Part shown: positions 1 to 64,000 of the stretch, piece by piece
How positions within the stretch are numbered: position 1 is the first letter of the stretch
How the letters are laid out: each line of letters begins with the position of its first letter
IMG/VR virus record: IMGVR_UViG_3300010354_000080
Coordinates: 1 to 64,000 of that record
Source of the DNA: a virus
DNA: 64,000 nucleotides
Direction: 5' to 3' (one strand)
The notes under the pieces: model-generated
Databases searched by the model: none
The model's input: only the letters and a program-made list of their open reading frames with translations
Told to the model about the DNA's origin: nothing
Position numbers and translations under genes: made by a program

Positions 1-107
1 AGGCAATGGAGGCAAGACAGCAAGGCGATGAGGCAACTGCTTCAACAAAAGAGTCTGAAGCACAGACAAAAATTGACGAAGCAACCGCTGCCATTCGCGC
101 TCTTTGA
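1..107 (+). CDS. C-terminal end of an upstream gene (partial)
   Basis: An open frame enters from the left edge and stops at TGA 105-107. The visible 35 or so residues are rich in Ala, Glu, Lys and Gln and end in AAIRAL, as in a helical or coiled-coil tail. The start lies outside the window. It is followed after 18 bases by another short helical protein on the same strand. Function not recognised. Confidence 0.5.
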   Translation, partial: AMEARQQGDEATASTKESEAQTKIDEATAAIRAL

Positions 108-125
108 TTATTAACTATTTAATTT

Positions 126-371
126 ATGGAACCCACTTCACTCAAAGAAAATTTTACAGCCCAACTGGAAAAGCTTGAAAAAGAAATCGGTCAACTCCGC
201 ACCGCCCTTGCCCAACGTCAAGAACTCGCCATCAAACTCCAAGGGGCGATTGAGGCAATGCAACTTCAACTTGGTGAAGAGCCGGGCTCTACTGGCGTCG
301 AAGACGCCGAGGCAGTTACCGAAGCCGTGGCAGAAGTGGTGCCTGGAGAACCGGCAACCGGCGCAGTCTGA
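126..371 (+). CDS. Small coiled-coil hypothetical protein
   Basis: An 81-residue protein. Residues 5-50 have heptad-like spacing of Leu, Ile and Ala among Glu, Lys and Gln (LEKLEKEIGQL, then LRTALAQRQEL), so a coiled coil is likely. The C-terminal 30 residues are Glu/Ala/Val-rich and probably disordered. It is the last gene before a strong hairpin terminator and converges with a minus-strand group. No Shine-Dalgarno sequence is obvious. No family recognised. Confidence 0.6.
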   Translation: MEPTSLKENFTAQLEKLEKEIGQLRTALAQRQELAIKLQGAIEAMQLQLGEEPGSTGVEDAEAVTEAVAEVVPGEPATGAV

Positions 372-426
372 TAAAGGCGGGCTACGCTCCGTAAGAGCGC
401 GCCCGATCCCAACTCATAATAAGAAA

Positions 427-464
427 GCGGGAAGGGAACCATGTTCCCTAGCCCGCCTTTTTTT
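427..464. terminator. Intrinsic terminator between convergent genes
   Basis: Stem GCGGG (427-431) pairs with CCCGC (452-456), and an inner GGGAAC (434-439) pairs with GTTCCC (443-448) around a CAT loop. Seven T follow at 458-464, which serves the plus strand. On the minus strand the stem is followed by a T-rich stretch, so it may also end the genes arriving from 1319. Confidence 0.85.
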
Positions 465-469
465 AAGGC

Positions 470-736
470 TTAGTTTTTTACCCTTACCTCGCACTCCTGG
501 AGCTTGGGATTTCTCCTTCCGTCCGCGTGCTTGATTCTTTTTATAACAAACCCGGCGTCGTAGTAGGCATCGAAGACATCGACCATCCTCCCCCTCACCA
601 GATCCACCCACTCTCCCTCGTCGTCTGTGTAGTGCACGGCGTAGACGTCATTGGTTAGGCACTTGACATCCAGAGAGGGAAGGTCAACGTGTTCCGCAAC
701 TACTCTGATCTTAGAGCTAGGAGATTCTTCTCGCAT
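470..736 (-). CDS. Hypothetical protein, 88 aa
   Basis: Last gene of a three-gene minus-strand set; its start overlaps the end of the preceding gene by 37 bases. It is a mixed acidic and basic protein with a compact beta/alpha look (VYAVHYTDDEGEWVDLVRGRMVDVF). It has no signal peptide or membrane segment. Family not recognised. It ends just before the shared terminator at 427-464. Confidence 0.6.
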   Translation of the reverse strand: MREESPSSKIRVVAEHVDLPSLDVKCLTNDVYAVHYTDDEGEWVDLVRGRMVDVFDAYYDAGFVIKRIKHADGRRNPKLQECEVRVKN

Positions 737-1065
737 CTCGCTCCAACCTCCGCAACTCGCTTAATGAACCTATCGATCATTTTAGGATCGGCCGGAACAG
801 TGTCATATGGGCCATAGTCCACGAAGATATCGAGATCTAACAGAGTCGGTAGATCGAACCGAGCGCTCTCCTCATCCGGCCAACCCGTGGACACATAGGA
901 CAGGAAGAGATCTCTCATTCCCTGAGGGATGAATCTCCCCCCTACGAGTTGCCAGATCCCTCCATCCCAGCAGAATATATCGCCAAGAGCGAGAACCACC
1001 ACATCCCCGATGTCCTTATCCTCGGGGAATTGGGCATTACCTCCCCGAAGCCTCGTGATTTTCAT
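700..1065 (-). CDS. Hypothetical protein, 121 aa
   Basis: The middle gene of the minus-strand set, starting with an ATG that overlaps the stop of the gene upstream. The first half is hydrophobic and Gly-rich (GDVVVLALGDIFCWDGGIWQLVGGRF), probably beta strands; the second half is helical and charged. No catalytic motif was recognised. Tight overlaps on both sides suggest translational coupling with its neighbours. Confidence 0.6.
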   Translation of the reverse strand: MKITRLRGGNAQFPEDKDIGDVVVLALGDIFCWDGGIWQLVGGRFIPQGMRDLFLSYVSTGWPDEESARFDLPTLLDLDIFVDYGPYDTVPADPKMIDRFIKRVAEVGARCEKNLLALRSE

Positions 1066-1319
1066 CAGTACTCTGCGCTAACAGCCTCCCTCTCCGGAGG
1101 TGCTGGTGGGGTGAGTGGTGGAAGATCCTGAGGTGGCTTTGGAATCTCCATGGGAGGCATGTCCACACTATCACAGACCTCAGTCAGAGCTTGCTCAAGC
1201 TCCTCGATCATCTTCTGCACAAGGTACTTATTCCCAGACGCTTTGGCGTCGGCGTAGGCATCGATCATGCTCGCTAATTCGGCTTTGGTCATCCTTGCAA
1301 AATTGTTTAAAGTAATCAT
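1065..1319 (-). CDS. Small hypothetical protein with proline-rich tail
   Basis: Starting at ATG 1319 gives 84 residues beginning MITLNNFARM. A longer frame reaches 1484 but would overlap the plus-strand gene at 1356, so it was not used. ATG 1292 (MTKAELASM) is another possible start: a GTTTATAG box on this strand (1331-1324) ends 32 bases before it, the spacing seen for the late box elsewhere. The protein has a helical core (residues 10-50) and a proline-rich C-terminus (MPPMEIPKPPQDLPP). Family not recognised. Confidence 0.5.
   Translation of the reverse strand: MITLNNFARMTKAELASMIDAYADAKASGNKYLVQKMIEELEQALTEVCDSVDMPPMEIPKPPQDLPPLTPPAPPEREAVSAEY
1305..1312 (+). promoter_or_regulatory. Putative late promoter box GTTTAAAG
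   Basis: Exact GTTTAAAG, 44 bases from the end of the box to ATG 1356, first gene of the plus-strand structural block. It overlaps the start of the minus-strand gene. Eleven bases downstream is an inverted near-copy (CTATAAAC, 1324-1331), so the site may fire both ways. Confidence 0.5.
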
Positions 1320-1355
1320 AGTTCTATAAACTGAAACCCCGGAGTTTATCGCCTC

Positions 1356-1646
1356 ATGGCCTCGAACATCAAGGACTTCGAGATCTCGAAAACGTTCGCG
1401 AACGTTCTGCTCTCGAATATCGACATTCAACCGGATACGGACGGAATCCCATTCGATCTGAGCACAACGGCACGTCGCACTCAAGCCCAGCTTCAGGATG
1501 GCCTGGGGAACTCCTCCCCTCTCTACCTTTCCAGATCCGCCGTGGAATCCACCGCGGTTCCGCAGAGCCCTCAGTCCCTCGTTCGTAAGCAGGAGATTCT
1601 TGAGGGTATCACCTACTTCCAGACTGCTTCCCTAATCCTCGGCTGA
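1356..1646 (+). CDS. Putative small virion protein, 96 aa
   Basis: First gene of a long plus-strand structural run. The sequence (KTFANVLLSNIDIQPDTDGIPFDLSTTARRTQAQLQDGLGNSSPLYLS) has the Ser/Thr/Asn-rich look of phage structural proteins but matches no family I know. Its position two bases before another small structural-like gene and downstream of a late-type box argues for a virion or assembly role. The function is inference. Confidence 0.55.
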   Translation: MASNIKDFEISKTFANVLLSNIDIQPDTDGIPFDLSTTARRTQAQLQDGLGNSSPLYLSRSAVESTAVPQSPQSLVRKQEILEGITYFQTASLILG

Positions 1647-1648
1647 TT

Positions 1649-2020
1649 ATGACCTACCCAGTAAATAATTTCTACTCATCGACATACAGCAACGTCTCCG
1701 CGAACGCTGCGTCGGCCACGACTATCTTCGATAGTTCTCTCATTCCGGCCAACGGTTACGCTATGATTCTCTCCGTGATCGTTGCCAATAAGTCCCAGAC
1801 CACTCGTGGTTTGAATGTAACCCTCCAGAAGTCAGGTAGTGCCACTTCCGCCCATCTTCTGTACGACGTAGCGGTTCCCTCACAGACCTCATTCGAGGTT
1901 ATCGACGGGAATAAATTTGTGCTTCAGCGTAATGACACCCTGCGTGCTTGGGCGGATTCCAGTGGAGCTAACTCCGTGGACATCGTGGTGTCCTACGTCA
2001 TCTACACTCCAGCGAGCTGA
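1649..2020 (+). CDS. Putative beta-sandwich virion protein, 123 aa
   Basis: Almost entirely short beta-strand-like stretches: VSANAASATTIFDSSLIPAN, then AMILSVIVANKSQTT and VDIVVSYVIYTPAS at the end. The alternating hydrophobic and Ser/Thr pattern, lack of charged helices and lack of a signal peptide fit a small jelly-roll or Ig-like capsid or tail decoration protein. It lies 9 bases before the tailspike-like gene and is probably co-transcribed. The fold is inferred from pattern only. Confidence 0.5.
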   Translation: MTYPVNNFYSSTYSNVSANAASATTIFDSSLIPANGYAMILSVIVANKSQTTRGLNVTLQKSGSATSAHLLYDVAVPSQTSFEVIDGNKFVLQRNDTLRAWADSSGANSVDIVVSYVIYTPAS

Positions 2021-2029
2021 GGTTAAAAA

Positions 2030-4369
2030 ATGAGATATATAGGTCGTACACAGACATCCACTTTGGTCCAGGTGGATCCAGATAGGAACTCCTATGTTAA
2101 CGTAAAGTCATTTGGGGCTGCGGGCTTGGACGAGTACTTTGAGGGACGGGTGCGGGGACTGAACGGCAACGGAGGGGTTATCAGTATCGGTGATATCCCG
2201 AACTACTCGCAGTATGAGCGGGATTACTTTCAGCTTGGTCAGGAACTATACGTCTTCTTCTACCTCGATACGTCCACTCCTCCCGTCGGCGAGTACGATG
2301 GCATCTTCACTAACGTAGGAACTCCCGAGGGCGTGGGTACTGTTGTCCAGGCGGGTACCGCCACTAGTAAGACACTTCGGTATTACGTTTACGCCTTCAA
2401 CGTTGTTAGCGGGCGTTTTTCCCCATATGTTAAAACATTCACCCTTCCGGATGTTTACCGTAACCCTCAGACTCAATTCGACGAGGATAATTACGTAAGA
2501 TTCACTCTCAACCGTGCTACGCCAGAGTGGATTCCCGTCATCTACAGGCAGTGGGGAACGGAATCTCCTAAATTCCTTGGAGCTCCGAGCAATAATATCT
2601 TTGGCAGTAATTCCTCCATCACATTCAATGACCGCGGATCGACTCAGATCCCCTCGTGGGACGAGGCGCGTATCAACGGTGGAGAATTTAGCCCGGAGTT
2701 TCTAAACGGAATCATCTCGGTGTCGTCCGGAATTGTTAGCTCTAAGACCATCATCGTGAAGAGAAGGCTCAAGATCCTAAGCCGAAGCATCTCCGGGATT
2801 CTGGAGTGCTCGGACGCCGCATCGCCAACCGGAGTTTTCACGGGTCTGGACAGCACTTCGATCAAAGTGAAGTTCAAATTTGACGATACCGCACCTTTCC
2901 AGAAAGCTCTGGATTTTGCCGCTACGAACAACGTAAAGGATGTTTTTGTTCCAGCAGGCACCTATCAGATACGTAACGTAACCCTCTACAGTTCTCTCAT
3001 CCCGGCCAGCCAATATAGTGGCATTGTTATTAGAGGCTCCGGCGATTCCTCGGTTCTTAAGCGCATGCCCACGCATGTTAGCCCAGAGGGAGAATTTGGG
3101 TTGATTGGTATTCTAGGCTCCGGAGTGACCAATCGTATCTCCGGAGTAACGGTTCGCGATCTCGCCTTCGACGGGAACAAAACCGAAACATTCCCCATCA
3201 ACCTTCCGGAGAACGATACCTACGGAGTGGGCGACAAATACCACGACTCTCTCGCCCTTGAGTACGCTGATGGTATCCGCATCTCTAACTGTGCATTCTA
3301 CAACGGAGCAGGAGCAGCGGTATACTCTCTGGATTCGGATAAGATCAATTTCACGGACAACCGCGTATTCGAGCTCTCCAAGCCCTACGAGCTCAACATT
3401 CCACCTATCAAGATCCGCGAATCGAGTCGAATCATTGCCCAGGGCAACCTCTTCCAGAACTGCTCCGGTGCGGTGGATTTCACCGGTATCGATGCCTCTC
3501 TTATCAACAACAATATCATCGATAACTGCGGAGAGACGGGCCTTCAACTCAATGCTTCCGACACCTGGAACGCTCAGGGTAACTTGACCTTCAACGAGTC
3601 GGGGTCGATTATCCGCACAGTCGACTTGTACCAGAACGAGTACAGCCGAGTTAGCCTGGATGTTAAACGCGGAGTCGCTATGACGCCTATGTACTTCACC
3701 GTAACTGATGGCGGATTCCCAGTGGCGATCTCTCCTGGCTCGATTACAGCCCGTGTGTACCCACTCAACTCATCGTACCAGTACAATACCACAGCCACAG
3801 CTTCCTATCTCCAGGTTGTTGAGAATCGTCCTCAGCTCGAGGCTGGTATCTTTGGTATCACCGCTCCAGTAACATCTATTACTGGATCCGGTAATTCCAA
3901 CCAGGGTAGAGCCATCAGAGGAACCGGTTCCTACGATCTCCTGAAACCCGATGGGTCAGGCACCGCGAACTACGGTTACGGATATAGAATCACAGCTACA
4001 GTGACCCTAGGAAGATACGCCATAGACCGTATCGCCTACGCCTCCGCTTCCACTGTTAAGATTTTCTTCCGCAACTCCTCCGATATCCTCTCGCTGCTCT
4101 TCTTCGCGGCTGGGAACGCGTCCAATGATTCTATCAAAACGACCGGTATCGGAGTAACGGGCGCTGATCTTGCTAACTGGGCGGACAATACAAATCTCAC
4201 GGTTACGGACGTCGACACAAGTAACTCTGCAATTGTGATCGCTACCCCCTCCACAGTGGCGAACAAATTCACATCCAGCAGCGACGTGTATTCCACTCCG
4301 ACTGGATATCTCGGCCTCGTAAAGAACAACTACTTCATCGCTGACGGTAACATCTACGTCTCGGAGTGA
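2030..4369 (+). CDS. Tailspike-like right-handed beta-helix protein
   Basis: A 779-residue protein. Around residues 280-320 it has the pectate-lyase-superfamily opening found in phage spikes: a segment in which residues become variables of a helix (DDTAPFQKALDFA) followed by DVFVPAGTYQI. Residues 325-530 then repeat short beta-helix rungs (GIRISNCAFYNG, NFTDNRVF, IIAQGNLFQNC, LINNNIIDNC). Residues 530-779 are beta-rich, as in a trimerisation or receptor-binding end. Such proteins bind, and often depolymerise, surface polysaccharide. No catalytic residues could be assigned. It is followed by a terminator. Confidence 0.8.
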   Translation: MRYIGRTQTSTLVQVDPDRNSYVNVKSFGAAGLDEYFEGRVRGLNGNGGVISIGDIPNYSQYERDYFQLGQELYVFFYLDTSTPPVGEYDGIFTNVGTPEGVGTVVQAGTATSKTLRYYVYAFNVVSGRFSPYVKTFTLPDVYRNPQTQFDEDNYVRFTLNRATPEWIPVIYRQWGTESPKFLGAPSNNIFGSNSSITFNDRGSTQIPSWDEARINGGEFSPEFLNGIISVSSGIVSSKTIIVKRRLKILSRSISGILECSDAASPTGVFTGLDSTSIKVKFKFDDTAPFQKALDFAATNNVKDVFVPAGTYQIRNVTLYSSLIPASQYSGIVIRGSGDSSVLKRMPTHVSPEGEFGLIGILGSGVTNRISGVTVRDLAFDGNKTETFPINLPENDTYGVGDKYHDSLALEYADGIRISNCAFYNGAGAAVYSLDSDKINFTDNRVFELSKPYELNIPPIKIRESSRIIAQGNLFQNCSGAVDFTGIDASLINNNIIDNCGETGLQLNASDTWNAQGNLTFNESGSIIRTVDLYQNEYSRVSLDVKRGVAMTPMYFTVTDGGFPVAISPGSITARVYPLNSSYQYNTTATASYLQVVENRPQLEAGIFGITAPVTSITGSGNSNQGRAIRGTGSYDLLKPDGSGTANYGYGYRITATVTLGRYAIDRIAYASASTVKIFFRNSSDILSLLFFAAGNASNDSIKTTGIGVTGADLANWADNTNLTVTDVDTSNSAIVIATPSTVANKFTSSSDVYSTPTGYLGLVKNNYFIADGNIYVSE

Positions 4370-4392
4370 TGGGACTCTAACATAATCTCTAG

Positions 4393-4423
4393 GCCAGGAA
4401 GGGGATTCCTTCCTGGCTTTTTT
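4393..4423 (+). terminator. Intrinsic terminator after the spike gene
   Basis: Perfect 10-bp stem GCCAGGAAGG (4393-4402) and CCTTCCTGGC (4408-4417), five-base loop, then six T at 4418-4423. It separates the spike operon from the next late promoter box, which begins 19 bases later. Confidence 0.9.
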
Positions 4424-4441
4424 GTTGTTTGGCCAAGGCGT

Positions 4442-4449
4442 GTTTAAAG
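4442..4449 (+). promoter_or_regulatory. Putative late promoter box GTTTAAAG
   Basis: Exact GTTTAAAG followed by TACATACATATAG, ending 28 bases before ATG 4477. It sits between a terminator and a giant structural gene. A longer frame would start at 4429, upstream of this box, so the box supports ATG 4477 as the real start. Confidence 0.65.
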
Positions 4450-4476
4450 TACATACATATAGAGCATGCGTTTACA

Positions 4477-7400
4477 ATGGCATCAAAAGTCAGCGTCGGA
4501 AAAACTTCTCCGGTACCTCTAGGTCAACAACCAGCGGCAAACTCTCTTCCTGTTGTATTTGCGGAAGACCAGGCCCCGATTCCTGTTGAGGAACAGAATA
4601 AGATTCAATCGGAGGTGGCTCTAAGCCTTCTCGGTATCCCCCGTTCCGAAGTTGCACTCGGTATATTTGCAGACGTTAACACTTACGATGTAAACCCATC
4701 AGAGTGGGCGCAGTTCCCTCTGGAGAACACTCCCGACGCAAGCGGAGAGGGCATTGACTACGGCGTCGAGCACGTCCCCGACGAAGCGGGTGCTAGATTG
4801 GTTGCTCCAGACGGTAAGACCGCAGTGCTAACGTCGAAGCGATTCTTCCGCTACCAGCCTGGACGTGTTTCCGCCTCCACTATGGGTGTGAAGATGAACA
4901 CCACCCGCGATCCGGAGGCCCAAGCCGCGGCTCTCCAAGCCAAGATGAAAGGTGCCCCCTCCATCAAGAAGTGGGGTATCTTCGATAAGTTCGATGGTTA
5001 CTACTTCGAGATCGTAAACGCTGGAAAGGGTAACGACTTTCGTTGCGTTCGTCGTACCCAGGCTATTATCCCCTCCGAGCCTTCCGGCTACTCCGGCTCC
5101 CTAAGCTGGTTCACTAACGGCGACGACAATACATTCAATACCGCCACCAATTTCGGTGTAGCTGGTGTGGATCCAGTAATTGTTAGAGATGGTCTAGTGT
5201 ATACCGCTGCAGCGATCTACGATCCTTCACTTGTGTACGCGCCAGCCGACGTTGCTACTATTGACTCCGCTAATGACCCCTCTGGAGCTCTGAAGAATTA
5301 CCAACCCGACTCTGGGTATGCTGTTAGACTGGCAACCTACGATGGAACAACCTGGTCGGAAGTGATGACCGATCGTAAGTTCCAGTTCCCCTTCGACCAG
5401 TCCAAGACTGTCTCCCTGAGCCCTGAGAACACTTCTCTGGAGCGCGGGTATATCCGCATGGACGCCCACTGTAACTTCTACCAGATCATCTCCAACCTCA
5501 ACCGTAAAGCCTCTTACAACACTTTTCCGTCAGATAAAACCTCTCTGGAATCCTCCCAGTGGGGAGTAGCTGGTAGCTCTATCAGCTCCTACGACTCCAA
5601 TATTGTTGCGAATACCTGGGACACCACTCCATCAACAGCAAATCAAGAGAAGAAAGTCTGGCACCTGATGGTTAATACTCAGGGCACAGCTTCAGGGTAC
5701 AGAATCACCGACGCACAACATAACGCATCTCCTAATCTCCCTTCCGGGGTTAAGGCACGCACTGTGTCCAATGGTAATGTAACGCTCAAGGAGTGGTTTA
5801 ACATCTGCGTTCCCAAGCCCTACCGTATGGTGTACGAGTGGAGGCCGTGTAGAGCAATGTTCTCAGGCGACAAACTTGACGGCGCTGAGTCCGTGGTACG
5901 CTGGAGCGATGTGAACACTGCCGCCGAAGACACCACCGTGGGTGGTGGTTCCGTAATCAACCTCCCCGGCCAGAAGATCAAAACCGCGAATAATGAGGAC
6001 CTGACCACCGTCTCCGCCTACGACATCGACTTTACAAAGGTGACCATGTGGAAGATCGAGTTCTCTTGGTACGGTGCCGTTGGTGCTATCTTCCTCTGCT
6101 ACGTCCCCGTAGGCAACAATGAGGCCCGCTGGGTACGAGTCCACCATATCCGAGCCTCGAATCAGCACTCGGTGGCTTCGCTTGGTAACGCCACCCTCCC
6201 CATCACCTACCTCACACACGGTGGTCCAGAGAGTGGCCTGGAGTCTACAGATATTGGAAACACTCTTGTTAAGTACGGTGCTTCCTACTACATCGATGGT
6301 GGAGACAAAGGTACCGTTCGCCTGCTCTCCAAGGCCTCCGATTTCCCCCGCGAGGTCCCCAAAGGTTTCTATGATTTCACCGCTAATAACTGGGTGAGAA
6401 CCTCGGCGTCAGAGCTGACCTATTCGGTCACGACTCATCCTAATGTAGCTGGTGGGGTGGCCGTTGGTCTGATGGGAGCCTATCTCGCCTCTGACTCCAC
6501 CGCCAAGGTTAAGTGGGTGACTCAGAGTGGTGATAATATCACTCTTCACTTCTCCACATCATCCCTTCCGGCTTCCGCGGCCACGGGTGTGAGACTTGTG
6601 ATCCCGAGGGCTCAGCGCTCCCTGCTCACGGTTCGCGCCAAGGACTTCATCTATAACAGAGACGGTAAGCCGGTTCGTAACCGCTTGCAGATCTATCCTA
6701 TCAAGTACGGTGCTGGTGTAACCGGAGGTACTTCCGGCGAGCTTCTTACCCTGAGAGCCGTAAAGAACCCGCTCTTCATCGTAACTAATACCTCTACAAG
6801 CCTGGGAACAAGCGTGGCGTACACGGGAGCGACTATCGTTCGCGATCCCGTAACCACTACCAACCAGTACGTAAACACCAAAAACTCCACCCTTCCCGTG
6901 CAAGTTGGTTTTGCCACTCCTCCCGCTCTTGATATCGGTAAGTACCGTTACGGATATTTCCTAGGAACAACCTCCCAATCCACCGCTTCCACCGGCTGGA
7001 CCGTGGGAACCACTTCCCCATCCGCCTACACTCCGATCCTCGGCAAGCTCTTCAGGACTTCAGCCGGATACTTCTTCGAGAAGTTCTTCTCCTATCCTGA
7101 GGATACCTATATCGTAGGACTGTTTATCCCAGAGCGTCACCTTACAATTAGCTCGGCAGGAGTGTTTTCCGAGCAGACCCTCAGCGCAGGCTCCGGTGTC
7201 CTTGGCTCATCCGCCTCCACTGACCAGACCAAGTGGAATCGCCTGGAGACCGATGGCCTCGCTACCTGGGAGGACATCACTCGCCTCTCCGGAGTTCAGA
7301 TCGCCCAGGACTTAGACCTGACCCCCATCGCCGATACCGGCAACGAGATCCTCTCCTACTACGCCAATGCCGGAGGCTACCAGTTCGACCTTCAGGACTA

Positions 7401-7563
7401 CTTCGCCTACAACAAAGAGTACCTCTCCTTTCCTCTCACCGACGAGGTGGACATCATCAACCTCCAGGGGCACTACGACATCTCCGCCCAGGCCCTAGGC
7501 TCCGCCACTCCGGGTTCCTCTCCATTTAAAGTCAATAATGCCCTGACCTGGGAGGAGCAGTGA
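4477..7563 (+). CDS. Giant virion structural protein A (1028 aa), paralogue of the next gene
   Basis: Starts at ATG 4477, chosen because the late promoter box and terminator lie inside the longer frame. Three blocks recur in the next gene: LLGIPRSE near residue 51, FRYQPGRVSA near 125, and VTMWKIEFSWYGAVGA with KYGASYYIDGGDKGTV from about 525 to 610. The rest is Ser/Thr/Tyr-rich beta structure with no enzymatic motif. The order looks like an N-terminal attachment region, a conserved middle and a variable C-terminus, as in proteins that hold fibres or decorate the baseplate. The role is inferred from size, context and paralogy. Confidence 0.7.
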   Translation: MASKVSVGKTSPVPLGQQPAANSLPVVFAEDQAPIPVEEQNKIQSEVALSLLGIPRSEVALGIFADVNTYDVNPSEWAQFPLENTPDASGEGIDYGVEHVPDEAGARLVAPDGKTAVLTSKRFFRYQPGRVSASTMGVKMNTTRDPEAQAAALQAKMKGAPSIKKWGIFDKFDGYYFEIVNAGKGNDFRCVRRTQAIIPSEPSGYSGSLSWFTNGDDNTFNTATNFGVAGVDPVIVRDGLVYTAAAIYDPSLVYAPADVATIDSANDPSGALKNYQPDSGYAVRLATYDGTTWSEVMTDRKFQFPFDQSKTVSLSPENTSLERGYIRMDAHCNFYQIISNLNRKASYNTFPSDKTSLESSQWGVAGSSISSYDSNIVANTWDTTPSTANQEKKVWHLMVNTQGTASGYRITDAQHNASPNLPSGVKARTVSNGNVTLKEWFNICVPKPYRMVYEWRPCRAMFSGDKLDGAESVVRWSDVNTAAEDTTVGGGSVINLPGQKIKTANNEDLTTVSAYDIDFTKVTMWKIEFSWYGAVGAIFLCYVPVGNNEARWVRVHHIRASNQHSVASLGNATLPITYLTHGGPESGLESTDIGNTLVKYGASYYIDGGDKGTVRLLSKASDFPREVPKGFYDFTANNWVRTSASELTYSVTTHPNVAGGVAVGLMGAYLASDSTAKVKWVTQSGDNITLHFSTSSLPASAATGVRLVIPRAQRSLLTVRAKDFIYNRDGKPVRNRLQIYPIKYGAGVTGGTSGELLTLRAVKNPLFIVTNTSTSLGTSVAYTGATIVRDPVTTTNQYVNTKNSTLPVQVGFATPPALDIGKYRYGYFLGTTSQSTASTGWTVGTTSPSAYTPILGKLFRTSAGYFFEKFFSYPEDTYIVGLFIPERHLTISSAGVFSEQTLSAGSGVLGSSASTDQTKWNRLETDGLATWEDITRLSGVQIAQDLDLTPIADTGNEILSYYANAGGYQFDLQDYFAYNKEYLSFPLTDEVDIINLQGHYDISAQALGSATPGSSPFKVNNALTWEEQ

Positions 7564-7569
7564 TTCCTC

Positions 7570-10500
7570 ATGGCTCAGTACCGCATCAAAGCCCAGAAGA
7601 CGGGCGTTAGGACCTACGAGAAAGAGCTACAGATGATCAGCTATCGGGGAAGTGCGCTCTTCTCCGATGAGGGTAACACACTGATCTCAAGAAAGGATGT
7701 ATACTACCCACCCGATTACCTCTCCAAGGGATCGGTTGCGGTGGTTGCGGATCCCGAATCTTATAAGAAAGACGGTCTGTCAATCCAGAACATCTACAGC
7801 AAGGGCCGGCCAGCGGCTCTTCCCATCGAGGAGCAGTTTGCCGAGCAAAGCGCTGTTAGCCGCTCGCTGCTCGGTATAGACCGCGGAGAAACGCAGCAGG
7901 GTATTTTTGACGATGTTAGTTCGTACGGTCTGGATCGTAAGGACTGGGTTGTGTACTCTGGATGGACAGAGTGGGAGCAAGAGGACCACTGGGATAGTAA
8001 AAACTCCCCAGCCGGCCGTTACATCGCTGTTAGAGACAGGGACTACTCTGAAGGATCCTCGATTATCATCGACTCCTACCCCACACCGTACACGAACCCT
8101 GGAAATCCTCCGGTATCTAATCGAATCGCCGGTATTACTAGCAACCCCGGTCCAGGTTGGGGTCGCTATATTCAGTCACTTGTGGCTATGTACATTATCG
8201 AGTACATGGTCAATAATTTTACACAGGAGCAGAAGAACGCCTTCCGCCTTAATTTCCTAGAGCGTAAGTATCCCAAGAGGTCCGATGGGAAGTTTGACAG
8301 ACTATACTGGGATCAGATCTGGCTCGATATAAATCAAGGTCGATTTGAATCAGCCGGTAATATACCTATAATTCCTCGGGGCACTCTAGTGAATTTTGCC
8401 CCTGAGCCTGGGCAGGATACCATCAACCTAGTTACCCTGTTCGGGGCCAATCTTCCCGCCGAAGAAGCTAGCGTTTCCGTAAACTTCAATAAGTTCTTCT
8501 TTGCTTCTACAAGATACACGTGGCGCGAGCCGGATCAGGGGCACTACCGCATTGCCACCAACTCTAATCCAGAGCTCTGGAGCGAGTACTGGGGGATAGA
8601 CTATAACTCATTGCCAGAAAACTTGAGAAACTGGGAGTTCCAAGTTTACACGTCCCAGAGCCAAGTACCGCAATTTGTTACAGACTACAAGCTACCGTAC
8701 TTCTTAATCACCTCAACAACGCCATCCGAATCTCTGCTTTTTGGCCAGAGCTGGCCTCAGAGATACTCCGATGTCTCTGTTCCGCAGATATCCTCGCCTC
8801 TTGCCGACGGAAACCTTATCGGTGGGCGGGAGTCAAACTACGCGGTTATCACCCTAACCTCCATCAGAGCATTCCGTTATCAACCAGGCCGTATTAGCGC
8901 TTTCACTTACGGCGTTCGTATCTCCGAAGAGGGTGCGGGTCCTGGTTCGCTTCTCGAGTGGGGTGTTGAGAATTACACTGACGGTTATTTCTTTAGGCTT
9001 CAGGACGGAACGGACTTCTCTGTAGTGAGACGCTCCACGGTCCCTCTTGGCCAGACCGACCTTTTTATCGAAGCTCAATACAACGAGCGCGAAGCTTATA
9101 TTTCCCAACTTACCGGCGTTGTTAGATACAAAGACCTTCTAACCGACTCCGAAGTACTTCGCTTAGAACAGGAGGTACGCAATGGAGATACCACCAAGGT
9201 CTACGAGACGGTCATTCAGCAGAACCAGATGAATGGTGATGGCCTAAATGGCCAGGGCGAGAGTGGTTACATTTTCAACCCGGACACCGTAACCATGTAC
9301 AAGATCGAGTTCGGATGGTACGGTGCTATCGGCGCTCGGTTCTACATGTATATTCCTCAGGAGAATGGCGAAGCCCGCTGGGTGACTGTGCACACGCTCA
9401 TAATCGAGAACCAGATCGGCCAGCCTTGCCTTGAGGATCCGTTCTTCTTCTTCAAGTACCGAGTGTACGTTGACAGCCCAAGCAGATTGAGACTTCCTCA
9501 GTTTGTGGAGAAGTACGGTGCTTCGTACTACATCGATGGCGGTGACGAGGGCACTGTCTCCCTTTCCAGTGGTAAAGCAACTAATCGTCTTGTGCCCTCT
9601 ATCAGCTCGGACGCTGTCGAAGTTCCTATCTACGACTGGTCCAGTGTTCTAGGACTAAAGCCCAAACAGTATATCGTTAATACCGAGGGTAATTCCTTCC
9701 CTAATAAGAAAGAAGTGTTCCCGGTGTCCATGTCCGTGACATCCACAACGGATGTAGAGGTGAAATTCATCAATCAGTACGGATGTAGGGAAAATGCATT
9801 TACCTTCCAGGAAGGATATACATGTGTCCTTCCAGAGGAACAGAGACTGCGCGGAATATTCAGCATTAACAAGCTTCAGAAAAATGAGTCCACTCTTATC
9901 GCGCTTGGCCGTGATAAAGAGTCTCCTGTTCCAACACTGACTTACGTTGGAGCCGATCCGACGTACCCTGAGGCCTCTAGCAATCTCGTAAGTGGGGGCT
10001 CTTTCATCGGTTGGGGGGCATACCAAAATTCGCTGATGGGGGCCCACCTTGTGGGTAATAAAGTCTATGCCTCCTACGTGAATCCAACTCAGGAGTACAG
10101 TTCCGCACCTACAGGTATAAGTGGGCCCGAGGTTGTTATCCAAAGGGACATTAGGGACGACTTTTACTCTGGGCAATTTAAAAATCGTCCCTGGTCAAGC
10201 GCGGAGCTTCTTTTCAGATTCACGGAGAATGTCTCTCTAAAACTATCCAGGTTCCGCAGAGATACCACACTTCTCTCCACTATTGATATCACAACAGACG
10301 AGTTCTACTTACTATTTACTCGCGTCACTCCACAATCGGCGGACTCCTACTCGCTAACCTGCGGGGTCGACAACGTTGAGTTTGGTTGTGATGGCAACCA
10401 CTTTGGAGAGATGCAGATAGGTATTGTGTGGCCGCAGGAGAATCCCGCTTCCTACACGTATCCTAACTCTCTCGTCTCTAGATCAAGAGTTGGCCCTAAC

Positions 10501-11796
10501 TTCGGAATTATCGATCCCAAGAACGCCACGGATCGTTCTGGGTTAAGCGCCGACAGTTTTGATGTTAGAGTGCTTGAGGACTCGGGAAATTACTACGTAG
10601 TAGATAAAACCGTGCCAAATAGCACGAATTATCGCTACTATGAAGGCCTTCCTGTAAACTTCGATTCCGATGAGATCAGAAATAACGTTCTCGCCGTTAA
10701 TCAGGCCGCCTGGTTACACGTTGGAGACGGTGGTCTTGAGGTCGGAGAAGGACTCTGGGATTCCATGGGTCTTATTGATCACCAACTTCCGTCAGTCCCA
10801 GGAGCAGAGGGAGGTAGTTGCCACGCGTTGTATGGCAGAGCGGGTGAGATTAAGGAGCTAGCCTCATTTACTAACACTGGAGCTGACGGAGAAGTGGTTT
10901 CAGGCACTTACTATTTGTCCAAAACCTCCCCCTGGCCACAGGATCTGTGGTCATCGTCCAATACAATTTTTGTTGAGAGAGACTCTGATGGAGCGAGTAT
11001 AACGGTAAGAACAACTGCGGGTGTTGCTCAGCAGTCCTATACTCCCTCAGGAACTAACGTAAGGCTCTTCCTACTTCCAGTTGTAATCGTTACGGGCTCC
11101 GCGCTTAGTAACGATACCCAGATCACCGCAAAATATAGAGCCATTGCTCTATATGTTCCCAATCTGCTCCGGCCTGACGGAAGGCTGATTACACAGAAGA
11201 TTGTTGGCCAGAATCTCTTCCCCATCCGCTTCTTTGTTAGGATGAGAGAGGGAGCTAAGATCGGCGGTATGAGCGTGGGTCAAGTGACTCCCAACGGCAT
11301 TATCCAGTCCCCATTTACTCCCCACGGTTGTACTCTTAGCGTCAATAACATTGACGACGAGCCCGATCGCCACGACGGAGGAGCTTCAGACGAGACCAAC
11401 TCGGCGAAGAAATCGATGATTGCCTACAGTCATCCTGGTACTCTTACCTCCGCCGAGTACTCGTACTACGATGTAAGTGGTGCTACAGGACTCGATAGGC
11501 GCAAGAAGTGCTCTAGCTTTATCAGCAATAATATCCTCTCTGGAGCTGGATTCTCCGGCACTGGAGACTACCCGGTACGTTGGCTGGAGTTTAAAGAATC
11601 AGGAGATCCTATCGCATCGTTCTTTGTATCGGCTAACAAACCTACAGAGATCGATCTCTCCGACATCTTCAACATCAACACCGAGTCTATCGGTCCCAGC
11701 TTCTGGGGCAATAAAGCCCTATTCATGATCGCTCGCAATCTCTCCACCGGGGTGAATGGGACGATGTCCGTAACGCTCAACTACAAGGAACAGTAA
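7570..11796 (+). CDS. Giant virion structural protein B (1408 aa), paralogue of the preceding gene
   Basis: Shares ordered blocks with protein A: LLGIDRGE near residue 101, FRYQPGRISA near 435, VTMYKIEFGWYGAIGARF and KYGASYYIDGGDEGTV near 575-660. It carries extra insertions, notably a Trp/Tyr-rich stretch from about 120 to 400, and a much longer C-terminal half of beta-rich repeats. The gene begins 6 bases after protein A ends, and its stop overlaps the next start (TAATG). It is probably an elongated tail or fibre-network component. An ATTTAAAG sequence at 7526-7533 resembles the late box but lies inside the upstream gene. Confidence 0.7.
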   Translation: MAQYRIKAQKTGVRTYEKELQMISYRGSALFSDEGNTLISRKDVYYPPDYLSKGSVAVVADPESYKKDGLSIQNIYSKGRPAALPIEEQFAEQSAVSRSLLGIDRGETQQGIFDDVSSYGLDRKDWVVYSGWTEWEQEDHWDSKNSPAGRYIAVRDRDYSEGSSIIIDSYPTPYTNPGNPPVSNRIAGITSNPGPGWGRYIQSLVAMYIIEYMVNNFTQEQKNAFRLNFLERKYPKRSDGKFDRLYWDQIWLDINQGRFESAGNIPIIPRGTLVNFAPEPGQDTINLVTLFGANLPAEEASVSVNFNKFFFASTRYTWREPDQGHYRIATNSNPELWSEYWGIDYNSLPENLRNWEFQVYTSQSQVPQFVTDYKLPYFLITSTTPSESLLFGQSWPQRYSDVSVPQISSPLADGNLIGGRESNYAVITLTSIRAFRYQPGRISAFTYGVRISEEGAGPGSLLEWGVENYTDGYFFRLQDGTDFSVVRRSTVPLGQTDLFIEAQYNEREAYISQLTGVVRYKDLLTDSEVLRLEQEVRNGDTTKVYETVIQQNQMNGDGLNGQGESGYIFNPDTVTMYKIEFGWYGAIGARFYMYIPQENGEARWVTVHTLIIENQIGQPCLEDPFFFFKYRVYVDSPSRLRLPQFVEKYGASYYIDGGDEGTVSLSSGKATNRLVPSISSDAVEVPIYDWSSVLGLKPKQYIVNTEGNSFPNKKEVFPVSMSVTSTTDVEVKFINQYGCRENAFTFQEGYTCVLPEEQRLRGIFSINKLQKNESTLIALGRDKESPVPTLTYVGADPTYPEASSNLVSGGSFIGWGAYQNSLMGAHLVGNKVYASYVNPTQEYSSAPTGISGPEVVIQRDIRDDFYSGQFKNRPWSSAELLFRFTENVSLKLSRFRRDTTLLSTIDITTDEFYLLFTRVTPQSADSYSLTCGVDNVEFGCDGNHFGEMQIGIVWPQENPASYTYPNSLVSRSRVGPNFGIIDPKNATDRSGLSADSFDVRVLEDSGNYYVVDKTVPNSTNYRYYEGLPVNFDSDEIRNNVLAVNQAAWLHVGDGGLEVGEGLWDSMGLIDHQLPSVPGAEGGSCHALYGRAGEIKELASFTNTGADGEVVSGTYYLSKTSPWPQDLWSSSNTIFVERDSDGASITVRTTAGVAQQSYTPSGTNVRLFLLPVVIVTGSALSNDTQITAKYRAIALYVPNLLRPDGRLITQKIVGQNLFPIRFFVRMREGAKIGGMSVGQVTPNGIIQSPFTPHGCTLSVNNIDDEPDRHDGGASDETNSAKKSMIAYSHPGTLTSAEYSYYDVSGATGLDRRKKCSSFISNNILSGAGFSGTGDYPVRWLEFKESGDPIASFFVSANKPTEIDLSDIFNINTESIGPSFWGNKALFMIARNLSTGVNGTMSVTLNYKEQ

Positions 11797-14700
11797 TGTC
11801 AGATTTCTTCAAATTCCTACGGCAGAATCGACCCGATACGGGTCTGGTTGATAGATTTGACCTGAGCGAAATCTACGATTCCGACGAGCGTTTAGCTCTA
11901 AATAACCTCCTTCTCAATCCAGATGGCCTCGATCAGATCTATGGTCTGGCCAGAGGTGGTCTGACAAAAGAGGATATCAGAACCATGGGAGGTTTGGATA
12001 AGCCTGTTATCCACTCCCTTGGTATCTCGGCTTGGACGTTGAGTGACATCTCGTTCTCTCTGAGCCAGCAGATCACCACCGATAAAGCGGTAGGTCAACC
12101 TGGAAAACACTCCTTCTCCACTGCGGAGTTCTCTGATAACATCATAGTTATGCAGGGCGGCCTTGCCGCTAAGAAAATCGAGTACAACTTCCTGGACGAG
12201 AATGGAGAAGTAAGAACTACTACTGTCCCTACCTCCAGGGAAAGTCTTTTTAACTCCTCGAAGAATATAGCTGGTGAGTACACGTCAGCGTCATATCCTA
12301 GCCTTTTTAGAATTCGTCGTCGTTCCCATCTCTACGAACTTAGACTCGCCTCCAAACTCCTTATAGAGAAGGGATCTATTGTTGAGTCGCCGACCGACAC
12401 TCTTAAGATCCCCACGTACATGCGTACCTCTAGCAACACGACTCCGAGTGTTGTTAATCTGCAGTGTTACGCCACTAAGAATTCGCCTCTGATCCTTCCT
12501 GTCAAGATTTTTGGTTCCGCTTCGATCTCGTTTTCAAGAAAAAATGCCACTTCTAGCTCCCCGGCTTTTGTGTACGGGTGGGAGCTGAAGAGACAGTCGG
12601 ATCTGCAAACTGCCAGAACAGCAACCGTATCATCATCGGGAGCTGTTAACACGGTCAATATAACCGTCAATACATCTGGGACTATATGCAATGGTGTAGA
12701 TAGTCTTTTATACATCTATCTAGACCCCACTGTCATAACTTCCGCCACGTTGGCGGGGCTCGGTATGACAGAGCAGGCTGGTAGAGATATCGGACTTGTA
12801 GGTTTCGATCTGCTAGAGGATCTGGATATCTCTAGAAATAATCTTTCTACTCTGCCGGTGTGGCTAAAGACTCTCCACGGGACTCTGAAACGACTCAATA
12901 TAAGAGGAAATTCGTTCTGGAACAACGGCATCGTTTCATTCTTCGACTGGCAGGAGCCTCCCACCGGAATCACTGGAGCGAGTAATGCCGGCGGAAGACC
13001 TAACATCACGTTAGCGCAGGTGCTAGGGTACAGCGGTTGGACCGATTTAGATTCTATAACAGCCTACGACGGAACATACGCAACCGCTCAGGACTCAGAG
13101 GGTCGGCTCTATAGAAACCAGAGAAATATCTCTATCAACGGAGGCACTCCGCCTACAGTCGACATCGCCAACGGATTTAGACCATTCACTGTTCTAGAGG
13201 AGCTTAACCTAGGACCAAGCGTCAGGGTAGCTAACCCCGATTTCTCTACGCTATTCCCCAACCTGAGGACTCTAAGCATAGATACTGGGGGTAATTCCCC
13301 CAGAGTGTACTTCGGGCTTATTCCCAAGCTGAGAAATAATAACGCTTTAATGTCACTAAATCTCACGGACCATTTTGGTGATGTGGGCGGATCTGTTCGA
13401 TACTTAGGAAACACTACAACTTGGAATTCCGCTGACTCTTCTTCTGTAAAACAGCAGTTTATTGGTCAGTTCAAGTTCTCTTCCTTTAACATTAACAATG
13501 GCGGAGGCGATATATCGGGGTGGTTTGGTGGAATCTGCACTACAAACGCCGAGCTAGGCACGAGCATCCCCTCCACCACCGTAGATGGGCTTTCTAAGTA
13601 CAGTTTTGTGGCTACTGGATCAGCATCCGAAGCCTGGAGCGGCTGGTTGGCTGAGACTCAGTACCTTGGAATTTACTACCGAGACATTGCCCTAAGAATC
13701 GCTTCGGGCAACAATCTCACCTGGACAAAATTAAACAACGTAAATTGTAACTACTGCGGCGTTTGGGAAACATCCAACAAAGTACAGTATAACGCTAGTG
13801 TTGGAACAGGGACAGAGCAAGCAACCGATGTACTTCAGGCTCCGCAGCTTGCAAATATAGACGCCTGGTACTCTGGATGGTACGGAAAACTCTTTTCAAT
13901 CGCAGGAGCTCCTGATCTTACTACATTTAACTTCGGTGCAAACAACTGGAGCGGGTACACCACTACAGACGGGAGACAGTACCTTCTGCCAACTAATTTT
14001 GCCAACGAGGCTACGGCTTCTTCGTACCACAATCTGAGGAATCTGTACTTACACAACCTATTCAATTCGTCATCCAGAGATCTGGAATTTAGGCAGGATG
14101 ATCTAAGAAACCTCCCTAGAATCTCCACGTTCTACATCGGAGACTCGTATATCACTGGCAAATTCCCCACCGTGTACACGGCTACAAATACTTCTGGGGT
14201 TAACTTTAGTACCTGGTTCCACAGTTGCAGATTCAGGGATTTATCGGCACTGGGCTCATCTCAAACCGGAAGGGTGCAGTCGATTTATGGTCCGTCTAAT
14301 GGTACTGGGGTCGGAGGGTCGCTGCTTCCTAACTTCTCTACATCCGCTAATAACACCGTACTAGAGTACGTCAATCTAGACGGTACTCTCCCATCAAGGT
14401 ACTCGGGCAATTGGTCCGTTGTGGCCAACAGAGGAAAGCTGATAGACCCGCTCATCAGTGGCTCTGTGGAGGAAACCACCCCTTCGGTTACCTGGACGTC
14501 GAGAAACAACAACAATACCGCGAACGAAACGTCAGAAAAACTGTATCAAAGTAACGCCGGTGGCTTCCAGATCGATTCTCAGGTGATGGTTGGAGATATA
14601 GTTTTTAACGGAATCACAGAGATAGGCAGGGTAACTCAGATCGACCGAGGTAATCAGTTTATTTACATCAGCACTCCCGCGTCGTTAAGCTCCGCCACTC

Positions 14701-15245
14701 TGAAGTTCAGAAGGGCGGGTCAGGATATCAGCTCTTTCTTCAATAACCACACCAGCCTCGATCAGGTGTATCTTCAGAGCGTAAAAGCTACAGGTGCGGT
14801 TCCTCAGTTTACTAATTGCAGAAACCTTCGGTTTGTGTACCTAAACAACAATCTTCTCACGACGTATCAAACCGGTACGCTTAAAAACATCACTGGGATG
14901 AGTACGGGCTCTTCTACCACTCCGCGGTTAAGAAGATTCTATCTTGAGAGTAATGCTCTTACCAAGCAATCCATCAAGAACATCATTAATGATGTCCATG
15001 ATATAGCAGTGTACTTTAGATCGAGAAGGATAGATCCTAACTTTATCATAGGGCTGTACTCTACCAAGTACGACCCTGCGAACAAAGAGTATCAGAACTG
15101 GACGAGAGCGGAGATCTTCGACCAGTCATCCACCACAACAAACGCTGCCGGGGAGACTATAACTATTCCCGACCCACTGGAAACAAAATTCGATCAGCTC
15201 GGTACAGGAAATACCTACCGCGGAATCGTGATCCAACTCTTTTAA
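11796..15245 (+). CDS. Leucine-rich-repeat virion protein (1149 aa)
   Basis: Repeats of the LxxLxLxxN type are visible: LEDLDISRNNLSTLP (about residue 339), LKRLNIRGNSF (365), LEELNLGPSVRV (466), LRTLSIDTG (489), LRNLYLHNLF (746), LEYVNLDGTLP (855), LRFVYLNNNLL (1010) and LRRFYLESNAL (1044). The spacing is irregular, with beta-rich insertions between repeats. Residues 1-330 look like a separate attachment domain. Leucine-rich repeats form binding solenoids, so a receptor-contact role fits the neighbourhood of giant fibre genes. There is no signal peptide. A kelch- or beta-helix-like solenoid is less likely given the Asn positions. Confidence 0.75.
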   Translation: MSDFFKFLRQNRPDTGLVDRFDLSEIYDSDERLALNNLLLNPDGLDQIYGLARGGLTKEDIRTMGGLDKPVIHSLGISAWTLSDISFSLSQQITTDKAVGQPGKHSFSTAEFSDNIIVMQGGLAAKKIEYNFLDENGEVRTTTVPTSRESLFNSSKNIAGEYTSASYPSLFRIRRRSHLYELRLASKLLIEKGSIVESPTDTLKIPTYMRTSSNTTPSVVNLQCYATKNSPLILPVKIFGSASISFSRKNATSSSPAFVYGWELKRQSDLQTARTATVSSSGAVNTVNITVNTSGTICNGVDSLLYIYLDPTVITSATLAGLGMTEQAGRDIGLVGFDLLEDLDISRNNLSTLPVWLKTLHGTLKRLNIRGNSFWNNGIVSFFDWQEPPTGITGASNAGGRPNITLAQVLGYSGWTDLDSITAYDGTYATAQDSEGRLYRNQRNISINGGTPPTVDIANGFRPFTVLEELNLGPSVRVANPDFSTLFPNLRTLSIDTGGNSPRVYFGLIPKLRNNNALMSLNLTDHFGDVGGSVRYLGNTTTWNSADSSSVKQQFIGQFKFSSFNINNGGGDISGWFGGICTTNAELGTSIPSTTVDGLSKYSFVATGSASEAWSGWLAETQYLGIYYRDIALRIASGNNLTWTKLNNVNCNYCGVWETSNKVQYNASVGTGTEQATDVLQAPQLANIDAWYSGWYGKLFSIAGAPDLTTFNFGANNWSGYTTTDGRQYLLPTNFANEATASSYHNLRNLYLHNLFNSSSRDLEFRQDDLRNLPRISTFYIGDSYITGKFPTVYTATNTSGVNFSTWFHSCRFRDLSALGSSQTGRVQSIYGPSNGTGVGGSLLPNFSTSANNTVLEYVNLDGTLPSRYSGNWSVVANRGKLIDPLISGSVEETTPSVTWTSRNNNNTANETSEKLYQSNAGGFQIDSQVMVGDIVFNGITEIGRVTQIDRGNQFIYISTPASLSSATLKFRRAGQDISSFFNNHTSLDQVYLQSVKATGAVPQFTNCRNLRFVYLNNNLLTTYQTGTLKNITGMSTGSSTTPRLRRFYLESNALTKQSIKNIINDVHDIAVYFRSRRIDPNFIIGLYSTKYDPANKEYQNWTRAEIFDQSSTTTNAAGETITIPDPLETKFDQLGTGNTYRGIVIQLF

Positions 15246-15267
15246 TACACCAGGAGCATTCTGAAAC

Positions 15268-17637
15268 ATGGCAATCGGTTTAACTAGATCCAAAAATCTA
15301 TCTGAATCTAACCTCAATCTTAAAACGGCCTTACAGAAGCTGTATGCTCCTGGAATTGAAGATGATATCGAGCTATACTCGCTATCCTCCTCTGTCGAGT
15401 CGATATGCTTTTCCGGCCTGGCAAATAACCAAGACTCTCAGATCTTCCGTCTCACCACAGAAAGACTAAGTACTCTCACTGGGGACTTCGTAAACAGAAC
15501 CAAATTCAGCACCAGGTATTTTACGTTTACCGACGAAAATAAGGTGTACTTTACAAAGTACACTGCGGGCATCGGTAACAGCACCCTCGCTAGAGCCCCA
15601 CGTTATTCCGATAACGGATCGGTACCCTCTATCAGGCTAGTCTCCGGTGGAGGTGGTTTCTACTTTCTTGACTCTCAGGATTCCGTGGCAGCACTGGAGA
15701 ATTTCTCCACTACCTGGTCCGCTACGGCCACCTCCACTCTCACAATCACTCTAAATAACCACGGGTTTCAAGAGGGACAGGGACTAAATATCAGATTCGA
15801 TAATACTGGAGGAGGTACTAACGCTACATTCGGCGAGTACGCCATTACTAGCGTTGAAACCAATAGTTTCACCGTTACCAATATCGGAGGTGTCATATCA
15901 GGGTCTGGAAACGCCATCGTATCTAGCTCTGATGTCAGACTCTCCAATGTCCAGTTACGTGGTAAAACCAGTGGAAGAACAACCCTTAGGGCTAACGTTA
16001 CCTTCGGTAAGCAAGGCTTTGATTACCTTGCTGGAGTTGCAGCTACTTACTCTAACACGAACTTTGGAACAGAGTTAGGAAGCACGGCTTCTACAGCTAT
16101 TACTCTCACGAACCACGGACTTTCCACCGGTCAAAGTGTTTACATCCGCGTTACATCAGGCACGTTACAGAGCGGGTTTGTGAGCTCGGTAACAAAAACA
16201 TCCGATAGTACATTCAATGTAGTTCTCCCGGCAACATCCGCCAACACAAACCAAACTTGTGAAGTATGCTATGTTGATGAACTCACGAGATTTACTCCTA
16301 ATAACGGCTCAAGGTACTTTGTCAAGTCGATAACCATCACTGACCCCGGCAGCGGGTACGTTATCCCAGAGGAGCTCGAGATCGTAGAAAGCACCGTTAA
16401 CGAGAGCAACTCGGGGCAAGTTATAAAGCTAAGGAAGCAAAGAGGCCCTCTGTTTGAGGGTATGCCTGAGATTATCAGGACCGAGGTTTTTACGTACACA
16501 GTCAAAAATGCCACAGAGGAGGGTTTCTTCCTTTACGACGAGGAGAGAAGAGAATACTTGTTCCTGGACAAAAACACTCCTGGAACCGGGCTGACATCCT
16601 CCCAGGAGATAGAGCTGAGAAGATTTGACGGAGTTAATGTAAATAATATTCTTCAGTTCAAATTCGCCCAGTCGCCGATCTACCTCAGAAGTTACACAGG
16701 TGATATATTTTCGATGGGTAGCTCCATCTCTGGGGCGATCAATAGTATCAGTAACTTGGCCTCCAATCTAAAGTCCAGATCGAGGCTCTCCATACAAAAC
16801 ACGAAGAGACCGACCCCAGCAACATCAGAGGAGAACATACTCGGCTACACCTATAACTCTTTTGCGGGTCGCGACGTTGTTATCTGGCAGAGGGTCGTTC
16901 TACGTGACCAGGACTACGTGATAGATCCGTTGGATACCACTCTGGGATCTGGATCTATAACCGGGGACAGACTTCGTACCGCGGTCTCCGAATTTGTTAT
17001 GGGACCAATTGTGTCCTGGTCATCCACCACCTCTGGAGTGGTAACCATTCCGCTTAATGGACATTCCGTACAGACCGGAGATACTGTAAGAGTATCCAAC
17101 ATCTCTGTGACAACTGGTTCTGGATTCTCGGAGGGGGCCTACACAGCTACGTACATTAACGCGTCGTCCTTCTCCATAACGGTTAGCTCGACTACTGCCA
17201 GTACCGGAACGCTCAACCTGATCATCCCGGATCCTAACTTCCAGATCAGAGTACCAGGGCTCTTCATTAAAGTCGGTAATGTCTACCGCAGAGCGTTCTC
17301 CACCACCGATAAGCCTTTCTTCCAGCAGATAACGGACTCCGCCGGAGCCGGGGCTTTTGCCAATCCGACAATCAGTGGAAGTGGGGCAAGTTTTACGGGG
17401 CAAAGTTACGGTGCTCTTAGCGCAGAGGGTACGATGACCACTACAAATCCGGCCGCCACAAACTGGTACTCGTATAACACCACGATTTCAGAATTGGCGC
17501 AGCGTATTCACACCAATGGCAGGGACGGAGCTTTCTACTTCCACAGACCAACTGCACCTTCAGTAGCAAACGTATCTGTTATAAGAAATGGCGCAGCTGC
17601 TACAATCTACGCCGTTCCTCTATTTACTTTAGTTTAA
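15268..17637 (+). CDS. Fibre-like virion protein with repeated beta modules (789 aa)
   Basis: A short beta module occurs at least three times, with core NHG/GHS plus GQ or GD and a hydrophobic strand: ITLNNHGFQEGQGLNIRF (about residue 155), ITLTNHGLSTGQSVYIRV (275) and VTIPLNGHSVQTGDTVRVS (590), each followed by a strand ending in SFTV, TFNV or SFSI. An intervening DPGSGYVIPEEL resembles a Gly-rich fibre motif. The C-terminal 200 residues resemble other large phage structural proteins. A CAGGAG Shine-Dalgarno precedes ATG 15268. The stop overlaps that of the convergent gene by four bases. Confidence 0.7.
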   Translation: MAIGLTRSKNLSESNLNLKTALQKLYAPGIEDDIELYSLSSSVESICFSGLANNQDSQIFRLTTERLSTLTGDFVNRTKFSTRYFTFTDENKVYFTKYTAGIGNSTLARAPRYSDNGSVPSIRLVSGGGGFYFLDSQDSVAALENFSTTWSATATSTLTITLNNHGFQEGQGLNIRFDNTGGGTNATFGEYAITSVETNSFTVTNIGGVISGSGNAIVSSSDVRLSNVQLRGKTSGRTTLRANVTFGKQGFDYLAGVAATYSNTNFGTELGSTASTAITLTNHGLSTGQSVYIRVTSGTLQSGFVSSVTKTSDSTFNVVLPATSANTNQTCEVCYVDELTRFTPNNGSRYFVKSITITDPGSGYVIPEELEIVESTVNESNSGQVIKLRKQRGPLFEGMPEIIRTEVFTYTVKNATEEGFFLYDEERREYLFLDKNTPGTGLTSSQEIELRRFDGVNVNNILQFKFAQSPIYLRSYTGDIFSMGSSISGAINSISNLASNLKSRSRLSIQNTKRPTPATSEENILGYTYNSFAGRDVVIWQRVVLRDQDYVIDPLDTTLGSGSITGDRLRTAVSEFVMGPIVSWSSTTSGVVTIPLNGHSVQTGDTVRVSNISVTTGSGFSEGAYTATYINASSFSITVSSTTASTGTLNLIIPDPNFQIRVPGLFIKVGNVYRRAFSTTDKPFFQQITDSAGAGAFANPTISGSGASFTGQSYGALSAEGTMTTTNPAATNWYSYNTTISELAQRIHTNGRDGAFYFHRPTAPSVANVSVIRNGAAATIYAVPLFTLV

Positions 17638-20600
17638 GTCCAGGAGGGGTTGTTGGCTGAGAGAACACTCAACTGACTTCCCCCGGTCTGCTTGCGGATG
17701 AAGAGGTAGTACTTGTCCTTTACAGGCTTATTGTTCGAGTGCAGTCGAACATCGTTGTAGATTTTGGAATTAATAGCAGTTGATGAGTTGGTTGGTAGAC
17801 CTATGTTCAGTTCTACCTCCAGCTTATGTGTATATTCCGAGCCGGTAAACACCGGCTTTTGCGCTGTTGTTAGCGATGATAGCAGGTTAGTACGCTCCGA
17901 AGCTGCAAAATCAAACATCAGCTTATCGGTAACATAGAGGGACTTCTGTCCCATGTCACTAACATCGCTGATCCTTCCACCCCACCATACATCGAACTGC
18001 CCCTCGGTGGAGGCGTAGAGGGAGTCGTCCGTTTTAGCCAGGCCTTGCAGTTCGATGTTCTGAATAGAGTAGGGAGGATAGCATAGGCCTCCTAAGCCGG
18101 GATCAGATGCCCCGGTCGAATTATCGTAGCCAAATGGAACCACGATATCCGCCGGAGGAGCCGGGAGCTCAGTATCCGAGGTAAAGGGCTGGGCCTCCGT
18201 GGGCGAGGATCCGGCTTTAACGTACAGAGTCTCTCCAAAGCTTAATCCGGCTCCGTTGTCCGCCCTGAGGAACTGGTACGCAGAGCTGAATACGAAGCGG
18301 ATTTGGATGAGTCTGCTGTTAACGTTTCCGCCACTTGGAGCTGGAATGATGGCCAATCTTGCAACCTTAGCTCCTGAGGAGTCAACAATGTTAGAAGGAA
18401 GGATACCACCAAGCTGGAAGTGATTGTAGTACACCTGGCAGTTTGTGTACTGCCCGGCGGCAATAGATGGGGAGAAGGTAACAGTGCCTGTAGAGGCGTT
18501 GTACGATGTAACTCTCCTTACAGTCGCGTCTCCCTGGAAGATGATTTCGGATCCGATGTACTGGTTATTATTTGAGTTTGTGGAGTCGGGAGTGAAAATA
18601 CCACCGGACGAGGTTATCGTGGTCCCTCCGGCATTAACCGTTAGGGTGGCGCTGGAGAAAGAGGGACGCTGGGCGCCGATGAGCCCGTAGAAGTCGTAAT
18701 TCGCCCCACCTTTGTCAAACTCGGCCCAGAACATCGACTTGGACGAGTGGTTTCTGCTCGTGGCTCCTAGTGTTAACTGCGCGATTATGCCTGTGTTATC
18801 GTAGGTGAAGGTCGTACCGTTCCATGTGCCAACGCTCAATCTGCCAACCCCATCAACCTCCTCGTAAAGAACTCGCGAAGTGGAGGCATAATTAGCATCC
18901 GAAGGGAGCCTATTTACCTGCACCGTAGAGATATTCTGCCTTGTGGATCTAGAGAAGGTGGTTGTATTATCCAGCATATGGAGGGCTTTTCCATATGTTG
19001 TTGTGGAGGTTGTGGAAACGACTCCTAGGTCATTGGACGGGTACGCGTTAATAATAACATTTCCGCCAAATCCCGCAGCGTTTTCCACCACCTCGATAAA
19101 AGTATAATTCTCGCCTTTCTTTCTTATCTCATCCGGGGCTAAGTTTCTACCAAAATACGGAGCTATAGTGCCGATCTCCGCCACGGTGCCCTTCTTCTGC
19201 CTTCCGATCATCAAGAGCTTCGAGTGATTATAGTCGTAGTCTCTTTCAGTGCTAGACGTGGTGATCGAGTTTAGGAGCGTTCCATCGTACCGGGTTGGCG
19301 TGTAAGTGTTTAGAGCGGGAAGGCTTCCATAGATAGCCTTATAGAGATCGAGATTCTCTTCGAATGGTACCCGAGCAGGATTAGGCTCAGCGTAATTAAC
19401 CCCGACATTTTCAAGGAGATCAGTTACGCGCTTGTAAGCCCCGTAGGGGTTAGGATTGAAGAGGTACTTTTGCCATAAAGATCTCTCCTCGCGAGAGGAG
19501 GGTCCTGGAATCACGTTAAACGGACGATTTCTCGCGATCACCCATATAGTCTGACCATTGGAGGGGCTGATTCCAGATATAGAGAAAGTTGCGTAGGTTA
19601 CGCCAGACACAGGGTCTCCCTTTCTGGCGATTATGGTGGTAGAGGGCAGCGTAAATCCGGTAATAGCGGAGGGTTTGGAGGCATTGACCGGAGTGTATCC
19701 TACGATCTCAAAAACCGAATTATAATCGTCGAAGTTCGCCTCGCCGGCAGCGCTTCCGCCAGCGGAAGTATCGACAGCCCAAGCGCTTTGCGCAGAGTTC
19801 CAAGTCAGCCTAAGCTGAGAGGAGTAATCGTTCCACTTGGACAGATCCGCTGTCGGCAGGTTTGTGTCCAGCATCTGAATGAAGAAGCTCGCAGTGCCCA
19901 GGGGCTGCCTTGTTGCGTTATTTGTCTGAGTCGGATCTGTGGAAGGCTGACCGTACCAGAATCTGATAACTACGGGAACGTAGTCATCTGTGAAGTTTTT
20001 AATAGTATTTCCTTCTCTATCCGAGTAGGCATCGCTTAGATCCCATGCCCCACCATTTACCAGAGATCTCTGCGAAGGCACGGTCCCGTCACCCGCCCCG
20101 ATGGCCATCGTTGGACCGCCCTGAACGTAGTACAATCTGCCGCCTAAAGCGTTCGGAACGGCGTTTTCCTTTGAAAGCTGAGTGTAGTAAGTGCTCGGAT
20201 CAGCCGTGTTAAGGGCGGTTCTCCAAGTGCCTTCAATAGCTCCAGTGGTAGAGTTGTAACCGCTCTTCTCGAAATAGTCGACGCGTAAGTGCCCGTTAAC
20301 CTGGGCAGCCCATCTCATCATCGTTGAGCTGGAGCTGACATCACCCCGTCTCACCCAGGTATCGAATCTGAGACCCCAGTTATAGCGGGTATTGATCCCA
20401 CGCGGCAGGATCTGATCGAACTTCATATTCCCATCACGTACAATGGGGAACTTGGGATTGGTAAGGGCGGACTGAGTAGGATTACCGTACTCATCCACAT
20501 CGTTCATATAATGGTCGTACTCCCCACTCCACCAGTATTCGCTCTCCGACTCTGGAGTAAAAGCTCCGTTCTGAATATATCCTATCCGGTGCGTATTAGC

Positions 20601-21170
20601 GATCTGGGCGGACGTAGTGGGAAGAAAGTCCGCTGAGTTCTCCATGGTGGAGGTGATGGCCTCAGTGAAGAATGGAGGTGGGTTCGTGTGCGAGTATTTA
20701 TTTGTGGAGCCCGTAGGTTGGGTTTCCGGTACGTAGTACTTGTAAAGTACAGTCCCCTGCCCCTGGTATACTGTTCCTCTACCAGCAAAACGTTCTGATT
20801 GAGCAATGCGATCGGAGATCCGCTGGCGAGGATTAACAAGCGCAGCGGAAGCTCCGGTACTATCTTCGGCATTGATCGAAGCGCCTTGAAGGATCTCAAA
20901 ATCCTCCTTCTTGAGGTCAAATCTAACAACCCCATCAAGAACTTGGAGGTCGGTCGGTCTAAATGAACCTGAGGTTGAAGCCTCCGCAGGATCCTGGATG
21001 TCCTTAAGCACCTCGGCAAGAGCCTTATTGTTAGACTCTAAGTCACCCAGGGCCTCATCTCGAACTAAGCCGAAGTACTTTACCTCGGTCTCAGCACTGT
21101 CTCTTTGCGCGAAGGGTTGGGGCTGGGTTCTGGAAGTTCTTAGTCTCCCACCGCTTTTTGACTTAGGCAT
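17634..21170 (-). CDS. Giant structural protein (1178 aa)
   Basis: N-terminus is basic and disordered (MPKSKSGGRLRTSRTQPQPF), followed by an acidic helical stretch and then about 1000 residues of Ser/Thr/Asn/Tyr-rich beta structure (GRGTVYQGQGTVLYKYY, VVIRFWYGQPS, SFFIQMLDTN). This resembles the large baseplate-wedge or fibre-connector proteins of cyanophages, though no named domain was recognised. A GTTTAAAG box ends 27 bases before the ATG. It is the only gene of its unit, and it converges with the fibre gene with a 4-base stop overlap and no terminator between. Confidence 0.65.
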   Translation of the reverse strand: MPKSKSGGRLRTSRTQPQPFAQRDSAETEVKYFGLVRDEALGDLESNNKALAEVLKDIQDPAEASTSGSFRPTDLQVLDGVVRFDLKKEDFEILQGASINAEDSTGASAALVNPRQRISDRIAQSERFAGRGTVYQGQGTVLYKYYVPETQPTGSTNKYSHTNPPPFFTEAITSTMENSADFLPTTSAQIANTHRIGYIQNGAFTPESESEYWWSGEYDHYMNDVDEYGNPTQSALTNPKFPIVRDGNMKFDQILPRGINTRYNWGLRFDTWVRRGDVSSSSTMMRWAAQVNGHLRVDYFEKSGYNSTTGAIEGTWRTALNTADPSTYYTQLSKENAVPNALGGRLYYVQGGPTMAIGAGDGTVPSQRSLVNGGAWDLSDAYSDREGNTIKNFTDDYVPVVIRFWYGQPSTDPTQTNNATRQPLGTASFFIQMLDTNLPTADLSKWNDYSSQLRLTWNSAQSAWAVDTSAGGSAAGEANFDDYNSVFEIVGYTPVNASKPSAITGFTLPSTTIIARKGDPVSGVTYATFSISGISPSNGQTIWVIARNRPFNVIPGPSSREERSLWQKYLFNPNPYGAYKRVTDLLENVGVNYAEPNPARVPFEENLDLYKAIYGSLPALNTYTPTRYDGTLLNSITTSSTERDYDYNHSKLLMIGRQKKGTVAEIGTIAPYFGRNLAPDEIRKKGENYTFIEVVENAAGFGGNVIINAYPSNDLGVVSTTSTTTYGKALHMLDNTTTFSRSTRQNISTVQVNRLPSDANYASTSRVLYEEVDGVGRLSVGTWNGTTFTYDNTGIIAQLTLGATSRNHSSKSMFWAEFDKGGANYDFYGLIGAQRPSFSSATLTVNAGGTTITSSGGIFTPDSTNSNNNQYIGSEIIFQGDATVRRVTSYNASTGTVTFSPSIAAGQYTNCQVYYNHFQLGGILPSNIVDSSGAKVARLAIIPAPSGGNVNSRLIQIRFVFSSAYQFLRADNGAGLSFGETLYVKAGSSPTEAQPFTSDTELPAPPADIVVPFGYDNSTGASDPGLGGLCYPPYSIQNIELQGLAKTDDSLYASTEGQFDVWWGGRISDVSDMGQKSLYVTDKLMFDFAASERTNLLSSLTTAQKPVFTGSEYTHKLEVELNIGLPTNSSTAINSKIYNDVRLHSNNKPVKDKYYLFIRKQTGGSQLSVLSANNPSWT

Positions 21171-21196
21171 CTTCTCAAGGCACTACGTATAGTATA

Positions 21197-21204
21197 CTTT
21201 AAAC
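21197..21204 (-). promoter_or_regulatory. Putative late promoter box GTTTAAAG (minus strand)
   Basis: On the minus strand GTTTAAAG is followed by TATACTATACG and ends 27 bases before the ATG at 21170. It lies in the 42-base gap after phoH, so it can serve only the giant structural gene. Confidence 0.65.
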
Positions 21205-21212
21205 CTCCAAGA

Positions 21213-21956
21213 TCACTTAGAGGTGTAAAGATCCGCGTAGGCCCTGATCACAGACTGAACAAACTCGGAGCGGGTGATATCATCAAAGCCAAACTCCACA
21301 TGACCAACATCTTTCAGAGGCCGGAGGCGGGCAAGAGCGTCCGAAAGCCCATCTCCGCCAAAACGATTGGCCAGGTCCCGCTGAACTACGTCCCCGAGCA
21401 CCGCCACGCTGGATCCCTCGCCAAGCCTTGTCAGGATCGTCATCACGCTGTGAGTAGTAGCGTTCTGCATCTCGTCGGCGATAATCATGCACCTGTGCAG
21501 TGAACGCCCCCTGAGGTGCTCGATGGGAAGAAACTCGATATGCTTCTTTGAGAGAAGGTACTCTGCTTTTCCTTTGGCCATAAATACCTCCAGAGCGTCG
21601 CGGACCGGGCTGATATGCGGGGCGATCTTCTCGTCGAGGTTGCCAGGCAGAAAGCCGAGACCCTGCTCGCCTGGAACGTTGACAACAGGCTTTACGTAGT
21701 AGATCTTGTCGATCTCACGCTTGGAAAGCTTCTCACAAGCGATGTAAGTTGCCAGGAGAGTCTTGGCGGTGCCAGGAGGACCAGAGAGCAGGGTAAGTGT
21801 CTTCGTTCTCAGATAATTCATGGCATCGACCTGGTTAGGATTGCGGGGCATCAGGGTCTTGCTCTCCTGGAATTTAGGCTGCGATCCCGTATTTTCCATG
21901 GAGAGAAGGTGGTTCTCCTCGAGCTGGCGCTGTTTCCGTGTTGATTTTCTAGCCAT
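21213..21956 (-). CDS. phoH: PhoH-like P-loop ATPase
   Basis: 247 residues. Walker A GPPGTAKT at 59-66, Walker B with acidic pair MIIADEMQN (D161, E162), and the PhoH-typical VKPVVNVPGEQGLGFLPG after the first helix plus LGDVVQRD near 188-194. PhoH proteins are RNA/DNA-associated ATPases, widespread in marine phages and often linked to phosphate stress or RNA metabolism; their role in infection is unsettled. Residues 1-40 are a charged extension. The gene is preceded by a structured leader with a terminator only 30 bases before the ATG, so expression may depend on read-through. Confidence 0.9.
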   Translation of the reverse strand: MARKSTRKQRQLEENHLLSMENTGSQPKFQESKTLMPRNPNQVDAMNYLRTKTLTLLSGPPGTAKTLLATYIACEKLSKREIDKIYYVKPVVNVPGEQGLGFLPGNLDEKIAPHISPVRDALEVFMAKGKAEYLLSKKHIEFLPIEHLRGRSLHRCMIIADEMQNATTHSVMTILTRLGEGSSVAVLGDVVQRDLANRFGGDGLSDALARLRPLKDVGHVEFGFDDITRSEFVQSVIRAYADLYTSK

Positions 21957-21985
21957 GATAGAATTTGCGTCTAGGAAGTTGATAC

Positions 21986-22022
21986 GAAAAAAGACCCAAG
22001 AGCACGAGAGCTCCGGGGTCTT
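21986..22022 (-). terminator. Intrinsic terminator just upstream of phoH
   Basis: Minus-strand stem of AAGACCC with GGGTCTT and an inner GAGC/GCTC pairing, followed by six T (plus-strand A at 21985-21990). It lies 30 bases before the phoH start codon and downstream of the small fibre-type gene at 22086-22427. Confidence 0.8.
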
Positions 22023-22077
22023 CAGGTCATGTAACGCCGATCAGTAGTCTGGACATGCGCTAATGTTTTCGCATCCT
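21986..22077 (-). ncRNA. Structured phoH leader or small RNA ending in a terminator
   Basis: Downstream of the box at 22091-22084, the minus strand shows TCAGG (22079-22075) pairing with CCTGA (22026-22022). These enclose an ATGCG/CGCAT hairpin (22074-22070 with 22059-22055). An intrinsic terminator follows at once: AAGACCC/GGGTCTT stem (22022-22016 with 21997-21991), inner GAGC/GCTC, then six T. No reading frame of note lies inside. It could be a roughly 90-base small RNA or an attenuator that controls phoH. The ends are inferred, not measured. Confidence 0.45.
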
Positions 22078-22083
22078 GACATA

Positions 22084-22091
22084 CTTTAAAC
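22084..22091 (-). promoter_or_regulatory. Putative late promoter box GTTTAAAG (minus strand)
   Basis: Minus-strand GTTTAAAG followed by TATGTCAGG. It includes the TAA stop of the gene at 22086-22427. The next start codon (phoH, 21956) is 128 bases away, so the transcript would carry a long structured leader. Confidence 0.5.
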
Positions 22092-22427
22092 CACTCTTAC
22101 CTTAAGTACGCTTCCGGTACGGTACATTCCTCCCACTGCCACAGGTGGAGTTGCTGCCGCGGCTGCGGTGTCATCGGCGAACTCCCTAAGCCCCGTAAAA
22201 CTGATCCGTGAGAAGGGCACGGCTGCTCTGTCCCCGAACCTCCTAGCCACTCCCGTGGAGTCGACGTAGTACATCTCGTCGAGAGCCTCGTTGAGGAAGA
22301 GCTCGCCCCTGTAGGCGTTAGTGGCATCCTCATTGTGCTGGGTCTGAAGGTACGCCAGATTGTGAGTCGTATCGTTCGTGAATCTTACTCCCCAGCGATG
22401 ATAGGGAGGTTGGGGGGTGGCGGGCAT
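22086..22427 (-). CDS. Small fibre-tip-like structural protein (113 aa)
   Basis: Contains GELFLNEALDEMYYVDSTG, the short module often seen in phage fibre proteins (GELAYNTATNTLYV type), and a C-terminal DTAAAAATPPVAVGGMYRTGSVLKVRV segment, which I recall as a common ending of cyanophage structural proteins. It therefore looks like a stand-alone fibre end or a small virion protein. A GTTTAAAG box ends 33 bases before the ATG, and a second box overlaps its stop codon. Confidence 0.6.
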   Translation of the reverse strand: MPATPQPPYHRWGVRFTNDTTHNLAYLQTQHNEDATNAYRGELFLNEALDEMYYVDSTGVARRFGDRAAVPFSRISFTGLREFADDTAAAAATPPVAVGGMYRTGSVLKVRVV

Positions 22428-22459
22428 GTTCCTGCTCTGTGCGAATATCTGTATATGTA

Positions 22460-22467
22460 CTTTAAAC
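22460..22467 (-). promoter_or_regulatory. Putative late promoter box GTTTAAAG (minus strand)
   Basis: Minus-strand GTTTAAAG followed by TACATATACAG, ending 33 bases before ATG 22427. It is in the divergent spacer opposite the host-like promoter of the kinase gene. Confidence 0.65.
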
Positions 22468-22544
22468 TCTAGTACGTTAGTGAAAAGTAATAGTTAAAAA
22501 GTTACGGTGCATGGGCGCGGGCGCTAGCGCTCGTGAGCGCAGCC

Positions 22545-22572
22545 TTGACAGCTTGCGAGCGTATGATATAAT
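22545..22572 (+). promoter_or_regulatory. Sigma-70-type promoter of the kinase gene
   Basis: TTGACA (22545-22550), 16-base spacer, TATAAT (22567-22572) with a TGA extended -10. ATG 22597 is 25 bases from the -10 box, while ATG 22582 would be nearly leaderless. The spacer upstream holds a GC-rich inverted repeat (GCGCTCGTGAGCGC, 22529-22542) that could be an operator. Confidence 0.85.
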
Positions 22573-22596
22573 AGAGCTACTATGATAGCCCTTCGC

Positions 22597-23169
22597 ATGT
22601 CCCGTCCAGTCACAGCTGTTCTTCTAGGAGCCGATAGAGTCGGAAAATCCACAATCGTAAAAAATACGATTGATAGGTTCGGGCATAAGGACGTAGATGC
22701 CATTACTCTGCACTTCTCCGGTCCTCAACCCCACCACTCCTCCCCTATCCAGCAGTACATCGAGCCTTTTGAATCTGTGCTCGAGATGATGCCAGAGTTT
22801 GTAATCTGCGACAGGGGCTTTTCCGAGGTCTGCTTCTACGACGAGTTTCGTCGCCACACCACCATCAGCCCCCAGTGGGCTCAGTCCGCTGAATCGTACT
22901 TTCTAGAACGGAGCAGTCGCCTCCATGTATTCCTCGTGGAGAGGGACTGGGAGTGGAGCGAACCCCACCACCTCGCAGAGGTCCTTGAGCAGTATCCAGA
23001 TGCCACGGCTTGGTGGGTGAAGAATCAGATGAAGGCGAGAGAGGCCGAGCATCACGCCTACTACGATTACATGCATAACTACCTCAACCACTACTCACTT
23101 CTCCCGCACACAGTGATCCGTGATTCCGACATTGATTATAATTTGGTCGATCAGCTTATCGGTGTTTAA
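22597..23169 (+). CDS. Deoxynucleoside monophosphate kinase (thymidylate-kinase fold)
   Basis: 190 residues from ATG 22597 (MSRPVTAVLLGADRVGKST); a start at 22582 is possible, but the host-like promoter geometry favours 22597. Walker A is GADRVGKST at residues 11-19. CDRGFSEVCFYDEF near residue 70 matches the DRxxxS nucleotide-monophosphate site of thymidylate kinases. Phage kinases of this fold phosphorylate dTMP or modified dCMP to feed replication, which fits the thymidylate-synthase-fold enzyme at 59401. Substrate specificity cannot be read from the sequence. The stop lies within a late promoter box. Confidence 0.75.
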   Translation: MSRPVTAVLLGADRVGKSTIVKNTIDRFGHKDVDAITLHFSGPQPHHSSPIQQYIEPFESVLEMMPEFVICDRGFSEVCFYDEFRRHTTISPQWAQSAESYFLERSSRLHVFLVERDWEWSEPHHLAEVLEQYPDATAWWVKNQMKAREAEHHAYYDYMHNYLNHYSLLPHTVIRDSDIDYNLVDQLIGV

Positions 23170-23171
23170 AG
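23164..23171 (+). promoter_or_regulatory. Putative late promoter box GTTTAAAG
   Basis: Exact box overlapping the TAA of the kinase gene. The leader to ATG 23232 (60 bases) contains a tight hairpin CCCAC-TTCG-GTGGG (23186-23199), which could end kinase transcripts or protect the leader. It would drive the hub-lysozyme operon. Confidence 0.55.
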
Positions 23172-23231
23172 ATAATCGACTAGACCCCACTTCGGTGGGC
23201 TTCCCATCCCACTTAGAAGTATTACTTCACT

Positions 23232-23963
23232 ATGGCTAATATCCTTAACGAAGGTCTGTACCGCACTCTCGGGATCCAGTTCGAGTACAAGATTAAACTT
23301 CAGGAATTTCTGAACGAGGCCCGTACCGACTCGCTGGTATCCTCATACACATCCGGATCCAACACAGCGGCCGCTCGCCTGGCGCTCTACAACAGCTTCG
23401 TTAAGGCGGGACCCACTATGGGCTTCGAGGCCAAGAAAGCCGCTTATAACCTTCTCAACTATATTGTCGCTGCTCTGAACGCCAGCGCCGACGTCCCCGC
23501 CGCTGACAAGACGACTCTGACCGATCTGCTGGGCGATGTGACTCGCTATGTTGGCATGGAGGGCGAGGAGGATTTTCACTTCATGGTTGCCACCTTCAAC
23601 CTGGCCGAAGTGATCTCCGGAGTCATCGCTGAGGTAGTACCCGCTCCTCAGGCACCCACCGGCGGCCTGGTAACTCTGACTCTTGAGAAGCAGGGAAGTG
23701 GCTATACGACTGATGGCACGGCTACCTCCGGCACGGTATCGATCCTGATCGAGTCGACTGAGACAACCAATCCAGCCGGTTACGCCGCTGCTGAGGCCAC
23801 TGCCACTCTCACATCGGGTAAAGTCACAGCGATTGGAGCCATTACTCTCGCCGGAGATGGATTCGAGGTCGGTCAGATTGTAGCTATTAATGTGGACACC
23901 GCAAATTCTGCCGGAGCCACACAAAAGACCGCGGCTCTGGCCAAAGTCACTGCCGTTGCCTGA
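23232..23963 (+). CDS. Putative virion protein with C-terminal beta domain (243 aa)
   Basis: Residues 1-130 are helical (NEGLYRTLGIQFEYKIKLQEFLNEAR, AAARLALYNSFVKAGP). Residues 140-243 are Thr/Ala/Gly-rich beta repeats with a GSGYTTDGTATSG motif like those in phage fibres and Ig-like decoration domains. Promoter context and the adjacent tail-hub gene suggest a tail tube or baseplate role. It is the first gene after a late box and has even, C-ending codon use as in highly expressed phage genes. Family not recognised. Confidence 0.55.
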   Translation: MANILNEGLYRTLGIQFEYKIKLQEFLNEARTDSLVSSYTSGSNTAAARLALYNSFVKAGPTMGFEAKKAAYNLLNYIVAALNASADVPAADKTTLTDLLGDVTRYVGMEGEEDFHFMVATFNLAEVISGVIAEVVPAPQAPTGGLVTLTLEKQGSGYTTDGTATSGTVSILIESTETTNPAGYAAAEATATLTSGKVTAIGAITLAGDGFEVGQIVAINVDTANSAGATQKTAALAKVTAVA

Positions 23964-23975
23964 TAAGTATCCGAT

Positions 23976-26129
23976 GTGTCAAGTCTGTATCGCTGCAGGG
24001 CCCGTGTAGGCTATCGGCCATTCGGGTCCGATAAGCTTATCCTGTTCGACGAAAAGCAGATACAGGAGCTTAATGTAAAACTCAAGTGGCAGCCCGGCCT
24101 CATCAGGGGTAACGCTGATCGTTCCACAGAGGCCTCGGTTGCCACTAACGTGCTGTCTCAGTCCACCTGCTCGGTGACGATCTCCGATCCATACCTGACA
24201 GGGCTAGCGTGGCCCGCTCTATTCGATTCCGCGAGCCTATATAGTCAGTCGACCATCTCCGCGGCTAACAACATAATCCTACCACCTTGCGCCGAGGGCC
24301 AGGACCCGTATGTTGACAAATGCTTTAAGTACGTCGATACGGAAACCGATGAGACAGCAGGACTGGGAACACAGAATTTCGCCTTCCTACTCATATCACT
24401 ATGGTACGACGTCAAGGGCACCTCATTCGGCACTGACTTCTACTTCAGGGTAAATGGCTTCTCTGTATCTCACGGCACGAAGTACCCCAGCGTAACAGTG
24501 CGAGGGGTCGAGGCGCGCTCTGTTCTATTCAATCAGTCCCTCGCAAATATGACACTCGAGGAGGGCGTGGAGATCGAGAAGGCGCTCAAGGACATGGCGG
24601 AGAAGCTGGGCTACTCCGTCTCATTCTGTGCTAACACCAACACCGAACCCGACAAGAAACGCTTGCTCCCTCGCGCTGTAAGATACACCGGAATAACAAC
24701 CGATGAGGCCATCAAGAAGGTACTGAATTCTGTCGGGGGTAACATGCTCTCCCTTCCCACACGGGAGTACGCAAACCGGATCTCGATGTGTACTCGTGGC
24801 GAAGTCAATCAGGGTTGCTCCGTATTCTATCTCGGTAAGGGCCTATACGAAGGATACGAGATCTCTGGATCTCCAGAGCTTACACTGCTCGGTAAGAACT
24901 ACGAGCAGGGATCAAAAGGAAATAACGCGGATCCGTACGCCTCCGAGGCCTTTAAAGCCTCAACGTATCTCATCGGGGATGTCACTCCGAATAAGCGCAA
25001 AAAGGCCATGGAGAAGGTTAAGAAGGTAGCTTTTCCTGAGTTATTCAAACCCGTACCCAAGCACATCAAAAAAACTCCCACAGCCACTGGGTACGTGTGG
25101 CGCGATGAGCAGTCCGCGTCCGGTAACACAAAGGGTATCCAGGTGATCAACGAGGAGGCGTCTAAAATCCAGAAGGAAGGCCTGAACTTGTTTGGCATAG
25201 CACCCAACGGCACCACGGCCATCTCGTTTCTTAGCGGCGAAGTCCAGGAGGCCGATGAGAGGCAGGGAAGGGTGGTGGTTAAGACAAAATTCTCCCTGCA
25301 GATCTGCGAGAAGGAGGGGAGCCAGAAGTGCTTCTTTCGGCCGATCCTTCAGGAGTCTACGAGCCTCTCGTCGGTTAAGGTGAAAGCAAAAGATAAGCTC
25401 GAGATCTCTCAGGAGATCGGGGCCTCAACGTCCGATAAGCCAGAGTTTACAAGGTTCTATATCCTTGGGCATAATGGAGCGTTCACCACTCTCAATCCAA
25501 AACTGGTGTGGAACTGGGCGTTTCCCGAAGAGGAGGTGCCTAAGCCCGAACAACCCGTGGTCTCCTCACAGCCCACTCAGGCAGCACCCGTGACCCCGGG
25601 CACTGTTGTGGGCAGAGTTGGTTCCACAGGGAACTCCTCCGGCCCCCATGTTCACATTCAGGAATCCACAGGGCGCACCCTGTCGGAAGCGCGGCTTCGC
25701 CAATTGGCCGGAAAGTACGTAACAGTTGCGGGAAAGTCCCTCACCTCGTATTCTCAGGGGGATGGATTTGGGGCCGGGAGAGGCCACGCTGGGCTTGACT
25801 ACCCGATTAAAGAGGGGGAGCCTATCGGAGTAACAGGCAAGATCATCGCCGCGGGACCAAACGTCGGAGGCAGCGGTTGCGGCAACGGCTTAGCCTTCCA
25901 ACCTCCCGAAGGACCCGAGCTCCTAATCTGCCACCTTAAGGACAACTCCATACCTCCCAACATCGCGGGAATGTCCGTCTCGTCGGGCGGAGGGAAGCCA
26001 GGGCAGGCCATACAGAGCTCGCCATCGGTGCAGGGCCTGACGCTCGAGACCAGCTTCAAGGGCGTGCCCAGAGCCCTACGTATCATCCCAGGTCGCACCA
26101 TCCTGTCCTTCATCACCAACTACGATTAG
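23976..26129 (+). CDS. Tail hub protein with circularly permuted M23 (LytM) peptidase domain (717 aa)
   Basis: GTG start. Residues 1-300 look like a hub or late-control-type beta protein (VTISDPYLTGLAW, FYFRVNGFSVSHGTKYPSVTVRG, DEAIKKVLNSVGGNML). The C-terminal part has every zinc-site element of M23 endopeptidases but in permuted order: GSTGNSSGPHVHIQ first (H558, H560), then GHAGLDYP (H604, D608), then ICHLKD (H653). M23 enzymes cut peptidoglycan cross-bridges, so the domain would help the tail pierce the wall. It is followed by a tail-lysozyme gene in the same operon. The permutation is seen in the sequence; activity is inferred. Confidence 0.7.
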   Translation: MSSLYRCRARVGYRPFGSDKLILFDEKQIQELNVKLKWQPGLIRGNADRSTEASVATNVLSQSTCSVTISDPYLTGLAWPALFDSASLYSQSTISAANNIILPPCAEGQDPYVDKCFKYVDTETDETAGLGTQNFAFLLISLWYDVKGTSFGTDFYFRVNGFSVSHGTKYPSVTVRGVEARSVLFNQSLANMTLEEGVEIEKALKDMAEKLGYSVSFCANTNTEPDKKRLLPRAVRYTGITTDEAIKKVLNSVGGNMLSLPTREYANRISMCTRGEVNQGCSVFYLGKGLYEGYEISGSPELTLLGKNYEQGSKGNNADPYASEAFKASTYLIGDVTPNKRKKAMEKVKKVAFPELFKPVPKHIKKTPTATGYVWRDEQSASGNTKGIQVINEEASKIQKEGLNLFGIAPNGTTAISFLSGEVQEADERQGRVVVKTKFSLQICEKEGSQKCFFRPILQESTSLSSVKVKAKDKLEISQEIGASTSDKPEFTRFYILGHNGAFTTLNPKLVWNWAFPEEEVPKPEQPVVSSQPTQAAPVTPGTVVGRVGSTGNSSGPHVHIQESTGRTLSEARLRQLAGKYVTVAGKSLTSYSQGDGFGAGRGHAGLDYPIKEGEPIGVTGKIIAAGPNVGGSGCGNGLAFQPPEGPELLICHLKDNSIPPNIAGMSVSSGGGKPGQAIQSSPSVQGLTLETSFKGVPRALRIIPGRTILSFITNYD

Positions 26130-26132
26130 TGG

Positions 26133-26984
26133 GTGGAGCAGGGTAGGCCCGTGTCCATGGACCCCGGAGTGTGGATACCCGACCGTTTCAAGAACTGGTT
26201 TGTTAACGAGTGCGACTATAAGTGGAGAGATGGTGATCTCAGAATACAGCTAGAAGCGATCAATGCGTGGGGATTTACAAAAGTCTCATCTCCGACCTTC
26301 GATGCTTATCTCGAAGGCATGAGGAAGTCGGGCGATGCCAAAATCTCCAGAAACTACTACGACTATATCAGATCGATCGGTGATCTCAACTGGAAACTTC
26401 CTGACGGAAAGGACTCCACTGAGGTGTACTGTCCCGAGGCCCAGCAACTTAGCCAGGCTCTCAGCCAGGGAGGCGACTCCACCTCTCCGTCAAACACGCA
26501 AGGCTCGTACCCGCAAGGAGACTGTAGAACTGGGGATGCCACAAAAGATTCTATTATCAATGCTTTGTACTCGGCGGGTCTAAAAACCCCCAATGCTTTT
26601 GCTGGGGCGCTTGGTAACCTCCAGGAGGAGAGCGGATTTGACCCTAATGTCCATAATACGCCAAGGCAAGGTGTTACTTGTGTTACCGACTCTGGGGTAC
26701 CGGAGAAATGCTATGGACTTGTTCAGTGGGGCGGGAGCCGAAAAGTTAGAGCCGTAGCAAAATGTGGCCAAACAAGCACACTGCAATGTCAGCTCGAGTT
26801 TGTTGTACAGGAGATAAAACAGCGTGGTGGTGGGCTGGTTGAGGAAATGAACGCGGCAAGCTCCGCATCGGCAGCAGCTGAGATCTGGAGACGTAAGTAC
26901 GAGGTGGCGAGTGGCGGCATCGCAAAGAGGCAGCAGTTTGCCGAGCAAATCGTAAAGCAAATCAAATGCTCTAAACCTTTATGA
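26133..26984 (+). CDS. Tail-associated lysozyme (phage tail lysozyme domain, 283 aa)
   Basis: C-terminal residues 145-283 match the phage tail lysozyme family: NAFAGALGNLQEESGFDP (acidic pair E165/E166), then YGLVQWGGSRK and a QLEFVVQEI helix. The N-terminal 110 residues are an extra domain, separated by a Ser/Gly linker, perhaps for binding the hub. GTG 26133 is the longest start; ATG 26157 is possible. With the M23 domain just upstream it provides a glycan-cutting partner to the peptide-cutting activity. The next gene starts within its stop (ATGA). Confidence 0.75.
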   Translation: MEQGRPVSMDPGVWIPDRFKNWFVNECDYKWRDGDLRIQLEAINAWGFTKVSSPTFDAYLEGMRKSGDAKISRNYYDYIRSIGDLNWKLPDGKDSTEVYCPEAQQLSQALSQGGDSTSPSNTQGSYPQGDCRTGDATKDSIINALYSAGLKTPNAFAGALGNLQEESGFDPNVHNTPRQGVTCVTDSGVPEKCYGLVQWGGSRKVRAVAKCGQTSTLQCQLEFVVQEIKQRGGGLVEEMNAASSASAAAEIWRRKYEVASGGIAKRQQFAEQIVKQIKCSKPL

Positions 26985-27673
26985 TCTACAGAGCCATCGC
27001 TAGCGCTATAATGGGAGCTGTGCTCTCCAACTCCAAGAAGGAGGTCATGGAGATCGCCAAGAGGCAGGTCATGCAATCCCAGATGGAGGGAGCGAGGAAG
27101 GCGATGCTGGCTCACGTTGCCGAAAAGTACACAGAGGAGGTGGAGTATAATCTCTCTCAGTACATCAGGGCTCTGGGCGAATCGAGCGTCGAGATCGAGT
27201 TTAAGGGAAAGCCCGGCGAAGCGCTTATCATGCGTGCCGAAAGCGCCGTGAAGGAGCTCGAGGGGTACATAGAAGCCCAGAATCCCGACGGGGCAGTGAT
27301 CCAATTCCTCAAGCGTAGGTACAAGGAGGAGGGTGTTCGCATCGTTTCCGGTAGGCTTTATGCCGGCCACTACGTCAACAGGCGTTCTCAAGGAATCTAC
27401 GAGGTGGCCAATCGTATGGGCTACGCTGCAGCAGTTGATAAGAAAAAGCCCTGGTTGACAGGGCCAAAGACAACCGAGGGCATAGAGAATATAATCACCA
27501 ACGCCGCTGTGGAGATATTTGAAGTGATGTTTGATGACGTAGATCTCAGCTCCGAACTCGCTGGGCTTAAATTCACCGGCGTTGGAGACCAACTCGCTGA
27601 GAATAGCGGGGCGGGGTTTGCCGCGCCGGAGCGCTCGCGTCCCAAGTCCTCGCGTAAGAAGAAGAAACGCTAA
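26981..27673 (+). CDS. Putative tail or neck structural protein (230 aa)
   Basis: Mostly helical and charged (KKEVMEIAKRQVMQSQMEGARKAML, KELEGYIEAQ), with a basic tail (RSRPKSSRKKKKR) that could bind nucleic acid. The central SGRLYAGHYVNRRSQGIYEVANRMGYAAAVDKKKPWL has a repeated Arg/Tyr pattern that I do not recognise. It overlaps the lysozyme gene by four bases, so it is translationally coupled. It shares a 4-base stop overlap (CTAA) with the convergent gene and has no terminator. Function not assigned. Confidence 0.5.
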   Translation: MIYRAIASAIMGAVLSNSKKEVMEIAKRQVMQSQMEGARKAMLAHVAEKYTEEVEYNLSQYIRALGESSVEIEFKGKPGEALIMRAESAVKELEGYIEAQNPDGAVIQFLKRRYKEEGVRIVSGRLYAGHYVNRRSQGIYEVANRMGYAAAVDKKKPWLTGPKTTEGIENIITNAAVEIFEVMFDDVDLSSELAGLKFTGVGDQLAENSGAGFAAPERSRPKSSRKKKKR

Positions 27674-28368
27674 CCGTAGTATTTTGAACCCTTCTCCAGA
27701 TTGGCTTTGGCGCTAAGCGCCTGGAGCTGAGCGTTCATCATATGGTAATCGAACCACGACTCGGCGAGATCGGTGTCTCTCATGTAGCATTTTGTTCCCC
27801 TACAGTATACATCGACTCTCTCCAGATCCACCTTCATCTCCCTGCACCACTCCTCGACAAGGTTCTTGAAAGGATACCGGTGATCGATGTGAAACTCTCC
27901 AGAGTTGATAAACTCGCCACTTACGGCGCACTTTAGTGGTTTCTTTTTGAGCTGGCGGTTGACACTCAGACGGAACGTTTTGATCTGCGGATCGATGATC
28001 TGCCTCATCGCCACAAGAGCGTCCTTTTTATTTTGCTTGTACTCGGGTACCGCAACCTCTCGCGGGAACAGTTCATCCACGACTTTGCCCTTCCCCAGCC
28101 AGATCTCCCTCTTGGATTTAGAGGTGACCATCACAACGCCCCTCACCGCTTTGCCCTGAAACTTCTTGCTGCGTATCTTGTACCGTACCGGTCCACGATC
28201 CTTTACCAGCTTCCACTTAGGAATCAGGTCTATGACGGAGCTGATGAACTCCTCGTCGTCTCCCCTGACAAAGTAGTTACACTCTGTCGCGTTTGTTACT
28301 TCGCTCCACTTTTTCTCGAAGCCGCTTTTGGTGTAGGAATCTCCTTTGATGGCAATGGTCCGTCGCAT
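27670..28368 (-). CDS. HNH-like protein with possible DCL (DUF3223)-type N-terminus (232 aa)
   Basis: The C-terminal half contains CAVSGEFINSGEFHIDHRYPF, with a Cys, then a HxDH core and Pro-Phe as in His-Cys/HNH-like nucleases, and a further Cys pair (VYCRGTKC). The N-terminal half (YFVRGDDEEFISSVIDLI, then AVRGVVMVTSKSKREIWL) loosely recalls the DCL/DUF3223 fold; this part is a weak guess. The start overlaps the sigma-factor end by 73 bases. It is the last gene of the thioredoxin-sigma unit. It may be a structure-specific or homing-type nuclease. Confidence 0.5.
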   Translation of the reverse strand: MRRTIAIKGDSYTKSGFEKKWSEVTNATECNYFVRGDDEEFISSVIDLIPKWKLVKDRGPVRYKIRSKKFQGKAVRGVVMVTSKSKREIWLGKGKVVDELFPREVAVPEYKQNKKDALVAMRQIIDPQIKTFRLSVNRQLKKKPLKCAVSGEFINSGEFHIDHRYPFKNLVEEWCREMKVDLERVDVYCRGTKCYMRDTDLAESWFDYHMMNAQLQALSAKANLEKGSKYYG

Positions 28369-29048
28369 AAAATAAACTCTATTAGCTGGTCCGAATACCG
28401 CCGGATATCATCGGCGTTTCTAAGGTGGGGGTTCTTACGAACAATAGTGGAGACGCTTCTCTTCTTCACGAGGTAGTCGGTGAGGAACGTCTCGTCCTCA
28501 GGATCCAGGTCCGTGATCTTACACAACAGATCCTTATGGGATGTCATCAGATCCCCCATGGTGAGATTCGTCTCGTAGTCAGGCTCGATCACGTTGGAGT
28601 ACTCCGTAATCTGAGAGAAGCTCATGGAGAAAGCTTGGCGTACTGCCCGGACCTTCTTAACTGGGACCTGGATCTTTTCCGCGATCTCGTCGTCGGTTAT
28701 GCTAGGATCCTGCAGAAGGTACTTCCTGATCTTCAGATAGAGATCGGAGTAGGAACGGGGGATTTTTACCAGGCGACTATTATCGCGTAGGTAGTTAAGC
28801 ATGTGAAACTGCAGGCATCTATTCACCCAGGTGGAGAAGTTGGCGCCCTTGCTCTGGTCCCAGGAATCGTAGATACGAACAATGTACTCCAGCGCGGCGT
28901 CCCTGAGCTCCTCGTAAGGCAGCCCTGTAAAGCTCGAGATCTTGCGAGCTACTTGGTTGGCCTTCCACATCTGGGAGATAATCTGCTTATCCCGCTCCGT
29001 CTCTCTTCTGGACCCTCTGCGGGTCTCGGCGTTAAAGTTAAGATTCAT
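28296..29048 (-). CDS. Phage RNA polymerase sigma factor (sigma-70 family)
   Basis: 250 residues. Region 2 is clear: LPYEELRDAALEYIVRIYDSWDQSKGANFSTWVNRCLQFHMLNYLRD (about 43-90), with the FD..G..FSTW core. It is followed by RLVKIPRS and a region-3 helix-turn-helix (ITDDEIAEKIQVPVKKVRAVR). Region 4 is present only as a weak C-terminal helical domain. It would redirect host polymerase to phage promoters, and the GTTTAAAG boxes are candidate targets. It overlaps the thioredoxin-like gene by four bases and is read from the same host-like promoter, so it should be made before late genes. Confidence 0.8.
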   Translation of the reverse strand: MNLNFNAETRRGSRRETERDKQIISQMWKANQVARKISSFTGLPYEELRDAALEYIVRIYDSWDQSKGANFSTWVNRCLQFHMLNYLRDNSRLVKIPRSYSDLYLKIRKYLLQDPSITDDEIAEKIQVPVKKVRAVRQAFSMSFSQITEYSNVIEPDYETNLTMGDLMTSHKDLLCKITDLDPEDETFLTDYLVKKRSVSTIVRKNPHLRNADDIRRYSDQLIEFILCDGPLPSKEIPTPKAASRKSGAK

Positions 29049-29365
29049 TTGCCAGGGGATTCTATAGCACCGATGATGAAGTCCTTGAGCTGAGTCTTAG
29101 CCAAGATCCCCTCGGTATTTATACCTAGAAGATCGGAGTCCTCGTCAAAAACGGCAAAGTTAGGAGTACCATCGCACTCGATCTGATCGCAAAACTTCCA
29201 ATCGTCAGAAGTTACGTCCCATTCGCCAAACCCAATTGCGTAGTGCGGATACTCTTCCGCGAGTTCGTTAGCAGCTTCTGCCCATACGGGTTTCATCGTG
29301 TTACAGGCAACGCACCCCGGCTGCTGAAAGAAGACTACGCGGTGTTTGAATTGCTGATCTGTCAT
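29045..29365 (-). CDS. Thioredoxin-like protein
   Basis: 106 residues from the ATG at 29365 (MTDQQFKHRVVFFQQPGCVACNTMKPVW); a longer frame to 29452 has no better support and would run over the promoter. The CVAC active site is C18-C21, after a VVFFQQPG strand, and the cis-Pro loop is seen in DGTPNFAVF. It may reduce the phage ribonucleotide reductase or support virion protein folding. A host-like promoter lies 32 bases upstream and the sigma-factor start overlaps its stop. Confidence 0.8.
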   Translation of the reverse strand: MTDQQFKHRVVFFQQPGCVACNTMKPVWAEAANELAEEYPHYAIGFGEWDVTSDDWKFCDQIECDGTPNFAVFDEDSDLLGINTEGILAKTQLKDFIIGAIESPGK

Positions 29366-29396
29366 AGTTTGTATACTTGCAAGTAATACGTTACGT

Positions 29397-29405
29397 ATTA
29401 TACCA
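29397..29405 (-). promoter_or_regulatory. Host-like extended -10 promoter for thioredoxin-sigma unit
   Basis: Minus-strand TGGTATAAT (TATAAT at 29402-29397) ends 32 bases before ATG 29365. CGTTAGT (29417-29411) sits at the -35/-25 region in place of a normal -35. A palindrome TAATACGT-TACGTATTA straddles the start site. This spacer separates the terminase and thioredoxin genes. Confidence 0.6.
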
Positions 29406-29417
29406 TATAAACTAACG

Positions 29418-31031
29418 TTACAGGTACCGTGTTGTCGTGGAGGAGCGTCCATGGCCCGCTCCTATCAGCCCGATGTCGCTGGAGATGCGCCGGCTCCCTC
29501 CTTGGTAGTAGGGGTCGTGGACAAGACGCGGAAGCCTACCTCTGTCTCCTCCGTGCACGGCTCTACCACCCATGATCTCATCACGGTACACGGTGACTCC
29601 GTACACAAAAGCATCGACAAAGTCGTCGTTTTTGATGAATGGGAAGGAGGTCAGCTCGGCAATACGCTCTGCTAGGTTGGGGAGATTCTCGTAGAGTGAG
29701 ACGGCTCCGTCCTCGACAATGGGGGCGATAGCGTTGGCCCTTAGTACCTTATCCTTGTTGGGCACCAGCTCCTTGATGGAGATATTCACGGTGCGTTTTA
29801 GTGTCTGGATAAGTGGGACACCTTGCGCTCTACCTTCGATGTAAATGCATCGTATCTTCCACTGCTTGATGAGCTGGGGGAATATCTTCTCAAGATCCGG
29901 AAACTCCAGTCGCTCCAGAATGTAGTGGATGAGGTGGAGCTTGGTGTTCTTGCGATCGTACCCCCATATACATATCGCGGTAAAGTCATTCATCCTATCG
30001 GCTTTGTACGCGGTGTCGATAGTCGCGTAAATAAATCCGTACTTCCCGAGATTCTTCGAGTGGTAATCAAACCACACCTCCTTGAAGATAGCGCCTTGCT
30101 CGCCAGCGGGTCGACCCTGGTACAGTGAGTTAAAGTCCTTATCCCCGATGGACTTTTTGATAGCCTGCAGGTTCTGAACGGGGAAGAACTCAGGCCAGTG
30201 CGACTCGCCGAGCTTTCTGCCAAGAACGTCGTTTTCCTCATCGACGCACAGAGCGGGCACGTTGAGCTCTCTCCAGCCTTCGGGGTCAGCCTTGAGCAAC
30301 CTGCCGATCACATCGTCCACGTGAAACCTGGTTCCCATGGAGATAATAGCGTGGTTGGGTAGACCACGAGTCAGGAACTGCGCCTGCGTCCAAGCAAACG
30401 TGCTCTCCATGATAGTCGCCGAGTTACCGTCCGCGAGAAGGTCATCCAGCAGACCTACACCCGGTAGGTCTTCGTCGCTGATGACTCCAAAACCAAAACC
30501 CGTAACGTTACCACCGGCGGAGGCGATCTTAATAAGCCCACCGTTGTTATTTCTGATCGCGCTCAGATTGCATTTCTCGCGATCTATCTCGCACTCGGGA
30601 AAGATCCACTTAAACTGCTCGTGGGAGATATACTCGATAACCGCTCTTGAGTTCTCGTTGGTCAGCTGGAGAGCGTAGGAGCTCATGATAAACTGAGCGG
30701 TGGGGCTCCGGCCCATCTGCCAAGCTGGAAAGATCTTGGAGATGAGAAGCGATTTTCCCGTACGAGGAGGTAGGGAGATGGCCGATTGCTTATACGCGGG
30801 TTTACCATCCCCGATATTCTGCAGGAAATTTCCGATGATATTATGGACTTTGAATGGGGTAAATTTTCCCGCGATAGGCACCTCACTTGTGATGTAACGC
30901 GCGAAAGTCAAGAAGTCTGTTCTGCACTTAAGTCTGAGCAGCTCCTGCTTGTCGGATGCGGAGAGAGCTTTGAGGCTCTTCTCCATCTCCTTAACAGTTT
31001 GCTTCTCCGCTTTGAGCTCGGCCTTGTTCAT
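29418..31031 (-). CDS. Terminase large subunit
   Basis: 537 residues from the ATG at 31031 (MNKAELKAEK). The ATPase half has Walker A SLPPRTGKS at 86-94 and a later acidic stretch FGVISDED; the nuclease half has YATIDTAYKADRMNDFTAICIWG and NDDFVDAFVYGV, the RNase-H-type acidic positions. It packages DNA into the prohead. The PPRTGKS Walker A and length match the compact terminases of many siphoviruses and P2-like phages rather than T4 gp17. The C-terminal 45 residues are Gly/Arg-rich. It overlaps the hub gene by 41 bases and shares its late transcript. Confidence 0.9.
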   Translation of the reverse strand: MNKAELKAEKQTVKEMEKSLKALSASDKQELLRLKCRTDFLTFARYITSEVPIAGKFTPFKVHNIIGNFLQNIGDGKPAYKQSAISLPPRTGKSLLISKIFPAWQMGRSPTAQFIMSSYALQLTNENSRAVIEYISHEQFKWIFPECEIDREKCNLSAIRNNNGGLIKIASAGGNVTGFGFGVISDEDLPGVGLLDDLLADGNSATIMESTFAWTQAQFLTRGLPNHAIISMGTRFHVDDVIGRLLKADPEGWRELNVPALCVDEENDVLGRKLGESHWPEFFPVQNLQAIKKSIGDKDFNSLYQGRPAGEQGAIFKEVWFDYHSKNLGKYGFIYATIDTAYKADRMNDFTAICIWGYDRKNTKLHLIHYILERLEFPDLEKIFPQLIKQWKIRCIYIEGRAQGVPLIQTLKRTVNISIKELVPNKDKVLRANAIAPIVEDGAVSLYENLPNLAERIAELTSFPFIKNDDFVDAFVYGVTVYRDEIMGGRAVHGGDRGRLPRLVHDPYYQGGSRRISSDIGLIGAGHGRSSTTTRYL

Positions 31032-33897
31032 AAGTGATCTGATCCAGTAGGGATGTGTAGGGGGGGTTTTCCGAGATCGCGGAAGGGAGTTTGGCAAGTA
31101 ACAACGATTCGGGATCGGGAGGTGTTGGAGAGTTTATCCTGGATTCCAGAGAATCCCGAAGAGCTTTATTCTTGTCTCGTTTGGTGAGGCACTTATCAAA
31201 AGCAATAGGAACGTCTGTAGGTATTAGTCCTAGAATGAAACTCGTGAGATCCACAAGCCCTCCGCCCGGTTCCATGGACTTCCACTCTTTATCGGCTTTC
31301 TTTAGAAACTCCCGGCTGATGTACGTAGCTTCTTTCTTCGATAGGCCGTTAAGCACAGAGATGTACTTGATGTTGCTAAACGTGGTTGCTAGTGGTTCAG
31401 TTATAAACACCCCAGCGCTTCCGCCGTGTTTTACAGCGTCGAGTCTTCTGGTGTAGTTATAGACGTCTCTAATAGCCTTAAACGCCTCTCGGATGGCTAT
31501 GTAGGTTTGGGACATAAACGATCCGTTACCCATCATAAGCTTATTCACGAGACGGTACTGCGCGTCAAGAAGCTTTCTCTCTACAGACTCGATCTTGGTT
31601 ATGTTATTATCGGCTTGCTTGAACGTCTTCTCGATTGTCTCGAATGTGTACATCATCTCCGTCCAGAGCTCGGGCCAGTCGGCGTTTTTCGCGCTGTCAA
31701 GCCTGTCCGCCATCTCGCCGAGTCTCTTTACGTTCTGGATAAGCTGCGTTAAATCAAGCTGGTTGGGTATACATAGATCGTCTCCTAGTTTTGTGGGGAT
31801 CAGGTCCAGAGCCTTGGCCACAATATTCTCGTTGTTCTTTGTCGGGTCTCCGTCAGGATTGTAGGAGCTCGCGGTATTTGCCACAACATTACCGCACTTC
31901 TCGAGTAAGTTATTACCATCAGAATCCTCAAAGTGCTTCGTCTTGCGACATTTCGGATCGCATGGGCATTCGCTTCCTCCAGCACCAAATAATCCTTTGG
32001 TCAGTCCTCCTAGCAACCCGGCCACAGGATTAACACCCAAGAGCTTTCCCACCGACTCCAGAGAGATACCACCTTTGAAAGTATCGAGGAGTTGTTTGCC
32101 GAGGTCTAGGGCCTGGAGCGCGGTGGAGGCGATCTGGGGTATACTGTCAATGCCCTCGAATTTTGGCATTGTAGGAAGGGTGGAGAAGGACGCCAATGTT
32201 GAGGCCACCTCTCCCAGGGACCCAGAGTTGATCTTAGATGTTATCTCAGCGGCAACACCTGGAGTAACGGGCACGATCTTCTGCAGTGACGAAACTACCT
32301 CTGGAAGCGGAGCGGAGTTCGCCTCACCTGTAGCGCTTCCTATTACCTTGTTAATAGCCTGAGGCTGAGAGCGTACAACGCTAGCTCCGATGGCAAGAGC
32401 AGGCTTGATGATGTCATTGATCTCTGGAGGAATGCGCGAGAGCTTCAGGGCGGATGCGGCGTCCAGTGCCCCTGCAATTCCTCCGGCCATATACGCAAAA
32501 TACACAGACGAGGCCTCTGGGGATAGGGCACTGATGCTCTGATTGAGAGCTCTTTGCCCGATGTTCTGGAGGGTCGAGTCCACGGTCCCGTTCTCGACTC
32601 CGCGAAGTAATTGGTCACCAACACCTCCCAGTGATGTCAGCACGGAGAGGGTCGTCTGATCGATCACTTCAGCGGATTGCAGAGACGAGGAGATCTGGGA
32701 GACTAGACTACCTACGGGAATGGTTCCGTTGTTGGCTATGACCGTTCCGGCGATATCGCTTAGCAATTTTGCCCCATCAAAGCTTCCCGAGAGTACATTA
32801 GCGGCTTTAAGAGCGGCTCCGAGCGGAGTGGTGGGCAGCGCGGCGGGAATCGCCTTAGCGGCCATCTGCAGCACTTGAGAGGCCGAGTTGCCAACGAAGT
32901 CTCCGGAGCCCATACCCGACCCCTTCTTCTCTAAGGCTTTTACAGGTTTCTTACTATCGAGCAGTTGCGTCTTTGTTATCGGTGGATCTTGCTTGTGGAA
33001 CTGGATCGGCTCCCGCTTACCCGCATTGATCCACTTCATCTGCCCCTGGTACCTAAGGCAGATCACCCGCTGAGAGTTAAGACCATCGTCATCAACCGCA
33101 TCGACTCCGTGCATCTTTTCAGTGCACTCAGGCAACGTGCTCCTAGTATGTAGTGGGGTTGCACCTACCGGTCTCCAGTTGTAGTCCCCGTTCTCGTCCC
33201 TACCACACTTTATCTGGAATGTTCTGAACTTCCTATCCTCGGTGAAATCCCGAACATCCCCCTCTGTCGCTTCACTGCACTCGGGGATCCCCTTCTTCTC
33301 CGAGTAGTCGGTCGCCGCTTGATTCTGCAGGCCGGGATCAAAGCCCTTCTCCACCCATTTTGAGGCGGTTAGGGACTTCCAGTTCCAGATCTCCTCCCCT
33401 CCCTCCTGTAGGTTATTGCGCCTCATACATATCACGAGGTCTTCGTTGACTTCGTTTCGCATAAGGTAGACTCTTCCCGAGTTACCCTCGTTGCACCTCA
33501 TACCCTGGTCGCCAGGAGATTGCGGGGAGCGGTATGCTCCGGCTTGCTCGTCGAGGGTGGGGATCTGTACCGGCGCCCCACCCGATCCGACATTGGGGTT
33601 CTTATTGAAAAATCCAAGAACAAACGTGTCTCCTGAGTTGCCATGGGCCTTACCCACGAGGCAACTAGAGCCTATAAGTTGAGCACTGAGCAACCCCTTG
33701 CCACTTCCAAGAACGTACACCCAGTCGCTCGTTGTTCCGTCCTGGTACTCGACCTTCACCCTACCAAGTTTCTTGGGGTCGGATACGGATATTACGGAGG
33801 CTACCTCGTTGAATGGATCAGCGTAGACTCCGCCGATGGCCTCCGAGGTTCTTGATCCGAGTTCTTTTATCTGCTGGAGCTCGTTAAAAAATCCCAT
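30991..33897 (-). CDS. Baseplate hub/spike protein with gpV/gp5-type OB fold (968 aa)
   Basis: Residues 32-100 form an OB-fold domain of the gpV/gp5 kind: VASVISVSDPKKLGRVKVEY, SDWVYVLGSGKG, then GDTFVLGFFNKNP. Residues 130-310 carry several small Cys-containing segments (CNEGNSGRVYLMRN, VICMRRNN, IKCGRDENG, VICLRYQG). The remaining 600 residues are a long Ser/Ala-rich helical region (KAIPAALPTTPLGAALKAANVLSG) and a charged tail. The expected role is hub and membrane-piercing spike base. The length is well beyond the usual 200-600 residues, so the C-terminal region is probably an added scaffolding or tape-like domain. Confidence 0.7.
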   Translation of the reverse strand: MGFFNELQQIKELGSRTSEAIGGVYADPFNEVASVISVSDPKKLGRVKVEYQDGTTSDWVYVLGSGKGLLSAQLIGSSCLVGKAHGNSGDTFVLGFFNKNPNVGSGGAPVQIPTLDEQAGAYRSPQSPGDQGMRCNEGNSGRVYLMRNEVNEDLVICMRRNNLQEGGEEIWNWKSLTASKWVEKGFDPGLQNQAATDYSEKKGIPECSEATEGDVRDFTEDRKFRTFQIKCGRDENGDYNWRPVGATPLHTRSTLPECTEKMHGVDAVDDDGLNSQRVICLRYQGQMKWINAGKREPIQFHKQDPPITKTQLLDSKKPVKALEKKGSGMGSGDFVGNSASQVLQMAAKAIPAALPTTPLGAALKAANVLSGSFDGAKLLSDIAGTVIANNGTIPVGSLVSQISSSLQSAEVIDQTTLSVLTSLGGVGDQLLRGVENGTVDSTLQNIGQRALNQSISALSPEASSVYFAYMAGGIAGALDAASALKLSRIPPEINDIIKPALAIGASVVRSQPQAINKVIGSATGEANSAPLPEVVSSLQKIVPVTPGVAAEITSKINSGSLGEVASTLASFSTLPTMPKFEGIDSIPQIASTALQALDLGKQLLDTFKGGISLESVGKLLGVNPVAGLLGGLTKGLFGAGGSECPCDPKCRKTKHFEDSDGNNLLEKCGNVVANTASSYNPDGDPTKNNENIVAKALDLIPTKLGDDLCIPNQLDLTQLIQNVKRLGEMADRLDSAKNADWPELWTEMMYTFETIEKTFKQADNNITKIESVERKLLDAQYRLVNKLMMGNGSFMSQTYIAIREAFKAIRDVYNYTRRLDAVKHGGSAGVFITEPLATTFSNIKYISVLNGLSKKEATYISREFLKKADKEWKSMEPGGGLVDLTSFILGLIPTDVPIAFDKCLTKRDKNKALRDSLESRINSPTPPDPESLLLAKLPSAISENPPYTSLLDQITYEQGRAQSGEANC

Positions 33898-33898
33898 A

Positions 33899-36007
33899 TC
33901 ACACCGTTGTTACTTTTGGTTCAAAGAATGCGTCTCCTACGGCCCAGAGCCCAGCGGCAAGGTGGGCGTACTGAACACGAACGTTGAGGTTCGATGGCAT
34001 CCAGTTCTTTGCGATGTAAGAGACCCTGTCCCAGGACTTACCATCTCTATTATAGTAGTAGGGCACGCGGAAGAAGACATTGCGACTGTCGTCTCTAGTA
34101 ACGACCCTACTAACCCCCGCAATAAGCTGATTGGTGTAGTTATTTACCGAGGCGTCAATGGTTCCGCCGACCTGCAGCACATCTTGCTTGTAAGGAACCA
34201 GGAGCGGAGCTGACACCTCCGCGCTTCTCAGCCCGCTCCGGACTTTGAATATGCTTCTCTCCTGGTCCACAAGACTTAACTCCTCCGAAGAATGGCCTTT
34301 AAGCCCGAACGCCGAACATAGAAACACGCTTCCTAAAAGGCTACCCTTGGCCTCCACCATCCCATTCCACTGGGACTTATCGACTCGTACGTTGCTCACA
34401 GGGACCAGAGATACTCTTTGTGTTACGCTTGAGTAGGATTTTGTTTTTAGGCGAGGACCCGGCACCACGGATCCCGAGGTTACATTAATTTCCTCCACCT
34501 CATCTAGCTTAAGACTTAGTAGGTTGGGGGAACTCGTCACCCATTCAGACTGGGTGAATGGAAACTGCTCTAGAGCCCCACCTTTAGGCGTAAGGATCTC
34601 ACCAAGAGAGGGGAGTTCGGTTGTTAGTTCTCTGTCCCACCATCCAAAGGAGTTTCTGATAAGCGCCCTCTTGATGTCATTGCTCCAGAGTGGATTCCAC
34701 AACTCACCGAAGAGCCCGACATGCTGAGCCAACCAATCCAGAAGAGCCGGATTGCAAGTGTCAGGGTCAAGATACTCCGCGTAAAATCTTGCTACGGAAT
34801 CCTTCTTGGAGGATAGAAACTCATCGACTCCGCTTGTCAGCCATTGCGCCGGCGTTTCCACATCGGAGAAGGCGGGATCGGATCTGTAGGACTCGGCCAA
34901 TCCCGGAAGTCTGGAGTATACGGGTCTGGATATCTTCTCTTTACCATAAGAGATGGAGGGCATGGAGAGAGAACTCGATACCTCCTGGATTATGCTCCCG
35001 AAAAGCTGTTTGATCTCATCGTAAACCGCGGAGATAAATTCCAGGCCATTGTACGATAACGCTAGTCTGTACGCAAAAATCTCTTCGATTATGCTATTAC
35101 ACATATCGCGCCATTTCTTGTCCAAGCCCGCAAACCCCTCTGTCAAGGCCAGCCTTAGTTCGTCCGATGCTGACGTATAGAGAACCTCATTGAGGTACCT
35201 CTCCGATCTGCCTGGATAGGCGAAGATAACGGTGCTGCGTATGAAAGCTTCCTTTCTATCCTCAAGTCCTATGACGTCGGGGCGAAGCCCACTTACACCG
35301 CTACTTCTAAGTCTCTCGTCCACTCTAATTATCGCGGAGTCGATAAAGTCGTCAGAGTAGTAGAATTTTGGGGGTAGATAGATTCTTGATGCGACGCTTG
35401 CGGGCTTATCTACCGGGATCTTATACGAACTGCCATCGGAGGCATAAGTAATAAAGTGGCCTCTCAGAACAGTTTTTAGAACCACAGAGGTGTCTGCCTT
35501 GAAGTAATAGATAACTGGACGAGCAGGAGAACCGTAGATGTTTGCTGATACGTACTTCCACTTGCCCTCGTTGATCCTCTCTACGGATCCTATAACGCAC
35601 TTTCCAGGATTACACAGCGAGTCAGTCCCCTCTCCGTTCTTACACTGCAGTCCGCTTCTTGAGCAACTCTCCATTCCTCCATGCTCGGTTCCTCCAAGAG
35701 GATGGCCGTGGGCGTAGATGGGATATGACTGGGCACCGGTCGACTGAGGCGATACTACATCCTGGGAGTAGACGTGCCCGACATTCTTGTACTTGAATCC
35801 GTTAAGATCGAGATTTCCTATCTCGGTGTCGATAACATTCTGTCTCTCCGCGTTTACGTCTCTTCTAGCAGAGAAGTCCACTCTCCCGAGCTTGTGGGCG
35901 AATATCTTTCCTCTCTGTGTGCCCTCAGATAGCACAGAGATATGCCCTGGAGATAGGGCCGGGTTACGTCTTCTGAGGCTTAAGCTATTCCACGCTGAGT
36001 AGTTCAT
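33899..36007 (-). CDS. P2 gpI-like baseplate/tail protein (702 aa)
   Basis: Around residues 410-450 it contains YLDPDTCNPALLDWLAQHVG, then WNPLWSNDIKRALIRNSF, the signature of the P2 gpI tail protein family, where the Leu-Pro or Leu-Asp-Trp-Leu-Ala core and Trp-Lys-Arg segment are diagnostic. The N-terminal 380 residues contain Cys-rich pieces (CSRSGLQCKNGEG) and the C-terminus is beta-rich. gpI joins the baseplate to the fibres. The start overlaps the gpJ-like stop (ATGA), giving the same J-I order as in P2. Confidence 0.7.
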   Translation of the reverse strand: MNYSAWNSLSLRRRNPALSPGHISVLSEGTQRGKIFAHKLGRVDFSARRDVNAERQNVIDTEIGNLDLNGFKYKNVGHVYSQDVVSPQSTGAQSYPIYAHGHPLGGTEHGGMESCSRSGLQCKNGEGTDSLCNPGKCVIGSVERINEGKWKYVSANIYGSPARPVIYYFKADTSVVLKTVLRGHFITYASDGSSYKIPVDKPASVASRIYLPPKFYYSDDFIDSAIIRVDERLRSSGVSGLRPDVIGLEDRKEAFIRSTVIFAYPGRSERYLNEVLYTSASDELRLALTEGFAGLDKKWRDMCNSIIEEIFAYRLALSYNGLEFISAVYDEIKQLFGSIIQEVSSSLSMPSISYGKEKISRPVYSRLPGLAESYRSDPAFSDVETPAQWLTSGVDEFLSSKKDSVARFYAEYLDPDTCNPALLDWLAQHVGLFGELWNPLWSNDIKRALIRNSFGWWDRELTTELPSLGEILTPKGGALEQFPFTQSEWVTSSPNLLSLKLDEVEEINVTSGSVVPGPRLKTKSYSSVTQRVSLVPVSNVRVDKSQWNGMVEAKGSLLGSVFLCSAFGLKGHSSEELSLVDQERSIFKVRSGLRSAEVSAPLLVPYKQDVLQVGGTIDASVNNYTNQLIAGVSRVVTRDDSRNVFFRVPYYYNRDGKSWDRVSYIAKNWMPSNLNVRVQYAHLAAGLWAVGDAFFEPKVTTV

Positions 36008-37287
36008 GGTGTGTACAGGGCCTCGTAGTAGAAAGTGAGTGGGGTGAAATCGTTTACCGACGTAAACCCTATCTGCGCTCTGTAAAGCTTATACGAGCTG
36101 ATCGGAGATAGCGCTTTCTGCACTTGGCTGTCCGAGTTAACCACTCCAAGGTAGGTGTAATTGCATCCGGTATCTGTCTCCTCTCCTGAGAATCCAGCGC
36201 ATAGTCCCTCAACCACGGAACTGTTTTTAAGCATGCTCTTAGCGCTGAGATTATTAACCGACTTGACAAAATCAAAATCGTAGATCGCCTTTAACATCTC
36301 CTGGTACTCGAGGTCGGATCCTAATCCCAGGTTTGTCGGATCAATGTACTCCTTCACAGCGGCTAGTAACTGAGAAGCAAGGGAGTCTACCCCTACCCCA
36401 ATCGTAGTGGGATCGTACATCACCTCCAGTACAAGATCCACCGGCACTACATCCGGACTCACAAAAGATACGTTAGTTCCTATCGCCACTCTCGATTTCA
36501 TAGAGCTAATCAGATAGGATAGGTTGGAGGCGCTAAGCTCGTTGCCGTCCTTATCTCCTACGCATATAACAACGTTACCCGAGAAGGCCTCCGAAAGAGC
36601 AAATCTCTCCTCGTAGGTTAGTACCTTGACGATGTTGGTGTCAGGGACTAGGGCCCTTACCTCATTCTCGAAGTCCCCAGATGTGGTGAGATTGCGCCTC
36701 GTAAGGACTTCAAAGGCCCGTGCTTTCATCTGCGAGACGGACTCCGTATCGGTACCTCCAACCGCAGCCACCTCATTGCTTAAGAATTCCAATCCCGCAA
36801 AATTCTTCTCTATCTTATTTATCTCACCGCGCGTGACATTGTAGCCAGATCCCCACTTCTCGGATTGGCAGGAAACGGTCACTGACGAGGCGGTCTCCAC
36901 CACTCGTGCCTCAGCCAACGTGACAAATACCTGACCACCATTCGCTATAACCTTGGTCCCTTTGGGGATGACTAGAACCCTCTGATAACCCGGTACTTTG
37001 TAGAAAGTTACGTCGACAAGTGCTCGGCTACCGATCTTTCTCTGGATGCCTAACTGCCTAAGCCACTGAAGACTAAAAGCCTCTGGGAGATTATTTAAGT
37101 AGTAGAGGAGTTCTGCTTGAGCAAATGCTTGCCCCTCTGTAATCGCCGCTAGTGGCGAAGCCGGGGTGAAGTCGTTCAACTCCCCTCCTGACTCGAGGTA
37201 GATCCGTGTCTGAAGCGCTCTTACCAGAGCCTCCGTGTTACGACTGTCCAATTGTAGAGGCAGTATCGGACCGTAGATGTTCGCCAT
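36004..37287 (-). CDS. Baseplate wedge protein, gpJ / gp47 (T4 gp6) type
   Basis: 427 residues with the order expected of baseplate J-like proteins: TPASPLAAITEGQAFAQAELLYYLNNLPEAFSLQWLRQLGI near the start, then a beta region (FYKVPGYQRVLVIPKGTKV), EVAAVGGTDTESVSQMKARAFEVL, and SGDFENEVRALVPDTNIVKVLTYEERF. These are the conserved blocks of the family that forms the baseplate ring and triggers contraction. The gene lies directly before the gpI-like gene. Confidence 0.85.
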   Translation of the reverse strand: MANIYGPILPLQLDSRNTEALVRALQTRIYLESGGELNDFTPASPLAAITEGQAFAQAELLYYLNNLPEAFSLQWLRQLGIQRKIGSRALVDVTFYKVPGYQRVLVIPKGTKVIANGGQVFVTLAEARVVETASSVTVSCQSEKWGSGYNVTRGEINKIEKNFAGLEFLSNEVAAVGGTDTESVSQMKARAFEVLTRRNLTTSGDFENEVRALVPDTNIVKVLTYEERFALSEAFSGNVVICVGDKDGNELSASNLSYLISSMKSRVAIGTNVSFVSPDVVPVDLVLEVMYDPTTIGVGVDSLASQLLAAVKEYIDPTNLGLGSDLEYQEMLKAIYDFDFVKSVNNLSAKSMLKNSSVVEGLCAGFSGEETDTGCNYTYLGVVNSDSQVQKALSPISSYKLYRAQIGFTSVNDFTPLTFYYEALYTP

Positions 37288-38303
37288 TAGAATGCTGGGG
37301 TGAAGTTGCGAGCGGCGGGATTAAGCCCACCTTGAGGATCTCTGTTATCCTCTTCGAAGTTAGGAACCTGTGAAGTATCCAGTAGGTCCCCATTTGACAT
37401 TGTAGCCGGGTCGAATGTCGTGTAGCCATTGAGCTTCTCCCCCATCAGCGAGATGGAGAACACATCTCTATCCCCCTGAAGTTCGTCGGCAAATTGGTCG
37501 TACTCGAAGGCCGAGGTCGCCACGCCGGGAGCGTCGGATACTGACAGAGCCCCGACAGGGTTATATAGCCCCTCAAGTGGAGTTTTCGACAGATACCCAA
37601 CGTACCCATCGGAGACGTAATCCTGTATGTCGGGTGGGAGGGAAGAGGTGGTGAGTCCAGGAATTGCGATATCGGTCCAGTAGTCCTGCGGGGAGATGTA
37701 CCCGGTGGGCACGCTCACTCCCCTGAAATCGTATCCGAGGTCCACTGTGTTACTGAGATCGACCCTGGAGTTTAGTGGCGGGACGGATAGTTTTGTCTGA
37801 GGGTTGTTGGATACGACCCTGGACATCAGGGAGATGTCGGGGCCAATCAGGTGATCCTGAGTCGCTCTCTGATATATGCTATCAGTTACTCCCTCGGAGA
37901 TATCCTGGTCCAGTATAAATCTGGATACCGCTAGGCCTACGTAGTCTCTAAAGGAAAGTCCATAATTCTCCTCGGAGTCCAGTACCTCGAAGAAAGCCGA
38001 ATCTATGCGACGCACCAACTCCTCCCTCCATGTTGGCCCGAACGTAATATCGACGTAATTGGCGAATCCGGGGTCGGTGGAGTACTGCAGATTCAGAGAG
38101 TTCAGAAATATCTCCGATAGTCTACTCCTCGACGATACAAAACTCGAGAAGATGTCGGATGGTCTCTGTGAATCCAAGAACCTTGTAGGCGACTGGGCGT
38201 AGATCTGATTCTGCACCTCTCTAAAATACTCCGGATCGCCATAGGCGACGGAAGCCAATCCACCCAAGGTGCTAAAGCTGTCGGTAACGTATCCTGTTTT
38301 CAA
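37287..38303 (-). CDS. Putative baseplate-associated protein (338 aa)
   Basis: First gene of the baseplate-terminase operon. It has charged helices (TWREELVRRIDSAFFEVLDSEENYG) and a long, loop-rich second half (SSLPPDIQDYVSDGYVGYLSKTPLEGLYNP). In P2 the gene before gpJ is gpW (gp25-like), but this protein is more than twice as long and I cannot find the gp25 signature, so gpW is only a positional guess. A GTTTAAAT box ends 28 bases before the ATG. Its stop overlaps the next start (TAATG). Confidence 0.5.
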   Translation of the reverse strand: MKTGYVTDSFSTLGGLASVAYGDPEYFREVQNQIYAQSPTRFLDSQRPSDIFSSFVSSRSRLSEIFLNSLNLQYSTDPGFANYVDITFGPTWREELVRRIDSAFFEVLDSEENYGLSFRDYVGLAVSRFILDQDISEGVTDSIYQRATQDHLIGPDISLMSRVVSNNPQTKLSVPPLNSRVDLSNTVDLGYDFRGVSVPTGYISPQDYWTDIAIPGLTTSSLPPDIQDYVSDGYVGYLSKTPLEGLYNPVGALSVSDAPGVATSAFEYDQFADELQGDRDVFSISLMGEKLNGYTTFDPATMSNGDLLDTSQVPNFEEDNRDPQGGLNPAARNFTPAF

Positions 38304-38330
38304 AACCTAAACACCGCATCTCTATTTATA

Positions 38331-38338
38331 ATTTAAAC
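38331..38338 (-). promoter_or_regulatory. Putative late promoter box GTTTAAAT with TATAAATA beside it
   Basis: Minus-strand GTTTAAATTATAAATAG, ending 28 bases before ATG 38303. It also contains TATAAATA, the T4 late-promoter consensus, immediately downstream. It would drive the baseplate-terminase operon and lies back to back with the plus-strand box at 38350. Confidence 0.55.
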
Positions 38339-38349
38339 CGCGGAAGGTA

Positions 38350-38357
38350 GGTTAAAG
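38350..38357 (+). promoter_or_regulatory. Putative late promoter box, variant GGTTAAAG
   Basis: GGTTAAAG, one base different from the consensus, ends 27 bases before ATG 38384. It supports ATG 38384 over the TTG at 38378. The two divergent late boxes are separated by only 11 bases. Confidence 0.5.
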
Positions 38358-38383
38358 GTTATCAGACACAATACTAGTTGTCA

Positions 38384-38932
38384 ATGGCTGAAGCAACACA
38401 CCAGCAGATAACCACCTCGTTACCTGGAGAGGAGCCGTTTATCGGCGATCTCGACGAGGGTGAGATCTGCATTAACGTTGCTGATGGCAGGATCTGGGCG
38501 GGAGACGCGATAAGCGTTCCCGTGGAGCTCGGAGGTGCGGTTAAAAACGCTCCCATAGGACCGTTACTCGCTTCCAATTACCTGGACGTAGACGTAACAT
38601 CTGCAGACAATCTCCCGATCGCCAATACGAATCCTCTGGACGTACCTCCAGGATTTTACCGGGAGCATCGCATCCTTCTGAGATTTACCCAGACACCACC
38701 TCAGAGCCTTCAGACTTACTTCGATTACCCTGTCAACTGGGGCGTTGAAGCGAGCTGGAAATTTGGCACATCCGTTATGACGTGGGGAGGAGATGTTGAA
38801 GATCTCGATTTTCAGGCTGATAACCCCATAGATTTCTACAGAGCCCAGGGGAGAAAGATCCTCGTAGAGTTGAGCTCTTTCGGCCCTAGCGCAGAATGGA
38901 CCGGAAGGCTACTTTGGGTTAGTTCACTATAG
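38384..38932 (+). CDS. Putative fibre/tail accessory protein (182 aa)
   Basis: Starts MAEATHQQITTSLPGEEPF. Residues 22-45 (IGDLDEGEICINVADGRIWAGDAISVPVEL) are the phage fibre N-terminal pattern in which a virion protein states G-E-x-x-x-N...D-G-R-x-W-x-G-D. The rest is beta-rich with aromatic pairs. It lies 17 bases before the giant fibre gene, so it probably attaches or caps that fibre. ATG 38384 is chosen by the late promoter spacing. Confidence 0.6.
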   Translation: MAEATHQQITTSLPGEEPFIGDLDEGEICINVADGRIWAGDAISVPVELGGAVKNAPIGPLLASNYLDVDVTSADNLPIANTNPLDVPPGFYREHRILLRFTQTPPQSLQTYFDYPVNWGVEASWKFGTSVMTWGGDVEDLDFQADNPIDFYRAQGRKILVELSSFGPSAEWTGRLLWVSSL

Positions 38933-38949
38933 TGACATAGCTTTTTACC

Positions 38950-41900
38950 ATGCTAGATAAGATTCAGTTCCAGAATGGGACTATCGTACCTGAAACATAT
39001 CTTAACGAGACGCAGAAAGGCTCGAGCTTCTCTGCTACGACCTCGCGTGCAAACTACTACTCCGAACCCACCGACGCCGAGCACGGTGGCTGGAAGATGG
39101 GCCAGCGGGATAGCCTCAAGGATTGGGAGATCGCCGATCCTCGTGAGGATAACGAGACCGCTGTTGGTAGACTCGCGCATGACGGCATTGTTCTTAAGTC
39201 CTACGATCCACAAACAGGGATTAAAGAGTGGGGTCCTCCGACCCTTATCAGTTCGGGTGTGGGGGCAGGAAGCTATGGCGTTTGGGTGGAGGCTGGTAGC
39301 ATCGTATCCAGCGATGGGCAACCCATCTCCTGGGGCGTGCAGTTTGTTAGCCTCCTCAGTGGTATCAGTACTAATTATATCTATCTAGACGAAGCGTCTG
39401 CCAAAGCGGATATTACTGCTGGGAATCCCGTAGAACTAGCCATTGGCTCAGCGTTGCCATCCCCTTCTCGCCCTCATGTCCCTCTCGCCAAACTAACTCT
39501 TAACGCCGGAGGCACTTCACTAGCTACAGACGAAGATGGTAGCGTCGTAGGGGCGGGTTACGTAGATCTAAGACCCAACCTCTACGTGGGTAATCTGAAC
39601 ACGTATCCTCGGATCCTCCGCAACACGGAGATGGTAAGTGACTCGTACTCGGCTAAGAGCTGGGAGAGAGTAATCGCCGACACCTCTAACGGTTCGCTAA
39701 TCGTCTCACTTCCCTCCACTCCAACCGACTCCGATAGGATCGCGATTGTCGACATCTCCGGGACATTCGACCGATTCCCCATCGTTATCAGGCCAGGTGG
39801 CGATACCAAGATCTCCAACTCTGTTGATGATTGGATTATCAACATCAGAGACGCTCACATTGAACTGTTCTATCACGCGGCTACCTCCGAGTGGAAGTTT
39901 GAGGAAACTCCAGGTGGTGACTGCTCGCCGGTTCTTGGAACGTTCCTGAGCTGTGGTGGAAGAGAGTTCATTGGTCAGCGACTCGCAACCGAGTGCCCCG
40001 ACGGGCAAGTTGTACCCGCGATCTACCCCAATCCTCCGGAAGGGGTGTATCGCTATGAGCCGTCAACCTCCAAGTGCTATAAGGAATTCTACCAGTCGGT
40101 TGCTGTGTACGCCGATGGTCAGGGTGGGCTTATCAGAGTCCAAGATGCTCCACGCTGTGATCGCGTAGGAGTCACTGCGGATCCTACGGTAAAAAATATC
40201 ATCTACGTTGACCCGGCTACTGGCGACGACTCCATCTCCAATAATGGATTTACCCAGGCCAAGCCATTCCGCTCCATCGAGAGGGCGCTGATCGAGGCCG
40301 TTAGGGAGAGCCGCAGATCGGGTCAGTATAACGATCGCTATGACAGAGTGGTCATCGAGCTGTCTCCGGGTGATTATTACGTCGATAACTCTCCTGGAGC
40401 GGGAAGTCCTGGCCTAACAGCTAACACGGGGCTCATCCAACGAGCCCCCTCAGGATTTAAGATTTTTGCTCGCGAGGATCTGGATCGTGCCATAGTCATT
40501 CAGGTAGACTCTCTTAACCCTTCTTCCGCCCAACCTCCGGGATCTCTTAATCTAGGAAGGATTCTGTACTCTCAGAGTGGTGGTGTGGGCAATATCGCCA
40601 AAATCGAGAAGGAGAGTCTGAACTCATCCATCTGGAAAGTGACTCTGGAGTATGTCCGTGGTAACTTTTCAGTCAACGACGATCTCTTCTACGACAATCT
40701 GTCCCTCATCAACCCCACCGGTGGTGGTCTGATCGTTCCGCGCGGTATCTCTATCAATGGTGTGGATCTTCGTAAAGTTCGGGTTCGTCCGATGTACGTT
40801 CCCGAGCTCAATCCGGTTCAGGAAGAGCCACAGCGCGAGAGAACTTGCATCTTCAAGGTTACCGGCGGTAGTTATATTTCGCTCATCACCTTCACCGATA
40901 ACCCTCAGATCCCCAGAAGCCACAACACAGTTACCTCAGTCGGATTCGCCTCGCAGGGCGAGATCGCCGGTGGGTCCGTGGAGACGTCCTACTACTCCAA
41001 ACTTAACAGCCTCTTTGGTCAGTACGATAATTGGGGATCGCAAGGCCTCGAGGCCATCACCGCTGAGACCACAATCGTTGCTCCCATCTACGACTCCAAG
41101 GATCTTCGTCAGACCGACTCAGAGGAGAACCAAACAGGGATTCCGCTTCCCGACTCCAGAGTGGATTCTTCGGTTGTTTATCCAGGCGCCTCCAGAATTA
41201 GAAACCAAGGCTCAGGTGATCAGCGCACCTTCGATCTTCCGGACATCAACTCCACAAGATCTTCGTCTCCGTACGTTTTCAACTGCTCGGTAAGATCCAT
41301 CTTTGGTCTTAACGGTCTTCACGCCGACGGCGCGCTGGTTGCTGGATTTAAGTCCATGGTGACCGCTAACTTTACCCAGGTATCCCTACAGACTGATCCC
41401 ACTTGCTACACTGACGGATCCTACTACCTCGATCCGCCGACTAATAAGGACCGGGGTTCTGGCAAGCAGTACAGGCCTTGCCCTGCTGATCAGTTTAAAT
41501 ATCGCCATTTCGGCTTTAAAGGTAGCAACAACGCAACCATCCAGATCGTAAGCTGCTTTGTCATCGGTAACGCGGATCACTTCATCGCGGAGAGCGGCGC
41601 TGATCTCTCGATTACGAACTCCTGCTCCGACTTCGGTGACATCTCACTGCACTCTGTGGGATATAAGACAAGGTCATTTAGCCAGGACGAAGGGGTTCCT
41701 TCGGGAACCTACGGTGGAACAAAGATCATAGAGATCGTTCCTCCTAAGCCTCTGTCGTATGGTGTACTTTCCTCCGGAGCCAATCCGACTCTAGTGGATA
41801 CGGAGATTAACACCGGTCTGGTTCTCGAGTACACTAAGACAAAGAACTGGTATGTTGCAAACTCTTCCAACGGTGTTCCTCCAAACCTCATCCGTATATA

Positions 41901-44106
41901 TTTCTCTAATACCAACGCTGGATCTCCATTTACGGCTAGTACTAATGTACCATCTGCTGCAAAGATGGGATTTGGTCAATTTACGTACACAAGGAAGAAG
42001 GGTGACGGAACCTACGAACTCTCAGGAGGTACGTCCAGAGCCAACAGAAAGAGATTTTATATCAAGGGATTCAACGAGAACGGGGACTCCATCCTTTACA
42101 CCGGTGATATCCAACTGGTTGAATCGGCTTCGTCTCCAGGATACGAGTTCCTAGACGACTCTTCCAAGATCTTTGTGTGGGATGCTCAGCAATCCTGCTG
42201 GTACGTGAACCTCTCTACATCTCTTATTGTAGAAGAGACCGTAGATACCGACGGTGACGGGTACCTCCTGAAGAAGTTTGATTACGCATTCAGATATAAG
42301 ATTCTGTCTAATCCCGTAGGTTCTCAGGTGTTCTACTCTACCCTGGACTTCATGTTCCAGAGAGCGGCTCTAACAACCATCAGGGGAATTGATAAGAGAA
42401 AATCCGACGATCGTGTGTACAGGATCGTGCTTGAGGGCTTCATCCGCGATCAAGGAATGAGAAGGCCACAGAACTACTACATTCTGGAAAAGCAACTTGG
42501 TGTGAGTGGCTATCCGCTAAACGGCAGTTCTACTCTCGCTACCGACCCACTTACCATCTCGCAGATTCGAGACTACGATGAGGTCTTCGAGCCAGAAGCC
42601 TATCGTAGAAGACGTGCAGAGAAACTGCCTTCCGATGGTAGGTTTGTGGCTTATCTTACACAAGCAACCCAGGCTCGTAAAGTTGCTGCTGGGGAGCTCT
42701 ACCCCGCTCTGGACTATGACGAGCCCGAAAAGACTATCGATCCCGTCAACTCTATCACCCGCCAGGCCATCGTTGAGATGGCTAATCGCCCCGGAGTAAA
42801 TCTGAGCAGGAGTATCGAGCCCAGCGTTGATCCCATCTCCCTCAAAGTGAGATCAAGCTCCTCCACCTCGGGAATCCTTGTTGGCCTCCGCAGACCTTCC
42901 GTCATCAGGGCCTCCGGCCATACGTGGGAATGGACCGGTTATCTCAACTACGATACCGCTTTCCCGACTTTCCAGGGGGAGTCACTAGAGCAGGACTTTG
43001 CGCTCGGCAAGATCATCGTTGAAACAAACGGTGGTAAGGTGTACGCCACCGGAATGAATGAGGAGGGTAGCTTCTACATCGGAACCACAGTCTTCGACCT
43101 TAGAACCGGTGAGCAGTTCGCCATCCCGCTCGAAGCGGATAACGAGCCAGGATCGGTTACCAACCAAGTATTCAATAGCGTTGTTATCAAATCCACACTC
43201 GCGCTGAATGACGGCGCGGCAATGTACTTCGGTAATGACACGAGCCTCTACTTCGACTCGTCGACAACATTTAACACTACAACCGGTCCTATCACCGCAG
43301 GGCAGAGTCCTCTTCCGGAGGTTTACGCTACCACGTCCAAAGCCGGTCTGGTGCAACTTGCCGATGACTCCGTTATCAGAGGGGCCCTAGGATCTGGTAG
43401 CCAGGGTATCTCCGACAGAACCGCGGTTACGGCGGCAGCACTCGCAAGAGAACTCAACGTAAGATTCGATAATAGCCTGGCATCAGGCACCGGAGTAGCA
43501 ATTACGGAATCGCCTATCGAGCTACCCGGAGGTGATCCTACCGACTCTTCAGATAATATCACTCAATTTATGGTGAATATCGGTCTTCCTCTTAGTACCG
43601 ATAATGTCGCCTTTGCCGGTATGCGTCTTGGAGATCCTTCCACCGGGCAACTTGTAACGGATGTTGTTAACAGTACCGTCGGTATTAGCAAAAACAGCCC
43701 TCAGGATACCAAGCTCGTTACTGAGAAAGCTGTTGTTGATTACCTAAAAGCACAACCGCTAGTTCTTGTGGTACCCACAGGAGCAGATGGTGGTGGATCA
43801 GCCCCCGGCACTGGGTATGAGCACATCGTTGATTTTGTGGTTAATAACGTCGTTAGTGCCTCGGCCTATCCCATTGGCCAGGTCCTTAAAGTTGTAAGAA
43901 GGTCTCTTAACATCAGTTATGTGGCTCCGTCGCTATTTGAGTACAAGAGTAACTATATCTCGATCAACTATGTTAGCGATGTTTCTTTTAGCGCAGGAAG
44001 CCTAAGCATAGACTTTGCCAGCCTTTACGACGCCTCTGCTCTCGTTTGGACCTACGTCAATAACGGCACGGCCTTCGTGCTCCAAGGAAATCGCCCGATC
44101 CCGTAA
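38950..44106 (+). CDS. Giant tail fibre with beta-helix and fibre repeats (1718 aa)
   Basis: Opens with an N-terminal attachment region, then a small-domain stretch. Near residue 417 IIYVDPATGDDSISNN, ERALIEAV and VVIELSPGDYYVDNSPG mark the entry to a right-handed beta helix. Scattered Cys pairs (NSCSDFGDIS, VSCFVIGN) lie inside the helix rungs. Around residue 1458 YATTSKAGLVQLADDS is the classic tail-fibre repeat motif. The C-terminus is beta-rich, as expected for a receptor-binding tip. It has the largest frame in the window, and its stop is 3 bases before the oxygenase-like gene. Confidence 0.8.
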   Translation: MLDKIQFQNGTIVPETYLNETQKGSSFSATTSRANYYSEPTDAEHGGWKMGQRDSLKDWEIADPREDNETAVGRLAHDGIVLKSYDPQTGIKEWGPPTLISSGVGAGSYGVWVEAGSIVSSDGQPISWGVQFVSLLSGISTNYIYLDEASAKADITAGNPVELAIGSALPSPSRPHVPLAKLTLNAGGTSLATDEDGSVVGAGYVDLRPNLYVGNLNTYPRILRNTEMVSDSYSAKSWERVIADTSNGSLIVSLPSTPTDSDRIAIVDISGTFDRFPIVIRPGGDTKISNSVDDWIINIRDAHIELFYHAATSEWKFEETPGGDCSPVLGTFLSCGGREFIGQRLATECPDGQVVPAIYPNPPEGVYRYEPSTSKCYKEFYQSVAVYADGQGGLIRVQDAPRCDRVGVTADPTVKNIIYVDPATGDDSISNNGFTQAKPFRSIERALIEAVRESRRSGQYNDRYDRVVIELSPGDYYVDNSPGAGSPGLTANTGLIQRAPSGFKIFAREDLDRAIVIQVDSLNPSSAQPPGSLNLGRILYSQSGGVGNIAKIEKESLNSSIWKVTLEYVRGNFSVNDDLFYDNLSLINPTGGGLIVPRGISINGVDLRKVRVRPMYVPELNPVQEEPQRERTCIFKVTGGSYISLITFTDNPQIPRSHNTVTSVGFASQGEIAGGSVETSYYSKLNSLFGQYDNWGSQGLEAITAETTIVAPIYDSKDLRQTDSEENQTGIPLPDSRVDSSVVYPGASRIRNQGSGDQRTFDLPDINSTRSSSPYVFNCSVRSIFGLNGLHADGALVAGFKSMVTANFTQVSLQTDPTCYTDGSYYLDPPTNKDRGSGKQYRPCPADQFKYRHFGFKGSNNATIQIVSCFVIGNADHFIAESGADLSITNSCSDFGDISLHSVGYKTRSFSQDEGVPSGTYGGTKIIEIVPPKPLSYGVLSSGANPTLVDTEINTGLVLEYTKTKNWYVANSSNGVPPNLIRIYFSNTNAGSPFTASTNVPSAAKMGFGQFTYTRKKGDGTYELSGGTSRANRKRFYIKGFNENGDSILYTGDIQLVESASSPGYEFLDDSSKIFVWDAQQSCWYVNLSTSLIVEETVDTDGDGYLLKKFDYAFRYKILSNPVGSQVFYSTLDFMFQRAALTTIRGIDKRKSDDRVYRIVLEGFIRDQGMRRPQNYYILEKQLGVSGYPLNGSSTLATDPLTISQIRDYDEVFEPEAYRRRRAEKLPSDGRFVAYLTQATQARKVAAGELYPALDYDEPEKTIDPVNSITRQAIVEMANRPGVNLSRSIEPSVDPISLKVRSSSSTSGILVGLRRPSVIRASGHTWEWTGYLNYDTAFPTFQGESLEQDFALGKIIVETNGGKVYATGMNEEGSFYIGTTVFDLRTGEQFAIPLEADNEPGSVTNQVFNSVVIKSTLALNDGAAMYFGNDTSLYFDSSTTFNTTTGPITAGQSPLPEVYATTSKAGLVQLADDSVIRGALGSGSQGISDRTAVTAAALARELNVRFDNSLASGTGVAITESPIELPGGDPTDSSDNITQFMVNIGLPLSTDNVAFAGMRLGDPSTGQLVTDVVNSTVGISKNSPQDTKLVTEKAVVDYLKAQPLVLVVPTGADGGGSAPGTGYEHIVDFVVNNVVSASAYPIGQVLKVVRRSLNISYVAPSLFEYKSNYISINYVSDVSFSAGSLSIDFASLYDASALVWTYVNNGTAFVLQGNRPIP

Positions 44107-44109
44107 CAG

Positions 44110-44625
44110 ATGAACGTTGATTCTCTATATAGAGTAAACCTAATAGATAACTACGTAACAAACGTAGATGAGATACTAGAGGAGGTGTATATTCACCCCT
44201 CCTCGGCATTCAAAGACAGATCCGGGAAATCTCATTTTTATAAATTTGACACAATTTGCGGAAGAGGTGCGTCAATGTACACGATGATGTACGACTCATT
44301 CTCTCCTAGGCTCAAGGAGCTTTGCGTAAAAACAGTCGATTTTGGAAGATTTCCTAGGCCCACGGAGATAGCAATAAACCGCTACCCCAGAGGCTCTTAT
44401 CTTGGCAAGCATAGAGACGGAGCCGGAGGGTATTGGAAGTTTCAGCTTATATTCCTCAAGTCCACTAGATCCCACTTTACGTGGTACGATAGGGACGATA
44501 ACCCCCATCTTGTCGAGGAAATTCCAGGCCGAGGACTGGAGATGCCTTTGCACATCGTCCATGAAAGCACAGAGATCGGTCCCGATGAAGAGGATAAATA
44601 CAGCATGGTCTTCGTCTGGAAGTAA
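44110..44625 (+). CDS. 2-oxoglutarate/Fe(II)-dependent oxygenase-like protein (171 aa)
   Basis: A HxD dyad H101/D103 (LGKHRDGAGGYWKFQLIFLK) is followed by a distal His (H148 or H151, HIVHES) and K163 (DKYSMVFVW), consistent with the Fe(II) triad and 2-oxoglutarate anchor of the prolyl-4-hydroxylase-like fold. These enzymes hydroxylate proteins, nucleic acids or small molecules. T4-like cyanophages commonly encode several of them next to tail genes; the substrate is unknown. It follows the giant fibre by three bases, suggesting fibre modification or simple co-transcription. Confidence 0.65.
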   Translation: MNVDSLYRVNLIDNYVTNVDEILEEVYIHPSSAFKDRSGKSHFYKFDTICGRGASMYTMMYDSFSPRLKELCVKTVDFGRFPRPTEIAINRYPRGSYLGKHRDGAGGYWKFQLIFLKSTRSHFTWYDRDDNPHLVEEIPGRGLEMPLHIVHESTEIGPDEEDKYSMVFVWK

Positions 44626-44643
44626 TCAAGTTGAAAGATCCAC

Positions 44644-45129
44644 ATGGAAACAAGTAAAATGAAAAAAATTCTGCTTTTTAACGCTCAAACTGGAGTGTTC
44701 TTCAGTTCTTTTGAAGCGGAAGGATTTAATAAAGATGGAATTAATCCCGATGCCTTTCTCTATAAGGAGTTAGAGCTGAAAGAAGGTGAGTTCTGGTACG
44801 GTGATTACGAGACTGGTCGTGTGTATAAAGAAGGAGAGACTCGTGTAGTTACACAGACAACTCTTCGCGATAACGCAATTAAGAAGATCTTCTCTAAATA
44901 CTTCTTTATTGACCAGATCAAGATTATATGTGATCAGTTAAAAACCACGCTCCCAGAGGAGAATAGGACTCAAGCGTTCAACGATATGATCTCTTTTATC
45001 GATGAAGTTCGCGCAGAATACCATCTCCAAAAGGAAGCGTATTCCTCCAATCCCGAGATGTACATCTGGATCCCCGATGAGGAAGGCCAAGAGATCGTGA
45101 AGAAGCGCTACGAAGGGTTCTTTGAATAG
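44644..45129 (+). CDS. Hypothetical protein downstream of the fibre (161 aa)
   Basis: Starts ATG 44644 (a second ATG is at 44659; GAAAG before the first supports it). Residues 1-60 are beta-like with GVFFSSFEAEG and GEFWYGDYETGRVYKE; the second half is helical and charged (IDQIKIICDQLK, VRAEYHLQKEAY). The small position after a fibre and oxygenase hints at a fibre-assembly factor, but no named family was recognised. More AT-rich than the fibre before it. Confidence 0.55.
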   Translation: METSKMKKILLFNAQTGVFFSSFEAEGFNKDGINPDAFLYKELELKEGEFWYGDYETGRVYKEGETRVVTQTTLRDNAIKKIFSKYFFIDQIKIICDQLKTTLPEENRTQAFNDMISFIDEVRAEYHLQKEAYSSNPEMYIWIPDEEGQEIVKKRYEGFFE

Positions 45130-45133
45130 GTAG

Positions 45134-45460
45134 ATGAGATTCAGTTTCTCCAGGTCGGCGTCTGGAGCTAGAGCGCGCGCACCTAAATGGTGGGGGAGGA
45201 TGCTAGAGGGGCTTCCAAAGTTCTACGTGCCCGCCATACGGCCAAAGTCCTGGACGCCCGAACTCGCCCAGAAATGGGTGGACTCGATCCCAGCAAAGTG
45301 CCCCTTCGAGCGCCAGCTCTGGTGGGGTGATACACTGCTCCTGTACGTGCCGCCTCTCTGCCCGCTCAACCCGCTCTCCTCCCAGCTATACGATATCCGC
45401 CTCGAAGCCCAGACCTACCTGGCCCGCCTACAAACCTCTAGTAGTCAGTTTAAAGACTGA
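45134..45460 (+). CDS. Mo-dependent-nitrogenase C-terminus-like protein (108 aa)
   Basis: Residues 51-98 match from memory the cyanobacterial family named for the nitrogenase C-terminus (Mo-nitro_C): IPAKCPFERQL (C56), LLYVPPLCPLNPL (C76), QLYDIRLEAQTYLA. These proteins are common in cyanobacteria, where the function is not settled and is not nitrogenase. The N-terminus is basic and Arg/Ser-rich. Finding it in a phage suggests host acquisition. Its last codons lie over the late promoter box at 45448. Confidence 0.6.
   Translation: MRFSFSRSASGARARAPKWWGRMLEGLPKFYVPAIRPKSWTPELAQKWVDSIPAKCPFERQLWWGDTLLLYVPPLCPLNPLSSQLYDIRLEAQTYLARLQTSSSQFKD
45448..45455 (+). promoter_or_regulatory. Putative late promoter box GTTTAAAG
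   Basis: Exact box inside the end of the upstream gene, 107 bases before ATG 45563. A host-like box lies between it and the gene, so the gene may be transcribed from both classes. Confidence 0.45.
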
Positions 45461-45492
45461 CATACCTGCACCGACCGATATGGACCCGGTTG

Positions 45493-45501
45493 TGGTATAA
45501 T
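45493..45501 (+). promoter_or_regulatory. Host-like extended -10 promoter
   Basis: TGGTATAAT (TATAAT 45496-45501) preceding the gene at 45563 by 61 bases. No good -35 hexamer is seen at the expected distance. It is the longest leader in this promoter class. Confidence 0.6.
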
Positions 45502-45562
45502 ACTAGAAGAGTCAAAGAGAGATCTTTTGCTCCAAAGAGACACCTACTAAGTGAGAAACACA

Positions 45563-46501
45563 ATGTCCGCAGCTACTTTTTCCGTTACGACCATCGATCT
45601 GAGCACCAACGCTCCGCAACTTGCTCCTCTGAGTGGTCGTGAATACACCTCCGAGTATACCTCGCTTCCTAACGCCAACCTTCCTAAGGGTCTGCGTAAG
45701 GACTTGGATACCGTCTTCCAGTTCCTGACAGGGGAGGACCTCCCACTCGATGAGAACACTTTCCTGATCAAATCCCGCGACGGGATCTACTTCCGCCTCT
45801 TCGGTCCTGTGCTGAAAGCCGGTGCTGAAGGCGTCGAAGGAACCTCCGATGGCCAACTCTATATTCAGTGGGGTCCACGTTACCTGCCTCTGAGCGCAGT
45901 CAAGGGTGGTTTCACCAAGCCCGATGGTACCGCCATCGAAGCCGAGTTTGGCTCCTACAACTTTTCCGGTCGTGGGGAGGATCCCGCTCTGTTCCTGAGC
46001 GTCGACGTTGAGGATGGCCAACTGGTCCTTCCCGTGGCTGTCCGCTTCAGCGACTGGGAAAATCCCACCGAGCCTAAGGCCCTCAACGCCCTCCTCAAGA
46101 AGAAGCCCGAGGATGTGATCGCTCTTATCCAGAAAGTTGCCGCCAAGGGCTCCGGATCCAGCGGCCCTCGTATCGAGGCCGATAGCGAAGTCGACTTCCG
46201 TGACCTGGACGTTAATGTCCCCTACGAAGTGATCAACTACTACCCGTGTAAGACCTCCTATGGTCTGACCTATCGCATCATGATCGCCAACTACCCTGAG
46301 GAGGGTCAGGTTGCCGGTGCATGGGCCCACTCCTCCATCCGTCCTCTGCTCTCCACCAAGCCCGAGATCACTCGCGAAAAACCCGCGACTCTGACTCTGC
46401 GCTCCAAGGAGGAGCTGGATAACAACAAGATCCGGATTCGCTCCACTTTGCTTCTGTCTCGCCAGGAGGCAAGCGAAGAAGACCTGAACCTGGACTTCTG
46501 A
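45563..46501 (+). CDS. Candidate single-stranded DNA-binding protein (312 aa)
   Basis: ATG 45563 gives MSAATFSVTTIDLS; the GTG at 45551 is less likely. The body is beta-rich. The C-terminus is a short acidic tip ending in an aromatic residue (EASEEDLNLDF), the hallmark of SSB and T7 gp2.5-type proteins used to recruit partners. Codon use is strongly C-ending, as for an abundant protein. It is a monocistronic unit with two promoter types and a strong terminator, next to nucleotide and replication genes. No OB fold could be verified by eye. Another DNA-binding or structural function is possible. Confidence 0.4.
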   Translation: MSAATFSVTTIDLSTNAPQLAPLSGREYTSEYTSLPNANLPKGLRKDLDTVFQFLTGEDLPLDENTFLIKSRDGIYFRLFGPVLKAGAEGVEGTSDGQLYIQWGPRYLPLSAVKGGFTKPDGTAIEAEFGSYNFSGRGEDPALFLSVDVEDGQLVLPVAVRFSDWENPTEPKALNALLKKKPEDVIALIQKVAAKGSGSSGPRIEADSEVDFRDLDVNVPYEVINYYPCKTSYGLTYRIMIANYPEEGQVAGAWAHSSIRPLLSTKPEITREKPATLTLRSKEELDNNKIRIRSTLLLSRQEASEEDLNLDF

Positions 46502-46523
46502 GGCTCCCAGACATAGAGAGATT

Positions 46524-46557
46524 GCTCCCTCGGCTCTGCCAAGGGAGCTTTTCTTTT
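46524..46557 (+). terminator. Intrinsic terminator
   Basis: Stem GCTCCCT (46524-46530) with AGGGAGC (46542-46548), reinforced by GGC/GCC inside, followed by TTTTCTTTT. It ends the SSB-like transcript and lies just before a late box. Confidence 0.9.
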
Positions 46558-46559
46558 GG

Positions 46560-46567
46560 GTTTAAAG
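46560..46567 (+). promoter_or_regulatory. Putative late promoter box GTTTAAAG
   Basis: Exact box followed by ACCTATTACGG, ending 27 bases before ATG 46594. It lies inside a longer frame that would begin at 46522, and so supports ATG 46594. Confidence 0.65.
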
Positions 46568-46593
46568 ACCTATTACGGTATTTAATCTCTCCC

Positions 46594-47148
46594 ATGGATC
46601 ACGAAATAAAGATCCCCGAAGGCTGGACGTTGGCGTCATACGCCGAACCCGGAGCCGATACGGGCAAGACCAAGAAGAACCTAGAGTTAGTCGAGCCGGG
46701 ACCTCAGTCCGGTGAAGATGACTACCACTCTCAGTACGTTGATCCAGAAGGAGAGTTCGGAGCGGCGAAAGTAGGCGGAGGAGAAACTCGCTCCTACGAG
46801 GGTCCCCATGACAAGGACCTCAACCCGGAGGGTAAGCCCTCCTATGACATCGGTCAGCTCCATGTGGAACCTGGTGAGATTGTCGTGGAGCAGGGAGTGC
46901 AGCATCGCCGTCCCTACTACCTCGTCACCCATCCCGATGAGGAGTACTTCTACTCCGTGGTTCCCAAAGTGAAAAGCACAGCTGAGGAATACCGGAGTCC
47001 TAGGAAGCGTACACGCTCCGAGGCACTGGAGATGGCGTATAAGGTACTCAACGCCACCCTTCCGGAGTCCGTATCCGACCAGATGCACTATACGTATCCG
47101 GAGTCGGAGATCTCTGTCCGTTCCACTGCCGGCCAGCAGCATATGTGA
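46594..47148 (+). CDS. Hypothetical late protein (184 aa)
   Basis: MDHEIKIPEGWTL start, supported by the late box. An acidic, Gly/Pro/Glu-rich first 80 residues (SGEDDYHSQYVDPEGEFG) suggests disorder; then RRPYYLVTHPDEEYFYSVVPK forms a beta section and a helical C-terminus follows. No domain recognised. It may be a small virion or assembly protein. A hairpin without T-run (47152-47164) follows. Confidence 0.55.
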   Translation: MDHEIKIPEGWTLASYAEPGADTGKTKKNLELVEPGPQSGEDDYHSQYVDPEGEFGAAKVGGGETRSYEGPHDKDLNPEGKPSYDIGQLHVEPGEIVVEQGVQHRRPYYLVTHPDEEYFYSVVPKVKSTAEEYRSPRKRTRSEALEMAYKVLNATLPESVSDQMHYTYPESEISVRSTAGQQHM

Positions 47149-47151
47149 CCA

Positions 47152-47164
47152 CGGCCTTCGGCCG
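47152..47164 (+). terminator. GC hairpin, possible weak terminator
   Basis: CGGCC-TTC-GGCCG stem loop, extended by CCA/TGG. No T-run follows, so it is only a possible terminator or RNA-stability element at the end of the late gene. Confidence 0.35.
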
Positions 47165-47178
47165 ATGGGACCAACTCA

Positions 47179-47187
47179 TGATAGAAT
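47179..47187 (+). promoter_or_regulatory. Host-like extended -10 promoter
   Basis: TGATAGAAT (-10 TAGAAT 47182-47187), 25 bases before the GTG at 47212. Shares the ATGATAGAAT decamer with the promoter at 59364-59373. Confidence 0.6.
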
Positions 47188-47211
47188 AAGAGTAATTAGG
47201 CTAGAGTCTCC

Positions 47212-47949
47212 GTGCACAACGTTCTGCTAATCTCCGATGTTCACTCTCGTGATGATGCTCTGGAACGTCTCGTTGATAGGCTATCTGGAGAGATCAACTC
47301 CGGATCTCACCTCGTGTTCCTTGGTGATCTATCGGATTGCCGGGATAAGCTGTACAGGCCCACCTGCTCCTTTTTGAAGGTCTATAAGCTGGTACGCCAG
47401 CTTTGCGACGAAGGATACGCCACCCTCATCCACTCCAATCACGCGCAGAACCTCACGGATCTGTACCTAAATCGGAGGGACGTTAGGAAGGGAATCGTTG
47501 GATTCAAACGTACTCTAGAAGAACTCGAGACTTTGGACGGACCTACTCGGGAGGAAATGATCCTGTGGTTAGATTCGAGGCCTCTTACTTATACTTATAA
47601 TTCCGGAAACGGAAAAACATACAAAGCAGCTCACGCTTTCTACCAGAAGGATGTGGAAGCTAAATACTCCGAGGGAGGACTTACTCAACAAGAGATCGAT
47701 CTGACTCTTCGCGGCCGTGAGTCCTCCTGGTTATATCAGGGTCGTAAAATAACTAAACGTACCGGGTTCTGGCGCAACCCTACTCGTTGGGGTGCTACTG
47801 GCTCGGATGTTCTTTGCTCAGGTCACTGGGCAAGAGTCCTTGTCGAGGACAATTGCGTAGTCAATGATCCCGGAGGAGAAGCCACTGACGGAACTCTGGG
47901 TGTATTCGATTGCAACAACCATAGTCTTACAATCCACGAAAACAAATGA
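47212..47949 (+). CDS. Metallophosphoesterase (calcineurin-like)
   Basis: 245 residues, GTG start 47212. The family motifs appear in order: LLISDVHSRDD (D9, H11), LVFLGDLSDCRD (G38, D39), IHSNHAQN (N76, H77), AAHAF (H141), then CSGHWARV (G204, H205). This is the binuclear metal site of Ser/Thr-phosphatase-like and diadenosine-tetraphosphatase-like enzymes. The substrate is unknown; phage homologues include protein phosphatases and nucleotide hydrolases. NrdB starts within its stop codon, so the two are translationally coupled. Confidence 0.85.
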   Translation: MHNVLLISDVHSRDDALERLVDRLSGEINSGSHLVFLGDLSDCRDKLYRPTCSFLKVYKLVRQLCDEGYATLIHSNHAQNLTDLYLNRRDVRKGIVGFKRTLEELETLDGPTREEMILWLDSRPLTYTYNSGNGKTYKAAHAFYQKDVEAKYSEGGLTQQEIDLTLRGRESSWLYQGRKITKRTGFWRNPTRWGATGSDVLCSGHWARVLVEDNCVVNDPGGEATDGTLGVFDCNNHSLTIHENK

Positions 47950-48953
47950 CCGGTATTCTTGAACACAACAAAATGGTATTTAAGAAGGATGATGGATTTG
48001 ACTATCCTGAGTTCTACGACTACTACGAGCGTACTGTGGCGAGCGTATGGCGCCACCAGGAAGTTGCCATGGAGGGAGACCTTAGAGACTGGCAATTTAA
48101 CTCAACACCGGACGAAAGAGCGGTTATAGCCGGGATTTTAAAGGGCTTTGTAAGCGCAGAGTTGGGGATTGGTTGCTACTGGGCAGATAAGGTCTGCAGT
48201 ATTTTCCCCAAGCCGGAGATCCAGGCCATGGCCCGTGCTTTCTCGTTCTTCGAGACTATCCACGCCGCTGCCTACTCCTACCTGAATGACGTTCTGGGTC
48301 TCAAGGAGTACGAGGAGTTCATCAACGATCCGATCGCCTGCTCTAAGATCGACACTTTCTTCCAGAGCTACGACGACAAAGTCTCCCTAGCGGTGTTCTC
48401 TGGAGCCGGTGAGGGCGTATCGCTATTCAGCTCCTTCGCAGTACTACTCAGCTTCAATAAAGATGGACGTTACAAGGGCCTGGCGCAGATCATCTCGTGG
48501 TCAGCGATCGACGAGCAGATTCACTCGGAAGCCGGCTGCGCGCTATTCCGCCAGTTGGTTAATGAGACGGGCCTCACTCCATCCGAGGAGCAGGCTATTT
48601 ACGAAGGGTTCCGCCTTGTGGTGGACAAGGAGTTCGCTTTTATTGACCACATTTTTAATTCTGCACATATTTCTTCGATCGACTCCGATGAGTTGAAGGC
48701 TTACATAACAAACCGTGCTAATGAAAGGCTTCTTACTCTCGGCCTCGAGCAGATCTTCCACCTCTCAACCGAGGAGCTATCTAAGGCAAAGTCTATCAGC
48801 TCGTGGTTTGATCCGACTATCAAAGGAGCTAGTAGCTCGGATTTCTTCGCTCAGAGCAAGTCCGGAGATAACTACGTTGCGAAGCCTACTCAGGACTATA
48901 TGAGCGTCGATCTCTCGACCCTGGATCTAGTCTCCTGCCTCTCCTACACCTAA
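47946..48953 (+). CDS. nrdB: Ribonucleotide reductase class I beta subunit
   Basis: 335 residues. Dimetal ligands: SAELG gives Glu72 (an Asp in E. coli NrdB), FFETIHAAAY gives E103 and H106, GEGVSLF gives the third carboxylate, and WSAIDEQIH gives the last Glu/His pair. Y110 keeps the radical-tyrosine position (H plus four). This subunit makes the tyrosyl radical that the NrdA subunit uses to reduce ribonucleotides. It is coupled to the metallophosphoesterase and separated from nrdA by three small genes including an HNH endonuclease. Confidence 0.9.
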   Translation: MTGILEHNKMVFKKDDGFDYPEFYDYYERTVASVWRHQEVAMEGDLRDWQFNSTPDERAVIAGILKGFVSAELGIGCYWADKVCSIFPKPEIQAMARAFSFFETIHAAAYSYLNDVLGLKEYEEFINDPIACSKIDTFFQSYDDKVSLAVFSGAGEGVSLFSSFAVLLSFNKDGRYKGLAQIISWSAIDEQIHSEAGCALFRQLVNETGLTPSEEQAIYEGFRLVVDKEFAFIDHIFNSAHISSIDSDELKAYITNRANERLLTLGLEQIFHLSTEELSKAKSISSWFDPTIKGASSSDFFAQSKSGDNYVAKPTQDYMSVDLSTLDLVSCLSYT

Positions 48954-48971
48954 CGTACACCCGGAGGTCCT

Positions 48972-49133
48972 ATGCCAATCTCAGAACCAATCAGCCTAAA
49001 AGACGGAAAATGGTTAGTGCAGACATCGAACGGACCAAAAATTTTCTCCGACGGAGAGACGGCTTACGACTTCTACTTGATAAATAAGCACAGAGAACAG
49101 CAAAAACCCAATGGCAATCCATCCAAACCCTGA
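48972..49133 (+). CDS. Small hypothetical protein (53 aa)
   Basis: ATG 48972 with a strong GGAGG Shine-Dalgarno at 48963-48967. The protein has a single beta-like segment (KWLVQTSNGPKIFSDGETAYDF) and a basic end. It overlaps the next frame by 23 bases. No function recognised; it belongs to a cluster of short genes around an HNH insert. Confidence 0.55.
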   Translation: MPISEPISLKDGKWLVQTSNGPKIFSDGETAYDFYLINKHREQQKPNGNPSKP

Positions 49134-49314
49134 TAGAGCAGAGGAGCTGATGGTCGCTGATCATGGCACAGTATGCCTGATTACCGATCCCAGAGCCGAT
49201 CTCTACATCAAAAAATACAGGAAGAAAGCGTTCGCTCCTCCGCAGGATCGATTCTCCAGGCCGTGTGGCGGGCCTGGGGGATTCGACGATTTCGTGGAGA
49301 GATGGCATGAGTGA
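49111..49314 (+). CDS. Small hypothetical protein (67 aa)
   Basis: MAIHPNPDRAEEL, ending GGPGGFDDFVERWHE. Short, mildly basic, without a recognised motif. It overlaps the preceding gene by 23 bases and the HNH gene start by eight, so the group looks translationally coupled. It could be an artefact, but its context and overlaps favour a real gene. Confidence 0.4.
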   Translation: MAIHPNPDRAEELMVADHGTVCLITDPRADLYIKKYRKKAFAPPQDRFSRPCGGPGGFDDFVERWHE

Positions 49315-49717
49315 TCTCGTAAGGCCCGAGGGCTGGAGGGTCAAAGGTCGAGAGCAGGGAGGCCGCGACTACGCCGACGGGGGAGAACGCTGGAAGCAGT
49401 GGAAAGACTCCCCCTACGAGGTAAGCAGCGGAGGCAAGGTTCGCCGTAAAGGCGATGACTCCCACCGTAAGCCGCGCGATGATGACCGTAAGCACCAGAG
49501 AATGAACCTGACGTGGGACGGGAAGAGGGAAGAACCTCCCATCCACCAGATGGTCATGGAGCTTTTTGGCCCTCCAAAACCAGCGGGCAAGAATATCGTC
49601 ATTCTCCACAAGGATAACGACGGAACCAACAACTCCATCTCCAATCTGGAGTGGGGGACTAGATCCGAGAACGTGCAGCAGGCCCACGATGACGGTCTGA
49701 TTAAGCGCAAAAAATAA
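49307..49717 (+). CDS. HNH homing endonuclease (NUMOD4-like) between nrdB and nrdA
   Basis: 136 residues from ATG 49307. SPYEVSSGGKVRR (36-47) is a NUMOD4-type DNA-binding segment. IHQMVMELFG (H80), VILHKDNDGTNNSISNLEWGT (H101, N113) is an HNH_3 nuclease core, and a QQAHDDG helix follows. Such free-standing genes sit between conserved genes and spread by cutting alleles that lack them. nrd operons are frequent targets. A further HNH gene lies just after nrdA. Confidence 0.85.
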   Translation: MSDLVRPEGWRVKGREQGGRDYADGGERWKQWKDSPYEVSSGGKVRRKGDDSHRKPRDDDRKHQRMNLTWDGKREEPPIHQMVMELFGPPKPAGKNIVILHKDNDGTNNSISNLEWGTRSENVQQAHDDGLIKRKK

Positions 49718-49721
49718 CCTA

Positions 49722-49748
49722 CGTTAGTTGGTAAACTAATAACTAACG
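49722..49748. repeat. Inverted repeat upstream of nrdA
   Basis: CGTTAGTT (49722-49729) and AACTAACG (49741-49748) form a perfect 8-bp dyad with an 11-base loop. It lies 27 bases upstream of the nrdA -10 box. It may be an operator or a weak hairpin at the end of the HNH gene. CGTTAGT also occurs beside the thioredoxin and kinase promoters. Confidence 0.5.
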
Positions 49749-49772
49749 AGCTACTAACAAGGGCTTAAACTT

Positions 49773-49780
49773 GATATAAT
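49773..49780 (+). promoter_or_regulatory. Host-like extended -10 promoter of nrdA
   Basis: TTGATATAAT, with TATAAT at 49775-49780, ends 24 bases before ATG 49804. It has a TGA extended -10 but no clear -35. The inverted repeat lies upstream. Confidence 0.65.
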
Positions 49781-49803
49781 AAACCACCGGAAAGTCTATT
49801 ACT

Positions 49804-51717
49804 ATGTCCCAGCCACAAGTCCCCATCTGGATGTCCAGAGAAGCCATCAGCACCCTGTCCAAGGGGTATCTGTATCAGGGGGAGACACCACGGGGGTTGT
49901 ACGAGCGTGTAGCCAATCAGGCAGCCAAACTACTAAACTATCCTGAGATCTCCCAGGACATCTTCGAGATGCTGTGGAAGGGGTACCTCGGACTCGCCAC
50001 TCCAGTGGCTAGTAATTTCGGAACCTCCCGTGGCTTGCCTATCAGCTGCTACTCTAATCACATCGCCGATTCGGTTCCTTCGATCTACTCCCACCTCAAG
50101 GAATCGGCCGCCCTCTCCCAGCATGGCGGTGGGGTTGGTACCTACTTCGGGGATATCCGTCCTGCCGGAGCACCAATCTCCTCGGGTGGTAAGAGTACCG
50201 GAGTGGTGCCGTGGATGAGACAGTTTGACCAGTGCGCGGCGGTAGTCTCCCAGGGTGGTGTTAGGAGAGGTAGCTTCGCTCTTTACCTCCCCATCGACCA
50301 CCCCGACCTCCCTGAGGTCCTACGCTCCAAGGACCACTCCCAGGGCGATCCACGTGATTTCATCGACAGCAATATCGCCGTTACGGTTACCGATGAGTGG
50401 GTGGAAAGTCTGCTCTCGGGTGATCGTGAGAAGCAGAAACTCTTCGGCGAGGTGCTCAAAGCGCGGCTTGTGTCCGGGTCTCCTTACATCGTGTTTGTAG
50501 ACAATGCCAACAGAGCCAATCCTGAATGCTATACTCAGCGTGGGCTAAGCGTCAAGCTTAGCAACCTCTGCTCGGAAATCTTCCTCCACACTGACGAGAA
50601 TCACACCTTCGTCTGTGTTCTCTCCTCGCTTAATCTATCGCGCTGGGAGGAGTGGAAGGACTGGACAGGCCCCGCAACTGGCAAAACCGCGCCGGAGCTG
50701 GCTGTGTACCTACTGGACGCGGTTGTTGAGGAGTTCTGCCATAAGGCCGATAGGATCACCTCGATGGGCAGAGCTGTTCGTTTTGCTCGCAAATCCCGGG
50801 CTCTTGGCCTGGGCACCATGGGCCTCCACGCTCTCTACCAGTCCAAACATCTCCCCTTCGCGTCCGACGGAGCACGTCAGCTCAACGCAGAAGTCCACAA
50901 GTTCATCAAGGAAAAAGCCATTAAAGCTTCGCGGGACATGGCCGCTACCTACGGCGAGCCAGAGTGGTGCCAGGGCACCGGCCTACGTCATACCCACCTC
51001 ATGGCCATCGCCCCCACCAAGTCCAACTCCGTAATCTGCGGAGCTGGGAGCGAGGGCATCGAGCCCATCGACGCCAACTACTACGTTGCCAAACAGGCCA
51101 AGGGTACCTTCGTCAGGAAGAATAAGTACCTTGTTGATTACCTGGAGAAGATCGGCCGTAACACCGACGAGACGTGGGAATCTATTCTGGAGTTCAGGGG
51201 ATCGGTGCAGCATCTTGACTTCCTGGATGCCGAGGCCAAAGACGTATTTAAGACTGCTCGTGAAGTCGATCAGTTCGAGATTATCCGCCAGGCCTCAGAC
51301 CGCCAGAAGTTCATCTGTCAGGGCCAGTCTATCAATCTCTTCGTCGATCCTGAGGCCACTCCAGAGTACCTCTTCAGGTTGCACCTCAGCGCCTGGAAGG
51401 GAGGACTCAAGTCCCTCTACTATCTTAAGAGCTCGTCATTGCTCGTTAAGAAGAAGAAACCAGGGGCGATCAAAGAGGCCAAAATTATTACCAAATCCGA
51501 TTGCCCATACTGCTCCATGGCCAAATCACTGCTCCGTAGCCAAGGCTGGACCATCAACGATGTGGATAGAGCGGACGTTCCCAACTCCGAGTGGGTGTGG
51601 AAGACCGTGCCTCAGATCTGGCTTAACGGCCAGCATGTGGGAGGTTACACCAATCTCTCCGAGAAGCTTGGTCAGGGCGAGAAAACATACGGGGAGTGCG
51701 CGGCCTGCGAGGGTTAA
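49804..51717 (+). CDS. nrdA: Ribonucleotide reductase alpha subunit with internal glutaredoxin domain
   Basis: 637 residues. Active-site Cys pair C82 (ISCYSN) and C271 (FVCVLSSLNLS), radical-site SNLCSE (N254, C256, E258) and the radical-path tyrosines LYYLK (Y539, Y540) are present. The N-terminus is about 140 residues shorter than E. coli NrdA, so no ATP-cone is seen. After Y540 a glutaredoxin domain follows (AKIITKSDCPYC, C567-C570, TVPQIWLNGQHVGG), and only then the C-terminal shuttle pair ECAAC (C632, C635). So the glutaredoxin sits between the core and its own reducible tail. It would supply dNTPs with NrdB. Confidence 0.9.
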   Translation: MSQPQVPIWMSREAISTLSKGYLYQGETPRGLYERVANQAAKLLNYPEISQDIFEMLWKGYLGLATPVASNFGTSRGLPISCYSNHIADSVPSIYSHLKESAALSQHGGGVGTYFGDIRPAGAPISSGGKSTGVVPWMRQFDQCAAVVSQGGVRRGSFALYLPIDHPDLPEVLRSKDHSQGDPRDFIDSNIAVTVTDEWVESLLSGDREKQKLFGEVLKARLVSGSPYIVFVDNANRANPECYTQRGLSVKLSNLCSEIFLHTDENHTFVCVLSSLNLSRWEEWKDWTGPATGKTAPELAVYLLDAVVEEFCHKADRITSMGRAVRFARKSRALGLGTMGLHALYQSKHLPFASDGARQLNAEVHKFIKEKAIKASRDMAATYGEPEWCQGTGLRHTHLMAIAPTKSNSVICGAGSEGIEPIDANYYVAKQAKGTFVRKNKYLVDYLEKIGRNTDETWESILEFRGSVQHLDFLDAEAKDVFKTAREVDQFEIIRQASDRQKFICQGQSINLFVDPEATPEYLFRLHLSAWKGGLKSLYYLKSSSLLVKKKKPGAIKEAKIITKSDCPYCSMAKSLLRSQGWTINDVDRADVPNSEWVWKTVPQIWLNGQHVGGYTNLSEKLGQGEKTYGECAACEG

Positions 51718-51719
51718 AA

Positions 51720-52289
51720 ATGAAAAAATTTTTACATCACAAAATACCTCAGAGTAGAGGGGGTGGGAACGAAACATGGAATTTGATAGAATTAAACGCT
51801 TATGAGCATGCGTATGAGCATGCTCTGGATTTTGTTTTATTTAGTTCTTCTCCGTCTTTTGATTGCAGACAACCCGGATGGAAACTACTTCCAGAAGATC
51901 TTAAAGAAGCAGTTAGAAAAGAAATTTCTAACAGGATGAAAGGTAACAAACTTGCTCAAGGGCGCGGAGAATCAAAAAGAGGGGCAAAAAATGGGATGTG
52001 GGGAAGGAAAGGCTCTCTTCATCCAGCTTTTGGTAGAAAAAGACCGCAAGAAGAACGTAATAGAATCTCTGAATCAAATAAGGGCCGCTTCTTTACAAAA
52101 GAGCATAGAAATAACATCTCTAAATCCAGAACTGGAACAAAAATGAGCGAAGAGTTCAAACTTAAAAGATCCAGAGATGCAACTGGCCGATTTTGGGTGA
52201 CAGATTTAGAAGGATGTGGTAGAATGCTAAAGAAGGGAACTCCTCTACCTCCAGGATATACTCTGGGGAGACCTAAAAAATCGCAGTAA
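51720..52289 (+). CDS. HNH endonuclease with NUMOD3 repeats
   Basis: 189 residues from ATG 51720; a Shine-Dalgarno is weak. N-terminus KKFLHHKIPQSRGGGNETWNLIELNAYEHAYEHAL has the His-His and Asn positions of an HNH core (H6, H7, H30 region). Then NGMWGRKGSLHPAFGRKRPQEE and FTKEHRNNISKSRTGT are NUMOD3-type helix repeats that bind the target DNA. The gene is AT-richer than nrdA on its left and is therefore likely mobile. Confidence 0.8.
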   Translation: MKKFLHHKIPQSRGGGNETWNLIELNAYEHAYEHALDFVLFSSSPSFDCRQPGWKLLPEDLKEAVRKEISNRMKGNKLAQGRGESKRGAKNGMWGRKGSLHPAFGRKRPQEERNRISESNKGRFFTKEHRNNISKSRTGTKMSEEFKLKRSRDATGRFWVTDLEGCGRMLKKGTPLPPGYTLGRPKKSQ

Positions 52290-52293
52290 ATTA

Positions 52294-52770
52294 ATGGATT
52301 TTGTAAAATTTATCAACGAAGGCTTCGAATCCCAAGAAAAATACGCCGAGAAGATTGGTAGCGTAGGTCCCACAATGCTGATGAAGTACGAGGAGAAACA
52401 CGGCTATCTTAGCGAGGACCTGCTCACCTACCGCTACGAGAAGGTCATCGAGTACTTCGGCCATCTCATGGAAGAGGCAATCGAAGCTCGGGTGTATGTC
52501 CCTCGACGCTCTTGGAAGAATAAGGAAAAAAGCTATATGGACTCTCCCGAACTTCGCCGAGAGTTTATCGCTGAGATGTACGATATTACTCTATTTTTCC
52601 GAGCCATTCTCGCCTACGCCGGCGTGACCGGAGAAGAGTTCGCCGAGATCGCCGCTCAAAAGCAAGCCTACAATCAGGTCCGCCCAGACCACAATATCAA
52701 CGGAACCGCTGAGGTTACCTCTAGCCCCTCCGAAGAGCTACAGGGCAACTGCGAATCCGCTTCCTTCTAA
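52294..52770 (+). CDS. All-alpha NTP pyrophosphatase, dimeric-dUTPase-like
   Basis: 158 residues. EEAIE (E60, E61, E64) followed by VYVPRRSWKN, and EFIAEMYDITLFF (E94, D97), form the EExxE...ExxD metal site of the all-alpha NTP-PPase superfamily (dUTPase/MazG/DUF1599). It fits beside nrdAB and a thymidylate-type enzyme, removing dUTP or another unwanted nucleotide. A short AT-rich start adjoins the HNH gene and GC-rich codons follow. The C-terminal 40 residues look flexible. dUTP specificity is inferred. Confidence 0.7.
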   Translation: MDFVKFINEGFESQEKYAEKIGSVGPTMLMKYEEKHGYLSEDLLTYRYEKVIEYFGHLMEEAIEARVYVPRRSWKNKEKSYMDSPELRREFIAEMYDITLFFRAILAYAGVTGEEFAEIAAQKQAYNQVRPDHNINGTAEVTSSPSEELQGNCESASF

Positions 52771-52775
52771 CTGCC

Positions 52776-52958
52776 ATGTCACCCTTTCCCCGTCAGCGTC
52801 TCATCTCCAAAATCGACGATTCCGCTTGCAGAAATTGCGCTGGGCGGGGATTTCTAATCATAGAACGAAACCGTCCTGGCGGAATCGTATTACCCAACGA
52901 AATTATAGAATGCGGAGTCTGCGATGGTACCGGAAAACGTAAAACAGATCAGGCCTGA
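52776..52958 (+). CDS. Small zinc-ribbon protein with DnaJ-type CxxCxGxG motifs (60 aa)
   Basis: Two DnaJ-like cysteine motifs: CRNCAGRG (C18, C21) and CGVCDGTG (C46, C49), forming a likely four-Cys zinc site. Basic tail. No J domain. Related small proteins occur in cyanophages, with unknown roles. It overlaps the next frame by 35 bases; that the overlap is so long suggests coupling. Confidence 0.65.
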   Translation: MSPFPRQRLISKIDDSACRNCAGRGFLIIERNRPGGIVLPNEIIECGVCDGTGKRKTDQA

Positions 52959-53409
52959 GACCAGAGTACTTGTACTTAACGCCTCGTACGAACCCCTCCA
53001 TATCACAAGCTGGAAGAGAGCTATCATCCTCCTGCTGAAGGAGAAGGCGCTTGTAGTCTCAGCCAAAGTCATTCGCCTAACCGAGTACATCCGGATTCCG
53101 TTCGCGAGGATCAATTCCGTCAAACCATCACGGGCTCTCATCTATAAGAGAGACGGGCATAAGTGCCAGTACTGCGGAGCTACGAGAAGGCTAACTATCG
53201 ACCACGTGGTTCCGAGGAGTCGTGGTGGCGGGGACACATGGGAGAATATGGTGGTAGCCTGCTCATCATGTAATACAAAGAAGGGTGACACTCTTCTCGA
53301 GCAGACGGGGATGAAGTTGGCGAGAAAACCCTTCGCTCCAGCCAACCGATTCTTGCTGAGTCTTATCGACTCCGACTCTCCCGAGTGGCTTCAGTACGCA
53401 TTCGGTTAA
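52924..53409 (+). CDS. Cyanobacterial-type HNH endonuclease family protein
   Basis: 161 residues. LVLNASYEPLHITSWKRAIILLLKEKA (17-43) is typical of a cyanobacterial HNH family, followed by YKRDGHKCQYCG (C81, C84), LTIDHVVPRSRGGGDTWENMV (D93, H94) and ACSSCNTKKG (C113, C116), a complete Zn-bound HNH. In cyanobacteria these are stand-alone proteins of uncertain function. The gene lies between the zinc-ribbon gene and the riboswitch; its stop codon is embedded in the GGTTAAAG box. Confidence 0.85.
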   Translation: MVPENVKQIRPETRVLVLNASYEPLHITSWKRAIILLLKEKALVVSAKVIRLTEYIRIPFARINSVKPSRALIYKRDGHKCQYCGATRRLTIDHVVPRSRGGGDTWENMVVACSSCNTKKGDTLLEQTGMKLARKPFAPANRFLLSLIDSDSPEWLQYAFG

Positions 53410-53411
53410 AG
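53404..53411 (+). promoter_or_regulatory. Putative late promoter box, variant GGTTAAAG, for the riboswitch unit
   Basis: GGTTAAAG overlaps the HNH stop codon (TAA 53407-53409). The riboswitch P1 begins at about 53420, only 8-9 bases after the box, so a start site some 7 bases after the box would give an RNA beginning with the aptamer. This agrees with the box acting as a -10-like element. Confidence 0.5.
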
Positions 53412-53419
53412 ACACATAG

Positions 53420-53534
53420 ATCGTTCATCGGGGAAATATCTGTACTTCTCCGACGGAAGTAGGCCGACTCGGAACGTAGTCGTTCATTCTCTATTCGGAA
53501 ATAGAGAACGCAAAAGCCGACTGAAGGAACGCAC
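53420..53534 (+). promoter_or_regulatory. Glutamine riboswitch (glnA / Downstream-peptide type)
   Basis: Conserved elements in order: CGTTCATC (53422-53429), a hairpin ending in CTCCGA, the diagnostic GACGGAAGTAGG (53452-53463), an extra hairpin (TTCTCTATT with AATAGAGAA, 53487-53508), and CTGAAGGAACGC (53521-53532). CGTTC (53422-53426) pairs with GAACG (53527-53531) as P1. This matches my memory of the glutamine aptamers of cyanobacteria and cyanophages, which often precede short DUF4278-like peptides, as here. Regulation is inferred; no expression platform is resolved. Confidence 0.8.
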
Positions 53535-53565
53535 CAGTACCCTAACAAGTAACGGAGCAAACCTA

Positions 53566-53709
53566 ATGTCCAAAGTAGTTTACCGCGGTGTTGAGTATGA
53601 CACTGAAAAGCGTCTTCAGTACCAGCAACAGATGCAACAGCAACCACAGCAGTATAATGAGATCTACCGTGGTGTGAAGTTTGTAAAGAAAGAGGGGGAG
53701 AAGGAATGA
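53566..53709 (+). CDS. DUF4278-like small peptide
   Basis: 47 residues. Two copies of the Tyr-Arg-Gly-Val motif, VVYRGVEYD (4-12) and EIYRGVKFV (32-40), separated by a Gln-rich linker, match the cyanobacterial DUF4278 pattern (YRGVxY). The gene is controlled by the riboswitch upstream; the start is 32 bases after it. Related short peptides follow the Downstream-peptide RNA motif in cyanophages. Function unknown; a role in responding to nitrogen status is inferred from the riboswitch. Confidence 0.75.
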   Translation: MSKVVYRGVEYDTEKRLQYQQQMQQQPQQYNEIYRGVKFVKKEGEKE

Positions 53710-53804
53710 GATCCATCAACGTCCTCCAGCTCATCAAGGAGCAGAAGCAAAAACAAGATAGGCGCCACAAAGCGTCCATCGCCCACCTGATTCAATCCAG
53801 GTAG
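53706..53804 (+). CDS. Very small basic protein (32 aa)
   Basis: ATG overlaps the stop of the DUF4278-like gene (ATGA). The sequence (MRSINVLQLIKEQKQKQDRR, then HLIQSR) is a single basic amphipathic helix. Translational coupling and position before a terminator support a real gene. Function unknown. Confidence 0.5.
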   Translation: MRSINVLQLIKEQKQKQDRRHKASIAHLIQSR

Positions 53805-53814
53805 ATTAAAGCTC

Positions 53815-53841
53815 GGAGGGGAGGAATCTTCCCTCCTTTTT
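53815..53841 (+). terminator. Intrinsic terminator after the riboswitch operon
   Basis: GGAGGG (53815-53820) pairs with CCCTCC (53831-53836), followed by five T at 53837-53841. It closes the riboswitch-peptide transcript, just before the next gene. Confidence 0.85.
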
Positions 53842-53847
53842 AATGTT

Positions 53848-54414
53848 ATGAGTTTTTACTTTTCTTTTGGTAAGCAAAAGCCTTCTCAAAGGGAGACGGT
53901 GTTTCAAGCAGCGGTTCTCTGGACAATACTCGAGCCTCTTATCGACTGGGTGCTGGATTTTGTAAACCGTAAAGTACTTGCTAAAGTTGACGGTAAAGCG
54001 CTAAAAACCGTCTTCGACGAGTTGGATATCTTCTGGCTTAGAAACAACTCCTCCAGGGAGTACGACGAATCACAAGTCCGGCTCATCATCGCTATGATAG
54101 TAAGGGCTACAGCTGATGGCCAACTCACCCGCCAGGAACTACTCGCCATTGTAGACTTCATCCAGCGCAAGTGGGTACCTCAGGAAGCTCTGAAGAAGAC
54201 TTTTACGCAAACAGACGAGGTCATCGAGGCGAGGGTGGTGGCAACAGTTGACGAGGCCATAGAGCTTTATCAGAAGAAATACGAAGAAAGGCCACTAACC
54301 CCAGAGGAGTTTGTGGCCAGTACCGCGGAGATCATCTTCCACGAGCCGGACGGGAGCGAAGCTCAAGCCCTTCTCGGTGGGAGGATGCAGATTAAGAATA
54401 AGCTTATATACTGA
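53848..54414 (+). CDS. Hypothetical protein (188 aa)
   Basis: ATG 53848 lies 7 bases past a terminator, so its promoter may lie upstream or read-through may occur. The N-terminal 45 residues have hydrophobic stretches (AVLWTILEPLIDWVLDF) that may be a membrane-interacting helix. Then come helical charged segments (SREYDESQVRLIIAMIVRAT, LLAIVDFIQRKWV). The C-terminus includes KYEERPLTPEEF. No family recognised. It converges with the methyltransferase 4 bases on. Confidence 0.5.
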   Translation: MSFYFSFGKQKPSQRETVFQAAVLWTILEPLIDWVLDFVNRKVLAKVDGKALKTVFDELDIFWLRNNSSREYDESQVRLIIAMIVRATADGQLTRQELLAIVDFIQRKWVPQEALKKTFTQTDEVIEARVVATVDEAIELYQKKYEERPLTPEEFVASTAEIIFHEPDGSEAQALLGGRMQIKNKLIY

Positions 54415-54418
54415 GCGC

Positions 54419-55618
54419 TCATAGCGCCCAGATGGGCTTCATCGTGTCCTTGGAGGCAGTGTTGTTCTGGCGCAGAATCGCTCCATTGGGCCTATCCACC
54501 CACTCCCGATCGCCGTCGAGAGCCGAAACAATCTCCTCCACCCAGTCCCTAGCCGTGCACGCGGGCACGTTCTGACACACCACGTTGCTGTGCTTGGTGG
54601 GGATGGAGACTTTCGCCGCGTAGTCATCTGGGAAACCCATGAGCCCAAGGCCCTCTGCAACGGTGAGCCAGCGGTCCTCGTAGGGATGCATGAGGTACGG
54701 CAGCGACTTCCACATCAGGGACTGCGTCCTGAACCAGGCCAGTTTCATGCTTCCGTCCATGATGTTCTTCCCGGCCTTTTTCTTCTCAAGAGTGTAATTG
54801 AGCCAACGCTTAGCCTTCTCGTCTTTGATGACTCGGGCCGCCTCTTCCAACCATCCAGAGTCGTAGATAACATTCCAGGTGGAGGTCATGCGCTCCGAAG
54901 CCACCTTGGAGAGGATGTCCTGCTTGGTGTAGCCGGCGTACTTCTCCTCGATAAACTGCCATAGGGGATCGGCGCTCGGCGTACCCTTGGTATTCACGGG
55001 TTCCGACGGGGCGAATCTTCCCTCCTTGAGGAACTTATGGAAGGGCTTAAAGTCCCGCTTGATAGGAGCCAGTACGGGGACTTTGCTTCCCTGCCACAGG
55101 AAAAAGAACGATCTGGTCCGCTCCTGGGGTACGCCATGGTTGATCGAGGTGGTCTTAATCAGACTCATGGAGTAGTCGTACTTGGCCGCAAGAGCGTTGA
55201 TTCGTTCGGCAAACTCCTCTCCCATCTTCGAGTACAGAGCGGGAGCATTCTCCACCATGATGGCCTTGGGTTTGATCTTGGACATGGCAAACTCTGACGC
55301 GTGGTACATGTGCATGTTGCTAGGTGCCGAGCAACCACGTGGGTTGTTCACCTTGTCGCCAGAGGTGGTATTGGCCATGGAGAGACCAGCGCATGGCGGC
55401 AGGCAGGTTACAATATCTACGTACTTGGAGGGATAATTACCCTCATCGAGGTTATGGAAAGGTACTTTGTCGAAGTACTTCAGGCAGTACTGATCATTGG
55501 CACCGAAGCTATTGCTCCAGGACGCGATCCACTCGGGCTCCTTCTCCAGTGCCAGAGTCGCTCCTACGGTGCTGCCTCCAACAAGAGGGATGATGTGTCC
55601 GTGGGTGTAAGTGGTCAT
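54419..55618 (-). CDS. DNA cytosine-C5 methyltransferase
   Basis: 399 residues. Motif I region LVGGSTVGATLALE (12-25), motif IV PPCAGLS with catalytic C76, motif VI ENAP (E123, N124), motif VIII QERTRS (Q165, R167, R169), and motif X-like QNVPACTARDWVEEI near the C-terminus. A long variable target-recognition segment lies between. No cognate restriction enzyme is next to it, so it looks like a solitary phage methyltransferase that modifies the genome against host nucleases. The target sequence is not predictable. It is the only minus-strand gene in this part. Confidence 0.9.
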   Translation of the reverse strand: MTTYTHGHIIPLVGGSTVGATLALEKEPEWIASWSNSFGANDQYCLKYFDKVPFHNLDEGNYPSKYVDIVTCLPPCAGLSMANTTSGDKVNNPRGCSAPSNMHMYHASEFAMSKIKPKAIMVENAPALYSKMGEEFAERINALAAKYDYSMSLIKTTSINHGVPQERTRSFFFLWQGSKVPVLAPIKRDFKPFHKFLKEGRFAPSEPVNTKGTPSADPLWQFIEEKYAGYTKQDILSKVASERMTSTWNVIYDSGWLEEAARVIKDEKAKRWLNYTLEKKKAGKNIMDGSMKLAWFRTQSLMWKSLPYLMHPYEDRWLTVAEGLGLMGFPDDYAAKVSIPTKHSNVVCQNVPACTARDWVEEIVSALDGDREWVDRPNGAILRQNNTASKDTMKPIWAL

Positions 55619-55641
55619 GGTAAGATGTCTTGTATACAGGG

Positions 55642-55664
55642 ACCTTAGACTGAAACTCTAAGGT
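55642..55664. repeat. Hairpin immediately before a late promoter box
   Basis: ACCTTAGA (55642-55649) pairs with TCTAAGGT (55657-55664), loop of 7. Its right arm runs into the first bases of the GTTTAAAG box. It may be an operator, or a terminator for incoming transcripts in either direction. Confidence 0.5.
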
Positions 55665-55670
55665 TTAAAG
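55663..55670 (+). promoter_or_regulatory. Putative late promoter box GTTTAAAG
   Basis: Exact box followed by ACTAATGATTAGG, ending 25 bases before ATG 55695. It is divergent from the methyltransferase and would start the 55695-58737 group. Confidence 0.65.
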
Positions 55671-55694
55671 ACTAATGATTAGGCGTTTGTACGC

Positions 55695-58028
55695 ATGTTA
55701 GACGAGGTTTTAAAGCCCGAGGATTGGGGCGTAGCTAGTAAGGACGAGTGGGTGGCGGATAGACCCCTCTCCGGCGAGGCCGTTATGCCCGCTCTTGAGG
55801 GTAGAGATATTGTGGGATTTAGCGAGAGTGTAGATTTTGCTATTAAGTTGGCTCCAGGCAAGCCTCCAAATGCTCAGCAGTGGACCGATGAGGGGGGTAG
55901 GCCAGTAAGATTCAATCCTTCTACGAAGTCTTGGTATCATATCGACCAGTCTGGAAAGAAGGACCTTCAGAAAAGACTAGATACTCAAGGGCAGCAGGAT
56001 AGAAGACCAGAGCCTAAGTCCGAGGAAAAACCTCTGCCTAAGCCCGCGCCTAAGAAAAAAGAGACGCCAGCGCCAGCGCCAGCGCCCGCTCCCAGCACAA
56101 AACCACCTCAGCCTCCCAAGGAGCGGGTTACACAAAAACAGCAAGAGCCACCTCCTGAAAAATCTCAGGAGCAAAGCACTTCTCAAAACCCCTACGCAAT
56201 AGATCAGTCGACTTCTCAATCAATATCCAGAGTAAAAAATCTTAGCTCCATTCCAGCAACGGATCCCGCGTTTAAATCTGGACAAGTGGCATTCAAGCAG
56301 ATAGATGAGCACTACTCCAAGCAGTCTCCTAACGATGAAGCTTTGTCAAGATTGTCGGGTAAAGGTGGCTTTGGTAATAAGATAATGACGGCTCTACTGA
56401 AAGATTTCGATCTAGATCAGCAGGTAGAAATCAAAAAGAAGACATTCGTAACTCCTCGCGATATTCTTCAGCAAGCGGGCCTTGATGTAAATAATCCTGA
56501 AAGAGTAAAGAAATTTCAGTCTTTGCTTCAAGGGCTCAACTCACACCTAGGTCCTGACGGAAACTGGAAAACGTCCCCCGTGCATTCTCTGTCCGAAGGA
56601 TTGGGATTTTTTGAGGCGGAACACATTCAGCACAGAGCGGATATGGCCGACTCGAGTACGTCTCCGTCGGATTTGAGAGTAAAAGCCTTTTCTGTGGGAG
56701 CCGACTTTGACGACTCTTCCTCCTGGGCTGATATGTCCCCTGATGAGATAGATCTTGCTTTCCATCTTCTCCCGACCGGGGCTCAGACGTCGCTGAAGAA
56801 GAGTGGATCACCAGATAAATACTACGATCCTCTATCTCCAGACGGACAGAGCAAGAATCCAACTGATCTTCGAGGAAGGCTAGCTCTATTTATGTGGGCT
56901 AAACAAGGTGGAAGAGATGGGTATTCCCTATCGGGCATGCAAAGGTCCCCTGGAGAGTTTCAGGTAGAGCACGTACAAGATCTGTCCTCTGGAGGTAAAG
57001 ATACCGCATCTAATTTTGTGATGTTACTCAAGAGAGTTAATGAGCCTAGGTCCAGTTTACCGCTTCCTACTTTTGTAGACCAGGCTTCTAGAAGAGCAAA
57101 AGAAGTACAGAAGAATCTTGCCGATCCTAGCGGAGAATTTTTACAAACAAGGCTCAAAGCGCTTCAGCAGAGAGGAATACATGACTCATTGAGTGATAGT
57201 TCCAATCCTCTAATGGGATCCATCTCTTCACTTTCCAGTCCAGAATTCTTCAAGCTAATACAAAAGAACTCCGAGTCGTTGCCGGAAAACCTTCGGCCAT
57301 CCGCAGATGATTTTAATAAGTTTGCCGATAGCATAAATTCTATAACCGACCCCAACACCAAGATTTCTGACCTTAGCGCCCCGCAGATGAACCAGCTTCT
57401 ATCCTCAATGGAGGAGTTTGGAGCTGATTCAGATAAAGTAAAGGAATACATAGGGAGATCTGTATTCAACAATTACCACGACGGTAATAGAATACAGTCT
57501 ATAAAATCTGATGGCACAATTGTGGCTGGTAGAGGTGGTACTAATGGAGCACCGGCCCCTTTGCAGTTTCTGGAAAACAGGCTCCTAGGCAGACCAGAAT
57601 CCGTAACTCCAGAAGAATACCAAGCTGGATTATCATCCGTATCCAAAGCTCACGATGATATAAGAAACGCCAGAAACTCCCTAATCGAGCAAGGTGGAGG
57701 AGATTTTGCGGAATTTCATGAGACTCTTGGCCAGTCCCTGATGACAATATGCGGATTAAGTGACTCTTCTCCAGAGTGGATAAAAAACCGAAAAATTAAC
57801 ACCAGAGACCTTTCAAGAACAATAGAAAATTACATCGGGACATTTCCACCAACAAGGCCTGTAAGGGGAGATCTTGCTAGTCTTTACGTTTCCGCCGCTT
57901 TAGACTATCATGGGGTTAGCAAAGAACAACTTGACAATCCCGAACTAATTAAAAGAAAAGCTGAGAGAACAAAAGTACTAAAAATCAAGTCAGTACTCGA
58001 TCAAATAACGGGTGGTAATCAATCATGA
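55695..58028 (+). CDS. Late protein with proline-rich linker and embedded HNH-like motif (777 aa)
   Basis: Residues 1-100 contain a compact region with WTDEGGRPVRFNPSTKSWYHID. Residues 100-165 are a Pro/Lys/Gln-rich linker (PKPAPKKKETPAPAPAPAP). Residues 390-470 hold LALFMWAKQGGRDGYSLSG, then FQVEHVQDLSSGGKDTASNFVMLLKRVNEPRS, which has the EH...GGKD...N...N arrangement of HNH nucleases. The remainder is helical. Under a late box, it may be a virion-associated or DNA-processing nuclease. No homing module (NUMOD) is seen. Confidence 0.6.
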   Translation: MLDEVLKPEDWGVASKDEWVADRPLSGEAVMPALEGRDIVGFSESVDFAIKLAPGKPPNAQQWTDEGGRPVRFNPSTKSWYHIDQSGKKDLQKRLDTQGQQDRRPEPKSEEKPLPKPAPKKKETPAPAPAPAPSTKPPQPPKERVTQKQQEPPPEKSQEQSTSQNPYAIDQSTSQSISRVKNLSSIPATDPAFKSGQVAFKQIDEHYSKQSPNDEALSRLSGKGGFGNKIMTALLKDFDLDQQVEIKKKTFVTPRDILQQAGLDVNNPERVKKFQSLLQGLNSHLGPDGNWKTSPVHSLSEGLGFFEAEHIQHRADMADSSTSPSDLRVKAFSVGADFDDSSSWADMSPDEIDLAFHLLPTGAQTSLKKSGSPDKYYDPLSPDGQSKNPTDLRGRLALFMWAKQGGRDGYSLSGMQRSPGEFQVEHVQDLSSGGKDTASNFVMLLKRVNEPRSSLPLPTFVDQASRRAKEVQKNLADPSGEFLQTRLKALQQRGIHDSLSDSSNPLMGSISSLSSPEFFKLIQKNSESLPENLRPSADDFNKFADSINSITDPNTKISDLSAPQMNQLLSSMEEFGADSDKVKEYIGRSVFNNYHDGNRIQSIKSDGTIVAGRGGTNGAPAPLQFLENRLLGRPESVTPEEYQAGLSSVSKAHDDIRNARNSLIEQGGGDFAEFHETLGQSLMTICGLSDSSPEWIKNRKINTRDLSRTIENYIGTFPPTRPVRGDLASLYVSAALDYHGVSKEQLDNPELIKRKAERTKVLKIKSVLDQITGGNQS

Positions 58029-58501
58029 ACGATAGGTTTTCCGGAATTATAGAAAATACCCTATATAAGCTGGATACAACGCTTGAGGAACTTGGACTCT
58101 CCTCCGACGAACTCTACGCTTACGCCAAAAAGTATAAATTTAACACGAACGAACTAGAGTCGTTCATAAAACAACACCACAAATTGTCCCAAAATAAGCC
58201 TCAGAAACTTAATTTAACAGAAGCCGACTACCTTGAGATACTAAGAAGAAAGAAGCTTAAAGAGGGTGCCAATTACGCCGATTCCATGGTATTCTATAGG
58301 GGTAAAGTGCTGGGGCGTTGCCCGGCAGGGACTACGCGCGCGGGCAAGACGTGCATCCCTGGCGCCTCAGCCACGCCGAAAGGCGCCGGGTACAAACAGA
58401 CCGATTTAGGTGGACTATCACAGGCTCAAGTTCAAGCTCTTTCCAAAGCCCAGTCCACCGAGGATATCATCAAAGCCCATAAGAAACAAAGTAAAAAATG
58501 A
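58025..58501 (+). CDS. Hypothetical protein with Cys-rich GC-rich patch (158 aa)
   Basis: ATG overlaps the previous stop (ATGA). Residues 1-85 are helical. At about 96-118, LGRCPAGTTRAGKTCIPG has a Cys pair in a CPAGT...TCIPG arrangement of the kind seen in some phage proteins. The C-terminus (DLGGLSQAQVQALSKAQSTEDIIKAHKK) is a coil or helix that looks like a signature I have seen in large phages but cannot name. The codons around 58310-58395 are distinctly GC-rich compared with its AT-rich first half. Confidence 0.5.
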   Translation: MNDRFSGIIENTLYKLDTTLEELGLSSDELYAYAKKYKFNTNELESFIKQHHKLSQNKPQKLNLTEADYLEILRRKKLKEGANYADSMVFYRGKVLGRCPAGTTRAGKTCIPGASATPKGAGYKQTDLGGLSQAQVQALSKAQSTEDIIKAHKKQSKK

Positions 58502-58737
58502 TCGAACGTATCACAAAGCCCATCCGCTTCGATAAGGATGTGCCATGGCTCGTAGTAGCCCATGACGGAGAGAAATTCTTCGTCGCCAAGGAAGATGTAA
58601 TCGCGGAAGACCCCGAGATGGAGCTAGTGGAGATGGGTAGTCGCTCCCTGCTCCAGTGGGCCATGGAGTACGACTACCCGCTCCGCCGGTTCGTGAAGCT
58701 TCAACGGATCCTCGTTGAGAAGTATTTCGGAGCCTAG
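58498..58737 (+). CDS. Small hypothetical protein (79 aa)
   Basis: ATG overlaps the previous stop. Beta/alpha composition, acidic (PWLVVAHDGEKFFVAKEDVIAEDPEMELV), ending in a basic helix. No family found. Codon use is again C- and G-ending as in the core genes. It precedes an HNH gene by one base. Confidence 0.55.
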   Translation: MIERITKPIRFDKDVPWLVVAHDGEKFFVAKEDVIAEDPEMELVEMGSRSLLQWAMEYDYPLRRFVKLQRILVEKYFGA

Positions 58738-58738
58738 C

Positions 58739-59359
58739 GTGATTATCACGAATAAATACGAGAGGTGGTATTGGGCCCTCATGAATAGGGCTCTGTCCAG
58801 ACACGACATCTCTGAGCGTGTTGAGAAACACCACGTATTTCCTCAATGCGTTTACGGAAAAAATTCTTTCGTGGTTAAATTAACACGAAGAGAACATTAC
58901 GTTGCGCATCTGCTCCTTGCCAAGTTTTTAGGGAAGCAACACCCAAAACTATGGTTAGCGATAACTAGAATGAATAAGCCTAGCGTTTATAACTCTAGGC
59001 TATATTCCCTAGCTAGACAGAAAACTTCTGAATGGAGGTCTCTGAAAAACAGAACAGAGCTAGATTACTCTAGAGTGCTCCCACGGATTCATAGGAATAA
59101 TTCTCTGCTTCAGAATCGGCCTTGGAAAAATTTCAATGTAAAGAAAGATAACTTGATTTTCTGGAAGAAGGCCGATGTTGTATACGATTTGTACATCAAT
59201 AAAAAGTATCCAGATAAGCAGATGCATTCCTATATCTGCGGAAAGATTGACTTACCGGTGAGTAAGCTAAAGATACTTAGAAACATGATCAGATTGATCG
59301 ACAGTGGCTGGGTCCCTAGCCAGGATGAAGAGTGGTTACAGCTGACGCAATCCAGCTGA
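58739..59359 (+). CDS. HNH endonuclease, EHH/LTxREHYxAH family
   Basis: 206 residues from GTG 58739, one base after the preceding stop. VEKHHVFPQCVYGKNSFVVKLTRREHYVAHLLLAK carries H31, H32 and H53/H57, the core of a phage HNH group. The closely similar gene at 63445 shares the same block. It has a helical C-terminus with no NUMOD motif. AT-rich relative to the preceding genes, it sits just ahead of the thymidylate-synthase-fold gene. Confidence 0.8.
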   Translation: MIITNKYERWYWALMNRALSRHDISERVEKHHVFPQCVYGKNSFVVKLTRREHYVAHLLLAKFLGKQHPKLWLAITRMNKPSVYNSRLYSLARQKTSEWRSLKNRTELDYSRVLPRIHRNNSLLQNRPWKNFNVKKDNLIFWKKADVVYDLYINKKYPDKQMHSYICGKIDLPVSKLKILRNMIRLIDSGWVPSQDEEWLQLTQSS

Positions 59360-59364
59360 TCCTA

Positions 59365-59373
59365 TGATAGAAT
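59365..59373 (+). promoter_or_regulatory. Host-like extended -10 promoter
   Basis: TGATAGAAT (-10 TAGAAT 59368-59373), 28 bases before ATG 59401. CTATGA (59362-59367) and TCATAG (59378-59383) form an inverted repeat around it, which could be an operator. Confidence 0.6.
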
Positions 59374-59400
59374 ACTCTCATAGTTTTTACCAGAAAGTCT

Positions 59401-60240
59401 ATGTCTTGTCTTCCGTTTGATTTTCAATACATCAAAATTGCTCGCGAGATCCTTAATGAAGGAGTCGAAATTGTAGGCCGTAATAATCTTCGCTATAAGC
59501 AGATCTTCGGTCAAACTATTAAGATTGACCTGCGAGATGGGTTCCCTGCGATGACTCTGCGTAAGATGCCTGTGCGCAATCTCTTCCGCGAATTCATGTG
59601 GGATATTTCTGGAGATTATCGCGTAAGTAACCTCGGTCCCGCAAAACATTTTTGGGATTTTCTTGCTGATTCTGAAGGTCGTCTCGCTGGATCCTATGGG
59701 CGTTCCTGGCGTTCTTGGCCTAAAGTCTGTCCAGAAGAGAGCATGGAATGGGAAAACTTCCGCAAAGAGCCTTTTGATCAACTTAAGTGGATTTGGGAGC
59801 AGCTTCGCACCAATCCAACCAACCGCCAGTTGGTTCTTCAAACCGTGAATCCAGCTTACGAGTCTCTTCACTGTCCAGGTTGCCATCCCTGTCTCGTATT
59901 CAGTTCCGATGGTCAGTTCCTCGACCTGCTCGTTACCGCCCGGAGTAATGACATGGCTACAGGAGTTCCGCTGGATATGTTCAGGTACGGCCTCCTCACC
60001 ACGAAGATGGCGCAGGATGCCTCGCTGACCCCACGCTACGTGATGTTCGCTTCCGCCAACAACCACATCTACTCCCAGAACGAGTTGGCGATCAAGTCGA
60101 TCATCATCAACCAGCCTCTGCATCCATGCGACGTCTGGATCAATAACGAGAAGCCCATCTTCGACCTCGATCCGGAGACTGACTTCGAGCTCATCGGCTA
60201 CGAATCCCACGCCGCTGTGAAGATGGACGTTGCTAACTGA
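59401..60240 (+). CDS. Thymidylate-synthase-fold enzyme, possibly a dCMP hydroxymethylase
   Basis: 279 residues. GSYGRSWRSW, HCPGCHPCLVF (catalytic C161), TARSNDMATGVPLDMFRYGLLTTKMAQ and NNHIYSQNE match the ThyA family in order. Where ThyA has Asn in its RSxDxxLGxPFN motif, this has Asp (D192, VPLDMF). In the family, Asn recognises dUMP and Asp is the mark of dCMP hydroxymethylases such as T4 gp42, so the product may be hydroxymethyl-dCMP rather than dTMP. Codon use changes from AT-rich in the first half to GC-rich in the second. The next gene starts at its stop. Confidence 0.75.
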   Translation: MSCLPFDFQYIKIAREILNEGVEIVGRNNLRYKQIFGQTIKIDLRDGFPAMTLRKMPVRNLFREFMWDISGDYRVSNLGPAKHFWDFLADSEGRLAGSYGRSWRSWPKVCPEESMEWENFRKEPFDQLKWIWEQLRTNPTNRQLVLQTVNPAYESLHCPGCHPCLVFSSDGQFLDLLVTARSNDMATGVPLDMFRYGLLTTKMAQDASLTPRYVMFASANNHIYSQNELAIKSIIINQPLHPCDVWINNEKPIFDLDPETDFELIGYESHAAVKMDVAN

Positions 60241-61514
60241 TGTCCCTACCAGAATACGACCACACCACCACGCTCCTAGAAGATGTATTTGAGCCCGTCC
60301 TCGATCCTTATTGTCCGGTCTACGTCATCGATTTCAAGGTTTGTGCGCACTTCATATGTAATTACGCGGAGGCGGCTGAGGACGTTGCGAATGGCTCTGA
60401 GGAGGAACTGAGAAAGATTCTCAAGGCCATGTGGGCCTACCGTCTCAACCGCGGACCCGACATGCTCAAGCCTATGCCCTTCGTCGGTCTCATCGCCGAC
60501 GATCTTAAGGGCCAGCTCCCAACCAACTTCTCCGAAGCCTCGGTGAGTGGCAAGGGGTACTGGAGGCATATCGAAGCCCACAAGCTCTCCATGGCGGAGT
60601 ATAAGGGAGGCCGGGGGGAAAAGACCGCGTTCTTTGACATGGTTCAGGACGAGGGGTACAAGTACATCAACTCACCCGGCTCCACGTTCAGTTACTTCGC
60701 GAAGGAGTTCTTCGAAGCTGATGATATTGCGGGACACGTATGCAGACTGAAACGCAAATCCCGTAAGAACTCCAAACTGGCCAAGCGCCAGATCTTTTTA
60801 GGAACTCTGGATGGCGACTGGCAGGGACTAGTCTCCGACCCTGACGGTATCATCTGGGCCAACACCGGCCCCTGGCTACCGCGTCTCCGCTCGGAGCGCG
60901 AAGTCTGCGACTACTACCTTCGCAAGGAGGGGATGCACATCACTTCCGCCCGAGGATGCTACGACTTCAAGGTCGAATATGGCGACCTCGGCGACAACTT
61001 ATATCCTGGTACACCACTACGATTTTTTGACTTATATGACGAGGACGCTGAATGGCATTTTACGGAACAGGATTCCAAAAGCCTACTCAAAGTACTTAAC
61101 AGCACAACTCCATCCAACCGGCCAGATCACATGGAATCCGCGAGAGTCTTCCTGCTTCGCAAAGGACTCTTCCTGCCAGAGATCCCTCCCACCTGGCACG
61201 AGGACAAGGACTCCTACTTTATCAGGGCTAGAAAATCCCGTATCGAGAACTCCCACCCCGATCTCACGGGTCGTAATAGGACTCTTTGCATGGGAAAAGT
61301 CTCCGACATAGAGATTTTTGAGAAGTGCAAAGAACTCGCTCTTGAGGATTCCAAGACTCACACGGAGATAAAACGGGAGACGGAGAATCTGCGGCAGTGC
61401 CGCGAGGCCGAGGATAAGAAGTGCGTTAAGGAGCTCCGCGCTCTGCTCCGTGGCCTCAAGGATCTTCGTTCCTCCATCAAGGAGCAACTTTCTCAACTGG
61501 TTACAAGCTCTTGA
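60240..61514 (+). CDS. 5'-3' exonuclease / flap endonuclease-like (PIN) protein (424 aa)
   Basis: YVIDFKVCAH near residue 28, FFEADDIAGHV (E159, D161, D162), GTLDGDWQGLV (D191, D193) and EYGDLGDNLYPG (D249, D252) follow the acidic order of the 5' nuclease family: EADD, DxDxxQL and GDxxDN. Members remove RNA primers and flaps during replication. The C-terminal 150 residues are charged helices (coiled-coil-like KRETENLRQCREAEDK). It starts at the stop of the thymidylate-synthase-fold gene. The spacing between motifs is unusual, so the match rests on motif order only. Confidence 0.6.
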   Translation: MSLPEYDHTTTLLEDVFEPVLDPYCPVYVIDFKVCAHFICNYAEAAEDVANGSEEELRKILKAMWAYRLNRGPDMLKPMPFVGLIADDLKGQLPTNFSEASVSGKGYWRHIEAHKLSMAEYKGGRGEKTAFFDMVQDEGYKYINSPGSTFSYFAKEFFEADDIAGHVCRLKRKSRKNSKLAKRQIFLGTLDGDWQGLVSDPDGIIWANTGPWLPRLRSEREVCDYYLRKEGMHITSARGCYDFKVEYGDLGDNLYPGTPLRFFDLYDEDAEWHFTEQDSKSLLKVLNSTTPSNRPDHMESARVFLLRKGLFLPEIPPTWHEDKDSYFIRARKSRIENSHPDLTGRNRTLCMGKVSDIEIFEKCKELALEDSKTHTEIKRETENLRQCREAEDKKCVKELRALLRGLKDLRSSIKEQLSQLVTSS

Positions 61515-61539
61515 CTCGGGCCCTCCACTGATCTATAAT
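61511..61539 (+). promoter_or_regulatory. Sigma-70-type promoter overlapping the upstream gene end
   Basis: TTGACT (61511-61516), 17-base spacer, TATAAT (61534-61539). TTGACT covers the stop of the upstream gene. A terminator begins at 61540 immediately downstream, so any start site would lie inside the hairpin. Confidence 0.75.
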
Positions 61540-61565
61540 AGTCCCATCTAGCATGGGACTTTTTT
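61540..61565 (+). terminator. Intrinsic terminator overlapping the start of the helicase transcript
   Basis: AGTCCCAT (61540-61547) pairs with ATGGGACT (61553-61560), loop of five, followed by a T-run. It ends the upstream transcript. RNA begun at the adjacent promoter would lack the left arm, so it would escape termination. ATG 61553 lies in the stem and was not taken as the start. Confidence 0.85.
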
Positions 61566-61570
61566 ATTGT

Positions 61571-63415
61571 ATGGCAGAATCGAAGAATCAAGGACACTCC
61601 TCAGCGAAGGACACACTCGCCTCGGATGCGATCGGTCCCTCTCGGATGTACAAGAAGATTCTTGCCTGGGCCGAGAATCGTGGTTACTATCTTCGGTTCA
61701 ACTACGACGCCAAGTTGACTGGCTATCACTCCCTTTACGAGGAGCATAACCCGGCCAAGGACCCCATGGCCCCCAAGTCCGTCAAGTTCCCCGAGTGGTT
61801 TCAGTTCCTCGTCCCGGCATCAGAGATCCGTCTGGAAACCGCTCAGGAGACTATTCTGGACGAGGACGTACTCCACGAGATGTCCGCCGACGAGCAGGAA
61901 TTCGCCATTCCCCTATTCGTCTATCGTTCAGGTCGTAGTAGCGAGATCACTGACCACGTGCTCGGCGTCGAGAACCTCAAGGCGATGAGGCATAAGAAAC
62001 TCGGAGGAGGCCAGTACCAGCTCGGTATCGCTCACTCGCCCGCAACTACGCAGGGCCGCAAGGATTCCGTTCGCGAGACCTACGCTTACGTCCCTGAGAA
62101 GGAGTGGTTTACAGAGGAGCTTCAGGGGCTTAGTTTTGAGGACATCATTCGCATCTTCCCCTACCACGAGGCCCAGATGATGAAGCTGATCATCGGCCGG
62201 GCATGTGTCGGTCGGACGGGTGCTGTCCATCCTGGCACCCACAAAGTCCTCGAGCATGGCTTCCGTAAAGCTGGTGTGGTTATCGGTGAACCTGGAGTGG
62301 GTAAAACACTGACCCTCAATGGCATTCTCAACGCTATGAAGTACGTCGGCTACGATGTCTCAGCTATGGGAGATTTCGGATCTAGATTTAACCAAGGAAG
62401 CGTAGTCACCTCCCACCTCGCCTACAACGATGATCTTACCTTGGATAGTTTGGAGAGGATGCTAAAGGCTCATAGTTTCAAGTCCGTAGTCACCGGCGGT
62501 TGCGAAAAAGTTGAGCAGAAAGGAGTAGATGCAATTGAAGTAGTTGCTAACACGGTTATCTTAGCTAATTGTAATGAATGGGCCCCGTCTATGATCTACG
62601 GATTGGACTCTGGCGCTGTGAGTCGCTTGGCTCCTATTGCTACTTATAGGCTTTTTGAACTAGAAGAAATGAGTGAGGAAGAAGGCCATGACATCCATCC
62701 CGGCTCGCATATTGCTTGGCTATGCGAGAAGTATGATACTGATCCTATGTCTCTTTTTCTGCGTGTGCTCCGTGACTGTACTGACTTTTTTCTTGAAAAA
62801 TGTTCAGAAGGGAGAGACGTACATTTTTACTCAGAGCAATTGATGCCTTATCTGCGAATCCAACTTCATAAGAATGCCTTGGAATGCTTTATTCGATTTG
62901 GATTTCTAGCATATGCTATTCGTCAGCGAAATTTAGAGGGAGACTGGTTACCGGAGCTTACTTTGAATAGCATGGCCGATGTAATTAATCATATTCGGTT
63001 TTTAATGATTGATAAGCGTGCGGATAGTTTTCGTACGGCCCTCAAAGAAGACTGGGAGAGCAAGCATCGCCCAGATTCTCATCCCTACTGGGCCCAACGT
63101 AAGCTCCTAATCACGAGCGTCGACAAGTCCTACGAGATATTTAACACGTATAAAGCTGATAGAGACGTCTCAATTGCAACTGAACATGCCTTTGAAGTAC
63201 TAAGACTCCGAGACGGATTTTCAATCTCGAAAAAAATGTCATATATCGTGCGAACTTGGGAATCTGTAAAAGGGGAAAAGTCTAAAATCTATCGACTAGG
63301 CAAGCAAATTCTTGACCAACTTCCGCAAGAAGACCAAGAGGTTCTTTTTAACGGCGACCTAAGAACCGATCCGTCTTGGATCTATGATCCTTCATACGAT
63401 CCGACAAGTGTTTAA
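61571..63415 (+). CDS. SF3-type helicase / primase-helicase-like P-loop ATPase (614 aa)
   Basis: ATG 61571 chosen because the longer start lies in the terminator stem. Walker A GEPGVGKT (G239-T246), Walker B-like HLAYNDDLT (D287, D288), a GGCEKVEQKGVD loop and motif C VILANCNEW (N333 or N335) follow the superfamily 3 helicase order. The N-terminal 230 residues hold no recognised primase motif. It is probably the replicative helicase. Codon use shifts from GC-rich in the first third to AT-rich from about 62540 to the end, next to an HNH gene. Confidence 0.7.
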   Translation: MAESKNQGHSSAKDTLASDAIGPSRMYKKILAWAENRGYYLRFNYDAKLTGYHSLYEEHNPAKDPMAPKSVKFPEWFQFLVPASEIRLETAQETILDEDVLHEMSADEQEFAIPLFVYRSGRSSEITDHVLGVENLKAMRHKKLGGGQYQLGIAHSPATTQGRKDSVRETYAYVPEKEWFTEELQGLSFEDIIRIFPYHEAQMMKLIIGRACVGRTGAVHPGTHKVLEHGFRKAGVVIGEPGVGKTLTLNGILNAMKYVGYDVSAMGDFGSRFNQGSVVTSHLAYNDDLTLDSLERMLKAHSFKSVVTGGCEKVEQKGVDAIEVVANTVILANCNEWAPSMIYGLDSGAVSRLAPIATYRLFELEEMSEEEGHDIHPGSHIAWLCEKYDTDPMSLFLRVLRDCTDFFLEKCSEGRDVHFYSEQLMPYLRIQLHKNALECFIRFGFLAYAIRQRNLEGDWLPELTLNSMADVINHIRFLMIDKRADSFRTALKEDWESKHRPDSHPYWAQRKLLITSVDKSYEIFNTYKADRDVSIATEHAFEVLRLRDGFSISKKMSYIVRTWESVKGEKSKIYRLGKQILDQLPQEDQEVLFNGDLRTDPSWIYDPSYDPTSV

Positions 63416-63444
63416 TTATATATTGAAATCTAGGGACTTGATAA

Positions 63445-64000
63445 ATGAACTACTTAAGCAAGTACATAAAACTAATAAGAAACGCTCAATCGAGAGAAAT
63501 CGCTCCAGAGTTCTTTGAGGAACACCACATTTTTCCAGAATCTATCTATGGCAAAAATAGTTACACAGTAAAACTAAGCTCCAGAGAGCATTATATAGCC
63601 CACCTACTGTTATATAAGGCTTTAAAGACTAGATACGGAGCAACCCACCATCGCACTGCAAAGATGGCCTATGCTCTCTGGAGAATAAATACTGCAAAAA
63701 TTCGCATCGAGGGCAAAAAATCCACAGAATCTATTTTATACAGGATGGCAAAAAATGCTTTTATTGAAAATCATCCGCTTCTTGGTAAAAAACACTCAGA
63801 ACAAACAAAGTTAAAAATTGGAATGGCTAATAGTGGCCGTTTAATTGGAGACAAAAATCCGATGTATGGCAAATTCGGATCAAATCATCCTCGATTTGGT
63901 CAACAACACACAGAAGAGTCAAAGGAGAAGATTGGAAGGTCTAGGAGGGGAGAAAAACATCCAATGTTTGGCAAAACTGGAGATAAAAATCCATTTTTCG
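63445..64000 (+). CDS. HNH endonuclease with NUMOD3 repeats (partial, cut by the window edge)
   Basis: Starts ATG 63445 and runs off the right edge. EEHHIFPESIYGKNSYTVKLSSREHYIAHLLLYK (H27, H28, H49, H53) is homologous to the block in the HNH gene at 58739. It is followed by repeated NUMOD3-type segments such as HPLLGKKHSEQTKLKIG, KNPMYGKFG and HPRFGQQHTEESKEKIG. AT-rich. The C-terminus is outside the window. Confidence 0.8.
   Translation, partial: MNYLSKYIKLIRNAQSREIAPEFFEEHHIFPESIYGKNSYTVKLSSREHYIAHLLLYKALKTRYGATHHRTAKMAYALWRINTAKIRIEGKKSTESILYRMAKNAFIENHPLLGKKHSEQTKLKIGMANSGRLIGDKNPMYGKFGSNHPRFGQQHTEESKEKIGRSRRGEKHPMFGKTGDKNPFF

What the first reader, a model, noticed from the sequence alone, without database searches (positions are those of the whole stretch)
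53404..53804. Phage glutamine riboswitch controlling a two-peptide operon
The aptamer core (GACGGAAGTAGG, GAAGGAACGC and closing CGTTC/GAACG) precedes a DUF4278-like 47-aa peptide and a coupled 32-aa basic peptide, then a terminator. The late box places the transcript start at the aptamer edge. It suggests the phage senses host nitrogen status, possibly through glutamine. An extra hairpin (53487-53508) sits inside the aptamer.
Basis: partly seen in the sequence, partly recalled or inferred. Interest (0 to 1): 0.7.

Follow-up and report, generated by a model that had tools for sequence, protein, structure and literature searches.

The report
Interlocked double glutamine riboswitch in cyanophages
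A phage of cyanobacteria carries an RNA switch for the amino acid glutamine in which one complete sensor has a second, rearranged sensor built into one of its arms; the same design occurs in at least two lineages of cyanobacterial viruses, where small genes often sit inside the switch itself.

Summary
The glutamine (glnA, RF01739) aptamer, the two-peptide operon and the terminator are real; the late box is not. The element is neither one aptamer with a stray hairpin nor two ordinary tandem aptamers. Rfam reports two overlapping hits, but comparison of 179 distinct phage relatives shows one interlocked structure: an outer canonical aptamer (P1 53422-26/53527-31) whose P3 helix (53462-69/53515-22) leads into an inner, circularly permuted aptamer. 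The outer long-range pair is Watson-Crick in 179/179 (159 G-C, 20 C-G); the tandem pairing fails in most. In most relatives P2b, and in many also P2a, holds an open reading frame instead of a hairpin; the nested ORF2 stop codon falls at the same aptamer position in 110/113. Well-studied phages (P-SSM2, P-SSM4, P-HM1, Syn33) have this, as does S-TIM54, from the lineage nearest the window's phage, at the same site. 164/174 composites precede a DUF4278-like (YRG) peptide; 89% of upstream regions hold an NtcA box (3-4% expected; absent in the window). I found no prior report in the open-access library, which is not exhaustive. Glutamine binding and direction of control are inferred, not shown.

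The parts
53422..53426 (+). Outer P1, 5' strand (CGTTC)
   Evidence: Canonical glnA P1; pairs with 53527-53531 in the composite; invariant in 48/48. The choice of partner follows from the long-range pair and P3.
53429..53452 (+). P2a arm of the outer aptamer (stem 53429-53435 / 53446-53452); ORF1 occupies this arm in many relatives
   Evidence: The four pairs at the base of the stem covary in relatives; ORFs in the arm.
53453..53461 (+). Outer core ACGGAAGTA; G53456 makes the long-range pair with C53532
   Evidence: G-C in 159 and C-G in 20 of 179 relatives.
53462..53469 (+). Shared P3 helix, 5' strand (GGCCGACT)
   Evidence: Pairs with 53515-53522, with two C.A positions; covariation.
53472..53485 (+). 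Inner, capped P1 (GAACG-TAGT-CGTTC), the circularly permuted P1 of the inner aptamer
   Evidence: Invariant CGUUC/GAACG; reported as a terminator-like stem 53472-53485.
53487..53508 (+).
   Evidence: Stem covaries; hairpin and ORF alternate at this position.
53508..53513 (+). Inner core ACGCAA; C53511 is proposed to pair with G53479 in the linker
   Evidence: Inner long-range pair C-G 160, G-C 5, other 14 of 179; the window has a 4-nt linker and is one of the 14.
53515..53522 (+). Shared P3 helix, 3' strand (AGCCGACT)
   Evidence: As for 53462-53469.
53523..53532 (+). GAA junction, outer P1 3' strand (GAACG 53527-53531) and C53532 of the long-range pair
53554..53557 (+). Shine-Dalgarno-like GGAG, 8 nt before the ATG
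   Evidence: Read from the sequence.
53566..53709 (+). 47-aa DUF4278-like peptide with two YRG motifs
   Evidence: PHROG 5049 E 1.6e-12; PF14105 E 0.0015, below cut-off; homologues.
53706..53804 (+). 32-aa basic peptide, start overlapping the stop of the 47-aa ORF (likely translationally coupled)
   Evidence: Weak match to PHROG 545, E 0.0035; conserved second ORF in L004, L021, L078, L101.
53815..53841 (+). Intrinsic terminator of the operon
   Evidence: 9-bp stem with 6 GC, then TTTTT.

Best explanation
The element is an interlocked double glutamine-I riboswitch in the 5' leader of a two-peptide phage operon. The outer aptamer is canonical: CGUUC(53422) pairs with GAACG(53527), GUA and GAA flank P3, and G53456 pairs with C53532. 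Its P3 does not end in a loop but opens into an inner aptamer in permuted strand order: a capped P1 (GAACG-linker-CGUUC), then P2b, then ACGCAA, lacking the GUA and GAA of the outer junction. The fold is shown by comparison of relatives. That L-glutamine binds is inferred from the matching outer core of an experimentally validated family. Because no terminator lies between switch and genes and a Shine-Dalgarno follows close behind the aptamer, control is most likely translational. By homology with the characterised glutamine riboswitches, which are reported as ON switches, glutamine would raise synthesis of the DUF4278-like peptide and the coupled 32-aa peptide. The sign is not settled by the sequence. 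In relatives with nested ORFs the start codons lie in or next to the P2 stems, so folding of the aptamer should hinder their translation, and translating them should unfold the aptamer. That would give a reciprocal switch (inferred).
For: Rfam matches. In 179 distinct composites the outer long-range pair is 159 G-C plus 20 C-G with no exception, while the tandem alternative gives G-G in 140. On 48 selected diverse sequences: composite 91.5% of cells paired, 13 pairs with double changes, long-range pairs 100% and 91.7%; tandem rival 33% and 29% for those pairs. P3 variants in named phages keep complementarity: AGUCG/CGACU, AUUCG/CGAAU, AGCCGACA/UGCCGACU. Full composites: 109 of 119 viral half-pattern loci against 0 of 100 chance half-hits in bacterial and archaeal genomes. 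ORF2 frame: dN/dS 0.19-0.30, other frames closed, stop at one fixed aptamer position in 110/113. YRG peptide downstream in 164/174. S-TIM54 carries the composite at the syntenic site. Type-1 and type-2 glutamine riboswitches activate expression: PMC6316151.
Against: Nearest-neighbour folding does not choose the composite as minimum energy (window -37.1 unconstrained, -26.6 with the composite enforced); it does not model C.A pairs, the E-loop or long-range pairs, but this is not positive support. Shine-Dalgarno accessibility hardly changes between the two folds (0.26 and 0.31 in the window), so no expression platform was demonstrated. Both P1 helices are invariant and cannot discriminate on their own. 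Sequences in the covariation counts are related, so counts overstate independent events. The window's own inner long-range pair needs a bulged linker. Ligand binding untested.
Confidence: 0.8

Rival explanations
1. Two ordinary tandem glnA aptamers, each closing its own P1 and P3, as the two Rfam hits suggest.
For: Two overlapping RF01739 hits; tandem glnA RNAs are known (PMC2864571); true tandems of complete aptamers exist in other viral contigs.
Against: Copy a lacks GAA and copy b lacks GUA. The long-range pairs required by this model form in only 33% and 29% of sequences, against 100% and 91.7% in the composite, and G-G is found in 140/179. P3 covaries between copies, also across ORFs of about 140 nt.
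Confidence: 0.06
2. One glnA aptamer with an incidental hairpin insertion in P3; the inner part has no function of its own.
For: The outer core is complete and canonical; the inner unit lacks the GUA/GAA flanks; in many relatives the inner arm is simply replaced by an ORF.
Against: The inner CGUUC/GAACG is invariant in 48/48 and the inner long-range pair covaries, C-G 160 and G-C 5, which an idle insert would not need. The invariance is partly built in, because the search patterns required both motifs.
Confidence: 0.14
3. The nested ORFs of relatives are independent small genes that happen to lie between leftover halves of old riboswitches; only the last half regulates the DUF4278 gene.
For: ORFs are annotated as separate hypothetical genes in many phages; Rfam sees at most one half.
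Against: Base pairs covary across the ORFs; the stop codon of ORF2 sits in the aptamer GAA in 110/113 and start codons sit in or next to the P2 stems; hairpin and ORF alternate at one position.
Confidence: 0.05
4. The RNA is a glutamine-riboswitch relative whose ligand or use has changed (for example another metabolite, or a structural or protein-binding RNA).
For: The architecture is diverged, the family's affinity is low (mM in vitro, PMC6698751), and the window lacks both the NtcA box and the Shine-Dalgarno hairpin of many relatives.
Against: Outer core nucleotides reported to contact glutamine (P1 C:G pair, C58, G22; PMC6698751) have counterparts here; 164/174 composites precede DUF4278-like peptides, the same partner as in hosts.
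Confidence: 0.12

Closest known systems
Glutamine-I riboswitch (glnA motif, RF01739)
   Same: Outer aptamer: P1 CGUUC/GAACG, P2, GACGGAAGUA, P3, GAAGGAACG, long-range pair; DUF4278-like gene downstream.
   Different: P3 is open and carries a second, circularly permuted aptamer-like unit; in relatives the P2 arms hold genes.
Tandem glnA RNAs (noted in PMC2864571)
   Same: Two glutamine-aptamer units in one leader before one gene.
   Different: Units are interlocked through a shared P3 and a common outer P1, not arranged one after the other.
Glutamine-II riboswitch (Downstream-peptide motif, RF01704)
   Same: Inner core reads CGC as in type II, with C pairing a G behind GGAACG; small DUF4278-type ORF downstream in picocyanobacteria.
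   Different: No type-II pseudoknot seen; RF01704 score 19.7, below its cut-off of 33.
Phage-borne glutamine riboswitches (Melnitz ssrA, PMC9004378; S-CREM1 glnA, PMC9964418)
   Same: glnA RNA in a phage genome; S-CREM1 (L439) has the same composite with a hairpin in P2b.
   Different: Those reports describe a plain glnA element; the interlocked fold and nested ORFs are not described in the passages read.

Membership tests
Glutamine-I riboswitch (RF01739) | Covariance-model score at or above the gathering threshold | tested here: met
   36.4 bits against 35 at 53479-53535; the aligned copy mixes inner and outer parts, and 53420-53480 is below threshold.
Glutamine-I riboswitch (RF01739) | P1 CGUUC/GAACG, GACGGAAGUA and GAAGGAACG flanking P3, long-range G-C pair | tested here: met
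   Present in the outer aptamer of the window, supported by covariation.
Glutamine-I riboswitch (RF01739) | Short hairpin P3 | tested here: not met
   P3 leads into a 45-nt inner unit instead of a small loop; hence filed as a variant, not as an ordinary member.
Glutamine-I riboswitch (RF01739) | Selective L-glutamine binding | not testable with these tools
   Needs in-line probing, ITC or SHAPE.
Tandem glnA | Two complete aptamers, each self-contained | tested here: not met
   Tandem pairing formed in 33% and 29% of long-range cells, against 100% and 91.7% for the composite.
Glutamine-II riboswitch (RF01704) | Model score at or above threshold | tested here: not met
   19.7 against 33 bits.
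DUF4278 (PF14105) | Pfam gathering score | tested here: not met
   Window peptide 19.3 against 25.3 bits; the P-HM1 homologue passes at 28.8, and both match PHROG 5049.
T4-type late promoter | TATAAATA just upstream of the transcript start | tested here: not met
   No match at 53404-53421; matches in the window near chance.

The most novel reading that the evidence does not exclude
Cyanophages use a riboswitch that contains genes: one RNA fold with two interlocked glutamine sites whose P2 arms hold complete open reading frames, with start codons in or next to the arm stems and, for ORF2, the stop codon in the aptamer core. Glutamine-induced folding would then shut the nested genes while changing translation of the downstream DUF4278-type gene, a reciprocal switch layered under NtcA control. 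The window carries the compact form with hairpins in place of both nested genes.
Probability: 0.55. Interest if true: 0.92.

Novelty: new variant of a known kind. Interest (0 to 1): 0.83.

Why it matters
An aptamer interlocked with a permuted copy of itself, with protein-coding genes inside its helices in many relatives, would change how riboswitches are searched for: Rfam reports RF01739 in only 3 of 14 of the named loci searched, each barely above threshold. It also gives concrete, testable genes and an RNA for the open question of how cyanophages read host nitrogen status. NtcA sites in cyanophage genomes were reported in 2010 (PMC3037559), and here they lie upstream of 89% of the composites. 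The element is found in Kyanoviridae and in the S-TIM5 lineage, so it is either old or exchanged between phage lineages.

Tried and rejected
Tandem reading of the two Rfam hits: rejected by covariation. T4-type late box: not present. Thermodynamic prediction of the expression platform: uninformative; Shine-Dalgarno accessibility is about equal in both states, and the Shine-Dalgarno hairpin (CUCUUUA/UAAGGAG) seen in the other class B relatives printed is absent in the window. An OFF-switch reading (anti-Shine-Dalgarno competing with the aptamer 3' strand) was considered from the anatomy but pairs are too few to decide. Solved-structure search with the 32-aa peptide: nothing. Search for the half-pattern in 84,980 bacterial and archaeal genomes: 100 hits, by record titles none from named cyanobacteria, none a full composite; the C-core variant was not scanned. 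Literature searches combining riboswitch with cyanophage and open reading frame, and with nested ORF, found no description; only open-access papers are held, and the primary glutamine-riboswitch paper (PMC6212724) was not available. Whether the 32-aa peptide resembles the glutamine synthetase inactivating factors IF7/IF17 was not tested.

Full report
What was claimed. The motifs, ORFs and terminator are there. The box is not: TATAAATA-like matches occur about as often as chance in the window and none lies at the aptamer edge, and the local sequence AAAGACACATAGATC is unique.

Rfam result. RF01739 matches twice, at 53479-53535 (36.4 bits, cut-off 35) and at 53420-53480 (22.6-29.5 bits, below cut-off). 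Taken at face value this is a tandem. But the upstream copy lacks the GAA before GGAACG and the downstream copy lacks the GUA after its core, and relatives show the same two losses.

Comparative test of the fold. A pattern scan of viral contigs and two further scans gave more than a hundred relatives. The script extracted 179 distinct composites without conditioning on pairing. In the glutamine-I fold the base behind the 3' P1 strand pairs with a core base (PMC6698751). If the copies were tandem, core a should pair with the base behind copy a's own GGAACG; it gives G-G in 140 cases. If core a is closed by copy b's GGAACG, the pair is G-C in 159 and C-G in 20: no exception. The inner pair is C-G 160 and G-C 5, with 14 exceptions, all in 4-nt linkers that have a G at the third place; the window (TAGT) is one of them. 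P3 pairs between the copies: position 1 A-U/G-U/C-G, position 5 G-C/A-U/G-U, position 8 U-A/G-C/G-U, with two positions that are mostly C.A. On 48 diverse sequences the composite has 91.5% of cells paired and 13 pairs with changes on both sides, far above slid controls and above shuffles on most measures; the tandem model gives 33% and 29% for its long-range pairs. The 48 were picked by a greedy diversity rule from 111 distinct structural strings with 9-nt P3 strands, and the sequences are related, so these counts are not independent events. Named phages, chosen because they matched by BLAST, widen P3 variation: AGUCG/CGACU in Syn33, S-CAM8, S-ShM2, P-TIM40 and S-SSM4; AUUCG/CGAAU in S-TIM4 and P-RSM4; AGCCGACA/UGCCGACU in S-SSM7. 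The script found the full composite in 23 of 24 named loci and in the window; in S-H9-2 the 3' half has ACGCAC and was seen by eye only.

The resulting anatomy. Outer aptamer: P1 53422-26/53527-31, P2a 53429-35/53446-52, core 53453-61, P3 53462-69/53515-22, junction GAA, long-range G53456-C53532. Inner unit inside P3: capped P1 53472-76/53481-85, P2b 53488-95/53500-07, core ACGCAA 53508-13. The strand order of the inner unit is a circular permutation of the canonical one.

Genes inside the switch. In most relatives P2b is not a hairpin but an ORF of about 50-60 codons beginning in or next to the 5' P2b strand (for example CAUCUAUGG) and ending at UGA or UAA overlapping the aptamer junction; the stop is at the same position in 110 of 113. 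Most insert lengths differ by multiples of three, ORF2 dN/dS is 0.19-0.30 with the aptamer-bound codons removed, and other frames are closed. In 44 distinct cases P2a also holds an ORF of about 66-73 codons, with weaker coding constraint (dN/dS 0.53-0.70). Several marine phages have both, including P-HM1, P-HM2 and P-SSM4. ORF2 proteins of three of the four phages tested match PHROG 504 and one ORF1 protein matches PHROG 6471, both of unknown function; the freshwater ORF1 and ORF2 tested match nothing. S-PM2, P-TIM68, S-N03 and S-CREM1 have hairpin-length P2b arms, like the window.

Which phage this is. Tail and primase proteins of the window are nearest to S-TIM5-type phages (tail protein 36%, primase 59% identity), not to T4-like Kyanoviridae. 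S-TIM54 of that lineage has the composite at the syntenic site, after an HNH endonuclease and before a DNA methylase, with ORFs in both arms. The element is thus in at least two phage lineages.

Specificity. The half-pattern finds 100 places in 84,980 bacterial and archaeal genomes; by their record titles none is a named cyanobacterium, and none is a full composite. In the viral loci, 109 of 119 are. Only the G-core variant was scanned there. Of 14 phage loci searched with Rfam at gathering threshold, RF01739 is reported in three, at 35.1-35.6 bits, and RF01704 in one.

Genes downstream and upstream control. 164 of 174 composites precede a peptide with a YRG motif, the DUF4278 signature; the other ten precede helix peptides like the window's 32-aa one. 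In hosts, glutamine riboswitches also precede DUF4278 genes, including gifB for IF17, and activate expression (PMC6316151). GTAN8TAC, the NtcA consensus, lies within 110 nt upstream in 89% of 180 distinct regions against 3-4% in shuffles and random windows, and a TATAAT-like hexamer within 40 nt in 79%; the window has no NtcA box. NtcA sites in cyanophages were reported before (PMC3037559).

Mechanism. Shown by comparison: the interlocked fold and the placement of nested ORFs. Inferred: glutamine binding, translational control, ON direction by homology, and a reciprocal effect on nested ORFs. Energy folding neither finds the composite nor shows a change at the Shine-Dalgarno, so the expression platform stays open.

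Known or new. Phage glnA elements and tandem glnA are known. An interlocked, permuted double glutamine aptamer, and genes inside it, were not found in the papers available here; papers outside that library could contain it.

Noticed in passing
viral contigs (L003-L122): Ordinary glnA aptamers in viral contigs mostly precede tiny basic peptides of about 28-65 aa, of several unrelated-looking families.
   Followed up: partly
P2a and P2b of many composites, e.g. L131, L138, L234, L439, L451: A near-palindromic hairpin, TTCGCTATTYGCAAATAGCGAA, recurs interchangeably in P2a, P2b and inside longer P2 loops, as if a mobile hairpin.
   Followed up: no
L012, L135, L138, L125, L457: YRG (DUF4278-like) and NVLQ/NIIK helix modules occur as separate ORFs or fused in either order; PHROG 545 spans both.
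   Followed up: partly
L437:1938-2123, L440:820-1005: manA RNA (RF01745) lies close to the composite in P-RSM6 and P-SSM4.
   Followed up: no
window 53848-54414: 188-aa protein after the terminator with weak matches to DUF533 and PHROG 3316.
   Followed up: no
window 54419-55618 (-): C5 cytosine methylase (PF00145) on the opposite strand, syntenic with S-TIM54.
   Followed up: no
window 51696-52289 and 58715-59359: Two homing-endonuclease-like genes near the operon.
   Followed up: no
freshwater ORF1 in P2a, e.g. L187: ORF1 proteins start MTKALLLLAWVPLLS, resembling a signal or membrane segment; no Pfam or PHROG match.
   Followed up: no
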